Assembly (NCBI RefSeq): GCF_022651205.1
Contig: NZ_JALCQI010000007.1
Coordinates: 1-51,669, forward strand
Source: Limosilactobacillus sp.
GTDB lineage: Bacteria; Bacillota; Bacilli; Lactobacillales; Lactobacillaceae
Length of the DNA: 51,669 nucleotides
Direction: 5' to 3'
Under the pieces are notes generated by a model. The model ran no database searches. It was not told the origin of the DNA and saw only the letters and a list, made by a program, of their open reading frames with translations. Positions 1 to 51,669 of this stretch are shown here, one piece after another (the stretch's first letter is position 1; the number at the start of each line of letters is the position of its first letter). A program made the position numbers and the translations under genes.

Positions 1-108
1 CTAATGCATCGAAGAAACAATATTCCACGAAAGTCACTTAATTACCACACACCACTTGAAGAATTCTTAAGTCATGTCACCGATGAACAGCTCTCAACTT
101 TTTTCTAA
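1..108 (+). CDS. IS30-family transposase, C-terminal 35 residues
   Basis: Frame 1 is open from the first base to the TAA at 106-108. The residues contain NNIPRKSLNYHTPLEEFL, matching the usual IS30-transposase ending in which an 'RPRK.L.Y.TP.E.F' motif closes the DDE catalytic domain. The motif is clear but only the tail is visible, so it cannot be said whether the full gene is intact. It converges on rpmF. Confidence 0.7.
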   Translation, partial: LMHRRNNIPRKSLNYHTPLEEFLSHVTDEQLSTFF

Positions 109-130
109 TTTAAATTGACATTTCGGGAAA
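1..130 (+). mobile_element. 3' end of an IS30-family insertion sequence (cut by window edge)
   Basis: The stretch holds the end of a transposase reading frame followed by about 20 bases that probably contain the terminal inverted repeat (around TTGACATTTCGGG). It stops just before the bidirectional terminator of the rpmF operon, so the element seems to have landed in the gap downstream of rpmF. The left end is outside the window, so the exact boundary, target duplication and completeness cannot be judged. Confidence 0.65.
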
Positions 131-140
131 AATAAAAAAC

Positions 141-167
141 CTTTCCAGGTCCGGCGCCTAAGGAAAG
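141..167. terminator. bidirectional terminator downstream of rpmF
   Basis: A stem of CTTTCC / GGAAAG with further inner pairing is flanked by an A-run at 134-139 and a T-run after 167. It can end the rpmF operon on the minus strand and the IS30 transcript on the plus strand. Confidence 0.8.
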
Positions 168-180
168 ATTTTTTTGTTAT

Positions 181-360
181 TTAGTTGTTAGTATCAACAA
201 CTTGCTTACCGTCGTAGTAGCCACAATTTGGACATACCATGTGTGACTTGCGAAGTTCACCACAGTTTGGGCAAGGTGCAAGACCAGGTACACTTAACTT
301 AATGTGACCCCGACGCATACGCTTCTTAGTCTTTGAAGTCTTCCGTGCTGGAACAGCCAT
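181..360 (-). CDS. rpmF: 50S ribosomal protein L32
   Basis: Small basic protein of the large ribosomal subunit, 59 residues. It starts with [16 protein letters not shown], typical of L32, and has the zinc-ribbon form with two CPNCG pairs, so this is the zinc-binding paralogue type. The ATG at 360 is chosen over a GTG nine bases upstream because an AGGAGG lies eight bases before the ATG and the family begins MAVP. It is the last gene of the operon, after the YceD gene, a pairing conserved across bacteria, and is followed by a strong hairpin terminator. Confidence 0.97.
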
Positions 361-412
361 GTTTGACACCTCCTAAGAAATTAATTATCCACAAATGGTT
401 ATTAACCGTCCG

Positions 413-979
413 CTACTTTTTTTCATCCTGATCAGGAAATAGTTTTTTCAACTTAGCGAGACGTGGATCAACTTTTTTAGCATTCTGATGCTTAGCTTTG
501 TAGTCATCTTCTGTAATGACCTCCCAGCCTTTCCCGTTTGGTAATGACTTACCATGACGTTCATCATCAGAAAGAACTCGCAACGGAACCTGCTCAACAA
601 TATTTTCCGCAACGGCTTCATCGAAATCAATTTTCTCACCGTGCTTGAGAACAAAGACAATCTGATCATTCTCCTCACTATCCTCATAACGGGAAAGATG
701 AGCAGGATCATCAATATATATCTCGGTAAACGAAAAATCAAGCGGTAACGCTACGGGTGTTAATGATCGACTAGAAGGCACAGTCACCGTTGTCCGGACA
801 TTGGAACTAACGGTAACATCCCCCTGATCATAACTAACATATCCATCAACCTTAACTGGTTGAACAGCCAAGATGGTGTCCGGAAATGATGTTGTTAAGA
901 TCTTGTTTAAATCGAGGGTTGTCTGAATGTGTAGCGGTTCATCTGAGTAACGATGTAACTCTGCTATTGACCATTTCAT
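413..979 (-). CDS. yceD: YceD family protein (DUF177), 23S rRNA accumulation factor
   Basis: 188-residue DUF177 protein. Members are needed for normal 23S rRNA or large-subunit accumulation in Escherichia coli and plants, and nearly always sit upstream of rpmF, as here. Visible features are the MKWSIAELHRY start, a mixed beta region around residues 40-90, and an acidic then lysine-rich C-terminus. An AGGAGG lies eight to nine bases before the ATG. It is separated from the upstream tmcAL gene by about 80 bases, so it may have its own promoter as well as readthrough. Assignment rests on context and general family appearance. Confidence 0.85.
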   Translation of the reverse strand: MKWSIAELHRYSDEPLHIQTTLDLNKILTTSFPDTILAVQPVKVDGYVSYDQGDVTVSSNVRTTVTVPSSRSLTPVALPLDFSFTEIYIDDPAHLSRYEDSEENDQIVFVLKHGEKIDFDEAVAENIVEQVPLRVLSDDERHGKSLPNGKGWEVITEDDYKAKHQNAKKVDPRLAKLKKLFPDQDEKK

Positions 980-1056
980 CGTATTAACCTCCTAATGCAA
1001 CAAGCCCAATTATACTAGTCACAAAATTGCTTGTCAATGCTTTATCCTTGACACTT

Positions 1057-2208
1057 TTATTTAATAATCGGTGCGTGTTTAACGTCTTGTTCAACCTGAG
1101 TAAACATCTGATACAGTTTCCCTGCTCGATAATCTAAATCAATTAAACTTTCCCGCTCATCTTGACCAATCTTAGTTAATAACGGATACTGCACTTTCTT
1201 CTTAATCTGGTGCAAATACTCCTGACCACGCTCAGTGAAGCCAAGGACGTGAAGATACGGCTGCTTCCACGCCAGCTCCATCTGGCCATTTGTAATTTCC
1301 ATCACCGCATAAAGGCAGACACGAAGCAATCGCGAGTAAGTATAACGTTTTGTCTTTACGTGGTGAATAAATCCAGCGAACGTTAACTCTTGTTCAGCAG
1401 CTTCACGATAACGATATTCAAGCCCCTCCGCCATCTGATAAATCTGCTGAAGGCGGGATAATGGCGCTTGGATAAGAAAATTTCGCAGTAAAGGGTAAAG
1501 GAGCTCCCAATCAGGAATTCTTTCCACCCCCGTTAACGATTCTACCGTTCTTGACGGTGCAACCTTTCTTATATCCTCATGATTATTAACAGCTTGCCGA
1601 ATAGCACTTGCACTCGCAATTGTCCCTGTAATTGACTGGTCATGGTATTGACTTCCTAACCGACCAATTGGGTGTAAGATTATTGGGTAGTGATTTTCAA
1701 GATTAGCCTTGTAATACGAAAACGCTAAAATATCATTTGGATCAACCAAACTATGTCCGGTAAGTTTAACTAGCTGCTGGTTAAACTGAGTTGCATAGGT
1801 GGCATTATATTTTTCAAATGTTGTTTCGTTAAATTGTTTTTCCGCCGTAACAAAATCAGAAAATTTCCACGATGGATGTTCAGCCCCAAAGACAACATCC
1901 TTAACCTTCAAATCATTTAATAATTGTAATGCTCCATCTGCAAAGCGGTGTGCTGGCTGGACGGCCATAAATACTGGCAACTCAACCACTAAGTCAACAC
2001 CGTTCTCTAATGCTGCCTGTGCTCGCTGCCATTTATCTAAAATTGCTGGTTCACCACGTTGCGTAAAGTTGCCGCTCATTACTGCAACTACTGCATCAGC
2101 ATGAGTAATACTTTTAGCACGTTTAATATGGTAAATATGACCATCATGAAATGGATTATATTCAGTCACCAAACCAACTGCATGTATTTTCTCTTCTATT
2201 TCTGACAC
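1057..2208 (-). CDS. tmcAL: tRNA(Met) cytidine acetate ligase (TmcAL, YlbM family)
   Basis: 383-residue nucleotidyltransferase-fold enzyme. In Bacillus subtilis TmcAL uses ATP and acetate to acetylate the wobble C34 of elongator tRNA-Met. The adenylyl-binding motif EYNPFHDGH near residue 16 and the AVMSGNFTQRGEPA segment about 30 residues later are diagnostic of the family. The start is a GTG at 2208 preceded by GGTGG at about eight bases, and it overlaps the end of the upstream methyltransferase by 13 bases, implying coupled translation. Length fits the family (about 380-415). Confidence 0.9.
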   Translation of the reverse strand: MSEIEEKIHAVGLVTEYNPFHDGHIYHIKRAKSITHADAVVAVMSGNFTQRGEPAILDKWQRAQAALENGVDLVVELPVFMAVQPAHRFADGALQLLNDLKVKDVVFGAEHPSWKFSDFVTAEKQFNETTFEKYNATYATQFNQQLVKLTGHSLVDPNDILAFSYYKANLENHYPIILHPIGRLGSQYHDQSITGTIASASAIRQAVNNHEDIRKVAPSRTVESLTGVERIPDWELLYPLLRNFLIQAPLSRLQQIYQMAEGLEYRYREAAEQELTFAGFIHHVKTKRYTYSRLLRVCLYAVMEITNGQMELAWKQPYLHVLGFTERGQEYLHQIKKKVQYPLLTKIGQDERESLIDLDYRAGKLYQMFTQVEQDVKHAPIIK

Positions 2209-2939
2209 TTAAAAAACCACCGATCATCAGTATCAGTTGCTACTTTTTGACCAAAATCACTACTAATTTCAACCTGCGCAAAACCAGCCCCGTTCAAGCT
2301 AGATTTCAATTCTGGCATTGAATATGCTCTTTCAAAATGGTTTTCGCTAACACGTTGATAATTTCCATCGGCTAATTGATTAAAAAATGTTAATTCATGG
2401 ATTACACCATGTTCAATATCATCATCGCTAAAGCTTTGCCACATGAATGCATGTTGATGCTTTTCGTCCTCATAGTTATACATGTATCCAGGATATTCAA
2501 TATCGGTCTTATGGGGAGTAATCATATCAAACAAGAAGATCCCACCATCATTTAAATGTTCATAAACCTGACTAAACGTTATCTGAACAGCTGCTAAATC
2601 ATCCAAATAGTTTAATGAGTCAGCATAACAAGTAATTAGATCATAGTTTGGTAAATTGCTAAGATCACGCATGTCCGTTTCAATTAGATTAAGGTTAACA
2701 TTTGCATCATCGGCATGCTGACGAGCAAGGCTTAACATTTCAGAAGAAAAGTCAGCTACGGTAACATCAAGGTGGTGTTGAGCAAGCATTATAGCAAGAC
2801 GACCGGCTCCTCCCGCTAGATCTAAGCAGTTACCCTGAGTAACCGCTTGTCTATTTTCTAACGTAAAGTCAAGCCAACGCTTATATAATTCTTGGTCAAA
2901 CAACCGATCATAGAGTTGGGCAAAGCTCTGGTAAATCAT
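2196..2939 (-). CDS. class I SAM-dependent methyltransferase (YqeM-like)
   Basis: 247-residue Rossmann methyltransferase. SAM-binding motif I is LDLAGGAGRLAIMLA (about residues 39-53), followed by an acidic strand end (VTVADFS) and an 'ETDMRDL' motif. Its ATG overlaps the stop of rsfS in a TAATG arrangement and its end overlaps tmcAL. The order rsfS-methyltransferase resembles B. subtilis rsfS(yqeL)-yqeM. The substrate is unknown; the neighbourhood of ribosome and tRNA factors hints at an RNA or translation-related target, but this is inference only. Confidence 0.88.
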   Translation of the reverse strand: MIYQSFAQLYDRLFDQELYKRWLDFTLENRQAVTQGNCLDLAGGAGRLAIMLAQHHLDVTVADFSSEMLSLARQHADDANVNLNLIETDMRDLSNLPNYDLITCYADSLNYLDDLAAVQITFSQVYEHLNDGGIFLFDMITPHKTDIEYPGYMYNYEDEKHQHAFMWQSFSDDDIEHGVIHELTFFNQLADGNYQRVSENHFERAYSMPELKSSLNGAGFAQVEISSDFGQKVATDTDDRWFFKCQK

Positions 2940-3295
2940 TAGTCATTAACCCATCCATTAATATTAACGATTGGTGCATCTGACCATAGTTTTTCAAGAT
3001 TGTAGAAAGCCCGTGTTTCTTCACGAAAAACATGAACAATAACGTCACCAAGATCGATTAATACCCAATGAGCATGGTTCTTACCTTCCACACTACCAAT
3101 ATTAACCTTTTCTTCATGCGCCTTTTCAATAATGGCATTAGCAATCGCTTGTACCTGACGATCTGAACCACCAGTCATAATAACAAAGTAGTCAGCCATT
3201 GGGCTAATTTGATCAACTTTCAAGGCAACGATATCTTCAGCTCGACGACCATCACCGGCCTTAACAGCCATTTCTAATAATTGTTTACTATCCAT
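2939..3295 (-). CDS. rsfS: ribosomal silencing factor RsfS
   Basis: 118-residue RsfS/Iojap protein. It binds L14 on the large subunit and blocks subunit joining when nutrients are scarce. The motif DYFVIMTGGSDRQVQAI and the later HAHWVLIDLGDVIVHVF are family hallmarks. The ATG abuts the TAG stop of yqeK with no spacer, and an AAGGAAG inside yqeK serves as ribosome binding site. Confidence 0.96.
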   Translation of the reverse strand: MDSKQLLEMAVKAGDGRRAEDIVALKVDQISPMADYFVIMTGGSDRQVQAIANAIIEKAHEEKVNIGSVEGKNHAHWVLIDLGDVIVHVFREETRAFYNLEKLWSDAPIVNINGWVND

Positions 3296-3913
3296 CTAGT
3301 CTATCTTCCTTCCATATTTAGGCACCCAAGCATTATAAGTCTCTATCGTCTTTGGGTACACTGGCTTATTATTGGCAATTAGGTATTGAAGAGTGTGTTT
3401 AGTCTGGTAAGCAACTCCTGCACCAAGATCAGTAGCAGTAATCTCACGAGCCCTTTGAACACCATCAAAGTCACGAGCAGGCTCAATATAATCTGCCATA
3501 TAAATAATTTGTTCCAACTTACTCATAATTGCCGCACCAGTGGTATGATGACGAACCGCATTTAAGATATCTTCATCCCAAATGCCAAGTTCATCCTTTA
3601 ACAGTTCGGCGCCAACAACCCCATGCCAAATTGCATTTCCATAGTTCAATAATTCTGGTGACATTTTCTTTTCTTTAATCACCTGAATAAAGACATCATC
3701 CGGTCGCTGCTTAGCGTAATCATGACATAATCCTGCGATACTTGCTTTTTCTGGATCAACGTCATTTGCCTTAGCTAGCTTAATTGCGGTTTTCTCTACC
3801 CGTAAGACATGATTAAAACGCTTCGGCCGTAATGCTAACTGTAACCGTTCCACCAACTCGTCACGGTTAAGTGGAATATAGTGGTTCTTGTATACAATTG
3901 TCTCTTCATTCAT
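3296..3913 (-). CDS. yqeK: HD-domain protein YqeK (bis(5'-nucleosyl)-tetraphosphatase, symmetrical)
   Basis: 205-residue HD-superfamily phosphohydrolase. The histidine-aspartate pair is in GLCHDYAKQ (about residues 62-70), with an upstream metal-ligand H in FNHVLRVE and downstream HH in AVRHHTTG. Characterised YqeK members hydrolyse diadenosine tetraphosphate to two ADP. It overlaps nadD by eight bases and abuts rsfS; this nadD-yqeK-rsfS order is conserved in Firmicutes. Confidence 0.93.
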   Translation of the reverse strand: MNEETIVYKNHYIPLNRDELVERLQLALRPKRFNHVLRVEKTAIKLAKANDVDPEKASIAGLCHDYAKQRPDDVFIQVIKEKKMSPELLNYGNAIWHGVVGAELLKDELGIWDEDILNAVRHHTTGAAIMSKLEQIIYMADYIEPARDFDGVQRAREITATDLGAGVAYQTKHTLQYLIANNKPVYPKTIETYNAWVPKYGRKID

Positions 3914-4556
3914 GATAAAGTTGATGCTCCTTTATAAATTGTTCAACTTTTCCTGGAACCATATACTTAATTGACTGCCCCATCGAAATTCGCCGACGAA
4001 TATCGGTTGAACTAAAGGCAACGGTAGGAACATCTACCCAAATTACAGGATAATTAGTTTCATTTTTAGCTCCTTGCCGCCGAACCCCAACAAAGTGAAA
4101 ACGCGGTAACTTTACTAAATCATTAATCCGGTACCACTTTGGTAGGTAGTCCACCATATCACCACCGATAATAAAGTAGTACTCTGTCAAGGGGTTCTGA
4201 TCGAGCAGTTGTTTCATTGTGTCATAAGTGTAGCTGACACCGCCACGCTCTAATTCAGCCATTTGAATTCCAAAATGAGCATTATCACTAATTGCTAATT
4301 TAATCATTTCAACCCGTTTTTTGGCATCAATCGCAGTCTTCTTATCAACGTGTGGTGGTATAAAATCAGGCATAAAATCAACCCGATTCAAACACAATAA
4401 AGATTGAACCTGATCCGCAACTAATAAATGAGCATTATGAATTGGATTAAATGTTCCACCGTATATACCGATCCGTTGTCGTTGCTGACCATGGAGAAGC
4501 TCTGTCTGAGGCTCAGTAACGGTTTCGGTATTCGTTAAGACTTCACATTGTTGCAA
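3906..4556 (-). CDS. nadD: nicotinate-nucleotide adenylyltransferase
   Basis: 216-residue NadD, which makes deamido-NAD from nicotinate mononucleotide and ATP. The nucleotidyltransferase signature GGTFNPIHNAHLL is present; the second position of the usual HxGH is Ala rather than Gly (HNAH). The FSSTDIRRRI motif near the C-terminus is the conserved ISSTxIR phosphate-binding motif. The start is a TTG with GAGG about nine bases upstream; it gives an extra polar segment of about 27 residues before the first beta strand, longer than in Bacillus. No in-frame ATG fits better. Confidence 0.93.
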   Translation of the reverse strand: MQQCEVLTNTETVTEPQTELLHGQQRQRIGIYGGTFNPIHNAHLLVADQVQSLLCLNRVDFMPDFIPPHVDKKTAIDAKKRVEMIKLAISDNAHFGIQMAELERGGVSYTYDTMKQLLDQNPLTEYYFIIGGDMVDYLPKWYRINDLVKLPRFHFVGVRRQGAKNETNYPVIWVDVPTVAFSSTDIRRRISMGQSIKYMVPGKVEQFIKEHQLYHE

Positions 4557-4571
4557 AGAACAACACCTCTA

Positions 4572-4883
4572 TTAGATCTTCTTTACCTTTGATGATAATT
4601 CACGCGCATCCTTATTCTTGGATACTTTAAAAAGAACCAATACGCGACCAATGGTTTGAACAACCTGAATCTCAGTGCGACTTTCGATAAAGTGTTGAAC
4701 TTCGTTAGTCGTTACATCAGCATTCTGTAAAATATTAACCTTAATTAATTCACGACGATCTAAAGCGCCATCAAGTTGATCTACCCAATTCTGGGTTAAT
4801 CCTTCCTTACCAACAGCAAAAATAGGCTGGAGATGGTTAGCCTGAGCTCTCAAAAATCTTTTTTGTTTTCCTCTTAATTCCAT
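4572..4883 (-). CDS. yhbY: ribosome assembly RNA-binding protein YhbY (CRM domain)
   Basis: 103-residue single CRM-domain protein. The GKEGLTQNWVDQLDGAL segment contains the GxxG-type RNA-binding loop seen in YhbY, and the protein starts MELRGKQKRFLRAQAN as in Firmicutes. YhbY associates with pre-50S particles. It sits between yqeH and nadD, with 12 bases from the stop of yqeH, matching B. subtilis yqeI. GAGGT lies shortly before the ATG. Confidence 0.94.
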   Translation of the reverse strand: MELRGKQKRFLRAQANHLQPIFAVGKEGLTQNWVDQLDGALDRRELIKVNILQNADVTTNEVQHFIESRTEIQVVQTIGRVLVLFKVSKNKDARELSSKVKKI

Positions 4884-4896
4884 TCTGTACCTCTTT

Positions 4897-6024
4897 TCAA
4901 ATCATTGAACGGCGAACTAAACTCGAAATTCCTTTAGGAACCCATGCCGCAACCGTTGTTCCTGCTGGCACGGTAATCCAGCCCAATCCTTCAAAAACGA
5001 CATCGCTCTTTTCAGTTAAATGAAATTCTTGACGTTCTAAAGGTGGAAATGTTGCCAATTCATCTTTTGTTGGCGGATTTAATAATTCACCATTATGCTT
5101 TTTGTAGAATTCATCCGCATTCTTCAACTTTGTTCTGTGAAGGGGAAGGTTGTTATCAAAGTAAGCAACCATTCCAGCTCGTGGACCTGAAACATAGTCA
5201 AACCGTGCTACTCCACCCATAAAAAGTGTTTGTTCTGGTTCTAATTGGTAAGTTCGCGGTTTAATCTCTTTTTGTGGTGAAACGTATTTCAGATCCTTAG
5301 CTGACAAAACGTGAGCCATCTGGTGTTGGTGAATAATTCCGGGAGTATCAATTAATTGATGACCGTCATCAAGCGGAATCTCTATTTTATCCAAGGTTGT
5401 TCCTGGAAAACGAGATGTTGTAATCAGTTCTTTAATTCCAGTCCGTTGCTTAATTATCTGGTTGATTAACGTTGACTTTCCAACATTAGTGACTCCGACA
5501 ACGTAAACATCTCGTCCCTGACGTTCCTTATCAATTACTTCCAGTAAGTTATCAATCTGGTGATTTTTCTTAGCGGACACTAAAACCGTATTGATGGGAC
5601 GTAAGCCAGAAAGATTAGCCTGTTGACGCAACCAATCACGTAGCTTCGAGCGTCTTAATGACCGTGGCAACAAATCTTCCTTATTTCCAACAAGCAAGAC
5701 TGGGTTTGAACCGACAAAACGATGTAACCCTGGGATTATGCTGCCGTTAAAGTCAAAAATATCAACCACATAAACAATTAGTGCATCATCATTGCGAATC
5801 TGGCTAAGAAGCCGAAGAAAATCATCGTCACTCAAAGAAACTGGCGCAATTTCGTTATAGTGACGAAGCCGAAAGCAGCGCTGACAATATAGTTCATCAT
5901 TTTCAAGTCCCTTATCAATTGCCGACTGAGGTGTATAACCCGGCTGTTTAGGATCAGATGTTTGAATTTTAGCTCCACAACCAATGCATCGCAGATCTTC
6001 AAGATTATTCTTTTCTTCAGTCAT
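4897..6024 (-). CDS. yqeH: ribosome biogenesis GTPase YqeH
   Basis: 375-residue circularly permuted GTPase required for 30S assembly. An N-terminal zinc finger has C13-x2-C16 and C47-x2-C50. G motifs appear in permuted order: GNKED (G4), then GVTNVGKSTLINQ (G1), then DTPG (G3). The C-terminal domain carries the family tail ending in SSLVRRSMI. The start overlaps the end of yqeG by eight bases. Confidence 0.96.
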   Translation of the reverse strand: MTEEKNNLEDLRCIGCGAKIQTSDPKQPGYTPQSAIDKGLENDELYCQRCFRLRHYNEIAPVSLSDDDFLRLLSQIRNDDALIVYVVDIFDFNGSIIPGLHRFVGSNPVLLVGNKEDLLPRSLRRSKLRDWLRQQANLSGLRPINTVLVSAKKNHQIDNLLEVIDKERQGRDVYVVGVTNVGKSTLINQIIKQRTGIKELITTSRFPGTTLDKIEIPLDDGHQLIDTPGIIHQHQMAHVLSAKDLKYVSPQKEIKPRTYQLEPEQTLFMGGVARFDYVSGPRAGMVAYFDNNLPLHRTKLKNADEFYKKHNGELLNPPTKDELATFPPLERQEFHLTEKSDVVFEGLGWITVPAGTTVAAWVPKGISSLVRRSMI

Positions 6025-6547
6025 TCAAATCCTTCTTCCATTTCAAATCTGGATAATGCTCAAGTAGAGCGCGCCATACGTACTTTTCGACAAAACGATT
6101 CATCCTCGTCGTCCACTTATCAGTATTAATAATCGGTTTAACCAAAATACTACAGACACCGGCCTGATGGGCAGCAAGCATATCAGTCATTAATTGGTCG
6201 CCAACCATCACAACTTCTTGTTTACTTAAGCCCAACTTTTTCCGTGCTCGATTAATTCCGAAGTTTAGCGGTTTTAGTGAACGAGACATAAATGGCAAAT
6301 CCAAAGAAGAAACAGCTTTGGCAACTCGCTCCTTACTGTTATTAGAAATGACGATTAACGGGATGCCGGCCTTTTCTAGCTCAGCCATCCATCGATGTAA
6401 TTCTGGAGTCCCCTGTGGATTATTCCAAGCAATTAAGGTGTTATCCAAATCACTAAAGACAGCACGAATTCCCCGTTCCTTTAATTGTTCTGGAGAAACC
6501 GAATAAATACTCTCCACCATCCATGTTGGTTTAAAATTTTTTAACAA
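6017..6547 (-). CDS. yqeG: YqeG family HAD IIIA-type phosphatase
   Basis: 176-residue HAD phosphatase. The nucleophile motif is FSDLDNTLIAW, motif II is VISNNSKERV, and the C-terminal VMVGDQLMTDMLA supplies the metal-binding acid. Relatives are phosphatidylglycerophosphate phosphatases. I place the start at TTG 6547: the GAGAGG ribosome site ends seven bases before it but only one base before the ATG at 6553, and family members begin MLKNFKPTWM. It is the first gene of the rpmF-proximal operon. Confidence 0.9.
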   Translation of the reverse strand: MLKNFKPTWMVESIYSVSPEQLKERGIRAVFSDLDNTLIAWNNPQGTPELHRWMAELEKAGIPLIVISNNSKERVAKAVSSLDLPFMSRSLKPLNFGINRARKKLGLSKQEVVMVGDQLMTDMLAAHQAGVCSILVKPIINTDKWTTRMNRFVEKYVWRALLEHYPDLKWKKDLND

Positions 6548-6636
6548 AGCCATACCTCTCAATTAATTACTATCATTTTAATTATAACGATTGTTTCTCT
6601 CCACTGCTACTTTTAACTTTTTAATTAAAATAAAAA

Positions 6637-6672
6637 GCAACGAACCACTGGCCGCTCACCAATGATCGTTGC
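6637..6672 (-). terminator. terminator after rplT
   Basis: GCAACGA / TCGTTGC stem followed on the minus strand by a T-run (A-run at 6632-6636). It lies 17 bases past the rplT stop and closes the infC-rpmI-rplT operon. Confidence 0.85.
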
Positions 6673-6688
6673 TTCATTTTAAGGTCTC

Positions 6689-7042
6689 TTAGTTAAGAGC
6701 CTTTTTTGCTTCGTCAACGATAGCCTTGAAAGCATCAGCATCGTTAACAGCCAAATCAGCTAACATCTTCCGGTTAATGTCAATGTTAGCTAACTTCAAA
6801 CCGTGCATTAACTTGCTGTAGCTAATATCGTTCATACGTGCAGCAGCGTTAATCCGGGCAATCCAAAGTTCACGGAACTTACGCTTATTAACCTTCCGGT
6901 CACGGAAAGCATAAGTGTAGCTCTTCATTACTTGATCCTTAGCAGTCTTAAAAAGACGGTGCTTTGAACCACGGTAACCCTTTGCTAATTTCATAATGCG
7001 CTTACGACGTGCGCGCGTAACAGTTCCACCTTTAACTCGCAT
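6689..7042 (-). CDS. rplT: 50S ribosomal protein L20
   Basis: 117-residue L20, an early-assembly large-subunit protein that binds 23S rRNA and also represses its own operon through the leader RNA. The start [22 protein letters not shown] and the [19 protein letters not shown] block are characteristic. TAGGAGG precedes the ATG at good spacing. It is the last gene of infC-rpmI-rplT. Confidence 0.98.
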
Positions 7043-7084
7043 GTTGAATTCCTCCTACGTGTTTTTCTTTATTTCGAACGAAGT

Positions 7085-7282
7085 TTACTTAAATGGTAAT
7101 AACTTCTTGTAACGTTTTACGTTGGACTTGTCCATCATGCTCAAGCCACGTAATTGACGACGTTGCTTCTTGGTCTTACCGTGGAAACGGTGACTGGTGA
7201 ATGAGTTACCACTCTTAAATCCACCATTAGCAGTACGCTTAAAACGCTTTGCAGCGGCACGGTTAGTCTTCATCTTTGGCAT
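7085..7282 (-). CDS. rpmI: 50S ribosomal protein L35
   Basis: 65-residue very basic protein with the [15 protein letters not shown] start and an [17 protein letters not shown] core, as in all L35 proteins. It sits 24 bases after infC and 42 before rplT, the universal order. Confidence 0.98.
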
Positions 7283-7306
7283 AAGAAAATTCCCTACTTT
7301 CTTAAA

Positions 7307-7831
7307 TTAGTTTTTTGCTTTATCAGCAGCTGGGGCAAGAGTTAAGAAAATACTCCGTCCCTCCATCTTTGGTCGTTGTACAACTGTTGCAATGTCCTCA
7401 GTTTCTTTGGCCATTCTTTCAATCATGTCACGACCGATATCCTTATGTGTGATAGCACGACCACGGAATCTCAAGGAAACGCGAACCTTATCGCCCTTCT
7501 CAATAAACTTCCGAACACGCTTTAATTTAACATTAAAGTCATTCGTATCGATTGAAGGACTCAACCGAATCTCCTTAACCGTTACGGTCTTTTGCTTCTT
7601 TCGAGCTTCACGCTCTTTCTTTTGCATTTCGTAACGGTACTTTCCGTAATCCATGATCCGGGCAACAGCTGGCCGAGCCTTTGGAGCGACCAGAACCAAA
7701 TCAAGGTTAGCATCCTCAGCTAATTGCAAAGCATCACGCTTTGACTTAATCCCTAATTGTTCGCCATCTTGACCAATTAGCCGTACTTCACGAGCACGAA
7801 TACCGTTATTGACAATCATATCTTGAGCTAT
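7307..7831 (-). CDS. infC: translation initiation factor IF-3
   Basis: 174-residue IF-3, which keeps 30S subunits free and proofreads start codon and initiator tRNA. The start is placed at an ATA at 7829-7831, giving MAQDMIVNNGIRAREV. GGAGGT lies eight bases before this ATA, whereas the ATG at 7819 has no ribosome site at a workable distance and would remove residues. IF-3 genes are known for using AUU/AUA/AUC starts, which lets IF-3 repress its own synthesis. The C-terminal domain motif RFRGRAITHKDIG is intact. The gene lies behind an L20-type leader. Confidence 0.95.
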   Translation of the reverse strand: MAQDMIVNNGIRAREVRLIGQDGEQLGIKSKRDALQLAEDANLDLVLVAPKARPAVARIMDYGKYRYEMQKKEREARKKQKTVTVKEIRLSPSIDTNDFNVKLKRVRKFIEKGDKVRVSLRFRGRAITHKDIGRDMIERMAKETEDIATVVQRPKMEGRSIFLTLAPAADKAKN

Positions 7832-7844
7832 GGCAACGCACCTC

Positions 7845-7997
7845 CAATTTTATTAGCGAAAGATCAAGCAAAAAAGCGGAATGCAATCTGCACCCCGCTA
7901 ATAATAAACAATTTTAAAATTGTTTTATTTAACTCGTCAGCCCGGCAATTTTAATCACCTAGGCGAGAAGCGGGTGCTCCTGCTTTTTCTTTCAACG
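7845..7997 (-). promoter_or_regulatory. L20-type ribosomal protein leader upstream of infC
   Basis: The 150-base leader between promoter and infC contains the block GCAGGAGCACCCGC, then GCCGGGCTGACGAG, and ends with an intrinsic-terminator hairpin (7875-7899). The order matches the Firmicutes L20 leader, in which L20 binding favours the terminator. Recognition is from memory of the motif, not from a covariance model. Confidence 0.8.
7875..7899 (-). terminator. regulatory terminator in the infC leader
   Basis: AGCGGGGTG / CATTCCGCT stem followed by six T on the minus strand. It sits ahead of the infC ribosome site, so it works as an attenuator rather than an operon end. Confidence 0.8.
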
Positions 7998-8003
7998 TTT
8001 ACT

Positions 8004-8032
8004 AGCATACTAAAGCACCTAGAGAATGTCAA
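8004..8032 (-). promoter_or_regulatory. sigma-A promoter for infC-rpmI-rplT
   Basis: On the minus strand TTGACA (8027-8032) and TATGCT (8004-8009) are spaced by 17 bases, a near-consensus promoter. Transcription would begin near 7997, just ahead of the leader. Confidence 0.85.
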
Positions 8033-8058
8033 GAGAAAGACCTGGATCTATTAAATTT

Positions 8059-8997
8059 CTATCCTTTATCACGAAGGTTAGCCCCATCCATTTCGTATTG
8101 CCGTGAGAGAAACTTAATTCGTTCCATGATCCGACTTGCCTTTACGGGCTCTTCTTCCCCTTTGACATTCACAGTCAAATGCTCTTGAAGTTCATTCATT
8201 GAGAAATTAGAACTAAAGAAAGTTGGTAATTCTTCTTGCATTCTATACTCCAAAATAACTCCGAGAATATCATCACGAGCCCAAGTAGTCATTGCATCCG
8301 CCCCAATATCATCGAGGACTAGTACCGGTGCTCTTTTTACTGCATCTAGTTTTTGACCTAAATTATTATTCTTAATTGAATTTCGCATTTCAACCACGAA
8401 ACTTGGGAAATGCATCATGGTTGTCGCAACACCTTTTTGGCGTGCAAGTTCATTAGCAATTGCCCCTAAAAGATAGGTCTTACCGACACCAAATCGACCA
8501 TAAAGGTACAGTCCAGGACGAAAATCATTTGCGGAATACTGTTCAACAAAATCAAGTGCTGAATTTAGGGCAGTATTCCGTTTCTCAGTTTGGTGAGCAT
8601 CATCGATATAAAAATTATCGAATGACGAACTACGGATAAATTTCGGCATATTAATTGAGGAAACCAACTGCTTGATATGCGCTACACGTTGCTGCTCTAT
8701 CAGCTTCTTAGTTGGAACGTAGGTAACGTCAATTTGTCCTGCATTAACGATTAACTGCGGTGAATAGCCAGGAGCTACCGTTGCTGTCCCCTTATTGAGC
8801 AATTGCTTCTCATGATAGTATTCATAAAGCTTGGCTTCTCCCCGATCAATTGCCTGCGGTGAAAGGACTTTGGCATTATTCTTTAAGAATGAAGAAACCT
8901 CTGGATCCTTTAATACTTGGCTCATCATCTGTTCATATGCAGAGCCAAAATTGCGTTTTTCCATAATTTCCTTCATTGTTTTGCTTAATGACTTCAC
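8059..8997 (-). CDS. dnaI: primosomal protein DnaI (helicase loader ATPase)
   Basis: 312-residue AAA+ loader that delivers replicative helicase DnaC to DNA together with DnaB and DnaD. The N-terminal helicase-binding part spans about residues 1-95. Walker A is GRFGVGKT at residues 167-174 and Walker B is VLVLDD ending at residue 230. The start is a GTG overlapping the dnaB stop in GTGA, so the two are translationally coupled. Confidence 0.95.
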   Translation of the reverse strand: MKSLSKTMKEIMEKRNFGSAYEQMMSQVLKDPEVSSFLKNNAKVLSPQAIDRGEAKLYEYYHEKQLLNKGTATVAPGYSPQLIVNAGQIDVTYVPTKKLIEQQRVAHIKQLVSSINMPKFIRSSSFDNFYIDDAHQTEKRNTALNSALDFVEQYSANDFRPGLYLYGRFGVGKTYLLGAIANELARQKGVATTMMHFPSFVVEMRNSIKNNNLGQKLDAVKRAPVLVLDDIGADAMTTWARDDILGVILEYRMQEELPTFFSSNFSMNELQEHLTVNVKGEEEPVKASRIMERIKFLSRQYEMDGANLRDKG

Positions 8998-10376
8998 TTG
9001 TTCTCATCCCTTTCGGAACTGTTTGTTTTCTTCCTTCTGGCTAATCGCTGACGAAGTTTCTTTAATTGTTCCGGTGTTGATTTTTCACCTTGTTTTTCGT
9101 CTTCTTTCGTCCATGCAGGCATTTTCTCCCTAACTGTTGTTACTCGCTGACGATAACGGTTTGACTGCCGACCAGACCGCTTCTGAGCTTTCTTGTTAGC
9201 AAAGGTTTGAATCTGTTCGAGTGCGCCCTTTGCAGTGGTAACTCCAGCACGTAACCAGTTATTGGCAATCGCGTTAACGTAATTTGCCTGAAGAGTTGGT
9301 CGCTCAAGAGATGCAACCACATACCAAGAAAGAACATTCACAACGCCCGGATTCAATTGCTGTTCCTGAATCAGGCTTCGAATGATCGCCCTTTCTCCAG
9401 AAGTAACAAAGCCCCCCATTTGTTGCTTCAACTGCTGAAGAAAGGTAATTGGAGCATAGTAATTACAAGCCTCAATCAATTGTTGTTCCTCTTGAGAAGG
9501 ACTAACTTGCTGACTCGCCTTTTGCTTGTTTTTACTTGTTTCAATTTTCTTAGCGTCAACTCGATATTTACTTGCAATAATCTGTTTAAGTCTTTGCGGT
9601 TTGATCCTATTTGAGGATAGATCCGTCGCTTGTGTCAGCAAACGAGCCATTGATGGTTCATCAATACCATAAAGACGGTGTTCAACCTCAATTAATTCAC
9701 GATTTAATGATAGGTCTTCTTCCGTAATTGGCTGCCCTTTCAATAACTGAACCAATGTCGGCCAATCAAAATCAGTTATGTTTTCTTGCTTTGCTAATCT
9801 TGGTTCATCACCGATTTTTTTCCGTGCGGCACCAATTTCAGCTGGTAAATGAGTAATCAGTTGTTCATTAACATGAAAAACATCAAAAAAGTTCCGGGTA
9901 ATCTCCTTCAATGAGGAATGGACTTTTGGTAATGAAAAACGGCTGGCAAATTTTTGCAACTCATTAAAACGACTCTCGCCAACAGCCTCTAATAACAATA
10001 CGCTCAAAAGATTATCATTAATAAATTCATCTGGGGTAATCGTCGGCTGTAACTCATAAACAAATAACTCCCCTAGCTGATCGGTTTGCCTAAACGTCCG
10101 TAACATTCCTGTCGCTTCTAACCGCTGAATAGCATCATCTGCCGCCTGACGACCAGCATTTAATTGAATAAGCAACTGTGATTGTGGTTGTCGCTCACTA
10201 ATTACTGGTCTATCACTTAACTTTGTCCGTAATGCGTGAAACATTGCAAAAGAAACGGGACCGAGGATTGGTTGATAAAACAACTCAAAAACATGTTCAT
10301 CAAAGTTTGACCATTGGTAACTGGCAGTAACAATATATCCAGCTCCTGGATCAAAAACTACTTTATCTTCAGTCAT
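8994..10376 (-). CDS. dnaB: replication initiation and membrane attachment protein DnaB
   Basis: 460-residue Firmicutes DnaB (helicase co-loader, not the E. coli helicase). It has the N-terminal winged-helix-like region beginning YQWSNFDEHVFELFYQPILG and a C-terminal DnaD-like domain (about residues 305-380, with YYAPITFLQQL and VVNVLSWYVV). The tail is rich in Arg and Lys. It lies between nrdR and dnaI, the standard order. Confidence 0.93.
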   Translation of the reverse strand: MTEDKVVFDPGAGYIVTASYQWSNFDEHVFELFYQPILGPVSFAMFHALRTKLSDRPVISERQPQSQLLIQLNAGRQAADDAIQRLEATGMLRTFRQTDQLGELFVYELQPTITPDEFINDNLLSVLLLEAVGESRFNELQKFASRFSLPKVHSSLKEITRNFFDVFHVNEQLITHLPAEIGAARKKIGDEPRLAKQENITDFDWPTLVQLLKGQPITEEDLSLNRELIEVEHRLYGIDEPSMARLLTQATDLSSNRIKPQRLKQIIASKYRVDAKKIETSKNKQKASQQVSPSQEEQQLIEACNYYAPITFLQQLKQQMGGFVTSGERAIIRSLIQEQQLNPGVVNVLSWYVVASLERPTLQANYVNAIANNWLRAGVTTAKGALEQIQTFANKKAQKRSGRQSNRYRQRVTTVREKMPAWTKEDEKQGEKSTPEQLKKLRQRLARRKKTNSSERDENK

Positions 10377-10393
10377 TATGGCCTCGTTCTCCC

Positions 10394-10858
10394 CTATTTC
10401 TTATCGCCGTTCTTCATCATTGATTCTAGTTCATTCATAAACGCATCGACATCCTTAAATTGACGATAGACACTTGCAAAACGAATATAGGCAATTTCAT
10501 CCACATCTTTCAGTTCCTGCATTACGAACTTACCAATCACCTGACTAGATACTTCATTTTCTCCAAGACTCCGAACTTCTTTTTCAATCTTATCAGCAAT
10601 CTTAGTTAAACGTTCCATGCTAACAGGACGTTTTTCGGCTGATCTGACGATTCCGTTCAAAACCTTTTGTCGACTAAATTCTTGCCTGGTTCCATCCTTT
10701 TTAATTACTAACAGTGGCGTCTCCTCGTAACGCTCAAAAGTAGTAAACCGAAAGCCACAATGAACGCATTCCCGACGACGACGAATAAAGGTTCCATCTT
10801 CACTCGGTCGACTATCAACAACCCGTGAACCATTTTTATGACAATGTGGACAACGCAT
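10394..10858 (-). CDS. nrdR: transcriptional repressor NrdR
   Basis: 154-residue repressor of ribonucleotide reductase genes. The N-terminal zinc ribbon uses CPHC at residues 3-6 and CVHC about 28 residues later, and the ATP-cone domain follows (VIKKDGTRQEFSRQKVLNGI). ATP and dATP binding set its DNA-binding state. AGGAGG precedes the ATG. It is followed after 17 bases by dnaB. Confidence 0.97.
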   Translation of the reverse strand: MRCPHCHKNGSRVVDSRPSEDGTFIRRRRECVHCGFRFTTFERYEETPLLVIKKDGTRQEFSRQKVLNGIVRSAEKRPVSMERLTKIADKIEKEVRSLGENEVSSQVIGKFVMQELKDVDEIAYIRFASVYRQFKDVDAFMNELESMMKNGDKK

Positions 10859-10901
10859 TTGGCTTCCCTCCTTAATATCGTTTTAAATACTTATAATTTT
10901 A

Positions 10902-11507
10902 TCATAGCTTACAACTATGCATTTGATCAATCAACGCGGCAACCTGTCGTTTTAATTCTTCCCGATTACCATTGTTATCAATCAAGATATCGGCTAGTTG
11001 CTTTTTCTTAGCCAACGGCATTTGGGCATTAATTCGTTGTTCCGCCTCATTTCTAGAATAGCCGTTTCGTTTCATTAGCCGCTGAATCTGTACTGCTCGA
11101 TCAACTGCGACAACAATAACCAAGTCACAATCACGAGCATAGTCCGCTTCAAACAGCAACGGAACATCCAGAATAATATATGGAAACTGCCGATCCTTAT
11201 AGAGATTTACTTGCTGCCAAATTTCATCACGAATAAGAGGTTGCATTGTCGAGTTTAGCTCATCTAACTTCTCTTGATCATTAAAGACAAGTGAACCTAA
11301 AGCCCGGCGATTTAATGATTGATCAGGATTAAGGATTGTCGTTCCGAACACTCTCGTTAATTGTGCTAATCCCTTTGAGTGAGCAGACTGCAGCTGACGA
11401 ACAATTTGGTCAGCATCAATAACTGGATAGCCACTCAACCTCAACAAGTTACTAACCGTTGACTTGCCACTTGCGATTCCACCAGTTAAACCAATTAATT
11501 TAGTCAT
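10902..11507 (-). CDS. coaE: dephospho-CoA kinase
   Basis: 201-residue CoaE, the last step of coenzyme A synthesis. The P-loop is GLTGGIASGKST at residues 6-17, followed by the DADQIVRQL and LDVPLLFEADY motifs. It overlaps the end of mutM by eight bases, a widespread pairing. Confidence 0.96.
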   Translation of the reverse strand: MTKLIGLTGGIASGKSTVSNLLRLSGYPVIDADQIVRQLQSAHSKGLAQLTRVFGTTILNPDQSLNRRALGSLVFNDQEKLDELNSTMQPLIRDEIWQQVNLYKDRQFPYIILDVPLLFEADYARDCDLVIVVAVDRAVQIQRLMKRNGYSRNEAEQRINAQMPLAKKKQLADILIDNNGNREELKRQVAALIDQMHSCKL

Positions 11508-12342
11508 TAGTTTTCTCCATTAGCGGTTGGCAATGAGGGCAAAATGTTGTTCCCCGCTGGTTTACTTTAATCTTAACCATTTTTGTACCACAACGCGGAC
11601 AGCGATCGCCACCATGCCCATACGCATTTAACCGGTCCTGAAAGGCACCCGCATCACCGAATGCATTCTTAAATGTATGAACTGTTGTCCCCTTATACTT
11701 AGTAGCAATCGATAATTCTTTAATAATATTATCATGCAATGTTTGAACCTGAGCTTGACTAAGGGAATTAGCCGGTTGCTCAGGATTAATTCGACTCATC
11801 CACAAAACCTCATCAGCATAAATATTCCCTAACCCAGCAACGTGGCGTTGATTAAGTAAAAATGGTTTAATCTTCCCCCGACTACGATGAAGGATCTTTT
11901 GAAAATACTCAACCTTAAAGTCAGCCGCTGTTGGTTCAGGACCAATTGTCTTGAGTCCTCCAACAGTCATCTCCTCGCCAGTCTTAACAAGGGTCATCCG
12001 GCCAAACTTACGGGTATCACGATAACAAAGTTCTGTCCCATCAGTGAATTTAAATACAACGTGAGTATGCTTATCAACCGGAGTATTAACTGGTTGGGAG
12101 TAATAGCTACCTTCCATTCGTAAATGTGAAACCATTGTGAGCTGATTACTAAAGCGAAAAAGAAGGTACTTACCACGTCGATCTACCGTCTCGATCGTCT
12201 GGCCAATTAAAGATTGCCTGAAATCTTCAACGTCATTAGTAATTGTCTTGCCGTAATAAACATCGATCCCGTTAATTTTTCGGCCAGTGGCAATTTTTAA
12301 TAATCCCCGACGAACCGTCTCAACTTCTGGTAATTCCGGCAT
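11500..12342 (-). CDS. mutM: formamidopyrimidine-DNA glycosylase
   Basis: 280-residue Fpg/MutM that removes 8-oxoguanine and related lesions. The catalytic N-terminus PELPEVETVRRGL is intact (Pro2 and Glu3 after Met removal). The helix-two-turn-helix region has AGLGNIYADEVLW, and the C-terminal zinc finger has CPRC and CPHC. TGAGGAG precedes the ATG. It lies directly after polA. Confidence 0.97.
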   Translation of the reverse strand: MPELPEVETVRRGLLKIATGRKINGIDVYYGKTITNDVEDFRQSLIGQTIETVDRRGKYLLFRFSNQLTMVSHLRMEGSYYSQPVNTPVDKHTHVVFKFTDGTELCYRDTRKFGRMTLVKTGEEMTVGGLKTIGPEPTAADFKVEYFQKILHRSRGKIKPFLLNQRHVAGLGNIYADEVLWMSRINPEQPANSLSQAQVQTLHDNIIKELSIATKYKGTTVHTFKNAFGDAGAFQDRLNAYGHGGDRCPRCGTKMVKIKVNQRGTTFCPHCQPLMEKTND

Positions 12343-12360
12343 TTTAACTATCTCCTCACT

Positions 12361-15021
12361 TTATTTCTTCAAATCATACCACGTATCACCGTATTTACTG
12401 TCTACCTTAAGGGGAACGGATAATTTAACAGCTGAATCCATTACGGATGGAACTAATTTATTTAATACAGGAATCTCATCTTTTGGTGCTTCAAAAACCA
12501 ATTCGTCATGAATTTGAAGAAGCATTTTTGCTTTTAATTGACGTTTTTCTAATTCGTCCTGCATTTTAATCATTGCAATTTTAATAATATCCGCGGCGCT
12601 TCCTTGAATTGGCGTGTTCATTGCTGTCCGTTCAGCAAACGAGCGGCGGTTAAAACTTTTGGCATTTATATCCGGCAAATAACGGCGACGATGAGTAATC
12701 GTTTCGACATAACCATGTTCACGAGCAAACTCAATGGTGTCATGGATATAATCTTGGACCTTAGGAAATTCCTTAAAATAACTTTGAATAAATTCATGTG
12801 CCTGACTTCGACTAACATGAATTCGTTGTGCCAAACCGTAGTCGCTAATTCCGTAAACAATTCCAAAGTTAACGGCCTTTGCTCGACGTCGCATATTTCG
12901 GTCTATTTCTTGATCAGGTTTTAAGTGGAAGATCCGGCGTGCAGTACTTGCGTGAATATCTTCACCGTTCTTAAAATCTTCCTGGAGATTATGATCACCC
13001 GTAATATGGGCCAATACCCGCAATTCCACTTGTGAATAGTCAGATGAGAAGATCTGCCAACCATCATGGCTTGGAACAAATGCACGACGGATCTGACGGC
13101 CTTCTGGCAACCGTACTGGGATGTTTTGCAGGTTTGGATCAACGGATGATAATCGACCGGTTTGGGTCAGCGTTTGTAAGTAACGGGTATGAATCTTTTG
13201 GTCACTTGAATGGATTACCTTTAGAAGACCCTTAATATATGTTGATTGGAGCTTTGAAATTTGACGGTATTGGAGGATGTTTTCAACAATTGGGGCCTGA
13301 TCTGCCAATTTTTCAAGAACTTCGACAGCCGTTGAGTAACCCGTCTTCGTTTTTTTGATTACGGGTAATTTTAGCTTTTCAAACAAGATTTTACCCAGCT
13401 GCTTAGTGGAATTAATATTAAACTCTTCACCAGCCTCTTGGTAAATCTGATCTTGAATTTCCGCTAACCGTTCTGTCAGCTTGCTTCCCATATTCTTCAG
13501 TGTTTGAGCATCAACATGAACCCCTGTAATCTCCATCTTCGCCAACACCCGTGTTAACGGTAGCTCGATATCCGTGTAAAGTGGCAGCTGTTCATTTTCT
13601 TTCAATTGGTCAAACAGCTTCGTCCTTAAAGCTTCAATTGCGCGCGCTTTATTAGCAAGATGTTCAAAGAAGAGCTGATCATCATCGGGAATCGCTCGTT
13701 TAACCCCCTTGCCGTAAACCTCTTCATCCGTCTGAACATCATGATACTCGTGTTCATGAGCTAATTTACCAAGATCATTACTGTTATCATTCGTGTTTAA
13801 TAAGTACGATGCTAGGAGAAGATCAAAATCAACCCCACTCAAACTAATACCAAGACGATTTAAACCAACTATTTGTGCTTTGGCATTAAAGACGTCTTTC
13901 TTAATTTCTGGTGACGTTAACCATTGCTTAATTTGCTTGGATTTTAATAATTCAGGATTACGGCTAACTAACCATTGCTTTTCGTTACCAATCGCAAATC
14001 CAGCAAATGGTGACGTATGATAGTTAGCATCTGGCATTTCTAAGTAAAAACTGCCCCGCTCGCCTAACTTAGTAACTAAGTCTAAGTTTTGAGCCGTTAA
14101 TTCTGTATATTTAATTGGCGCTATTTGAGTATCCTCACCTTCAAAGGTTACATTCATGTTCTTAAGGAAAGAATTAAAGTCCATCTTTTGGTAGAAGTCC
14201 ACTAAATTTTCAGTCTGTGGGCCAAAATATTTCAGGTCAGCTAACTTAATATCAAGTGGTGCATCCCTAAGAATCGTTGCAAGCGTCTTACATTGACGAG
14301 CAATTGCCTCTTCTTCCACAAGGTGTTCCTTCATCTTGCTCTTCTTTAATTGATCGATATTCTCGTAAATTCCTTCAACCGAGCCAAATTGCTTTACTAA
14401 CTTAATTGCTGTCTTCTCACCAATCTTAGTGACCCCAGGATAATTATCAGAGGAATCACCCATTAACGCTTTCATATCAATAATCTGTGTCGGCGTAATC
14501 CCTAATTTTTCTTCAACATGTTCCGGCGTATAGTGCTCAGTATCAGTAACTCCCTTATGAGTAACGGCAACGGTTGTGTGTGCGCTTGCTAATTGTGTTA
14601 GGTCTCGGTCACCGGTAACGATTAGGGTTTCGTATCCTGCAGCATCTGCTTCTTTTGCAAGGGTCCCAATAATATCGTCTGCTTCGTACCCCTTTAATTC
14701 ATAGCTATGGAGCCCACAATCTTGGACCAATTCACGAACATACGGAAACTGTTCACTTAATTCCTCAGGGGTTTTGTTCCTTCCACCCTTATAATCACTG
14801 TACATTTTTGTCCTGAAGGTTACCTTACCGGCATCAAACGCAACTAGTGCGGCATCCGGATGAAAGCTCTTCAATACATGATCAAGCATCAATTTAAAGC
14901 CATAAATCGCCGCGGTATGCAGACCATCCTTATTAGTAAACTTATCAATCTGATTGTGCATCGCAAAAAATGCTCGAAATACGATGCTATTACCGTCAAT
15001 CAATAATAATTGCTTTGCCAT
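12361..15021 (-). CDS. polA: DNA polymerase I
   Basis: 886-residue Pol I for Okazaki-fragment processing and repair. The 5'-3' exonuclease domain fills about residues 1-290 (LLLIDGNSIVFRAFFA, GYEADDIIGTLA). The middle 3'-5' exonuclease-like domain lacks the usual DxE motif (the first acidic site reads SFYLEMPDAN), so proofreading is probably lost, as in Bacillus Pol I. Polymerase motifs A (SSDYSQVELRVLAHI), B (RRRAKAVNFGIVYG) and C (QIHDELVFEAP) are intact. mutM follows after 18 bases. Confidence 0.97.
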   Translation of the reverse strand: MAKQLLLIDGNSIVFRAFFAMHNQIDKFTNKDGLHTAAIYGFKLMLDHVLKSFHPDAALVAFDAGKVTFRTKMYSDYKGGRNKTPEELSEQFPYVRELVQDCGLHSYELKGYEADDIIGTLAKEADAAGYETLIVTGDRDLTQLASAHTTVAVTHKGVTDTEHYTPEHVEEKLGITPTQIIDMKALMGDSSDNYPGVTKIGEKTAIKLVKQFGSVEGIYENIDQLKKSKMKEHLVEEEAIARQCKTLATILRDAPLDIKLADLKYFGPQTENLVDFYQKMDFNSFLKNMNVTFEGEDTQIAPIKYTELTAQNLDLVTKLGERGSFYLEMPDANYHTSPFAGFAIGNEKQWLVSRNPELLKSKQIKQWLTSPEIKKDVFNAKAQIVGLNRLGISLSGVDFDLLLASYLLNTNDNSNDLGKLAHEHEYHDVQTDEEVYGKGVKRAIPDDDQLFFEHLANKARAIEALRTKLFDQLKENEQLPLYTDIELPLTRVLAKMEITGVHVDAQTLKNMGSKLTERLAEIQDQIYQEAGEEFNINSTKQLGKILFEKLKLPVIKKTKTGYSTAVEVLEKLADQAPIVENILQYRQISKLQSTYIKGLLKVIHSSDQKIHTRYLQTLTQTGRLSSVDPNLQNIPVRLPEGRQIRRAFVPSHDGWQIFSSDYSQVELRVLAHITGDHNLQEDFKNGEDIHASTARRIFHLKPDQEIDRNMRRRAKAVNFGIVYGISDYGLAQRIHVSRSQAHEFIQSYFKEFPKVQDYIHDTIEFAREHGYVETITHRRRYLPDINAKSFNRRSFAERTAMNTPIQGSAADIIKIAMIKMQDELEKRQLKAKMLLQIHDELVFEAPKDEIPVLNKLVPSVMDSAVKLSVPLKVDSKYGDTWYDLKK

Positions 15022-15144
15022 TTAATTTCCGCCCCTTCTCTTATTCCTAATTATTGTACCAAAGATTGCGAACCTTCGTTAATTCCCTGTTTATGGAATT
15101 AAAAAATATTGATAAAACCATTTTACTCTCCATTAAGCCTAAAA

Positions 15145-15180
15145 AACGAGGTAGGAATCACTTCAGATCCCTATCTCGTT
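15145..15180 (-). terminator. terminator after the BI-1 gene
   Basis: AACGAGAT / GTCTCGTT-type stem followed by a T-run on the minus strand (A-run 15141-15146), 20 bases past the stop at 15200. Confidence 0.75.
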
Positions 15181-15199
15181 TTCAATATTGGCTTTTTAA

Positions 15200-15913
15200 C
15201 TAATTTCTGTCACTCATTCCAAAAATTTGTAACAGTGAAATAAAGAGGTTAACAAAGTCTAAGTACAATTGTAACGCACCTAATACAGCCAACCCTGTTA
15301 CGGAAACTTGGTCAACGTAGTTAACGTAAATTTGCTTCATCTTTTGGGCATCCCACCCGGTTAAAACAGTAAAGATAATTACCGCAATAAAGGAAAAGAT
15401 GTAGGCAATGGCTGGACTCTGAAGAAACATATTAATAATATATGCAATAATCAGAGCGATTAAAGCTGCCATTGCGTGTGAACCGAATTTGGTTAAGTCA
15501 CGCTTCGTTACCGTCCCATAAACTGCCATTACAGTAAAGATAACAGATGACGAAACAAAAGCTGACGCAATGCTTGCTCCAGTATAAACACCCGCAATTA
15601 ACGCAAACTCAACTCCATAAATAATGGATATTAGCATTAACATCACAAAAGCACCAACTGGATTACGGGTAGCACTAAAGCTGACCCCCATAGAAAGTGC
15701 AATTGGCAACAGTAATACGAGCCAAATCATTGCTGGATGAGCACCAAAGTAACCGAAAACTGCTTGACGGAAAGTGTTCATTGTTAAATATGCAGAAATT
15801 GCAGAAACAAGGATTGCAACAACCATATTACCGTACATCCGGGTTAAAAACCGATTTAACCCTACGGAATCCGTTACAACCCGCCGCTGTGGCTGCTCAG
15901 AAAAGTTATTCAT
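15200..15913 (-). CDS. Bax inhibitor-1 / YccA family membrane protein
   Basis: 237-residue protein with about seven hydrophobic segments separated by very short loops, typical of the BI-1 (TMBIM) family. The family signature near the C-terminus is visible in GWDAQKMKQIY, followed by LGALQLYLDFVNLFISLLQIFG. Members act as pH-dependent calcium leaks (BsYetJ) or interact with FtsH; the role here is not known. It appears to be a single-gene unit closed by its own terminator. Confidence 0.92.
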   Translation of the reverse strand: MNNFSEQPQRRVVTDSVGLNRFLTRMYGNMVVAILVSAISAYLTMNTFRQAVFGYFGAHPAMIWLVLLLPIALSMGVSFSATRNPVGAFVMLMLISIIYGVEFALIAGVYTGASIASAFVSSSVIFTVMAVYGTVTKRDLTKFGSHAMAALIALIIAYIINMFLQSPAIAYIFSFIAVIIFTVLTGWDAQKMKQIYVNYVDQVSVTGLAVLGALQLYLDFVNLFISLLQIFGMSDRN

Positions 15914-15995
15914 TTAATATCATTCCTTTTAATTTGACTATCTTTGACCTTTTCAAGAATAATAACAAATCTAGTAACGAGCTTCAACCCTCTTA

Positions 15996-17303
15996 CTACT
16001 TATTCAACAATTCCTTATACTTATCTTCATACTTTTCAACATCCCCAGCACCCATGAAGACGATCACTGCATCATGGTAGTGAAGGAGTTTAGTCATTGT
16101 ATCCATATCAATTCCTTCACTATTGGGAATCTTTGCCTCAAGATCTTCACTAGAAATGTGACCGGCTTGTTCACGAATTGAACCAAAAATTGGGGTAACG
16201 AATACCTTGTCTGCCCGGCTTAATGATTCAGCAAAGCCATCAATATAAGCTGCTAACCGTGAATAAGTATGTGGTTGGAAAACGGCGATTACTTGGCGAT
16301 CTGGGTATTTTTGCCGTGCAGCATCAATGGTTGCTTTAATTTCACTCGGGTGGTGAGCGTAATCATCAATTACCTTCTCATCAGCAACATCAGTCTCGCT
16401 AAATCGTCGTTTGACTCCGGTAAAGTTTGCTAGTTCCCGCTTAATATCTGCCATATCAACGTGTTCCATGTATGCAACCGCGATTACAGCTAAGCTATTA
16501 AGAATACTATGTTCTCCATACAAATGAATGGTAAATGTTCCTAGCTTTTGATCCTTAAAGTAGGCGTCGTATGTTGAACCGGCTGGGGTCCGTTGAATAT
16601 TCTCAGCCCGAAAATCATCATTTTCATTTGTTCCGTAGTAATATACCGGTACGTTAACATTAAGTTGACGAAGGTTCTTGTCATCACCCCAGGCAAAGAT
16701 TGCCTTTTTTACTTGCTTACCGTATGTTTCAAAAGAATCACAGACATCATTAATATCCTTAAAGAAGTCCGGGTGATCGAAGTCAATGTTAGTCATAATA
16801 GCGTAATCTGGGTGGTAAGCCAAAAAGTGATCACGGTATTCATCTGCTTCAAAGACAAAGAAACGATCCTTGGCATTTCCCTTACCAACACCGTCACCAA
16901 TTAAGTAGCTTGTTGGTTCAACACCGTCAAGAACGTGGGCAAGCAAAGCGGTCGTACTAGTTTTACCATGAGCACCTGCAATTCCGATACTAGTGTGGCT
17001 AGTTACTTCCCATTCAACAGCTTCAGGATAACTCATAACCGTTAGCCCAAGTTCGTGCGCTCTTTTGACTTCAGGATGATCATCGCCGAATGCGTTCCCT
17101 TGAATAACAATCATTCCTGGCTTTAAGTTAGCAGGATCAAACGGTAAAATTTTAATTCCATTCTTTAACAATGGACCCTGAGTAAAGGTCTCTTTTTCAA
17201 TGTCTGATCCTAAAACTTGGTTTCCCTTATCATGAAGTATCCGAGCAAGTGATGCCATCCCAGTTCCTTTAATTCCAATAAAATAATAAGTTTGCTTATC
17301 CAT
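15996..17303 (-). CDS. murC: UDP-N-acetylmuramate--L-alanine ligase
   Basis: 435-residue MurC that adds the first amino acid to the peptidoglycan stem peptide. The N-terminal UDP-binding loop is [13 protein letters not shown], the ATP loop is [16 protein letters not shown] (about residues 108-123), and the catalytic block [14 protein letters not shown] is present. GGAACCGG precedes the ATG. It is cytoplasmic and lies about 40 bases after the ytpR-like gene, so the two may be cotranscribed. Confidence 0.97.
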
Positions 17304-17342
17304 TAATCCGGTTCCTTTCCCAAAAAGTTATTAAATAAGTGG

Positions 17343-17993
17343 TTAATCTTTGGCAGGGAAATACGTATTTGCTCGGTCAAAGTCAACTGCTTCGCCAGTC
17401 TCTTGCCAATCATCAGGGATAATCCATAGTCCCTTCTTATCTGGGGCGTTCTTTAAGCGAAGTTCACGGAAACCACAAAGCATTCCATCACTTGCAACTC
17501 CCATCAACTCACCAGGCCAAATAATTTTTCCATCCGGCATCATAGCTCCTGGACGAGCAGCGACAACCTTAATGTGTTCCTTAACGTTAGGTGAACCGCA
17601 AACAATTTGGACGGTTTTCCCATCTTCCACCTGTGTTTGGGTAATCTTAAGGTGATCTGACTTTGGATGATCTTCAATCTTTTCAACATATCCAACGACA
17701 AACTTTGGTGTATGATCAGCAACCAACTTATCTTTAAAGCCAACCTTTTCCAATAATTCATTTAATTTTTCAACTTGAGCATCACTTAAAAATACTTGCC
17801 CTTGTTGTTCTTTTAGTTCAGGTAATAGTTGACTTGCATTAAAGAAGTTATAGCCAAGAAGGTGGCCATCCTTCGCGTCAATAATTTGTGTAACGTTTTC
17901 TTTGGTTGTGACGGTTTGACTAGCTGTATCAGGACCTGTAATTACAACTAATACGTCTCCCATTTCTTGGGGATTATAACTAGAAATTAACAT
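17343..17993 (-). CDS. ytpR: YtpR family tRNA-binding domain protein
   Basis: 216 residues: an N-terminal DUF4479 region (about 1-85) and a C-terminal OB-fold tRNA-binding domain of the EMAP/Arc1p type (VGYVEKIEDHPKSDHLKITQ through GSPNVKEHIKVVAARPGA). This resembles the N-terminal domain of the PheRS beta chain. ATG at 17993 is chosen over the adjoining TTG because AAGGA lies seven bases upstream. The thioredoxin gene precedes it and murC follows, resembling ytpP-ytpR in Bacillus. Confidence 0.9.
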   Translation of the reverse strand: MLISSYNPQEMGDVLVVITGPDTASQTVTTKENVTQIIDAKDGHLLGYNFFNASQLLPELKEQQGQVFLSDAQVEKLNELLEKVGFKDKLVADHTPKFVVGYVEKIEDHPKSDHLKITQTQVEDGKTVQIVCGSPNVKEHIKVVAARPGAMMPDGKIIWPGELMGVASDGMLCGFRELRLKNAPDKKGLWIIPDDWQETGEAVDFDRANTYFPAKD

Positions 17994-18023
17994 CAAATTT
18001 TCCTTTCTCCATCAAAATAACAA

Positions 18024-18060
18024 TGAAGGGAATCGTGATCGTCCCTCACTGACCCCTTCA
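18024..18060 (-). terminator. possible terminator or hairpin after the thioredoxin gene
   Basis: TGAAGGGG / CCCTTCA stem in the 85-base gap between trx and ytpR. The following minus-strand T-tract is weak (TTGTTATTTT), so it may only reduce readthrough. Confidence 0.4.
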
Positions 18061-18081
18061 TTCATTTTACCGATTACCATT

Positions 18082-18402
18082 TTACTTCAAATCACTCAAA
18101 AAATCTTCTACTTGTTGCTTTGTTTTTCGATCTTTATTAACAAACCGACCAATCTCTTTTCCGTCATTATAAACGACAAAACTTGGAATCCCAAAAACAT
18201 TTAGTTCAGCAGCAAGATCAATGTTCTCATCACGATCGACTTCAATGAACTGATATTCTGAAAAGTCTTGCTCAATTTCAGGCATTGCTGGCTTAATAAA
18301 GTGGCAGTCTGGGCACCAACTAGCATCAAAAAATAGTACATACCGTCCGTTACTGATTTTGGCTAATAGTTGTTCTTCTTGCATTTGTGGCAACTTTTCC
18401 AT
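18082..18402 (-). CDS. thioredoxin family protein (YtpP-like)
   Basis: 106-residue thioredoxin-fold protein with the redox motif WCPDC (usual WCGPC altered to CPDC) and the cis-proline segment FGIPSFVVY. Such YtpP-type proteins are cytosolic thiol reductases. GGAGG precedes the ATG. It has its own extended -10 promoter upstream and is divergent from the small secreted protein gene at 18545. Confidence 0.9.
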   Translation of the reverse strand: MEKLPQMQEEQLLAKISNGRYVLFFDASWCPDCHFIKPAMPEIEQDFSEYQFIEVDRDENIDLAAELNVFGIPSFVVYNDGKEIGRFVNKDRKTKQQVEDFLSDLK

Positions 18403-18433
18403 TTCTTTTGACCTCCATAATAATTTTGAAACA

Positions 18434-18439
18434 ATTATA
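18434..18439 (-). promoter_or_regulatory. extended -10 promoter for the thioredoxin gene
   Basis: On the minus strand TGGTATAAT gives a perfect -10 hexamer with TG extension, about 30 bases ahead of the start codon. The -35 region is poor. Confidence 0.6.
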
Positions 18440-18544
18440 CCATCTCACTCCTTGACCAGTGTCTAATTCGCTTTTTCCACTTCTTAATGTTAGAATTAAA
18501 GTTATCAATTTTGATACTAACTAACAAAGGAAGCAATAAATTAA

Positions 18545-18892
18545 ATGAATGATTCTAATAATTCACTTAACCCATGGTTACTGCCAGTTACTCTCGGTGC
18601 ATCTGGAGTGGTTGGCTTCCTTGCTGGAAAGTTGTTTGGTCAACGACATATTTCAGGTGACCAGATCCTCAAAATGATTCGTGATGATTTTAAGAGTGAG
18701 GGCAAAGTCACAGGCAGTTGGATAAATCAACGCCGAATCCCTTACCAACGCTTTGCGGTTAAAACCGAAGCATACGAAGGCGGCATTACCCGTTTAGAAG
18801 ATGATCAGCCTGTTGACTATCAATTTGTTGCTGACGCTAAAACAGGAAGCCTTCTTTCGTTAAAACGAGTTGAACGATCATTGAATAACTAA
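18545..18892 (+). CDS. predicted small membrane-anchored or secreted protein
   Basis: 115-residue protein with an N-terminal hydrophobic stretch LLPVTLGASGVVGFLAG (about residues 13-29) followed by a soluble domain of about 85 residues. The soluble part resembles the 'predicted small secreted protein' (COG5584) found next to ytpP genes in Firmicutes. A PepSY-like beta structure is plausible but not shown. GGAAG precedes the ATG. It is divergent from the thioredoxin gene and ends at a strong terminator. Confidence 0.8.
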   Translation: MNDSNNSLNPWLLPVTLGASGVVGFLAGKLFGQRHISGDQILKMIRDDFKSEGKVTGSWINQRRIPYQRFAVKTEAYEGGITRLEDDQPVDYQFVADAKTGSLLSLKRVERSLNN

Positions 18893-18915
18893 ATAGAAAA
18901 CTACCAGTTATATAT

Positions 18916-18952
18916 AGAGACCAGGAAGAACAAAATGTCCTCCCTGGTCTCT
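18916..18952 (+). terminator. terminator after the small secreted protein gene
   Basis: AGAGACCAGG / CCTGGTCTCT stem followed by TCTTTT, 24 bases past the stop codon. Confidence 0.85.
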
Positions 18953-18971
18953 TCTTTTATCTTAATAAAAA

Positions 18972-19358
18972 TTACTCCCAGTAATCCTCAAACTTACTCG
19001 AAGCTCCTGTAGAAGCATCAACGTCTTCTGCAGAAAAAGTATTGATCGTAGTTGGTCTTGCAGTTTCCCTTTGAAAATTAAATAACGGCTGCTCATCATT
19101 AATTCGATAATCAATTAACGTTATTAATCCGGAAAAAAACCACGCATCCTCAAAATTAATGTGGTAATTAATCCCGTCTTTCTTTTCCACAATTGCTGCA
19201 TTTATTAGTTTCTTTTCGGGAGTGAAGCCCTGCCAAGGTCCATGACGGACATCCCGTGGCTGGACTGTTTTACCATATAACTTTATTCCATCACCGGTTT
19301 GAAGAGCATATTTATTCTGAAACCACTTGCTGGCATTATCCGTAATAATCAATTTCAT
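18972..19358 (-). CDS. HesB/YneR-like iron-sulfur biosynthesis family protein
   Basis: 128 residues resembling the YneR/HesB-like group (COG4841). It starts MKLIITDNASKWFQNKYALQTGDGIKLYG and has the family's 'GP..G' pattern (HGPWQGFTP). The canonical A-type Fe-S scaffold cysteines are absent, as is usual for this subgroup, so cluster binding is doubtful. It follows trmB after 16 bases and is probably cotranscribed. Confidence 0.8.
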   Translation of the reverse strand: MKLIITDNASKWFQNKYALQTGDGIKLYGKTVQPRDVRHGPWQGFTPEKKLINAAIVEKKDGINYHINFEDAWFFSGLITLIDYRINDEQPLFNFQRETARPTTINTFSAEDVDASTGASSKFEDYWE

Positions 19359-19374
19359 GAAATCATTTCCTTAA

Positions 19375-20031
19375 TTACTGATTATTCATTAACGGCATCG
19401 TTGCGGTTAGCTTGTATATTGGCTGTCCTTTGGCAGCAAACTTATGCTCATACTCAGTCTCAACATTATGTTCATTTTCATCACTGTTATGCAAATCAAG
19501 CCAAATTCCATCAAATTTCATTCCGAAGTTGTTCATACTAACAACAGAAAATTCAAAGAATCCCATATTATCTGTTTTCAGCTCTACTTGCCCTTGCGAC
19601 TGCAAAATCAACTGGTATTCACTTAAAAAGGTATGGTAGGTTAATCGACGCTTGGCATGACGCTTTTTTGGCCATGGATCGGAAAAATTGAGGTATAGTT
19701 TGTCAACCTCACCCGGTTCAAAATACTCCGTTAATTCTTCACCTTCACCACAAATCAACTGTAAATTAGGCAATTTTTCTGGTAAAGCCTTTTTTAAGGC
19801 GATCGCCGCAACGGTCCGTTGAATCTCTAAGCCAATGAAGTTAATCTCTGGATGAGTCTTTGCCATTCCAATGATAAACTGGCCTTTCCCCATTCCAACT
19901 TCAAGGTGTAATGGTTGCTCATTTGGAAATCGTGATTGCCATTTTCCCTTTAACTTTGTTGCATCATCAACCAAGAGTTCTGGGTGAGCAGCCATTAATG
20001 GATCAGCCCACTTTTTATGTTTTACACGCAT
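19375..20031 (-). CDS. trmB: tRNA (guanine-N7-)-methyltransferase
   Basis: 218-residue TrmB that makes m7G46 in tRNA. The SAM motif [15 protein letters not shown], the NFIGLEIQ strand and the substrate motif [16 protein letters not shown] are all intact. ATG at 20031 is favoured over the GTG at 20043 because GAGG lies six bases upstream of the ATG. It follows ecsB directly. Confidence 0.96.
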
Positions 20032-20039
20032 ACTATTCC

Positions 20040-21242
20040 TCACTTTGCTAATTTCTTAACGCGACTTTGAAAATAAAATTTGGTTAGCAGATAACTTTCT
20101 CCGATACCTAACACAAGGTTCACAACTAATCGTTGCCAGTTAAGATCACTACCAACACTAGCAATAACAATTAACAGCATCACAACTACTGTAATCTTAT
20201 TCAGTAACTGTTGAAAATCCTTAACCTGTGATTCATGGGCAATTGGATAAATATGAGTAAATACATTTGCTCGGTACTGTTCATAAAATGGAATCATCTG
20301 ACTTGCGACAAGGTAGATAAATAGCATAACAACCACACTATTTAACCAGTCTAACGGGATAAAAAACGCAAACAGCATTCCAACAATTGTTAGGCGAGCT
20401 ACCAGACCACTGATTTCCGTATTCCGAATAAAGCCACGGACGTACAAGTAAGACCATGGGTGGCTTTTGTTTTCTAGTAAGGCTATTACACCGTTTGCCC
20501 ATCTTCGCCGTTTAACGTTTCCCTGTACAGTTGGAACATCAGTGAACAGATTAAAGAACCGATAAATACTGTACATTCGGTCCTGCTCACTCCGAACCGC
20601 CAGCCGCCAATCGATTGCAACCTGTCTATAATAAGCAACCATTGCAATTAACAAAAGCAATGAAACTAATAATCCCCAAAATGGGTTACCAAGCCAGGTA
20701 ACAAGCCAAACGATTGCTGGATTTACCCAGTACTCAGCTAGTGTTCGGTAATGCTGCGCACCCCACCGAATACTAATGGCCTTTCTTGCGGTCCAAAGCC
20801 AAGTTACTTTAGTAAGTAATGCCGTTACAAGGATTAGAACAACATCAATTTCAGTTAATCGTTCTGTAGTTAAGGCAAATGGCAACGCGATCGCTGAAAG
20901 TGCAGTCATCATAACCAAGCCCAAGGTTATACTATAAATGATAGCCTGTTTAAGGTAATGGTTAATTGCAGTCACCTGAGGCAAAAGAAAAATTGGATCA
21001 GGCCGCTTAAGCAGTGTCGCAAGTCGGCCCACTTGAGTAATCAAGATAAACCATAATACCAATAGCCAACGTGACCACCATAGATGGCTATTTAATTGGG
21101 GTAACCATTGCGAATAACCATAAGCTAGTGCGCCAAAGAGGAAGAATAACGCGATTACAAAATGATCATTAAACACTAGTCGCCAGTACTTTAACAACTC
21201 CATAAAGTGCTTTTGACGACGTTGACGAAATAAATTATTCAT
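20040..21242 (-). CDS. ecsB: ABC transporter permease EcsB
   Basis: 400-residue membrane protein with around nine to ten hydrophobic segments (for example [19 protein letters not shown] near residue 30), matching EcsB. The Ecs transporter in B. subtilis influences secretion, intramembrane proteolysis by RasP and competence. ATG 21242 (MNNLF) is chosen because AAGGA lies nine bases upstream; the ATG at 21251 is too close to it. It overlaps ecsA by eight bases. Confidence 0.93.
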
Positions 21243-21972
21243 TTTGATCATTCCTTGCTAAGCTAAGATAGATATCGTCAAGTGATTCATCTGGTCGATC
21301 AGCCTTTTGACGCAGCTCATCCAATGTTCCGTGTGCTCGGACCTTACCATTAGCCAACAGAACAAAACGGTCACAATAGCGTTGAGCAGTATCAAGAACA
21401 TGAGTTGACATTAAAACGGCCGTCCCCGCCTTCTTCTTCTCTTCAATTAATTCCAACAAATCGTGAACCGCTAGTGGATCAAGACCATAGAACGGTTCGT
21501 CAACGATTAATAACTTAGCATTAGTCATTAATGCACAGCAGATCATTACTTTCTGCTTCATCCCCTTTGAAAAGTTAGCTGGGAACCAATCAAGTTTATT
21601 ATCAAGTCGGAATGTCTTCAATAAATGATTGGCATTCTTCCAAGCCTCCTCATGATCTAGGGAATACGCATTAATTGTTAATTCGATATGTTCCCGGAGA
21701 GTCAATTCATCATATAAGATTGGCGTTTCTGGGACATATGCGATTTGCTTTTTATATTCAACCGGATTTTTCTGGATATTAACACCATTTAAGGTAATTT
21801 CACCAGAAAATGGCCTTAATAACCCGATAACATGGTTGATTGTCGTTGATTTACCAGCACCGTTAAGGCCAATTAATCCAACTAATTCTCCAGGTTCTAC
21901 CTGAAAACTTACATTTTTTAACACTGGAATTTGGGAATACCCGCCTACCAGTTTTTTTACTTCAAGTGCCAT
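21235..21972 (-). CDS. ecsA: ABC transporter ATP-binding protein EcsA
   Basis: 245-residue ATPase. Walker A is GLNGAGKST (about residues 36-44), the signature is NFSKGMKQK, Walker B is LLIVDEPF and the switch is STHVLD. The pair ecsA-ecsB next to divergent hit repeats the B. subtilis hit-ecsAB arrangement. GAGGAAAG precedes the ATG. Confidence 0.95.
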   Translation of the reverse strand: MALEVKKLVGGYSQIPVLKNVSFQVEPGELVGLIGLNGAGKSTTINHVIGLLRPFSGEITLNGVNIQKNPVEYKKQIAYVPETPILYDELTLREHIELTINAYSLDHEEAWKNANHLLKTFRLDNKLDWFPANFSKGMKQKVMICCALMTNAKLLIVDEPFYGLDPLAVHDLLELIEEKKKAGTAVLMSTHVLDTAQRYCDRFVLLANGKVRAHGTLDELRQKADRPDESLDDIYLSLARNDQNE

Positions 21973-22007
21973 TATCTTTCCTCTTTTTATTGACTTATCT
22001 AGCGTTG

Positions 22008-22013
22008 ATTATA
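22008..22013 (-). promoter_or_regulatory. extended -10 promoter for ecsA
   Basis: TGATATAAT on the minus strand, about 35 bases ahead of the ecsA start. The -35 element is weak. This gap also has to hold the divergent hit promoter. Confidence 0.6.
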
Positions 22014-22086
22014 TCATAGGTTACTTATTGACAGCTGTTTTTTGGTATACTTATGGTAATAAGGAATAAAAAAGGAGCGATCACTA

Positions 22087-22524
22087 ATGGATGACTGTAT
22101 TTTTTGTAAAATTGTAAAAGGTGAAATTCCTAGTTATACGGTATATGAGGATGATGTGGTCAAGGCATTTCTTGATATTTCACAAGGAACTCCAGGTCAC
22201 ACCTTAGTAATCCCTAAAAAACACGTCCCTGATCTATTTGCCTACGATGAAGAGTTAGCAGCGGCTGTCTTCTCCCGTCTTCCAAAGATCGCGCGGGCAG
22301 TCAAGGCATCTAACCCAAAGATCAAGGGATTAAACGTCCTTAATAATAACGGTAAAGTTGCTTATCAATCAGTCTTTCACTCACACATTCACTTAATCCC
22401 TCGTTACTCTGATCAGGATGACTTTAAGATGATTTTCAAAGATAATTCGGGTGAATATAATGATGCTAAATATAAAGAAATTCAAGAATCAATCAAAAAG
22501 CAATTTAATAACACCAATAACTAA
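22087..22524 (+). CDS. hit: HIT family hydrolase
   Basis: 145-residue histidine-triad protein. It begins CIFCKIVKGEIPSYTVYEDD and carries the catalytic triad motif HSHIHLIPR (about residues 98-106). HIT enzymes hydrolyse nucleoside phosphoramidates and dinucleoside polyphosphates. AAAGGAG precedes the ATG. It is divergent from ecsA, as in Bacillus. Confidence 0.96.
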   Translation: MDDCIFCKIVKGEIPSYTVYEDDVVKAFLDISQGTPGHTLVIPKKHVPDLFAYDEELAAAVFSRLPKIARAVKASNPKIKGLNVLNNNGKVAYQSVFHSHIHLIPRYSDQDDFKMIFKDNSGEYNDAKYKEIQESIKKQFNNTNN

Positions 22525-22726
22525 CCACTTTCAAGCCAACTGGTCCAACATTAAAGAACTTTGTAACGCACTTCATCAGTTACAAACAAGTGTCCAAGAC
22601 CTACGCAACTCTTCTAAAGAGGTCGAAGAATATATCACCAGTGTAAATAGGCTGGTAAACCAATGGCAGTTTAAGAATCAGCCTCGGCTTGAAAAGATCC
22701 AACAGATTCTTAATAAAATGAATTAA
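22451..22726 (+). CDS. small coiled-coil protein downstream of hit (start uncertain)
   Basis: The frame gives a helical, heptad-like protein with ANWSNIKELCNALHQLQ and VEEYITSVNRLVNQW, occupying the place of yhaH beside hit in Bacillus. I do not recognise a domain of known function. The only ATG starts (22451 to 22463) would overlap hit by about 70 bases and lack a ribosome site. The residues that look conserved begin near ITNHFQANW, at an ATA codon 22517-22519 that overlaps the hit stop, so a non-standard coupled start there is possible. The end before a strong terminator supports a real gene. Confidence 0.6.
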   Translation: MNIMMLNIKKFKNQSKSNLITPITNHFQANWSNIKELCNALHQLQTSVQDLRNSSKEVEEYITSVNRLVNQWQFKNQPRLEKIQQILNKMN

Positions 22727-22737
22727 ATCGATTTGTT

Positions 22738-22784
22738 AAAAGAAGTCCTTCACGCTCGACAATCGAACGTGAAGGACTTCTTTT
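22738..22784. terminator. bidirectional terminator between the hit unit and prsA
   Basis: A 16-17 bp near-perfect stem (AAAAGAAGTCCTTCACG and its complement) flanked by A- and T-runs on either side. It serves the convergent transcripts. Confidence 0.92.
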
Positions 22785-22795
22785 AATTTTAATAA

Positions 22796-23728
22796 TTAAT
22801 TGTTACCTAATGTTGAACCACTATTTGACTTAGTAGTAGTTGCGTTACTGTTTAGGTATTCATCCATAATGTTCTTCAGATCGTTATCCTTAATTGAAAC
22901 GTTCCCCTTCTTCAAAACATTAGAAACAACCTTATGCAAGAACTTGGAGTCATTCATCTTTTCTTGAACAATTTGTGTTCTTAAGTCATTAATGTGCTGA
23001 CTCTTCTTCCCCTTAGCTGGGTGTTCAATCATGTAAATTACAACATAGCCATCATCGGTCTTAACTGGTTCAGTAGTGTAGTCACCAGTCTTCAACTTGA
23101 AGGCAGCCTTTTTATATGCAGAATCAACAGATGTGGAAGTGTTGTCAAATGCAGCAACTTTTCCTCCAGCATTCTTGGTTGAAGCGTCAGTTGACTTTGA
23201 CTTAACTAACTTTTTAAAGGTCTTATATGGATGATCAGAGTTATTTAATTGATCAATAATCTCTTGGGCATCATCCTTACTTCCAACAAGAATTTCAGCG
23301 GTTTGAACTTTTGGCTCGTACTTCTTCCATTGCTTATTAATTTGAGCATTCGTAATGTGGGTGTAGCTTCGAACAGCAGCCTCTAGGCACAAGTTAGACC
23401 GAATCTGTTGTTTTAACTTCTTTTCGGTTAATCCCTGTTGTTGCAATACCGCACTGAATTGTGAACCATACTGGTTTTTGTACATGTTGTATTGGGCATT
23501 AACCTGCTTATCAGAAACCTGCTTACCATATTCTTTTTCCAAGACCTTATCCAAAATCATTTGTTGAAGGACTTGCTTACCATTAGTAGTAGTCTTCATC
23601 TCGTTGTAGTACTCTTCTTGAGTAATCTTACCGCCACTAGTAGTTGCAACGGCCTTGCTTCCACAAGCAGCTAAGGGAAGAACTAAAGTTGCACAGGCAA
23701 TAATGGCAATTAATTTTTTAGACTTCAA
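22796..23728 (-). CDS. prsA: foldase lipoprotein PrsA (peptidyl-prolyl isomerase)
   Basis: 310-residue extracytoplasmic foldase. It has an N-terminal signal peptide with lipobox LAAC, then a SurA-like N region and a parvulin-type rotamase domain (about residues 140-235, with [15 protein letters not shown] and [21 protein letters not shown]). The start is a TTG at 23728 preceded by GAGGAAG at seven bases; upstream in-frame GTG codons lack a ribosome site and would put 20 non-signal residues ahead of the leader. The tail is rich in Thr, Ser and Asn. Confidence 0.93.
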
Positions 23729-23832
23729 AAAAACACTTCCTCGATTTAATTTAATTTTCTCAAAAATTACCAATCTAATATACCACACTCAAAAAGTGAT
23801 GCGTCCATCGATCCAGAATGTTTAAATGATTT

Positions 23833-26301
23833 TCAAACTTTATTCTTATTTATTTTATCAAGATCAATAACGGTTGCCCCAAGGTCTTTAATCTGATCGT
23901 TAGCAGTAAAGTAAATCACTTGATTTTCACTAGCCAGTCGTTTTAGCAGTTCCAACATTCGACTACGCCGGACATTATCAAAATTAACAAAACCATCATC
24001 AACCATTACAGGTAACTTAATTTGATCACTAATCACTGAAACAAAGCCTAAGCGAAGAGAAATAAATAATTGTTCAGCAGTTCCAAGTGATAGTTCGGGC
24101 ACTTGGAATATCTGCTGTTGCTGATTCAAGACACTTATTCCCTCATCATTGACCATTATTTTTTGGTAACGATCAGCGGTTAGTACCGCAAAGAAGCGTT
24201 CTGCTTGATGGAGGATCTTTGGGTAACGATCCTGAGAAGCAAGTTTTAGGGCTTCGTTGATCCACCGGATAGCAAACCGTTCACTTAACCATTGCTTAGT
24301 CTCATTCCAAATTATTGTCTGTAAATTAACTAATCGCTGGTTTAACTCACTAAATGAACCATCTTGAACCAAGGAATTAATTTGAACATTAAGCTGCGCT
24401 AAGGCAGTCTCAAGTTCAGTTTGTTCTCGTTCATTGACAGCTAGTTGCTGGTGAACTTGTGAAACTCCATCATCCAACGAATGTTTATCATACTGTGCTA
24501 ACTGCTCCCGATCTTTTTCGGTTAGCTGTTGAGCATATGCTTCAGTAGTAACCTTTTTGGTTTGAGCTGTTACCCTTTGTGCTTGAAGTTGCTTAAAGTC
24601 ATCATCAGTTTTAATTTCTAATTGCTGATATTCCCCTTCTTTATCTCCCTGGACAGTCGTTAATTGAGACTTTAATTGGTCGACCCGCTTTTCGGTCCTC
24701 GATAACTCTTGTTCTGCATTTGTCAGTTGTTGTGACTGATCCTGCATTTCAATTAGCCACCGGTTATAGCTATTAATTAGTTCATTAATCGAATTAACCG
24801 TCATTTTTATTGGCAACTGCTGCTCAATCTGGGCTAATTGTTGCTCAAAGTCATTTTTACTCTTAGTAGCTTGTGCTAATTGAATTTTCAAATCATGGTA
24901 ACGGTGAAGATCAGCCTGCATTGTTAACCACTTGTTAGTTGGAAATGCCGTTAGACCGTACTTCTCTCCAAAATCACGCAAAGCTGAGCGATGGTCTTCC
25001 GCTTGCTGTTTTTCCTGTTGTTGCTGCTTAAACCACAATCCACCTGCACCACAAAGGGCAATAATTCCTAAAATCCAGATTAATGGCTGATGGATGATTA
25101 AACCAATTACAAAGAGAACAATTCCAATCCCAGGGATGAAAAGGTTCTGATTATTCTTCTCTTGCGAAGTTGTCTTTAAAAGTTCTTCTAGCTTACTCAA
25201 TGCACGTTCAGAAAGCGGGTCTGGTAATTTAGTATTTCCGTAGCGTTCCGCTAATTGATCAAGTTCCGCTTGCCACGATCTTTGTTGACCCGTCGACTGA
25301 CCATTTGCCTGGATCTGCAAAGCTAATAACTGGTCCTTTAACTGCTGGTAATAAGCCTTTTGCTTCCGATAATTATTTAATTCAGATCTCGAAAACCTTT
25401 TAATTATTGCTTGTTGTTCAAGTAGCTGTTGTTCAAGAGAAGTAATTTGTTTCTGAAGTTCTTGTTCCCGATTTTGGAGCTTTTGAACCTTAATAACTTT
25501 CTCGTCAGACAATTTTACTCCCGCTACCGTCTCTTTTTGGTGACTTTGCCACTGTTCATATACCGGCCACAATCGCTGAAGGCGTTCCATCTGTTCCACT
25601 TGATGTTTCAATTCCGGTTGATTCTGGCGTAGCTGCTTTAGCCTAGACTGCTTTTCAGCTTTTTCCTGAGCAAATCGATGATATTCACCACTCTGTAGTT
25701 GGGCTTGGTTAACTCGTTCACGAAGCTCATCATATTCTTTCAAATGACGGTTCAAACTCAGTTTTCGACCACGTGGCTTATATAGTGAATCAGCAGTTTT
25801 TTCTAGACGGGCAATTTGCTTTAGCCATTCCTGGCTTCCCACTGCCCCTAATCTTTGTAACTGTTGCTCTAGTTGTTCACGATCTAGTTCATCATTCAAA
25901 ATGTTACTCTGGTTGAAACTATAAATTGCCTGATAAAGTTCACGATCCAGTGGCCCAAGCAAAGTGGACAGAAAAGCAGCCTTTTCTTTCTTCCCTTGCT
26001 CGTTAGTAATCGTAACTTTCCCACCATTTTTTCCTTTAACCCGTTTAATAACGTACTGGTGATTATCCGCAATCACGGTCAGCGAGCCACCGTAACTCGC
26101 CCCATCCTTAGGAATATATTGTTGATATTTATTTTTTCCTCGTCCATCCGCGAACCCAAAGAGGACACTCAGAACAAAAGATGCTAGGGTTGTTTTCCCG
26201 GCTTCGTTAGCTCCGTAGACTATTACAGGATTATTAGTAAAGTCAAAATCTTGGTCATGCCACTTACCAAAGCCATCAATATGGATCTTCTTAATTATCA
26301 T
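23833..26301 (-). CDS. yhaN: YhaN-like AAA/SMC-type ATPase with central membrane hairpin
   Basis: 822-residue SbcC/Rad50-like protein. Walker A is GANEAGKTTL (about residues 31-40). Long coiled coils rich in Gln, Glu and Leu flank a hydrophobic pair near residues 385-425 (IPGIGIVLFVIGLIIHQP, WILGIIALCGAGGLWF). The C-terminal ABC signature region is LSLGTAEQLFISLRLGF and Walker B is PVMVDDGFVNFD. The ATG at 26301 follows GGAGGGGG; the 16 extra codons upstream overlap yhaO and lack a ribosome site. The partner nuclease YhaO is just upstream with an 11-base overlap. Confidence 0.88.
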   Translation of the reverse strand: MIIKKIHIDGFGKWHDQDFDFTNNPVIVYGANEAGKTTLASFVLSVLFGFADGRGKNKYQQYIPKDGASYGGSLTVIADNHQYVIKRVKGKNGGKVTITNEQGKKEKAAFLSTLLGPLDRELYQAIYSFNQSNILNDELDREQLEQQLQRLGAVGSQEWLKQIARLEKTADSLYKPRGRKLSLNRHLKEYDELRERVNQAQLQSGEYHRFAQEKAEKQSRLKQLRQNQPELKHQVEQMERLQRLWPVYEQWQSHQKETVAGVKLSDEKVIKVQKLQNREQELQKQITSLEQQLLEQQAIIKRFSRSELNNYRKQKAYYQQLKDQLLALQIQANGQSTGQQRSWQAELDQLAERYGNTKLPDPLSERALSKLEELLKTTSQEKNNQNLFIPGIGIVLFVIGLIIHQPLIWILGIIALCGAGGLWFKQQQQEKQQAEDHRSALRDFGEKYGLTAFPTNKWLTMQADLHRYHDLKIQLAQATKSKNDFEQQLAQIEQQLPIKMTVNSINELINSYNRWLIEMQDQSQQLTNAEQELSRTEKRVDQLKSQLTTVQGDKEGEYQQLEIKTDDDFKQLQAQRVTAQTKKVTTEAYAQQLTEKDREQLAQYDKHSLDDGVSQVHQQLAVNEREQTELETALAQLNVQINSLVQDGSFSELNQRLVNLQTIIWNETKQWLSERFAIRWINEALKLASQDRYPKILHQAERFFAVLTADRYQKIMVNDEGISVLNQQQQIFQVPELSLGTAEQLFISLRLGFVSVISDQIKLPVMVDDGFVNFDNVRRSRMLELLKRLASENQVIYFTANDQIKDLGATVIDLDKINKNKV

Positions 26302-27493
26302 GACGCTCCCCCTCCAATTCTCGACTTGCCTCCTGACGCAGTTCTTCAATTAGTGAAGGTTCAGCAAGCTGTTCAGCAATAAAGTCATACTTGGCTAATT
26401 TCCCTGCAAGATCAATAACAGCGGATTGGGTAAAGGTTTCTTGAGCCGCTTGCTTCCAGTAATCTTGATCTAAATCGGTCATCTTAGGTAGCCCGGTTGG
26501 TTCAATCAGGTTTATTTGGTACGGCCACCACTGCACAGACTTCTCCCCCGCTAGTTGATCTTGCAGTCTTTCCAAGATTGTTCCGTTACCAAGTAACTGC
26601 TTTATTAAGCTGCTAGAATTATCAGTCAAGATTACATTAAATGCGATCATTTTAAAATCATCTGTCACTTTAACCTGATCAATAAGTTCCTTTACCAGTG
26701 ACTCCCCTGATTGGGAATTCTGGGGTTCAACATTAATTTTGCACCACTCAATTGGAGCAACTACCTTAAACTCTGGTACCAGCTTTCCGGAATTACTCTG
26801 AACAAGATAGTACCCATGTTGGCCCTCTTCATTTTTATGACGGCCTTGTGGATCACCAGGATAAACAATTGGCGGGTTATCATTAAGTTGCTGGTGCTTA
26901 TGAATGTGTCCCAAAGCCCAATAATCATAATTCTTTTGAAGCAGTTCAGGAATCGTGAATGGAGCATAGTGATCTTGATCAGGATTATTTTGTGAAAGAG
27001 CACCGTGAAGCATTCCGATCTGCCAATCCGTGTTTTCACGTCCTGGGAAATTATTAATCACCTGTTGATCCAGCCACCGTTTTTCATAGCTAAACCCAGT
27101 AATTGCTACAGTCTGCTTATCAGCAAGAGTAAGTTTCTTTGTCTCAACACTATTTCCAAATACATGAACATTTTTAGGAAATGCATTTTCCTGATCTCTA
27201 ACGACTTGATAATCATGATTTCCGTAGCTTAAATAAACCGGAATTTGATTTTGGTCAAGTCGTTGACACTGACGAACAAAGAAATCCTCAGCCTCAGCAC
27301 TGTGGTGGTCTCGATCATAAATATCACCAACAATTAAGACGAAATCAACTTGCTGCGCAATTGCTGCATCAACAATTCGCTCAAATGCTGTAAAAGTAGA
27401 CTGGTGAACCTGTTGCCAAATTCGTGTCGGCATATCCGATAAGCCACGAAATGGACTATCCAAATGTAAGTCTGCAGTATGAATAAACTTCAT
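26291..27493 (-). CDS. yhaO: YhaO-like DNA repair exonuclease (metallophosphoesterase)
   Basis: 400-residue Mre11/SbcD-like nuclease. Metal ligands are visible in D8-x-H10 (MKFIHTADLHLDS), GDIYDRDHHS, YGNHDY, MLHGALS and LGHIHKHQ. With the following YhaN-like ATPase it forms a Rad50/Mre11-like pair, presumably acting on DNA ends near the membrane. ATG 27493 is chosen because AAGGG and GGAG lie upstream of it, while the GTG at 27502 abuts the same site. Confidence 0.9.
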   Translation of the reverse strand: MKFIHTADLHLDSPFRGLSDMPTRIWQQVHQSTFTAFERIVDAAIAQQVDFVLIVGDIYDRDHHSAEAEDFFVRQCQRLDQNQIPVYLSYGNHDYQVVRDQENAFPKNVHVFGNSVETKKLTLADKQTVAITGFSYEKRWLDQQVINNFPGRENTDWQIGMLHGALSQNNPDQDHYAPFTIPELLQKNYDYWALGHIHKHQQLNDNPPIVYPGDPQGRHKNEEGQHGYYLVQSNSGKLVPEFKVVAPIEWCKINVEPQNSQSGESLVKELIDQVKVTDDFKMIAFNVILTDNSSSLIKQLLGNGTILERLQDQLAGEKSVQWWPYQINLIEPTGLPKMTDLDQDYWKQAAQETFTQSAVIDLAGKLAKYDFIAEQLAEPSLIEELRQEASRELEGERHDN

Positions 27494-27516
27494 ATTCTCC
27501 ACCCTTCAAATACGAA

Positions 27517-27563
27517 AACGGGAAGAGCAATCAGACACGACTGTCATCATCCTTCTTCCCGTT
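27517..27563 (-). terminator. terminator after the YlbF-family gene
   Basis: AACGGGAAGA / TCTTCCCGTT stem just past the stop at 27589. The T-tract after it is short (TTTT), so strength is moderate. Confidence 0.65.
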
Positions 27564-27588
27564 ATCATTTTTATAACTAAATTAACAG

Positions 27589-27963
27589 TTACTTGTCAGT
27601 TGGTTGTGGACCCTGTGGCATAACGTCCTTGTAAATATCTTGAATAGGACTTGTAATTGTCCGGTTAAGTTGTTGGAGCATGTTGTCAACAGCTCGTTCT
27701 TGGTTCATTAAAGTTTGAACTTCTGGCTTAGAACTCATTTCCTTAGCAACGGTTTGAATTGCATTAATTTCATCTTGACTTAGTTTTTGACCAGCCATTT
27801 GCTTTTGTTGAGCATTAGCTTGCATTTGTTGGAACTTCTTAAAGGTTTCAAAAGTATCCTTTTGGGCCTTCAAGTTGTCAAATGCCTTTTTAAGTCCTTG
27901 ATATTCTTGTGTTTCTTTTAACTGATTACTAAGTTCGTTAGCGGTATCGTAAATATTAACCAT
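27589..27963 (-). CDS. YlbF/YmcA family protein (YheA-like)
   Basis: 124-residue all-helical protein beginning MVNIYDTANELSNQLKETQEYQGLKKAFD, matching the YlbF/YmcA (DUF964) family. In B. subtilis, family members YlbF, YmcA and YaaT modulate RNase Y; the YheA branch is less defined. The Gln-rich helix around residues 50-65 and the end PQGPQPTDK are typical for lactobacilli. GGGG precedes the ATG at good distance. Confidence 0.9.
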   Translation of the reverse strand: MVNIYDTANELSNQLKETQEYQGLKKAFDNLKAQKDTFETFKKFQQMQANAQQKQMAGQKLSQDEINAIQTVAKEMSSKPEVQTLMNQERAVDNMLQQLNRTITSPIQDIYKDVMPQGPQPTDK

Positions 27964-28030
27964 TTGTGTAACCCCTTTTCATTTATTCAACAATTTGATT
28001 GTATCATAATATCGGTTAATCATCATTCTT

Positions 28031-30196
28031 TCAGAATAAAGAACGAACGTTATCCCATAATTGACCGGCACGATTACCAAAATTATCTACTGAGCGGTTA
28101 AAGCGATTCATTAAATCGCCACCATTTTTAAGTAGTGAACCCCAGCCCTTATTACTCTTTCCACTATTAGCGGTTGCCCGCGTCTGGGCATCTTGAACGT
28201 CGAACTTTGTATTTGGTGTGTTTCGGAGGATTCCGGTCATTTCCGCCTTATAAAGACTATTAACATTTCTCATCGAAATATCCTGTAAAGCGTGCGATGA
28301 GTTAGTATCATCGTACCCTTCCCAAGTAGCAACTACCACATCGGGAGTATAGCCGACAATCCATTTATCACGATCATCAGCACTATCACTCTTAACGGCA
28401 GATTCTGTTGTTCCGGTTTTCCCGGCTAAGGTATAACCAGATGGCCGAGCGGACTGACCAGTCCCATGCTCAAACACACCAATCAACATACTTGTCATGT
28501 TTTTAGCGGTATTCGTGGTCACAACCCGCTTTGGCTTAGCTACTTTTGCAGTAACAATGGTCTTCCCGGAAGCATCTTTAATCTTTGTAATATAGTGAGT
28601 ATCAGGCATTTTCCCCTCATTGGCGAAGGTTGAATAAGCACGGGCAATTTGTTCAGGAGAAACTCCCTTCGTCATTCCCCCTAGAGCTAAGGCAAGATTC
28701 TTATCACTCTTTTCAACTGGCAAGTCAAACTTTTGTGCCATCTTGTAACCGGTATTAACACCAATCTTATTCAGCAACCATACAGCAGGAGCGTTTAAGC
28801 TCTCGTAAACTGCCTTATACATTGGAACACTACCGGCATAAGTATCATCATAGTTCTTTGGCGTATAATCATTGGTCCCGTACGATTGCTTCTTATCCTG
28901 CAAAGTTGAATCGTAGAAGTAGCCATGTTCCAAAGCCGGAGCATAAACTACTAATGGTTTAATCGTTGACCCCGGCTGACGACGCATCTGCGTTCCACGG
29001 TTAAAGCCCCGAAAAACGTGTTTTCCACGCCCACCAACAATTGCAGTAACTCCACCTGTTTTCGGATTCATAGCAACCGAAGCCGATTGAACCTTTGTAC
29101 CATCAATCGAGTTACTTGGGAAATTATCATCATCTTCATAAGTTTGCTGCATTGAACGCTGCTGATCCTGATCCAATGTCGTATAGATCTTGTAACCATT
29201 ATTCATGATTTCCTTTTCCGAAAGGTGGTACTTGTTGATCGCTTCAGAGATCACAGCATCAAAGTAGTATGGGTAACGATAAGTGTCCGCCGCAACATAA
29301 CCGTTTCTTACTTCTAACGGAGATTTTTTATATTGGTTAGCACTTGCCTGACTTAGCTGGTGATTTTCTACCATTAATTGTAAAACCAAGTTCCGTCGCT
29401 GCTTAGTTGCATCAGGATGAGAAACAGGATCATAGATTCCAGGTGAGGTTAACATCCCCGCTAACGTTGCCGCTTGTGGGACCGTTAATTCAGCCGCATC
29501 ACAGTCAAAATACCGTTTAGCCGCATCTTGAACTCCCCATACCCCGTTACCAAAGTAGGCGTTGTTAAGATACATTGTAAGAATTTGCTTCTTGGTATAT
29601 TGATTTTCAACCTCAATCGCAATAAAAATCTCTCGTGCCTTCCGGGAAAAAGTTTGCTGCTGAGTTAAAAAGGCATTCTTAACCAACTGCTGAGTCAAGG
29701 TACTCCCTCCACCCGAAATGTAGTTGCGATGCAGTAGCTTATTTTTAATTAATAATAAGCCAGCTCGTCCCAGCCCTTTAACCGAAAATCCATGTTCATG
29801 GTAAAAGTTTCGGTCCTCGGTAGAAATTACCGCTGCTGGAACGTTTGCAGAAATTTTGTCCAAAGATACATAAGTTCCTTTTTGTGAATATAAACTTCCT
29901 GCCGATTCCCCATCGCGATCATAAATCATCGTTGGTCGTTGTAAACGATGCTCTAGATTCTTAACATCAGCTGTTTTTGCGACAAATGTTAAATACGTGC
30001 TAGTTACTAAAAATAATCCTAAAAAGATTACAATTAGCCACCGGGTCAATTGATACCGATGCCAAAACTGTTTCAGCCAACGAACAAATCGTTGCCAAAG
30101 TTCAATTGCTGCCATCCTTATTCGTTGCCAAAGTTGCTTTAACCAGACAAGCAATCGTTCACGGAAAGGTGGCTTTCCTTCTGGTTCTCTTCTCAT
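28031..30196 (-). CDS. class A penicillin-binding protein (transglycosylase/transpeptidase)
   Basis: 721-residue bifunctional PBP of the 1A/2A type that polymerises and cross-links peptidoglycan. A basic cytoplasmic N-terminus (1-52) precedes one membrane span (about 53-70). The GT51 domain has EDRNFYHEHGF and GGGSTLTQQLVKN. The transpeptidase domain has the active-site Ser in QPGSTIKP, the SLN motif in YESLNAPAV and KTGTTE. The cytoplasmic part contains three 11-residue repeats, LWQR, LWQR and FWHR, with Trp23, Trp34 and Trp45. The C-terminal tail after the KTG motif is Asn- and Gly-rich. Confidence 0.93.
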   Translation of the reverse strand: MRREPEGKPPFRERLLVWLKQLWQRIRMAAIELWQRFVRWLKQFWHRYQLTRWLIVIFLGLFLVTSTYLTFVAKTADVKNLEHRLQRPTMIYDRDGESAGSLYSQKGTYVSLDKISANVPAAVISTEDRNFYHEHGFSVKGLGRAGLLLIKNKLLHRNYISGGGSTLTQQLVKNAFLTQQQTFSRKAREIFIAIEVENQYTKKQILTMYLNNAYFGNGVWGVQDAAKRYFDCDAAELTVPQAATLAGMLTSPGIYDPVSHPDATKQRRNLVLQLMVENHQLSQASANQYKKSPLEVRNGYVAADTYRYPYYFDAVISEAINKYHLSEKEIMNNGYKIYTTLDQDQQRSMQQTYEDDDNFPSNSIDGTKVQSASVAMNPKTGGVTAIVGGRGKHVFRGFNRGTQMRRQPGSTIKPLVVYAPALEHGYFYDSTLQDKKQSYGTNDYTPKNYDDTYAGSVPMYKAVYESLNAPAVWLLNKIGVNTGYKMAQKFDLPVEKSDKNLALALGGMTKGVSPEQIARAYSTFANEGKMPDTHYITKIKDASGKTIVTAKVAKPKRVVTTNTAKNMTSMLIGVFEHGTGQSARPSGYTLAGKTGTTESAVKSDSADDRDKWIVGYTPDVVVATWEGYDDTNSSHALQDISMRNVNSLYKAEMTGILRNTPNTKFDVQDAQTRATANSGKSNKGWGSLLKNGGDLMNRFNRSVDNFGNRAGQLWDNVRSLF

Positions 30197-30302
30197 TTAT
30201 TAATCCCCATATTTAATAACGTTAAATCTAAATCATTTTAACACACGAGTAAATTTAACGTGATTGCTTTTCGACTAGCATAATGAAAATTTAAAACAAT
30301 AA

Positions 30303-30347
30303 GGGAGCGCGAAAACGAAGTCACTTATGGCTTCGTTTTTGCGCCCC
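30303..30347 (-). terminator. terminator region after argS
   Basis: Long stem GGGgCGCaAAAACGAAG with its complement, followed by TTATTGTTTT on the minus strand. A smaller GGCTgGG / CCtAGCC hairpin (30357-30377) precedes it directly after the argS stop. Confidence 0.7.
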
Positions 30348-30384
30348 GCAAGGATGGCTAGGGTAATTCCCAGCCTTTTATATA

Positions 30385-32085
30385 TTACATTTCGTCTGGA
30401 GCCTTAACATCAAGTAGGGCTAAGGCTGACTTTAAGACATGACTAACAGCCTGAGTCAATGCCAAACGTGCAGGTTGTTGTGGATCATCATTTAAGATCC
30501 GGTTATGAGCGTAGTATTGGTTAAACTTCTTGGCAAGTTCCAATGCATACTTGGCAACTACAGATGGATCATAGTTAAGAGCTGCTCGCTTTACAGCTTC
30601 ACCGTACTGGCTTAAGAAACTAATTAATTCCCATGCGCCATCACCAACTTGAGTTAAGTCAACATTACTGAAGTCACGGATACCGCCCTTCCGTAAAATA
30701 CTCTCTGCCCGTGCCCGAGCATATTGAACGTAAGGACCGGTTTCCCCTTCAAACTTAACAACATCTTCTAGCTTAAAGTTAACCGCATTCCGCCGGTAAT
30801 TCTTCAAATCATGGAAAATTACGGCACCAATACCAACCTGTTTAGCAACTTCATCGGCATTCTTTAAGTCAGGGTTCTTTTCCGCAATTTGCTTCCGTGC
30901 CAAGTCAACGGAATCATTAAGCACATCTTCAAGAGAAACAACATTTCCCTTCCGTGTTGACATCTTTTGACCATTCAGGTTCATCAAACCGAATGAAATA
31001 TGTTTAATTTGGTTCCACCAGTTAAAGCCAAGTTCCTTCAAAGCCATCCGTAATTGCTTGAAGTAAACTTCTTGTTCAGCACCAACGACATAAAGTGACT
31101 TTGCGTGACCATACATCCGCTTCCGGAATAGTGCAGTAGCTAAATCACGAGTAATGTAAGTGGTTGTCCCGTTACTCTTGATAATCAGCAATGGTGGCAA
31201 GTTAAATTTATCAAGGTCAACAATTTCGGCTCCCCGACTCTTCTTTAATAATCCCTTATCACGGAGGAGTTGGATTGGTTCTTCCATCTTTTGTGCTGAG
31301 AATGCTTCACCATTAAATGAATCAAACTTAACATCCAACATGTCGTAAACCCGTTGGAACCGTTCAAGAGAAATTGCCCGGAACCAGTGCCAAAGACGCC
31401 AAGCTTCCTCATCTCCGTGTTCTAGCTTAGCAAACCATTCACGACCAGCATCAGTATATTCTGGGTGTTCATCCGCTTCAGTATTAATCCGTACGTAAAG
31501 TTGTAATAAGGTGTTAATTGGGTCACTCTTTAATCCGTCTTGAACTTCTTGACTGTCACCCCACATCTTGTAGGCAGCCATCATTTTTCCAAATTGAGTT
31601 CCCCAGTCACCAAGGTAATCAACCCGGATTAAGTTATAGTTAACCTTCTCAAGAATCCGCGCAATTGCTTCACCAATCATTGTTGAACGAAGGTGTCCCA
31701 TCCCCATTGGCTTAGCAATATTAGGTGAAGAATAGTCAATTGTAACGTTTGCCTTATGGCCAAGGTCACTTTCACCGTAGTGTTCTGGATCATTTAAGAT
31801 CGTTTGTAAAACACCGGCACCAACATTTGCTTTATCAAGGAAGAAGTTAATGTATGGACCAACAACAACAACCTTATCAAAGCCATCTTGACTGATCTTT
31901 TCCACTAATTCACTGGCGATCATTTGTGGAGCCTTGTGTAAGCTCTTAGCCAAGAAGAATGTTGGAAAGGCATAGTCACCATTGTTTGAATCCTTTGGTC
32001 GTTCAATTTTTTCTTCGATTTCGTTAACCGTTAAATCTGGTAATGCTGCTGATAGGGCATTGGCTACTTGTAACTTTTCATCCAT
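30385..32085 (-). CDS. argS: arginyl-tRNA synthetase
   Basis: 566-residue class I synthetase. The HIGH-type motif appears as [17 protein letters not shown] and the KMSKS-type loop is represented by [12 protein letters not shown]. The N-terminal additional domain (about 1-100) and the C-terminal DALR anticodon-binding domain ([13 protein letters not shown] onward) are present. The ATG at 32085 follows a CCTCCT-complement AGGAGG at 32095-32100; codons farther upstream lie inside the T-box terminator. Regulated by the T-box leader. Confidence 0.97.
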
Positions 32086-32100
32086 AAAATAATTCCTCCT

Positions 32101-32300
32101 ATACAAAAAGTCTCCAGTAAACAACAAACATTTACTAGAGACGAGAATTTCCCGCGGTACCACTCTAATTGAATTAGAATTCCACTCATTTTATTAAGCT
32201 TTACCTATGAAGCACGCCTTCATAAGAAACGGATTCCTGACTTCCACCATCACAGGATCGCTGATAAGCCATTTCTTATTACTACTCTTCAATCATTGGT
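32101..32300 (-). promoter_or_regulatory. T-box leader of argS
   Basis: The minus-strand leader has Stem I with AGTAGTAA opposite a specifier bulge, the conserved T-box sequence GTGGTACCGCGG (about 32150-32165) and a competing terminator (32110-32142). In the specifier loop the codon CGT (Arg) at 32214-32216 is followed by a purine and the closing CTTC stem. GGC (Gly) can also be read two bases earlier, right after the GAA, but the gene identity favours CGT. A TTTACA-N16-TAAACT promoter lies just upstream. Confidence 0.9.
32110..32142 (-). terminator. T-box regulatory terminator of argS
   Basis: GTCTCTAGTAAA pairs with TTTACTGGAGAC, followed by five T on the minus strand. Uncharged tRNA-Arg binding should prevent its formation. 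Confidence 0.85.
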
Positions 32301-32480
32301 TTCTTGTCTAGTTTATCATATTCCATTTGTTTGTAAACAATATTTTTTATGCTTTAGATAAAATTTCTTTGATATTAAATACACTATGTTTTACATCGTG
32401 TAAGCCCTTTATTAAGCCATTACTCACCTTTTTATGTTACAATTTTTTCAAACATATTCAAAGAAAGGTAGTTGATAGAC

Positions 32481-33308
32481 ATGGTTAATCAACAGATACA
32501 AGCAGTAACGATTGCTGGTCACGACTCAGATGGCAGTGCAGGAATGCCGGCCGACCTTCACGCTTTCTTTGCGGATGGTGTTTATGGTCACGGCCTCCTT
32601 ACAGCAGCTGTTGCCGGAAATTCTTACGGGATTGATGCTGCACAGGTAATGCCAAAAGATTTCATTACTCAACAGTTCAAAACTTTATCAAGTGATTTTA
32701 AGATTTCTGCTGCCAAAACTGGGATGCTTGCGAATGATGATGTGATTAATGTTGTTGCGGACCAGTATGCTAAGGTAGATTTTGGCCCGCTAGTAGTTGA
32801 TCCGGTCATCATTACTAAGCATGGGGCAATGCTCTTGGAACAATCAGCCTACGAACTATTCCGTGAACGAATTATCCCCTTGGCTACCGTAATCACCCCT
32901 AACTTTTACGAAGCCCAGAAGCTAACAGGGCTTGAATTAAATGACTCTCAAGAAATGTTTGCCGCGGCAAAAAAGCTTCAGGAAATGGGAGCAAAAAACG
33001 TTGTTATTAAGGGAAAGCACAGTAATCGTAACCAAAAGGAAGTTGTTGATGTCGTTCTATTGGAAGATGGTTCTCAATTTGAATTAAGCAGACCGTTCTT
33101 TGATACAACTCATGTTAACGGCACTGGTGATACTTTCTCAGCCATTATTGCTGCCGAACTGGCTAAGGGAGCTAACGTTAAAAATGCTGTTCTCTATGCT
33201 AAAGATGCAGTCTATGCTGCAATTTCAAACCCGATCGAAGTCGGTCATAAATTTGGTCCAATTAATCACTGGGCTGCAGAACGTGAACTAAAAAAGAAGG
33301 AATTATAA
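32481..33308 (+). CDS. PfkB-type pyridoxine / hydroxymethylpyrimidine kinase (ThiD/PdxK-like)
   Basis: 275-residue ribokinase-fold kinase. The N-terminal substrate motif reads AVTIAGHDSDGSAGMPADLHA, related to ThiD/PdxK 'AGSDSSGGAGIQAD' but with His for Ser and Pro for Gln. The ATP and base motif NGTGDTFSAII near residue 215 holds the catalytic Asp. No other thiamine or B6 genes are nearby, so the physiological substrate (pyridoxal-type vitamer or HMP) is open. ATG 32481 is about 12 bases after AAAGG; an in-frame TTG at 32472 is too close. It overlaps the dehydrogenase gene by one base. Confidence 0.85.
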   Translation: MVNQQIQAVTIAGHDSDGSAGMPADLHAFFADGVYGHGLLTAAVAGNSYGIDAAQVMPKDFITQQFKTLSSDFKISAAKTGMLANDDVINVVADQYAKVDFGPLVVDPVIITKHGAMLLEQSAYELFRERIIPLATVITPNFYEAQKLTGLELNDSQEMFAAAKKLQEMGAKNVVIKGKHSNRNQKEVVDVVLLEDGSQFELSRPFFDTTHVNGTGDTFSAIIAAELAKGANVKNAVLYAKDAVYAAISNPIEVGHKFGPINHWAAERELKKKEL

Positions 33309-34243
33309 TGATTAATCACTATCGACATAAAGTAGTCCTCGTCGGTGATGGGGCTGTAGGTTCAGCGTTTGCCTTTTCGCTCCTCCAATCAAACCGTGAA
33401 GTTGACGAATTAGTTATCGTTACCCGTCAGCAAGATAAGGCAATTGGTGATGCTCTTGACCTTGCCGACATCACTCCATTAACAGGTCCTACAGATGTTT
33501 TAGCAGGTAATTATGAAGACGCTCATGATGCAGACGTTGTTGTTATTACCGCTGGTGTTCCCCGAAAACCTGGTGAGAGTCGTTTAGACTTGATACATAA
33601 GAATATTAAGATCCTTAAAGACATTATTAAACCAATCGTTGCCAGTGGTTTCAACGGTGTTTTCGTTATTTCAAGTAATCCAGTTGATCTTCTAACCACC
33701 CTAACCCAACAGATTTCTGGTTTTCCAAAAGAGCGGGTTATTGGTACAGGAACCTCACTTGATACAATGCGGCTACGATTGATTCTTAGTCAGCGGTTAA
33801 ATATTTCTGTTAATGCAGTTGATTCACAAGTTCTTGGTGAACACGGTGATTCCTCATTCGTGACATTTGATGAGACCATGATTAATGGTCAGCCATTAAG
33901 TGAAGTTATTAAATTAACGGCAGAAGAAAGAAATGAAATTGAAGAACAAGTCCGTCGAGCTGGCGCAAAAATCATTCAGCATAAAGGTGCAACTTTCTAC
34001 GGGGTCGCTAAGTGTTTATCTTCAATTGTCTGTGCAATTATTGAAAACCAAAATACGGTAATTCCTGTTTCTGCCCCAATGACCGGACAGTACGGGATCA
34101 ACGATATTTACCTTGGCTCCCCTGCCATTATCAACCGGCAAGGAATCGGCCAAGTTGTTGAATACCAGTTATCAGCGGCGGAATTAGCTAAGATGCACGC
34201 ATCCGCTGAACAACTCACAAAGGTTTTGAAAGAAGTTAAATAA
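33308..34243 (+). CDS. L-lactate/malate dehydrogenase family enzyme with unusual specificity residues
   Basis: 311 residues with the complete LDH/MDH fold: Rossmann motif GDGAVGS (13-19), substrate Arg92 (Arg109 in LDH numbering), Asp152, Arg155 and catalytic His179 in GEHGDS. Two positions are atypical. The loop reads VPRKPGESR, so the residue equivalent to Gln102, which selects pyruvate, is Arg86, as in malate dehydrogenases. The Asp that binds the NAD ribose is replaced by Thr39-Arg40 in VIVTRQQDK, a pattern compatible with NADP. It may thus be a malate or other dicarboxylate/2-oxoacid dehydrogenase using NADPH. It starts at TAATG after the kinase and is followed by a strong terminator. 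Confidence 0.85.
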   Translation: MINHYRHKVVLVGDGAVGSAFAFSLLQSNREVDELVIVTRQQDKAIGDALDLADITPLTGPTDVLAGNYEDAHDADVVVITAGVPRKPGESRLDLIHKNIKILKDIIKPIVASGFNGVFVISSNPVDLLTTLTQQISGFPKERVIGTGTSLDTMRLRLILSQRLNISVNAVDSQVLGEHGDSSFVTFDETMINGQPLSEVIKLTAEERNEIEEQVRRAGAKIIQHKGATFYGVAKCLSSIVCAIIENQNTVIPVSAPMTGQYGINDIYLGSPAIINRQGIGQVVEYQLSAAELAKMHASAEQLTKVLKEVK

Positions 34244-34250
34244 GATTGAA

Positions 34251-34287
34251 AAAGGAGCTGAAAAGAATTAATCTTTCCAGCTCCTTT
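34251..34287. terminator. bidirectional terminator between the dehydrogenase gene and tRNA-Gly
   Basis: AAAGGAGCTG / CAGCTCCTTT stem with inner AAAGA/TCTTT pairing. The T-run after it is best on the minus strand (tRNA-Gly side) and acceptable on the plus strand. Confidence 0.85.
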
Positions 34288-34295
34288 ATTTACTA

Positions 34296-34366
34296 AGCGG
34301 GTAACGAGAATCGAACTCGCGACGCAACCTTGGGAAGGTTAAGTTTTACCACTAAACTATACCCGC
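34296..34366 (-). tRNA. tRNA-Gly(CCC)
   Basis: 71-base cloverleaf: acceptor GCGGGTA / TACCCGC, D-arm with AGTGGTA, anticodon stem TAACC/GGTTG with loop TTCCCAA (anticodon CCC, reads GGG), T-arm with TTCGATTC and discriminator T. The 3' CCA is not encoded. It has its own promoter and is followed by a terminator. Confidence 0.93.
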
Positions 34367-34395
34367 AAAAACTAAGCAATAACAATTACTTAGTA

Positions 34396-34424
34396 AGTAT
34401 ACCGCTAATCAAATTATTTGTCAG
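34396..34424 (-). promoter_or_regulatory. promoter of tRNA-Gly
   Basis: CTGACA (34419-34424) and TATACT (34396-34401) are 17 bases apart on the minus strand. The -35 lies in the 3' end of the DUF2187 gene, and the start point falls about 24 bases before the tRNA. Confidence 0.75.
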
Positions 34425-34743
34425 CTTTTTTTGATGACTTTTTCGTTGCCTTTTTATCGGCAGTATTCTTGGAAGACTTCTTATCCGCGCCTTCACTAGC
34501 ATCTTCGTCTTCATCATCATCTTTTTCGGTTCGTGGAACAGCCTTGATCATCTTAGCCTCACTTTGCCGAATAACAGCACGACTATTCAATTCATTGACC
34601 CCGTTCTTATCACTAGGATCGAAATCTTGAATCGAAATCATCACGGAATTGTTATAAACTTTCTCGACGATTCCGGTAAAATCATGATCCATTGGGCCAA
34701 ACTTCTTTGCTTTAACAAGATCACCAATTTCAAAATCAGCCAC
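34414..34743 (-). CDS. DUF2187 family protein with low-complexity charged tail
   Basis: 109 residues. The first 55 form a KOW/SH3-like small beta domain (FEIGDLVKAKKFGPMDHDFTGIVEKVYNNSVMISI), as in DUF2187. After an Asp/Glu-rich hinge (DDDEDEDASEG) comes a Lys/Ser/Ala tail with repeated KKSSK and KKATKK blocks, suggesting nucleic-acid or ribosome contacts. The start is GTG with GAGGTGA upstream. No function is established for the family. Confidence 0.8.
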   Translation of the reverse strand: MADFEIGDLVKAKKFGPMDHDFTGIVEKVYNNSVMISIQDFDPSDKNGVNELNSRAVIRQSEAKMIKAVPRTEKDDDEDEDASEGADKKSSKNTADKKATKKSSKKADK

Positions 34744-34883
34744 AGGCTATCACCTCTTCATAAGTATAGTAAACACAGTAATGTACAATACACTTTTTTT
34801 GACTTTTTTTCAAGCAAAGTTGGCCCGTCTCGTCCCATAAATTCCTATCAGTGATAAAATCATATCCTGAAAGGAGCATTATA

Positions 34884-35225
34884 ATGCTAAACTTGTTTAT
34901 CCTCTTCACGATCATTATCCTATTGATCTCTTCCACTGCCGGTCTTCACGCAAAGATGGAAAAGCACGTTAATGATTGGTTAATCATTACCCGCTGTTTC
35001 TTTTTCATTCTTTTAACATGCCAAATTGTTCAACTATTTCTTACCTGGAAGACCCGTTTACTTGTTAATTTCATTTGGCTAACCGTTTCAATTATTTTGT
35101 TTGCACTGACCGCAAATGCCTTTCGAGAAAAGATAGTAACATTTGGCAATCCTCGCCATTCACGAATTATCTTTGCGGGGATGATTATCGAACTTTGTTT
35201 AGTATTGATTGTTATTCTCTTTTAG
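34884..35225 (+). CDS. YisL-like membrane protein (DUF1516)
   Basis: 113 residues with four predicted membrane segments and short loops (LNLFILFTIIILLISSTAG, CFFFILLTCQIVQLFL, LLVNFIWLTVSIILFAL, IIFAGMIIELCLVLIVILF), the DUF1516/YisL layout. ATG 34884 follows GAAAGGAG; the ATG at 34851 has no ribosome site. Function unknown. Its 3' end overlaps the convergent Ham1-like gene by 27 bases. Confidence 0.8.
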   Translation: MLNLFILFTIIILLISSTAGLHAKMEKHVNDWLIITRCFFFILLTCQIVQLFLTWKTRLLVNFIWLTVSIILFALTANAFREKIVTFGNPRHSRIIFAGMIIELCLVLIVILF

Positions 35226-35795
35226 CCATTGAATAAGTCCTTCAGCCGCTCGTGCTCGGGTTAAATAAGGATAACGTTCTGCGAATGTCATTTGGGCTAA
35301 AGTTTTAGTGGAATTCTCGGGAATCAAAATCTGACTAAACCCTTCCCCAGCAGTCCCCCGTTCTGTTATTGCAATCTGACCTTCCAAGGTTCCGTTAGTT
35401 ACTTTGAGAATTCTCCCATGGTATGCACATGCAATACTAGTTTGCATCTTAAATGCCCGATTTCTACCATGCACTAATTGGATAATATATTCCGCATATT
35501 CATGTGGAGTCGGAAAGTTAACAAGATCTCGTGCTGTCCTTACTCCAAGAATATTTGGATGAGCAGTAAGAAATAAACCTGAATCGTCAGCGATTACTAA
35601 ATAACGATTCAGGTATTTACTAATGAAAAGTGCTTTTTGACTGGCATTTTCCATATATGAAGTATCCCCTTCAGCTGGAAATACCTTTTTAGAAAGTAAC
35701 TCTGTGTATGGAACCGCATCATGATGGCAGGTACGAAAAATCCTTTGAAGCTCATTAATCTTATCTTGATTATGGCTGGCAATGACGAATTGCAA
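35199..35795 (-). CDS. divergent Ham1/RdgB-type nucleotide pyrophosphatase
   Basis: 198-residue ITPase-fold protein. The N-terminal phosphate motif is IASHNQDKINEL (S7, N9, K12, E15), then ENASQKA (E49, N50) and ADDSGL (D70, D71), matching RdgB/Ham1 catalytic residues. The base-recognition blocks differ: the usual GFGYDP is GEGFSQ and the usual SHRGKA is LTRARA. It is therefore likely a paralogue with a changed nucleotide preference, not the main RdgB. The start is TTG preceded by GGAGGG. It follows the ASCH gene after 12 bases. Confidence 0.82.
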   Translation of the reverse strand: MQFVIASHNQDKINELQRIFRTCHHDAVPYTELLSKKVFPAEGDTSYMENASQKALFISKYLNRYLVIADDSGLFLTAHPNILGVRTARDLVNFPTPHEYAEYIIQLVHGRNRAFKMQTSIACAYHGRILKVTNGTLEGQIAITERGTAGEGFSQILIPENSTKTLAQMTFAERYPYLTRARAAEGLIQWLKENNNQY

Positions 35796-35807
35796 TTATT
35801 TTCCCTC

Positions 35808-36203
35808 CTAGTATCGAAGCGGGTCGATCATCTGATTGATCCAGGCTATTGCTTCTTGACTGTGAATATTAGTGAACGGCGCCTTTTTTATTAACTTATC
35901 ATCCACATTGAACAAACGTAATTGTCCTTTAACCTTAATTGGTTCAATCCAGTACGAACCGCCATCCGTAAAAGGAGCAATCTTCCAAGCATAGTATTTT
36001 CCATCCTTATCATTACGTTGCTCGACTCCCGTGATTTTGGCAACACAAAGGGCATAGCCAGGGACAAAGCCATGAATTTTCTTTGCAGTATTACAAATTA
36101 AAAGATCGCCCCGATAATTAGTCGACCAGGAACGGTACTCCTCTGTTTTGGTGCCATTTATAATATCAGCTGCATAGTCTGAACGAATGGATAATGCTTT
36201 CAT
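35808..36203 (-). CDS. ASCH domain protein
   Basis: 131 residues of the ASCH (PUA-like) fold. The N-terminal hallmark is MKALSIRSDYAADIINGTKTEEYRSW (written in two parts: helix to G17, then K19-T20-E21-E22-Y23-R24), then RGDLLICNTAKK. ASCH proteins bind RNA, and one branch (E. coli YqfB) is an N4-acetylcytidine amidohydrolase using Lys, Thr and Glu; a Lys-Thr-Glu set is present here but equivalence is unproven. ATG 36203 follows AAGGAG at nine bases. It probably forms an operon with the Ham1-like gene. Confidence 0.8.
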   Translation of the reverse strand: MKALSIRSDYAADIINGTKTEEYRSWSTNYRGDLLICNTAKKIHGFVPGYALCVAKITGVEQRNDKDGKYYAWKIAPFTDGGSYWIEPIKVKGQLRLFNVDDKLIKKAPFTNIHSQEAIAWINQMIDPLRY

Positions 36204-36312
36204 TGAGAGTAACTCCTTGCTTATTTTATTTAAATATCTTAGAGATGAATCCAAGCTATATAATAACAAATTTAATGTGTGCTTTTCTGTGTTCTTTGAT
36301 ATAAAGAAAAAG

Positions 36313-36350
36313 AGCTCGGTAAACGTTGATGTAATAGCGTTTACCGAGCT
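36313..36350. terminator. terminator downstream of tRNA-Leu
   Basis: Perfect 13-bp stem AGCTCGGTAAACG / CGTTTACCGAGCT followed on the minus strand by CTTTTTCTTT. It ends the tRNA-Leu transcript 29 bases after the tRNA. Confidence 0.92.
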
Positions 36351-36378
36351 TTTGTGCTTTGTTAATTTTCTTCAAGAA

Positions 36379-36462
36379 TGCCCCAAACAGGATTCGAACC
36401 TGTACATGGAAACCCATACAACGACCTGAACGTTGCGCGTCTGCCAATTCCGCCACTGGGGC
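36379..36462 (-). tRNA. tRNA-Leu(CAG)
   Basis: 84-base type II tRNA: acceptor GCCCCAG / TTGGGGC with discriminator A, D-loop GGCGGAATTGGCAGACGC, anticodon stem CAACG/CGTTG with loop TTCAGGT (anticodon CAG, reads CUG), long variable arm ATGGG/CCAT and T-loop TTCGAAT. CCA is not encoded. Confidence 0.95.
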
Positions 36463-36490
36463 ATCGTTATTAATAAATAACAACAGTTTA

Positions 36491-36518
36491 ATTATACCGG
36501 AATTTTATTGAATTACAA
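36491..36518 (-). promoter_or_regulatory. promoter of tRNA-Leu
   Basis: TTGTAA (36513-36518), a 16-base spacer and a perfect TATAAT (36491-36496) on the minus strand, about 29 bases ahead of the tRNA. Confidence 0.8.
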
Positions 36519-36521
36519 GAT

Positions 36522-36806
36522 CTATTTATTTTCAATGAATTGAATCATTGTCCCATAACCGGTCAATACTAAAAACTTCGGTGCAACTTGGACATTTGCA
36601 ACATTTGTATTGAAACGAACACCAACAATGCCGTCCGCATTCTTTTCTGCTGCTCGTTCACGTAATTTTTGCTGTACCTCAGCAAATAGTTGATCCAATG
36701 ACTCGAATGAATCGATTGCATCACTTGGTAGCATTAAATGCGCTGTTGCATTTGCAACTCCCAGTACCTTGTGTGCCTGTGGATAATCCTCTGTTGAAAG
36801 GAACAT
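36522..36806 (-). CDS. YbjQ/UPF0145 family heavy-metal-binding-like protein
   Basis: 94-residue protein of the YbjQ (DUF74) type, with the helix LDQLFAEVQQKLRERAAEKNADGIVGVRFNTN followed by a beta strand and the glycine-rich GYGTMIQF end. These proteins form pentameric beta rings of unknown function. The family's early 'E.V.G' residues are less clear here. GGAGGTGG precedes the ATG. It ends 15 bases before the region holding the tRNA-Leu promoter. Confidence 0.75.
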   Translation of the reverse strand: MFLSTEDYPQAHKVLGVANATAHLMLPSDAIDSFESLDQLFAEVQQKLRERAAEKNADGIVGVRFNTNVANVQVAPKFLVLTGYGTMIQFIENK

Positions 36807-36859
36807 CTGACCACCTCCCGAATTTATTATATCAGATTTGACTTTTATTCAACGAAGAT

Positions 36860-37204
36860 TAAAAAAGTTCCAATACCTGATCGTCACCAAGTATTGGAAC
36901 TCGTTTTGTACTTATGAGGGGTTCGACCTATTAGTTCTGTCGTCCGCTTCCTCATAACATCTACGGAAGGAATCTTGCCACTTTGCACTGGAACTTAATT
37001 ACTAAATACAAACTTTTGATTCTCATCTTCCGCAAAGTCGCTTTTTAATCTGATACCGCTCTAGTAGTGCACCCTGGTAACCCCAATTTAAAATCAAGAT
37101 CTTTCTGGTTACTCTTACGTTGCTTCTAGCCTACTCCTTAACTTCCTTCGGCTCTACTGAGACGGGAGGTTCAGTGCTTTAACACTGCCTCGCTTTCCTT
37201 CCTC
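36860..37204 (-). ncRNA. unassigned structured non-coding RNA (about 345 nt)
   Basis: The gap between the YbjQ and CPBP genes holds a transcript with its own consensus promoter and intrinsic terminator on the minus strand and no supportable reading frame. Several hairpins can be drawn: GAGG-CAGTG / CACTG-CCTC near the 5' end, AGTAACC / GGTTAC in the middle, and ACTTTGC / GCAAAGT enclosing the 3' half; the 5' GTGAGG can pair with CCTCAT near the 3' end. The 3' part contains AGCGGAC and, a few bases later, ACTAATAGGTCGA, very like the 3' end of 23S rRNA. It does not carry the conserved blocks of RNase P, tmRNA, SRP or 6S RNA. Identity unknown. Confidence 0.75.
36866..36901 (-). terminator. terminator of the ncRNA
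   Basis: 11-bp perfect stem AGTTCCAATAC / GTATTGGAACT followed by six T on the minus strand. Confidence 0.93.
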
Positions 37205-37210
37205 ACCAAT

Positions 37211-37239
37211 AATATACCACCTCTAGTAAGCGTTTTCAA
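37211..37239 (-). promoter_or_regulatory. sigma-A promoter of the ncRNA
   Basis: TTGAAA (37234-37239), 17 bases, then TATATT (37211-37216) with a TGG extension on the minus strand. It begins four bases after the CPBP gene stop, and the predicted start is near 37204. Confidence 0.88.
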
Positions 37240-37242
37240 GAC

Positions 37243-37917
37243 TTAATTAAAAACTTGCGAAAGCATCAATAACATCGCAATTAGATTGTTTAATCCATGC
37301 AATAAAATTGAGTTCCGGATATCGCCACTCTTCCGATAAACATACGCCAAAGTCATCCCTAAAACGCAGTATAGAAGGAAACTAATAATATTCGTGCTTA
37401 TATGGCCAGCAGAGAATACAACTCCCGATAATACAACCTTGGGCCAAAAAGTATTGGGCTTAAAAAAGAGATTCATTAATACCCCACGAAAGATTAATTC
37501 TTCCGCTATTGGAGTTAAGACTACCGCCGAAGTAGCAAAAACGATTGTTACTAACGGATTATGACCTAATATTGTCATGAGGCTCCGATTATTAGCTGTT
37601 TCCGTTTGGTGATAAAAAAGGACATTCAGGATCCCTAAAATATATTCACCAACTAAAATAACTAGGTAACCCTTAATAACCAGCTTAAGATTAATCTTTT
37701 TCCTAATTGGTATCTGATTATAATGCTCGTATGTTTGTCGTGCCCAAACGATAATAAAACCAAACAATAGAAGGAAGATCACAATTAAAATTACCGTTTT
37801 AACTGTAACCTGCCGGCTTCGATTGGCAATCTGGACGGCAATTGGTGGTAATTCAATACACAAGAAAAAAGCGGCCATTAGACAGATCCGCTTAATCAAG
37901 GAAAAAATTTTACTCAT
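37243..37917 (-). CDS. CPBP family intramembrane metalloprotease (Abi/CAAX type)
   Basis: 224-residue multi-span membrane protein. All family motifs are visible: EELIFRG (EExxxR), VFSAGH (FxxxH) and LHGLNN (HxxxN). Members process prenylated or signal-type peptides or act in bacteriocin self-immunity in lactic acid bacteria; no bacteriocin gene was seen here. The second ATG (37917) is chosen, eight bases after AAGGA. It overlaps the small membrane protein gene upstream. Confidence 0.9.
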   Translation of the reverse strand: MSKIFSLIKRICLMAAFFLCIELPPIAVQIANRSRQVTVKTVILIVIFLLLFGFIIVWARQTYEHYNQIPIRKKINLKLVIKGYLVILVGEYILGILNVLFYHQTETANNRSLMTILGHNPLVTIVFATSAVVLTPIAEELIFRGVLMNLFFKPNTFWPKVVLSGVVFSAGHISTNIISFLLYCVLGMTLAYVYRKSGDIRNSILLHGLNNLIAMLLMLSQVFN

Positions 37918-38140
37918 TTTCATTATCCTTTTTTGTCTCCTGAAGTCGCTTTTGCTTGCGTTGTTGATAACTCCACTTTGCCGTTACCTTTGTAACTAAT
38001 AGGTTAGCAACCACAAACCCCAGGATCCATAAAATGTACATTGACCAACCAGAAATTACTTTACCAATCGTTAAAGCCACAAGAATTGCAAAAATGACTA
38101 ACGGTGGTATGACTACTTTTAAGATTAATTCAGCTTTCAC
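37910..38140 (-). CDS. small two-span membrane protein
   Basis: 76 residues with two hydrophobic segments (VVIPPLVIFAILVALTIG and MYILWILGFVVANLLV) and a strongly charged C-terminal tail (QQRKQKRLQETKKDNENE). I do not recognise the family. The start is GTG preceded by GGAGGATA. It overlaps the CPBP protease gene, so the two are likely cotranscribed and may work together, for instance as substrate or accessory subunit; this is inference. Confidence 0.7.
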   Translation of the reverse strand: MKAELILKVVIPPLVIFAILVALTIGKVISGWSMYILWILGFVVANLLVTKVTAKWSYQQRKQKRLQETKKDNENE

Positions 38141-38203
38141 TTCTCATATCCTCCATTTATTTAAAGAAAGTTTACTAAAAGCACTCCCTGCTTGCAAGTT
38201 CAT

Positions 38204-38812
38204 TTAATCCTGATGAAAAATATCTTTCAATATTTGCCTTGTGGTTGCTGTTTGTGTCCCGCGGGAACGGACATAATCAATTTGAGAAATGGGAATATCG
38301 TAACTCCACATTGAAGATAAATCCTTCTCATTAAAATAGTGAAGGTTCAAGGTAATTTCATTCAGATTGTGAATCATTCCAGAGAAATCATCAATTCCCT
38401 GGTATTTTTTCGTCCCAATAACCACCGGCAATGCATTTCTAGCTGCATCCCTTAAAACATTCATTAAAATATTTCCGTTCGTAATTTCAGGGTGCTCATC
38501 TAAAAATCGCTGTACTTGCCAGATATCAAAATAATTATTTTCGTGGGCTACCTTAGTTTTTTCCGAAACGGTGGTTAAATAATCTGTTTGGTCATTAACT
38601 TCATTAATGCTCTCAATTCTAATCGCAATTAGTCCGTTAATTTTGCCATCCCAGTCAATACTAATCATTAGACAAAAGTAATTATCAATACTAACGACAA
38701 AGCCAACATTAAAGTAATCATCACCCTTAATATTATGGACTTCAACTAACTTTCCCTGCTGCTTAGCAATTGTCAATTTAATCTTAATATCCTGGTTATT
38801 TGATTGTTCCAA
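38204..38812 (-). CDS. unrecognised 202-residue protein with two similar beta-rich halves
   Basis: No known family recognised. It is soluble, with no signal or membrane segment. Residues of about 20-68 (VEVHNIKGDDYFNVGFVVSIDNYFCLMISIDWDG, then IAIRIESI) and about 128-190 (PVVIGTKKYQGIDDFSGMIHNL, then LHYFNEKD, DIPISQIDYVRSRG) have the same strand pattern and length, like two small SH3/Sm-type barrels joined by a helical linker (WQVQRFLDEHPEI, ILMNVLRDAARN). The start is TTG with GGGGG upstream. It stands alone, 64 bases before the small membrane protein gene. Confidence 0.65.
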   Translation of the reverse strand: MEQSNNQDIKIKLTIAKQQGKLVEVHNIKGDDYFNVGFVVSIDNYFCLMISIDWDGKINGLIAIRIESINEVNDQTDYLTTVSEKTKVAHENNYFDIWQVQRFLDEHPEITNGNILMNVLRDAARNALPVVIGTKKYQGIDDFSGMIHNLNEITLNLHYFNEKDLSSMWSYDIPISQIDYVRSRGTQTATTRQILKDIFHQD

Positions 38813-39024
38813 ACTTTTGCCCCCTAACTGTCATTTGATTAATCAAATAAGAATTCGTAAAAAATAGTTTACCAGGAATCATCCAGTAAATTCAATTTAC
38901 AAGCCCTACTGCTTGATAAATGATTATTCTATAATACAAAATATATCAAAAATTCAATAGGAATCCACAATATTTTGTAGTAAGATAATGCTTGTGTTTA
39001 AAATTAAAGTAAAGAGGGGCCACT
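38813..39024. other. AT-rich divergent intergenic region
   Basis: 212 bases between divergent genes. It must hold both promoters, and TAAGATAAT-like and TATAATAC-like boxes occur, but I cannot assign -35/-10 pairs with confidence. There is an inverted repeat ATTTGATTAATCAAAT at 38832-38847 next to the 202-aa protein gene, which could be an operator. Confidence 0.4.
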
Positions 39025-39660
39025 ATGGTGATAATTACTGCAGGAATGATTGGGGTCGGTAAAACCACCTTGACCGGTAAAATTGCTGAGCATTTGAATA
39101 CAAAAGCTTACTATGAACCAGTCGGTGAGAATCCAGTATTACCACTTTATTATGCAAATCCAAAACAGTATGGATTTCTACTACAAATTTATTTTCTTAA
39201 TAAACGCTTTTCAATGATTAAGCAAGCATTGTCTGATGATAACAATGTTTTGGATCGTTCAATCTACGAGGATGCGTTGTTTACCCGTGAAAATAACGCT
39301 GAAGGAAACATTAGTGATACTGAGTTAGAGGTTTACTTGAAATTATTGGATAACATGATGGCTGACCTCAACCGCCTACCAAAGAAGTCACCCGACTTAA
39401 TGGTATATTCTGAAACTGATTTTGAAACGATCCTTTACCGAATTAAAAAGCGTGGACGAGATTATGAACAAATCGATCAAAATCCTGAATTAAAAGATTA
39501 CTACTATAAGATGTGGAATGCTTATAAAGACTGGTATCGTGATTATGACGCGAGTCCAAAGATGAAAATTGATCTGGAGAAGTATGATCTAGAAGAGCCG
39601 CAAAACGTCAAGGCTGTCCTTAGCATGATTGACGATCGTCTAAAGGATATTCGGCATTAA
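39025..39660 (+). CDS. deoxynucleoside kinase (deoxyadenosine/deoxyguanosine type)
   Basis: 211-residue dNK-family salvage enzyme. The P-loop is AGMIGVGKTTL (residues 6-16), the substrate motif EPVGENPVL follows, the catalytic DRS is in VLDRSIYED (about residues 77-85), and the lid is RIKKRGRDYEQ. Lactobacilli depend on such kinases for deoxynucleoside salvage, often as dAK/dGK pairs; only one copy is here. GAGGGG precedes the ATG, and a strong terminator follows. Confidence 0.93.
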   Translation: MVIITAGMIGVGKTTLTGKIAEHLNTKAYYEPVGENPVLPLYYANPKQYGFLLQIYFLNKRFSMIKQALSDDNNVLDRSIYEDALFTRENNAEGNISDTELEVYLKLLDNMMADLNRLPKKSPDLMVYSETDFETILYRIKKRGRDYEQIDQNPELKDYYYKMWNAYKDWYRDYDASPKMKIDLEKYDLEEPQNVKAVLSMIDDRLKDIRH

Positions 39661-39676
39661 TAGTGATTAATTAAAT

Positions 39677-39726
39677 AGCTTAGTTAAAGTTACACCATTA
39701 ACCTAGTTGGTACCTTTAACTAAGTT
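39677..39726. terminator. terminator after the deoxynucleoside kinase gene
   Basis: CTTAGTTAAAG / CTTTAACTAAG stem followed by seven T on the plus strand, 17 bases past the stop codon. It also faces the end of the metallophosphatase remnant. Confidence 0.85.
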
Positions 39727-39739
39727 ATTTTTTTGATCA

Positions 39740-40513
39740 CTAATGCTTTCTACTTTTGGAATAATTGATAACTTCTTGCAAATAGTTATGGTCATGATTA
39801 ATTTGAGCCAAGAATGGTTGATCATGGATAAAATTCCGCCCATTTTCCAAATGCCGTAAGTACATCTCTTTGTATGGCAATTCTTCATTCAGTGCCCGAT
39901 CACGTTCTTCTTGTACATTCCAAGTTACTCTCCGGTAGTCAAGGTCAGCAATTCCCTCGTCATCAATAGTAAGTAATAGGTATCTAGCACGTAAATTAGT
40001 CTGGTGAATATTCCAGCCATCATATGGTTCACCAACTGACCCAGGATTAAGAATTAATCGCTCCTTACTGGTATAACGGTATAACTGATGGTGAACATGA
40101 GCATAAATTCCAACATCACAACATTGTGTTGGTCCCATAATCTGGTCCATTTGCTGCTGTTCATTTGTCGGAAAGAGACCTTGTCCAGAATTATTTTGTG
40201 GAAGATTATGATTCAAGATAAGGTGTAGAACACCAACTTGAATGCTAGTCGTAATCGGCCATTTTGCCATCTCTTGGATAGAATCGACGCCAACTTTATT
40301 TCCGATAAATTCACCAATTCGGGAAATCATAATTTTTGTTTCGTCATCATATGAATGAGAGCCATCAAAGGCTTGGATTAGATCATCATCCCAATTACCC
40401 CGAAGACAAATCGTTGGTAAGACCAGCTGGAATGCCGGCTTCGGAATTGTGGCTGTTTCTTCAATCGTATGTATAATCTTCTTCATCTTCTTACTAAAGA
40501 AGTACCACAACAC
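39740..40513 (-). pseudogene. metallophosphatase (YfcE-like), 5'-truncated
   Basis: The remaining frame, at most 257 residues from a TTG, keeps the RGNWDDD motif, LILNHN, YAHVHHQLYRY and LNPGSVGEP, as in calcineurin-like phosphoesterases. The family's first metal motifs, DxH(G) near residue 10 and GD near residue 40, are missing, because the frame begins only some 35 residues before GNWDD. WYFFSKKMKK at the start looks like a degraded remnant of that region. There is no ribosome binding site, and a terminator facing the other way lies directly upstream. It is probably inactive. Confidence 0.75.
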
Positions 40514-40534
40514 ACTATAGAATTTTACCTTTGT

Positions 40535-40567
40535 AAGCTAGAAAAGCATTTTGCTATTTTCTAGCTT
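40535..40567 (+). terminator. plus-strand terminator without an upstream plus-strand gene
   Basis: AAGCTAGAAAA / TTTTCTAGCTT stem followed by seven T on the plus strand. All genes within 800 bases upstream on the plus strand are absent or antisense, so it is either the end of a lost gene or works in reverse, weakly, for the GH73 gene. Confidence 0.7.
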
Positions 40568-40577
40568 TTTTTCATAA

Positions 40578-41648
40578 CTAACTAATCATCATTTTCTTCA
40601 ATCCCGCTAACATCCCGGCTGATGCAGCACCACCAATGACAGAAATAACTGGTGAAATTTTCTTTTGCTTTGCCTTTTCTTGTTGTTGGTTTTTCTTAAT
40701 GCCGGATCTTGTTGGTCCACCTAATTGTTGGTAGTTTCTAACCCTTTCATGCTCATTACCTTCTTCCTTCAGATTGTCATACCTAGTTAACTGATAACTA
40801 TCAATAATCTGATTTAGCTTTTTATCGTAATCAGGATCCGTTGCGTAACACCCAACAAGGGCCCGCGTTGCTTCACGATAATCTTTAGCAAGCGAACGGT
40901 GGACATGCTTATATAACGGCTGTTGAAGCGTCTCAGCATAATCTTGTAATGACTGACCATCATCGGCATATGAACGAAAAACATCTTGTACTTGTCGTGG
41001 CTGTTCATTGATAAATTCAGTTGTTGGTTTTAAAACCCTATGACCCGCATATTGTCCTTTAACACCAAATAAATTATGGTGAGGTGCTAAACTTAACCCA
41101 CTCGATCCCCAGTTACTTTCTAAGGCCGCCTGAGCAATAATTACGGAAGGATATAAGTCATAAGTCCTGCCAATTCGTTGTGCATGCCTAGCAATTCGGT
41201 TAATAAATCGTGCCTGGTCAGGTAATGGTTGTTTCACCGAGTATTTTGTTTGGTCGGTTGATTGCTCACCAGGGGTAACCATTTTCCCTTTTTCTTGTAC
41301 TTGACCATTCTCATTATTACTGAATGCTTTTCCGTGTTCTTTTCCTCGCTGGTAAGCTGCATTTTCCACTCGACCAGCAAATGAATGAGATTGACCATTT
41401 TCCTGATCAGTTACTCCTTGTTGAAAAGCTTGCCGATATCTCTGGGTTGCAGTGTGAAATTGAATTAAAAATTCCCTTGTATATTCATCACCATGGCTAC
41501 GTAATGATTTTGCGTCAACCGCTTCCTGATTAATAACCGCTACCTCAGCATCATTTTGTGCCTCCTGTACTTGGTTAGCCATTACCGGCAACGCTGAATT
41601 AAGTGAAACCAACATTACAACAGTTCCTAAAATTACTTTATCATTCAT
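40578..41648 (-). CDS. secreted N-acetylglucosaminidase/muramidase (GH73)
   Basis: 356-residue cell-wall hydrolase. The signal peptide is about residues 1-25 (LGTVVMLVSLNSALPVMA), followed by a charged Gln/Asn-rich region with a 'FQQGVTDQENGQ / YQRGKEHG' pattern. The GH73 domain spans about residues 140-285, with catalytic Glu in AQAALESNWGSSGLS and HHNLFGVKG. The extreme C-terminus (PVISVIGGAASAGMLAGLKKMM) is a hydrophobic segment plus Lys tail, resembling a sorting signal without LPxTG. ATG 41648 follows GGGAG at eight bases. No LysM or SH3b domain seen. Confidence 0.88.
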   Translation of the reverse strand: MNDKVILGTVVMLVSLNSALPVMANQVQEAQNDAEVAVINQEAVDAKSLRSHGDEYTREFLIQFHTATQRYRQAFQQGVTDQENGQSHSFAGRVENAAYQRGKEHGKAFSNNENGQVQEKGKMVTPGEQSTDQTKYSVKQPLPDQARFINRIARHAQRIGRTYDLYPSVIIAQAALESNWGSSGLSLAPHHNLFGVKGQYAGHRVLKPTTEFINEQPRQVQDVFRSYADDGQSLQDYAETLQQPLYKHVHRSLAKDYREATRALVGCYATDPDYDKKLNQIIDSYQLTRYDNLKEEGNEHERVRNYQQLGGPTRSGIKKNQQQEKAKQKKISPVISVIGGAASAGMLAGLKKMMIS

Positions 41649-41754
41649 CGTATTCACTCCCAATTTAATCCTCTAAATAGTTAATACGTAATTAATGGGA
41701 GTTTGCATTTTTAAATTAAAATAATCTTACCAATAAAAACTATACCCATACAAA

Positions 41755-41793
41755 AAGGCCTGAAGTTCAGCACTTACCAAACTTTAGACCCTT
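41755..41793 (-). terminator. terminator after the L,D-transpeptidase gene
   Basis: AAGGgTCTaAAGTT with its complement, followed by TTTTTG on the minus strand, 25 bases past the stop. Confidence 0.75.
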
Positions 41794-41818
41794 TTATTTA
41801 TTAAATTCAAGTATGCTC

Positions 41819-43207
41819 TTAATAGACAATAACTGGCTCATTAACTTCCAGACTATTATATGCTCCGGCAGCGTCACTCGGGTGCATGTTAGCACATCCA
41901 TTCGAGCCATCATTTAAGTAGGCCGTCTTAGACCAGTTATGGCGCCATGAAGCATCGTGGAATCCACAACCACTATCGGTAAACTGTGCCCAGTAGCTAA
42001 CCTTACTACTGTACTTAGAACCATTATCGCTGGTTCCTTTCAAGACTGATGGGGATTGTTTGTACATGATATACCAGACTCCCTTAGGCGTTTGGTCAGC
42101 CTTGTTACTCATCTTACCAGTGACAACATCGACATCATCCACACACTTCCCATTCTTATAGAACCAAGCATGTTGATCAGCGATTGAAATGACCGCATAA
42201 GTGTTACCAATTCCGTTATTTTCGGTTACTCCATATCCGGTCCCACTGCGGTTATAGCCGATTCCATAGATATCTGCTTTAGCATCAACAGAAGTTTTAC
42301 CATCCGCAATTGCGTTCGCCAGAGTCTTTCCAGCACGTTCCGGACTAATCTTCCAACCATAGCTTCCATCCTTAGTAGTAGTTATATCTTTACCATCAGG
42401 AGTCTTAAATTTAAACGCCTTACCTAAAGTTGACTGCTTTTGGTTAATTTGCTTGATTTTCTTGTTTATTGCAGACGTATTAAAGTGATACTGACCATCT
42501 TTGTAAGTAGCACTAGTGATTACGTCATCGGTTGTTAACCGGTAAGTTTTCTTTTCAACTTTGTAGTTGACCTTTTTCCCGGTTAGTTTTTGTAATTTTT
42601 TCTTTTCATTCAGAACCGTATTACTGTTCGGCAAAAGTGGCTGTTGCTGTTTAGCTGTAAGGTAAATCTTACTATCAGTTGCTCGAGAGCTTAGTTGCTT
42701 TAGGATTCGTTGCTCATCAATCTTCGTCCCTTTTTGGCCCTTATGAATTGTCACTTTACCATTTTTCAATTCAGCATAAGCATCTACAGGTGCTTGCCGC
42801 CCACGATTTTCTCGTTGAAGAGTCGTTTGGACAATTGCTTTTTTGGCTTCATATTGACTAAGATCACGCTTAGTAGGCTTAACCTGCAAAGAATAAGACT
42901 TCCGAGAAGGGAAAAACGAAAACTGCTTATGCAATGCATCCTTTACCTTTGCCTCGTCAGCTGTTGTAAATGTTGAATTAGTATCTGGACCGTTATAGAT
43001 TAGATCACCATTCAAATAAACTAAGTTGCTATTCTTAGCATTTTTAAGTTTTTGGGAAGCCTGCTTAGCCGTTAACCCGCCAACATTAATTCCATTAATA
43101 GTAACATTGCGGTTAAAATGGCGTGCTTGATGCCACCAATTTATCCCAATCACAATCACTAATAATGCAATAATCACCAATAATCCGTGCTTTAATTGAA
43201 AACGCAT
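41819..43207 (-). CDS. L,D-transpeptidase (YkuD) with peptidoglycan-binding domain
   Basis: 462-residue membrane-anchored enzyme. A single N-terminal span (LLVIIALLVIVIGINWW, about residues 9-25) is followed by PG_binding_4-type modules (NGINVGGLTAKQASQKL) and a C-terminal YkuD domain (about residues 335-460). The catalytic region has GFHDASW (His) and DGSNGCANM (Cys). The usual SHGC reads SNGC. Such enzymes form 3-3 cross-links that bypass beta-lactam-sensitive PBPs. AGGAG precedes the ATG. Confidence 0.92.
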   Translation of the reverse strand: MRFQLKHGLLVIIALLVIVIGINWWHQARHFNRNVTINGINVGGLTAKQASQKLKNAKNSNLVYLNGDLIYNGPDTNSTFTTADEAKVKDALHKQFSFFPSRKSYSLQVKPTKRDLSQYEAKKAIVQTTLQRENRGRQAPVDAYAELKNGKVTIHKGQKGTKIDEQRILKQLSSRATDSKIYLTAKQQQPLLPNSNTVLNEKKKLQKLTGKKVNYKVEKKTYRLTTDDVITSATYKDGQYHFNTSAINKKIKQINQKQSTLGKAFKFKTPDGKDITTTKDGSYGWKISPERAGKTLANAIADGKTSVDAKADIYGIGYNRSGTGYGVTENNGIGNTYAVISIADQHAWFYKNGKCVDDVDVVTGKMSNKADQTPKGVWYIMYKQSPSVLKGTSDNGSKYSSKVSYWAQFTDSGCGFHDASWRHNWSKTAYLNDGSNGCANMHPSDAAGAYNSLEVNEPVIVY

Positions 43208-43318
43208 TGATAAATACTCCTAACGTCGAACTAGAAATAACAAAGTATCGACTGTCATATTTTACCACGTTCTGTTGCAATTATCATCGTCTAATCGAAC
43301 ATACGTTGTCAAAAATAA

Positions 43319-43350
43319 CCCCCGTTGATTGATAATCTCAATCAGCAGAG
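43319..43350 (-). terminator. terminator after the universal stress protein gene
   Basis: CCTCTGcTGATTG pairing with AATCAACGGGGG (some G-T pairs), followed by TTATTTTT on the minus strand. Confidence 0.6.
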
Positions 43351-43365
43351 GCTGTTAAATAAATC

Positions 43366-43863
43366 CTAAATCTCAGGATAACTACTCTCTTTAATCTCTA
43401 ATTTTTTGTTTTCCAAATCGGTTTTTACGACTGTCACATCACATGGTGCAATCCGAACGGTATAAGCTGCGGTTGAACCAACGATTAACCGACCAATAGC
43501 ATTGAGACCAGTAGCGCCGATAACAATTAGGTCAATGTGGTTATCCTTCGGGTACTTCTCAGCTAATTCAACCTTTGCATTCCCGATTTCAACGTCAGTA
43601 TGAACTTCTTTCACTCCGGCTTTCTCTGCCTTCTGTTTACTTTCAGCTAACCGCTTATTCATTTCCTGAATTGCAGAGTCATAGATGCTCTTATCAACAA
43701 AGCCAAAGCCACTTGGGCTAGTTGTTGGATAGCGTTCACCATTAATTACACTCAACAAGTACAATGCTGCATCATTTTTCTTTGCAATATCAACAGCCTT
43801 CTCCAAAGCCATATCTGATTGCTTGGAACCATCAATTCCGACGAGAATTCTTTGATAACTCAT
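43366..43863 (-). CDS. universal stress protein UspA family
   Basis: 165-residue Usp with the ATP-binding type motifs: RILVGIDGSKQSDMAL at the start and VIGATGLNAIGRLIVGSTAAYTVRIAPCDVTVV at the end (G-2x-G-9x-G-S type). ATG 43863 is chosen because GGAGG lies about seven to eight bases upstream; the GTG at 43872 overlaps that site. Single-gene unit. Confidence 0.94.
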   Translation of the reverse strand: MSYQRILVGIDGSKQSDMALEKAVDIAKKNDAALYLLSVINGERYPTTSPSGFGFVDKSIYDSAIQEMNKRLAESKQKAEKAGVKEVHTDVEIGNAKVELAEKYPKDNHIDLIVIGATGLNAIGRLIVGSTAAYTVRIAPCDVTVVKTDLENKKLEIKESSYPEI

Positions 43864-43933
43864 AACCGACACCTCCAGAAATACATACCCTAACGGATTT
43901 CACCTTTATTTTACCATATTGACACTAAGCGGG

Positions 43934-45334
43934 TTAATCGGTTACTAAATTATTGATTGCTTGCATGTAGATCGCCATCGATGCAATCAAATCATCAACC
44001 GGTTGAAATTCGTTTGCCTGGTGCATCGTATTTGGTGTGTTAGGCATCAGTGCCCCAAATGCAACCCCACGCTTCATCAATCGGCCATAAGTTCCTCCAC
44101 CAACGACCTCAGGCTGTGCATTTTGATCCCCACTAATATCAATGTAGGCTTGCATTAAAGTCTTCACAATTGGATCTTCTGGATCGACATAGTGTGGTTC
44201 CTGACCGTCACCCTGCTTTACCACAATGTTTAGTGGCCCGGTTATCTTTTCAACATTTGCTTGAATTTCATCGGGCGTAATTCCCTTTGGATAACGGAAA
44301 TTCATATTAATTTTACCGCCAGATTTTTCATCATAATTCAAGATTCCAGCATTCATCGTCAATTCGCCCATCACATCATCAGTAAATGCACCATTAAATT
44401 TCTTCATCCGGGTATCAAGATGAAGATACTCTGCAAGAAACCTAATGAAACTAGCAGCTCCACCACCAAAGTTATACTGGTTTAAGAACAGAGCAAGGTA
44501 TGTTCCGGCATTAATTCCCTTTTCGGGTTCCATTCCATGAGCAGCTTTTCCGATCACGGTTATTTTAAGATAATCGGCATTCTTCTCAACATTACCGGTT
44601 ACTGGATTTTCAGTTATAAAATTTTCAAAGTCGCTAATCACTTTATCCTGATCCGGCGTTGTGATTTCAGCAACGGCTTCCCGCGGAACCATATTAAACC
44701 GCAATCCAGATTGAAAGCTCTTGAGTTGGACTTCACCGTTATTACCAGCTGGAACATCAAGAAGTAACGAGAATTGTCCCTTTTCACCATTAATCACTGG
44801 GAATTCCGCGTCTGGGGAAAAGCCAAGGGTTGGTGCCGGTTCAACTTCAAAGTAACGGTGCATCCCCGTCCAATTGCTTTCTTCATCCGTCCCAACGATA
44901 AAGCGCACTTTCTTGTTAAATTTAACTCCCTGATCCTTCAGGTACTTCAAGGCATAATAGCAAGCCATTCCAGGTCCCTTATCATCAGAAGCACCTCGGG
45001 CATACAAGTTACCATTCTTAATAACTGGATCAAATGGATCGGTGTCCCAACCTTTTCCGGCAGGCATAACGTCTAAGTGAGCCAATATTGCAAGGGTTTC
45101 ATCCCCTTCACCCCATTCGGCATAACCGACCAGGTTGTCAATATTTTTGGTACGAAAGCCATCTTGTTTAGCCATCTTCAAAAATTCTTGTAGGGCCTTT
45201 GCTGGCATGGGGCCAAGCGGGTATTCAGCAGTAGCCGCATCGTCATCACGAACGCTTGGAATCTTCAATAATTTAGTTAAGTCGTTTAAGTATTCTTCCT
45301 GCTGGCTTTGGGCTGCCTTCATCCAATCTGTCAT
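43934..45334 (-). CDS. pepV: dipeptidase PepV (M20 metallopeptidase)
   Basis: 466-residue Xaa-His/broad dipeptidase of lactic acid bacteria, final step of peptide use. Metal motifs: AHLDVMPAGKGWDTDPF, YARGASDDKGP, and GTDEESNWTGM; the C-terminal ligand motif is PNTMHQANEF. ATG 45334 follows GGAGG (45342-45347); the codon at 45349 overlaps that site. Confidence 0.96.
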   Translation of the reverse strand: MTDWMKAAQSQQEEYLNDLTKLLKIPSVRDDDAATAEYPLGPMPAKALQEFLKMAKQDGFRTKNIDNLVGYAEWGEGDETLAILAHLDVMPAGKGWDTDPFDPVIKNGNLYARGASDDKGPGMACYYALKYLKDQGVKFNKKVRFIVGTDEESNWTGMHRYFEVEPAPTLGFSPDAEFPVINGEKGQFSLLLDVPAGNNGEVQLKSFQSGLRFNMVPREAVAEITTPDQDKVISDFENFITENPVTGNVEKNADYLKITVIGKAAHGMEPEKGINAGTYLALFLNQYNFGGGAASFIRFLAEYLHLDTRMKKFNGAFTDDVMGELTMNAGILNYDEKSGGKINMNFRYPKGITPDEIQANVEKITGPLNIVVKQGDGQEPHYVDPEDPIVKTLMQAYIDISGDQNAQPEVVGGGTYGRLMKRGVAFGALMPNTPNTMHQANEFQPVDDLIASMAIYMQAINNLVTD

Positions 45335-45429
45335 TCTATCAACCTCCATTAATCTTTTCCTTAAAATAATGATACCATGAAAGTAGTAGTTTTCAGTTCG
45401 AAAGCATTCAATGTAAGGGAGTCTTAAAC

Positions 45430-46290
45430 ATGCAAAAATTAACTGATCAAATTCTCTTCGATGTTATTAAGCCACGGCCCAGTGACAGTTTCAAGGGAAC
45501 ATACGGTAAAGTAACCCTTGTTGGCGGTAACCGTAATTTCGGCGGTGCCATCATCATGGCTTCTACCGCTGCCGTTTGTTCCGGAGCAGGATTAGTTACA
45601 ACTGCTACCGATCCAAGCAATTCTGGTGCCCTTCATTCACAATTGCCAGAAGCAATGTTTGCTGACTTCAACGATGCCCAACAAGTTGCTTCACTTGTTG
45701 AACCTGCTACAACAGTGGTCGTTGGTCCTGGGCTTGGAGATGACGAAACTAGTCTTGCAATTCTTAAAAATGTTTTTGCCCATACCAGCGAAAACCAAAA
45801 TGTGGTTATTGATGGTTCAGCAATCACCCTAATGGCTCGAGAGGAATTAGCTCAACCTAAGGGAAATATCATTTATACACCACACCAAATGGAATGGCAA
45901 CGGCTTGCAGGAATTAAAATTGCCGAGCAAAGCGAAGACCAAAATAAGGCCGCCCAAGCAAAACTAGGAGCAACCGTCGTTCTTAAGAAGCACCATACAG
46001 AAATCTACACCAATGATGAAGTATATCAACTAACAATTGGAACCCCTGCTCAAGCTGTTGGTGGAATGGGCGATACACTAGCCGGAATGGTTGGTGGTTT
46101 TACCGCAGAATTTTCAAGCAACCCATTGAAGGCAACCTTGGCAGCTGTCTACGCTCATAGTGCGGTTGCTGAACAAATCGCAAAGAACCAATACATTGTC
46201 CTTCCTCACCAAATTAGTCGTGCACTTCCATCATTTATGAAGAAAATGGAGAGCGGCAATATAGAGCACCACATTGGCTTCTTGAATTAA
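45430..46290 (+). CDS. nnrD: ADP/ATP-dependent NAD(P)H-hydrate dehydratase
   Basis: 286-residue ribokinase-like repair enzyme that dehydrates NADHX/NADPHX. Features are FKGTYGKVTLVGGNRNFGGA at the N-terminus, VVGPGLGDDETS, and the catalytic GGMGDTLAGMVGG (Asp). It lacks the NnrE epimerase domain found in fused forms. AGGGAG precedes the ATG. Divergent from pepV; terminator follows. Confidence 0.94.
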   Translation: MQKLTDQILFDVIKPRPSDSFKGTYGKVTLVGGNRNFGGAIIMASTAAVCSGAGLVTTATDPSNSGALHSQLPEAMFADFNDAQQVASLVEPATTVVVGPGLGDDETSLAILKNVFAHTSENQNVVIDGSAITLMAREELAQPKGNIIYTPHQMEWQRLAGIKIAEQSEDQNKAAQAKLGATVVLKKHHTEIYTNDEVYQLTIGTPAQAVGGMGDTLAGMVGGFTAEFSSNPLKATLAAVYAHSAVAEQIAKNQYIVLPHQISRALPSFMKKMESGNIEHHIGFLN

Positions 46291-46309
46291 TTTTCATTTT
46301 TAAAAATAA

Positions 46310-46340
46310 GGCGACAACGTTAGTAAATTCTAACGTTGCC
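46310..46340. terminator. terminator between nnrD and murJ (convergent)
   Basis: GGCaACGTTAG / CTAACGTTGCC stem followed by six T on the plus strand; a short A-rich flank gives partial function on the minus strand. Confidence 0.88.
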
Positions 46341-46353
46341 GTTTTTTAGTTAA

Positions 46354-47985
46354 TCAGCTAATGTGTAATATTTGTCTTAACCTTTCTGCTCGACCACCAA
46401 GAAGGAGATCCGCAAGGCGGAAGTGAAGCGCTAAGTAACCATAAACACCAGCACCAACAAGGACACCAATTATTAATGTGAAGAAGGCAGTATAACGACC
46501 GTATGGATTGATAAACAATCCAAGTAAAAGCATTAATCCCTTAGTCACTACTAGCATTACTAGTGAATATGCCAAAATCTGATTAGTTGGTAATGCCATC
46601 TGTTCAAAGTTCAATCGGAATTCTTGATTGAATGAACGAATAATAAGCAAATTAATGATCATCATTGCGATTCCAGTTGCTAAAAGTGGCCCCAAGCCTT
46701 GTGCAATCCAAATGCACGGGAACTGGATTAATAGTTTGATTACTAATCCAATCCCAAGATATTTCATCATCCGACGGTTTTCCGAAATTCCCTGCATCAT
46801 CGCGGCCGCTACCGTATAGAGGCCAAGCGGAATTGCCATAAATGCCGCAAATTCAAGAACAATTACCCCAGCATGATTGTAACGATAAAAGACGGTATAT
46901 ATTTGCTGAGCAACTGCGTATAAGCCAAGGACTGCCGGAATCATCACGAAATAAAAGAGCATCAAGACGTTTTCAATCTGATTTCTCATCCCCGCTTGAT
47001 CATTTCTTGCTCGAGCCATCGCTAGTAACGGAATTGCAGTAACCGCTAATGCATTGGCTAAGGCGATGATAATCATGTAAAGCTTATTCGCATTAAATGC
47101 AAACAAGGCGTACAAAACATCAATTTGGTATTTACTAAAGTGACCGACTAACGGCATCATCCGCTTAAAACTATATTGATCAACTAACTGGAAAATATTA
47201 ATTCCTGACTCAATAATAATGAACGGAATCGATTGGTAAACAATTTTTAAGATTAATTCAGTCGTTGAAACCTCTTCGGCTGGTTGCTCAATCATACCAT
47301 CTCCTCGCATAAAGCCACGGTATTTTAACCATGCCAAGAAGAGAACAACACAGGCACCGATAGCACCAATAAATGCCGCAAATGTTGACTGACTGACGGC
47401 ACTAACCCAGCTCCCCTTTTGAATCTTCATAATCAGGTAAGTTGCTACCAGCATGTAAACTATTCGAAAGAGCTGCTCCACAAACTGGGAAATTGCCGAG
47501 GGCGCCATCATGCTATAGCCTTGAAAGATCCCTCGACTAATCGCCATTAATGGGATAATAAAGATTGCCCATGCTAACGAACGAAGCACCGGAATTAAGT
47601 TTGTATCACCGTTATAAACAATCGGCCATGAAGCAATGTACATCATGACGGTCCCACAAATAACACCCGAAGCAAGTGCCATGTACATTGCTGAACGGTT
47701 TAGCTTTTGACTAACCCCGTATTCGTTTAACCCGTTATAGTGCGCAACGAGTTTTGAAATTGCCGACGGTATTCCTGCAGTTGAAATGGTAATGAAGAGG
47801 CTATAAATGTTGTAACCCTGTGCGTATAGGGCATTGGCTTCGTCACTGTATGCTCCTAGCCAAGTAACCCAGGGAATGATATAAATTGCTCCAAGGATGC
47901 GCGAGGTGATATTCCCCGCTGTCATCCATGCTGAACCATTCAGCATTTTTGAACGAGCAGTATCCTTTGGCTGTCCTTCACTCAT
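46354..47985 (-). CDS. murJ: MurJ/YtgP-type lipid II flippase (MVF/MATE-like)
   Basis: 543-residue protein with about 14 hydrophobic segments. It begins with a short polar head (MSEGQPKDTARSKMLNGSAWMTAGNITSRILG), then MVF-family features such as YNIYSLFITISTAGIPSAISKLVA and a conserved central IFQLVDQYSF. B. subtilis YtgP (MurJ) and this protein share length and the position near leuS. It flips undecaprenyl-linked cell-wall precursors; another polysaccharide flippase role cannot be excluded. Confidence 0.85.
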   Translation of the reverse strand: MSEGQPKDTARSKMLNGSAWMTAGNITSRILGAIYIIPWVTWLGAYSDEANALYAQGYNIYSLFITISTAGIPSAISKLVAHYNGLNEYGVSQKLNRSAMYMALASGVICGTVMMYIASWPIVYNGDTNLIPVLRSLAWAIFIIPLMAISRGIFQGYSMMAPSAISQFVEQLFRIVYMLVATYLIMKIQKGSWVSAVSQSTFAAFIGAIGACVVLFLAWLKYRGFMRGDGMIEQPAEEVSTTELILKIVYQSIPFIIIESGINIFQLVDQYSFKRMMPLVGHFSKYQIDVLYALFAFNANKLYMIIIALANALAVTAIPLLAMARARNDQAGMRNQIENVLMLFYFVMIPAVLGLYAVAQQIYTVFYRYNHAGVIVLEFAAFMAIPLGLYTVAAAMMQGISENRRMMKYLGIGLVIKLLIQFPCIWIAQGLGPLLATGIAMMIINLLIIRSFNQEFRLNFEQMALPTNQILAYSLVMLVVTKGLMLLLGLFINPYGRYTAFFTLIIGVLVGAGVYGYLALHFRLADLLLGGRAERLRQILHIS

Positions 47986-48077
47986 AATTTTTGAATCCTA
48001 CCTTTTACTTTCTAAAATCAATACTAATCATTCTATCCTTAATAGAGCATCGTCGCAAATTATTTTAGAAATCTTTG

Positions 48078-48341
48078 CTAATACTGTTCTAAATCAACCG
48101 TTACCATTTTTACCACTGCCTTTGGGTGCGCTGATTGTACCTCAGCTAAATCACTAACTTGCGGCGCTTTTTCAAAATGCCCCAACTTATCATTTAGCGT
48201 AATAGCTAACCCTAATTTGGCGAATTCCATTGCCGTCTCCATATCTTTCCCCTGAGTAAATGCTTCGGGAAGATCCGGAAAGTCGACTTCAATCTGATTG
48301 TTTTTGTGTTGAAAGATTGCCGGGTAACTAACAATTTCCAT
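48078..48341 (-). CDS. solitary HicB-family protein
   Basis: 87 residues with the HicB partial RNase H-like fold: YPAIFQHKNNQIEVDFPDLPEAFTQGKDMETAMEFAKLGLAI. HicB normally neutralises HicA toxin, but no hicA-sized frame lies on either side, and no DNA-binding helix-turn-helix follows the core. AGAGAGG precedes the ATG. It may be an orphan regulator or remnant. Confidence 0.85.
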   Translation of the reverse strand: MEIVSYPAIFQHKNNQIEVDFPDLPEAFTQGKDMETAMEFAKLGLAITLNDKLGHFEKAPQVSDLAEVQSAHPKAVVKMVTVDLEQY

Positions 48342-48398
48342 TTCGATTCCTCTCTTTTCTTTACTGAAACAACCAATATTTTACCACGATCAGAAAAA

Positions 48399-48428
48399 TG
48401 AGGCTGGAAAGTTAAATTTCCAACCTCA
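48399..48428 (-). terminator. terminator after leuS
   Basis: TGAGGTTGGAAA / TTTCCAGCCTCA stem with one G-T pair, followed by TTTTTC on the minus strand, 15 bases past the stop. Confidence 0.88.
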
Positions 48429-48442
48429 TATCTCTTATTAGT

Positions 48443-50863
48443 TTACTTAGCAACGATGTTTACAATCTTGTTAGGAACAACAATAACTTTCTTAATGTCC
48501 TTCCCATCAGTAAACTTTTGGACGTGTTCATCAGCAAGGGCCAGTTTTTGTGCTTCTTCACAATCAATGTCCTTTGCCATTTTGATCTTGGAACGAAGCT
48601 TACCATTAACTTGGATGATCATTTCAACTTCATCTTCCTCTAAAGCCTTAGGATCATAAGTTGGCCATGGTTGGTAAGCAATCGTATCACTAACATTAAA
48701 GTGACTCCATAATTCTTCAGCAACGTGAGGAATTACTGGTGAAATCATCTTAACAAAGCCTTCCATGTATTCAACAGGAAGATCATCGGCCTTAAATGCT
48801 TCGTTAACAAAGACCATCAGTTGTGAAATGGCAGTATTAAAGTGCATCCGCTCGTAATCTTCGGTAACCTTCTTCACCGTTTGGTTATAAACCTTGGTTA
48901 ACTTTCCATCATTAAAGGTTGAAACCCGATCACGAAGGTGGTTATTTTCGTCCATTAGCAAACGCCATACACGTTGAATCCACTTGTAGGAACCGTGAAG
49001 CCCTTCTTCATCCCACGGAACAGATTCAGTCAGTGGTCCCATGAACATTTCGTAAAGGCGAAGCGTATCAGCACCATACTTTTCAACAATGTCATCTGGA
49101 TTAACAACGTTTCCTTTAGACTTAGACATCTTTTCGTGGTTAGCACCAAGGATCATTCCTTGGTTAACCAACTTCATAAATGGTTCCTTAGTAGGTACAA
49201 GTCCTAGGTCATAGAGAACCTTGTGCCAGAAACGAGCATATAGAAGGTGAAGAACCGCGTGTTCAGCGCCACCAACATAGAGATCAACTGGTGACCAGTA
49301 GTCCAAGGCTTCCTTTGATGCGAATTCCTTATCGTTATGTGGATCGGTATACCGGAGCCAGTACCATGAAGAACCAGCCCATTGTGGCATCGTATTAGTT
49401 TCCCGAAGACCATGTCGGCCCTGATCGTCATAAACGTTAACCCAGTCCTTAACGTTAGCTAGTGGGCTTTCACCAGTACCTGATGGTTCAATGTTATCAG
49501 TATCAGGTAATTTCAAAGGTAATTCATCTTCAGGCACAAGGGTAGTTCGACCATCATCCCAGTGGATAACCGGAATTGGTTCACCCCAGTAACGTTGCCG
49601 GCTGAAGATCCAGTCACGAAGACGGTAATTAACCTTCTTGTGTCCGGCATTATGTTCGTCAAGCCATTCGATCATCTTTTTCTTGGCATCTGCAATGTTC
49701 AGGCCATCCAAGAATCCGGAGTTAATGTGCTTACCATCGCCATCAAAGGCACCTTCCGAAATATCTGCGCCTTCAATAATTGGCTTGATTGGTAAATCAA
49801 ACTTCTTAGCAAAATCATAGTCACGTTGATCGCCTGATGGAACCGCCATTACGGCACCAGTACCGTAAGATGCAAGGACATAATCACTGATCCAAATTGG
49901 GAGCTTTTCGCCATTTACTGGGTTAATAACGTATGAGCCGGTAAATACCCCAGTCTTATCCTTGTTCAGATCAGTTCGTTCAAGGTCTGAACGCCGGGAA
50001 GCTTCTTCTTGGTACTTCTTAACTGCTTCCTTATTTTCTGGAGTAGTTAATTGATCAACTAATTCTTGTTCAGGAGCAAGGACAACATAAGATGCACCAA
50101 AAAGAGTATCTGCTCGAGTAGTGAAGACTTCGATCTTTGTATCTTCATCCCCTGCCACTGGGAAGTAAACGGAGGCACCCTCTGAACGGCCAATCCAGTT
50201 ACGTTGCATTTCCTTAACGCTTTCTGGCCAATCAACGAGGTCGAGATCATCGATCAACCGATCTGCATAGGCTGTGATCTTTAAAACCCATTGCTTCATT
50301 GGCTTCCGGTAAACTGGATAACCACCACGCTTGGTTTTACCATCTTCAACCTCTTCGTTAGCAACAACGGTACCGCCCATGAAATCTGGTGCCCAATTAA
50401 CCATGATTTCACTTTCGTAAGCAAGACCCTTTTTGTAAAGTTGTTCAAAGATCCATTGAGTCCACTTGTAGTATTCTGGATCGGTTGTGTTAACTTCACG
50501 GTCCCAATCGTATGAGAAACCAAGTGATTGAATCTGGTTACGGAAGTGATCGATATTTTGGTTAGTAAAGCTCTTTGGGTTATGACCTGTCTTCAATGCA
50601 TATTGTTCTGCTGGTAAGCCAAAAGCATCCCAACCCATTGGGTGCAAAACGTTATATCGCTGCATCCGCTTCATCCGTGACATCACATCGGTAGCGGTAT
50701 AACCTTCTGGGTGACCAACGTGTAATCCCTGACCAGATGGATATGGGAACATGTCCAAAGCGTAGTACTTCTTTTGGTCCTTATTTAAGGTAGCCTTAAA
50801 GGTTTCATTCTTTTTCCAAAATCGTTGCCACTTATTTTCGATGGCAGTGTGATCGTAAGCCAT
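48443..50863 (-). CDS. leuS: leucyl-tRNA synthetase
   Basis: 806-residue class I synthetase. HIGH motif is [16 protein letters not shown] (residues about 41-56), the CP1 editing domain is present ([22 protein letters not shown]-like segment around residue 240), and the KMSKS loop reads [13 protein letters not shown]. The C-terminal region ends [22 protein letters not shown] precedes the ATG. T-box regulated. Confidence 0.98.
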
Positions 50864-50912
50864 ATTTTCTCTCCTTTATTTATTCACAACTTTTCTACTG
50901 TTTGATCGTAAT

Positions 50913-51140
50913 AAAAAAGTCCCGTAGAATCCTTTCTACGAGACGAATTTACTCCGCGGTACCACCCGAATTTCCATGAGTTAACTCATGACACTTCACG
51001 CCATAACGCGGCATACGTTATTACCTACTCGAAGTTCAGTAATAATTTTGATGGATGAGTTCGTTGTCAATAATTCTCGTGTTCACAGCACCACACGATC
51101 TCTGAAGAATTAAGTAACAATTACTACTTCCAATTCGATC
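50913..51140 (-). promoter_or_regulatory. T-box leader of leuS
   Basis: Minus-strand leader with Stem I (GGAAGTAGTAA ... GAACTCATCC), where the specifier codon CTC (Leu, 51057-51059) follows GAA and precedes the purine A. The T-box sequence GGGTGGTACCGCGG is at about 50954-50967, followed by the terminator at 50919-50944. A Leu codon at the expected position agrees with the gene. Confidence 0.93.
50919..50944 (-). terminator. T-box regulatory terminator of leuS
   Basis: GTCTCGTAGAA / TTCTACGGGAC stem followed by six T on the minus strand. Confidence 0.9.
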
Positions 51141-51192
51141 AAATATTTAATGAATATTCTAACAACCCGCATTCGTAAATGCAAGCACTAAA

Positions 51193-51669
51193 CTAGCCAA
51201 GAACCTTCTTTAGTTCTTCAACTTTATCTAGTTGTTCCCATGGTAGTTCAACATCAGTTCGGCCAAAATGACCATAAGCTGCTGTTGGCTCGTAAATTGG
51301 CCGCTTCAAATTAAGCATCTTAATGATTCCCGCAGGACGAAGATCAAATATCTTCCGAACCGCAGCAATCAGTTCTGCTTCACTCCGCGTACCAGTACCA
51401 AAAGTATCAATTGAAATTGACACCGGTTCGGCAACACCAATTGCATAAGCAACCTGGATTTCAAGTTTCTTTGCGTATCCAGCAGCAACCAGGTTCTTTG
51501 CAATGTACCTAGCAGCATAACTTGCTGAACGATCAACCTTAGTAGCATCCTTACCTGAAAATGCACCACCACCATGATGAGCTGCCCCACCATATGTATC
51601 AACGATGATCTTCCGCCCAGTTAAACCAGCATCCCCTTGAGGGCCACCGATAACAAAGCGTCCAGTTGG
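51193..51669 (-). CDS. metK: S-adenosylmethionine synthetase, C-terminal 158 residues (cut by window edge)
   Basis: The frame is open to the window edge at 51669, where it enters at [15 protein letters not shown]. The ATP/polyphosphate motif [19 protein letters not shown] is intact; the preceding residue pair is HH where many MetK have RH. It ends in the usual [14 protein letters not shown] followed by a short helix. It makes SAM from methionine and ATP. The 5' half, start and regulation lie outside the window. Confidence 0.97.

Follow-up and report, generated by a model that had tools for sequence, protein, structure and literature searches.

The window, i.e. the whole 51,669-nucleotide stretch of Limosilactobacillus DNA analysed here, carries on its minus strand, from 37239 to 36861, a stand-alone gene for a non-coding RNA, which consists of a promoter, a folded core, a clade-specific hairpin and an intrinsic terminator. 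That this gene is real is near certain, and its core is best read as a new RNA family, without a match in Rfam 15 and set apart from the raiA motif by description only. Concerning its function, we propose, with a confidence that is evenly balanced, that it encodes a structured regulatory RNA which acts in trans and is itself subject to carbon catabolite control. The gene occurs in single copy per genome in two genera, with its own promoter and terminator and with nearly invariant unpaired segments in its core; we infer that the RNA is transcribed, that CcpA binds its promoter, and that it acts in trans on a partner.

A stand-alone gene for a structured RNA

The conserved core of approximately 240 nt lies at 36964..37204 on the minus strand, as delimited by BLASTN, by alignment and by a match to the covariance model R1 at 36962-37214, which includes 10 bases on the promoter side; its 5' end at 37204 is predicted, having been placed from the -10 element. 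The intrinsic terminator with its T tail follows at 36861..36902 of the same strand. The initial annotation had seen this terminator but underestimated its stem, which comprises not 11 but 17 pairs (36902-36865). The stretch from 36860 to 37204 folds better than 100 out of 100 shuffled versions (z -4.63), and no open reading frame of at least 60 aa overlaps it on either strand, so that both the structured nature of this stretch and its lack of a reading frame had been correctly recognized.

Searching the entire window against Rfam 15 at gathering scores yielded no match at 36860-37204. In the rest of the window, the same search found two tRNAs as well as a T-box leader (50936-51148, minus strand) and a ribosomal protein L20 leader (7862-7991, minus strand), both above the Rfam cut-offs. 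With lax thresholds (E<=10 for the stretch alone, E<=5 for seven homologous loci), only sub-threshold matches fell onto the core. Those on the stretch itself (mir-230, MIR7696, snoU18, NsiR1) as well as those on the homologues (ncr1015, RsaH, miRNA models) are far under gathering and were rejected, with RsaH reaching 24.8 bits (E 3.5) in one locus; the alignments of such weak matches that were looked at chiefly involve terminator stems or low-complexity sequence. Also rejected was 6S RNA: in the 50 genus genomes, the 6S model RF00013 matches at E 0.001 or better in no more than 12, always at other places, and the RNA described here is present in seven of those 12. The 6S RNA of this genus thus seems to be either poorly covered by the model or absent in many of its members. 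Altogether, conservation in two genera, covarying helices and the lack of any Rfam 15 match support the original view of an unassigned structured non-coding RNA.

The fold of the conserved core

All elements of the core are read on the minus strand. Its closing helix P1 is formed by GGAAGG (37197..37202) and CCUUCC (36965-36970), where a G-C pair has changed to A-U in 6 of 28 and in 5 of 33 sequences. P1 is followed by P2 (37166..37191), a hairpin that varies between the aligned homologues and is reduced or missing in some of them. The alignments and a match to the junction model R2 (37061-37161) then define P3 with its three-way junction (37056..37166), which is composed of P4 (GCCGAAG...GUAGGC, 37152-37129), AGAAGCAACGUAAG (37127-37114), P5 and CCAGGGUGC. 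P6 (36977..37041) is again delimited by the alignments; its strands are GCGACUUUGCGGAA and UUCCAGUGCAAAGUGGC, and its loop contains GAAUC (37022-37018). The core ends with the 3' strand GAUUCCUUCCG (36964..36974), which is the pairing partner in P1, and it is to this conserved strand that AAGATTCCTT belongs, which had initially been taken for a piece resembling rRNA. Two alternative pairings exist for GAUUCCUUCCG: its GAUUC could form a pseudoknot with GAAUC in the P6 loop, for which the structure-free alignment A2 (12 sequences) contains no compensatory change, and its CUUCCG fits CGGAAG of P6.

Without guidance, RNAalifold recovered P1, P2, P3, P4, P5 and P6 from A2 (12 loci picked for an intact P2), with 46 pairs, 10 of which show compensatory changes. 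When our hand-set structure was imposed on the same alignment, 93.5 % of the cells were paired, compared with 34-46 % when the partners were slid, and 12 pairs were found changed on both sides, compared with 1-6. Across 33 sequences from both genera, 95.2 % of the cells are paired and 25 pairs have changed on both sides (8-14 with slid partners), in an alignment that was fitted to the model and thus favours it; 29 distinct sequences of the genus, in a likewise model-fitted alignment, contain 16 such pairs (3-9 with slid partners). (The 33 loci are those of A5; A7 is without L054 and A9 without L053; a 31-locus alignment left out L001 as a duplicate of L002, the decayed L010, and L022, which lies at a contig end.) P3 is the helix with the strongest support. 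P6 is nearly invariant and therefore offers little covariation, and in the Paucilactobacillus copies L057 and L058 it is different. For GUGC in the junction more than one pairing is possible, and here the hand-set and RNAalifold structures differ. The most conserved part of the RNA is this multi-helix junction rather than a single exposed seed.

Distribution in two genera

The sequence is present in related genomes. BLASTN detected the RNA in 38 of the 50 genus genomes, and R1, a covariance model built from 12 sequences, found the core in 40 of them with a single match each. Over 397 genomes of the family (40 genera), R1 matched 27 genomes belonging to two genera, with the sister genus, presumably Paucilactobacillus, carrying the RNA in all seven of its genomes. 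A scan of 84,980 named species genomes with a degenerate pattern, which relies on exact matching and misses diverged copies, returned 33 loci, i.e. 25 in Limosilactobacillus, two in Paucilactobacillus (vaccinostercus and suebicus) and six in Lactobacillus or Lactobacillaceae entries that bear no newer name; reuteri, vaginalis, oris, pontis, panis, frumenti, mucosae, coleohominis and secaliphilus are among the species matched. In phage, plasmid and viral-contig collections the RNA was not found.

Ten of the 50 genus genomes have no R1 match (G009, G011, G013, G015, G016, G017, G018, G026, G035 and G044), and since seven of these are at least 90 % complete, the RNA is dispensable. Eight of the ten were inspected at the site behind the CPBP gene and contained no R1 match there; the other two, G015 and G026, have no CPBP match. 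One of the seven is the complete genome G035, in which genes and a tRNA abut with zero intergenic DNA at the corresponding locus (L136, G035:C1:811500-813700). This probably reflects an artefact in that record, which would likely explain the missing RNA.

The junction model R2 gave 35 matches at E<=0.1 in the 397 family genomes, distributed over nine genera, with eight matches outside of the two genera. The three best of the latter (7e-5, 5e-4 and 6e-4) were rejected, as on inspection they appear to fall within coding sequences or at the end of one. Over 398 genomes of the class, R2 found 14 matches besides that of the window itself (E 9e-4 to 0.1), with approximately 40 expected by chance. 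In all R1 and R2 searches of more than 40 genomes, stricter filters applied, at which weak matches are lost.

Changing neighbours

Within the genus, the RNA is usually found 3' of a gene for a CPBP protease, sometimes with a gene in between, as in L008, where this position is taken by a gene for a 221-aa sigma-70-like protein (L008:785-1450, plus strand; Sigma70_r4_2 and Sigma70_r2). The CPBP protease was rejected as a partner of the RNA: it is present in 48 of the 50 genus genomes with or without the RNA, and in Paucilactobacillus the gene immediately upstream is alsD-like at five of seven loci (confirmed by Pfam for one, assigned by likeness for the others). Of the remaining loci of this genus, L187 has an upstream gene that is presumably phospholipase-D-like, and in L188 the RNA stands behind a ribose-operon-like run, in which RbsR, ribokinase, RpiA and ribose pyranase score above their cut-offs, with the ABC components being best matches below theirs. 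In L193, the RNA follows rbsR and rbsK plus CPBP. A match to the LacI family was seen by eye upstream of the RNA, on the same contig and strand and within approximately 7 kb, in at least 33 of the 40 genus genomes that carry the RNA. All three such proteins tested, from G023, G038 and G121, are RbsR above cut-off, two of them belonging to these 33 genomes. The downstream genes differ between species as well and in some loci are on the opposite strand, and in the window a TATAAT-like site is located between the terminator and a YbjQ-like gene. The neighbours thus vary across species and genera, i.e. the RNA stays while its surroundings change.

A conserved cre-like box in the promoter

The promoter (37211..37239, minus strand) had been correctly identified as TTGAAA (37239-37234) and TATATT (37216-37211) separated by a 17-base spacer, which also contains an extended -10 TG. 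Promoter-type motifs are no rarer in shuffled versions of the surrounding kb (2.5 expected) than in the kb itself (2 observed), so that the weight of the argument rests on conservation in relatives. In all 49 distinct upstream versions (L085 was omitted for want of upstream sequence), the layout is the same, with a palindromic box that starts inside the -35 element and is followed by the -10 element; in every one of them, the distance from the start of the box to the core is 34 or 35 bases. In the window this box is TGAAAACGCTTACT (37225..37238, minus strand), which has a single mismatch to TGNAANCGNTTNCA.

Full matches to TGNAANCGNTTNCA occur in 39 of the 49 promoters, nine have one mismatch (those of the window's clade, with its weaker 13-of-14 box, and of L044, L049 and L087), and four mismatches are found in the decayed copy L010 only. 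A box with no more than one mismatch is thus present in 48 of 49 promoters from both genera, compared with 17 of 3000 random 68-mers drawn from the same loci with the RNA excluded. When the published consensus TGWAANCGNTNWCA (PMC5986886) is used, the corresponding numbers are 45 of 49 promoters and 26 of 3000 random 68-mers. The window by itself contains a single site with up to one mismatch to TGNAANCGNTTNCA, compared with 2.6 expected by chance, so that it is the fixed place of the box across species that constitutes the evidence. Perfect boxes number 9, 10, 4, 10 and 16 in five genomes (4, 2, 2, 4 and 4 with a reversed control pattern), and 11 of 13 long loci have a perfect box at the RNA promoter, with one further perfect box among all 13 (in L187). 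CcpA itself scores above cut-off in 46 of the 50 genus genomes. A box overlapping the -35 element is the established arrangement for repression by CcpA. Such conservation points to a regulated promoter, and judged from the sequence of the box, control by CcpA is likely. In the decayed copy (L010/L043, G012:C39:28470-28688), the four-mismatch box coincides with a poor -10 element, a broken terminator stem and a low core score of 121.5 bits, as if the whole unit were decaying together.

The 23S-like hairpin

The initial annotation had drawn its name for the gene from a 23S-like 3' end. The underlying blocks, GCGGAC (36942-36947), ACTAAT (36930-36935) and GGTCGA (36923-36928), do exist, in a hairpin (36912..36957, minus strand) delimited by its sequence and by comparison of loci, and they occur in the same order as in the 3' end of the genome's own 23S rRNA, GCGGACCATTACTAATCGGTCGA. 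There, too, the ACUAAU loop sits in a short hairpin flanked by the GCGGAC and GGTCGA blocks, which we take to be helix 101. The likeness as such, however, is weak. With strict scoring, the best local alignment between the RNA and the last ~1.5 kb of the 23S rRNA of a relative (G029) is indeed that of the hairpin, but its score is also reached by 230 of 2000 dinucleotide-shuffled versions of the RNA, i.e. it is not beyond chance; for the hairpins of L003 and L006, 194 and 165 of 500 shuffles, respectively, are as good. With loose scoring, most of the RNA aligns elsewhere in the same ~1.5 kb, with 20 of 1000 shuffles being equal, which is uninformative on the hairpin.

In the window and in L003/L004, L006, L073, L077 and L088, the hairpin separates the core from the terminator. 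L010 has a degraded version of it, and it was not seen in the close relative L005 or in the remaining loci read. Between L001, L003 and L006, its stem varies in a paired way while ACUAAU is constant, which indicates a real hairpin. It is an add-on of the window's clade outside of the conserved core. The gene as annotated is real but was named after its least conserved part.

A model for the function of the RNA

The location of the box over the -35 element strongly suggests that CcpA would block transcription as long as a preferred sugar is plentiful. Upon exhaustion of this sugar, the block would be lifted and the RNA would be made. It would then close P1 around P2, the P3-P4-P5 junction and P6, and a protein or ligand could bind to the conserved junction (GAAG...GUAGG, AGAAGCARCRUAAG and CCAGGGUGC) and the P6 loop that are thereby presented; mRNAs are the less likely partners. 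The outcome may be a metabolism adjusted to poor sugars. As it is the whole junction and not one exposed seed that is conserved, binding of a protein or ligand, raiA-like in character, is tentatively favoured over base-pairing in the manner of RsaI. A bolder version of this model, which we consider improbable though worth spelling out, sees in the RNA a small ornate class that serves as a catabolite-gated switch or RNP core and alternates between a state with P1 closed and another in which it is opened, leaving the purine-rich 5' end free; a metabolite or protein signalling that sugar is short in these lactobacilli would set the choice. Since GAUUCCUUCCG is complementary to the 5' end (GGAAGG, in P1) as well as to CGGAAG...GAAUC of the P6 loop, the RNA could change states in this way; covariation favours the closed state, and complementarity alone would suggest the opened one.

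The most serious competitor of this protein- or ligand-binding RNA, which we regard as a real but clearly minority possibility, is a base-pairing sRNA that is also made upon release of CcpA but whose exposed segments pair with mRNAs for sugar use. The precedent is RsaI itself, an RNA that CcpA represses when glucose is in excess and whose pairing sites are Shine-Dalgarno regions or a 3' UTR (PMC9266662). Our RNA has the predicted cre box in its promoter as well as pyrimidine runs, CCUCCC and CCUUCC, of the kind that can pair with Shine-Dalgarno sequences, but CCUUCC is part of P1, CCUCCC at the border of P2 and P3 is missing from some homologues (L024, L028 and L029), and conservation is strongest in a multi-helix junction. 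The box could also be read by another protein of the LacI family, the ribose repressor RbsR, in which case the same RNA would respond to ribose and not to the general sugar state. The frequent LacI-family genes upstream, their identity as RbsR where tested and the ribose-operon-like run in front of the RNA in L188 fit such a scheme. We nevertheless consider it unlikely, as the box is retained in G014 and in six members of the window's clade that have no LacI match among the matches listed (down to approximately 149 bits), a LacI gene is present in six of the ten genomes without the RNA, and four 20-kb rbsR loci contain a perfect box only at the RNA promoter.

Other readings fare less well. A role in cis, as a leader or riboswitch whose terminator governs the gene downstream, would be in accordance with many homologues, where the terminator comes right after the core and a same-strand gene is often next, but among the loci compared this gene is not constant; it varies by species, is on the opposite strand in part of them and, in the window, is separated from the terminator by the TATAAT-like site, all of which makes this reading very unlikely. 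Even less can be said for a small mRNA or dual-function transcript: in some loci the longest frames starting in the core do exceed 60 aa, but over the 36 loci scored they vary in length between 16 and 127 aa and no reading frame is conserved, the window has a frame of 34 aa and no ORF of 60 aa in this stretch, and indels in the alignment do not come in threes. Equally hard to credit is the idea that the hairpin at 36912-36957 copies the end of 23S rRNA in order to titrate a ribosome-binding or processing factor, or that the gene is a decayed piece of rRNA. The order of the three blocks and the constancy of ACUAAU in a covarying stem speak for mimicry, but many shuffled sequences align just as well and the likeness is confined to a hairpin of a single clade, which even L005 lacks.

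Limosilactobacillus reuteri and its relatives are bacteria of the gut and of food, and are widely used as probiotics and known as gut symbionts. In a literature search, outside of which lay most subscription papers and bioRxiv, we found neither a report of the RNA described here nor any regulatory RNA of L. reuteri and its relatives. With its genus-wide occurrence, its nearly invariant junction and its apparent wiring to CcpA, this RNA would make post-transcriptional carbon control in these bacteria accessible to direct testing, and structural studies gain a compact new fold in its core. A more general lesson is that the eye-catching rRNA-like piece turned out to be the part of the gene that evolution has kept least.

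Comparison with known RNAs

Structured RNAs from lactobacilli have been described before. Motifs tabulated earlier for Lactobacillales include Lacto-rpoB and Lacto-usp (PMC2864571). ROOL, GOLLD and OLE are likewise non-coding, structured and found in or near lactobacilli, but they are much longer and are represented in Rfam (PMC12286853), where our RNA has no match. The structured lncRNA of L. salivarius differs by its length of 520 nt and its location on a megaplasmid (PMC5643018).

RsaI, which we take to be listed in Rfam as RsaOG, shows no relation to the RNA described here in sequence or structure by Rfam at E<=10. What RsaI (RsaOG) of Staphylococcus aureus shares with it, by the published description, is a stand-alone non-coding gene and the logic of CcpA control (PMC9266662), which in our case is based on a predicted box; the difference lies in the other genera and in a closed multi-helix core of ~240 nt. 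An architectural parallel exists with the raiA motif RNA of Clostridium, for which one study used a custom-built profile (PMC12286853). It is described as an RNA of ~205-210 nt with a compact fold, a closing P1, a three-way junction, pseudoknots and many conserved unpaired bases, and as having no expression platform (PMC11751092). Size, a single compact fold, a closing P1, a three-way junction, conserved unpaired bases, the lack of an expression platform and, if the candidate pairing of the P6 loop holds, a pseudoknot are thus common to both, as far as the layout can be compared by description; by the same description only, the two differ in that P1 of the RNA reported here closes a loop that contains P2, the P3 junction and P6 (PMC11751092).
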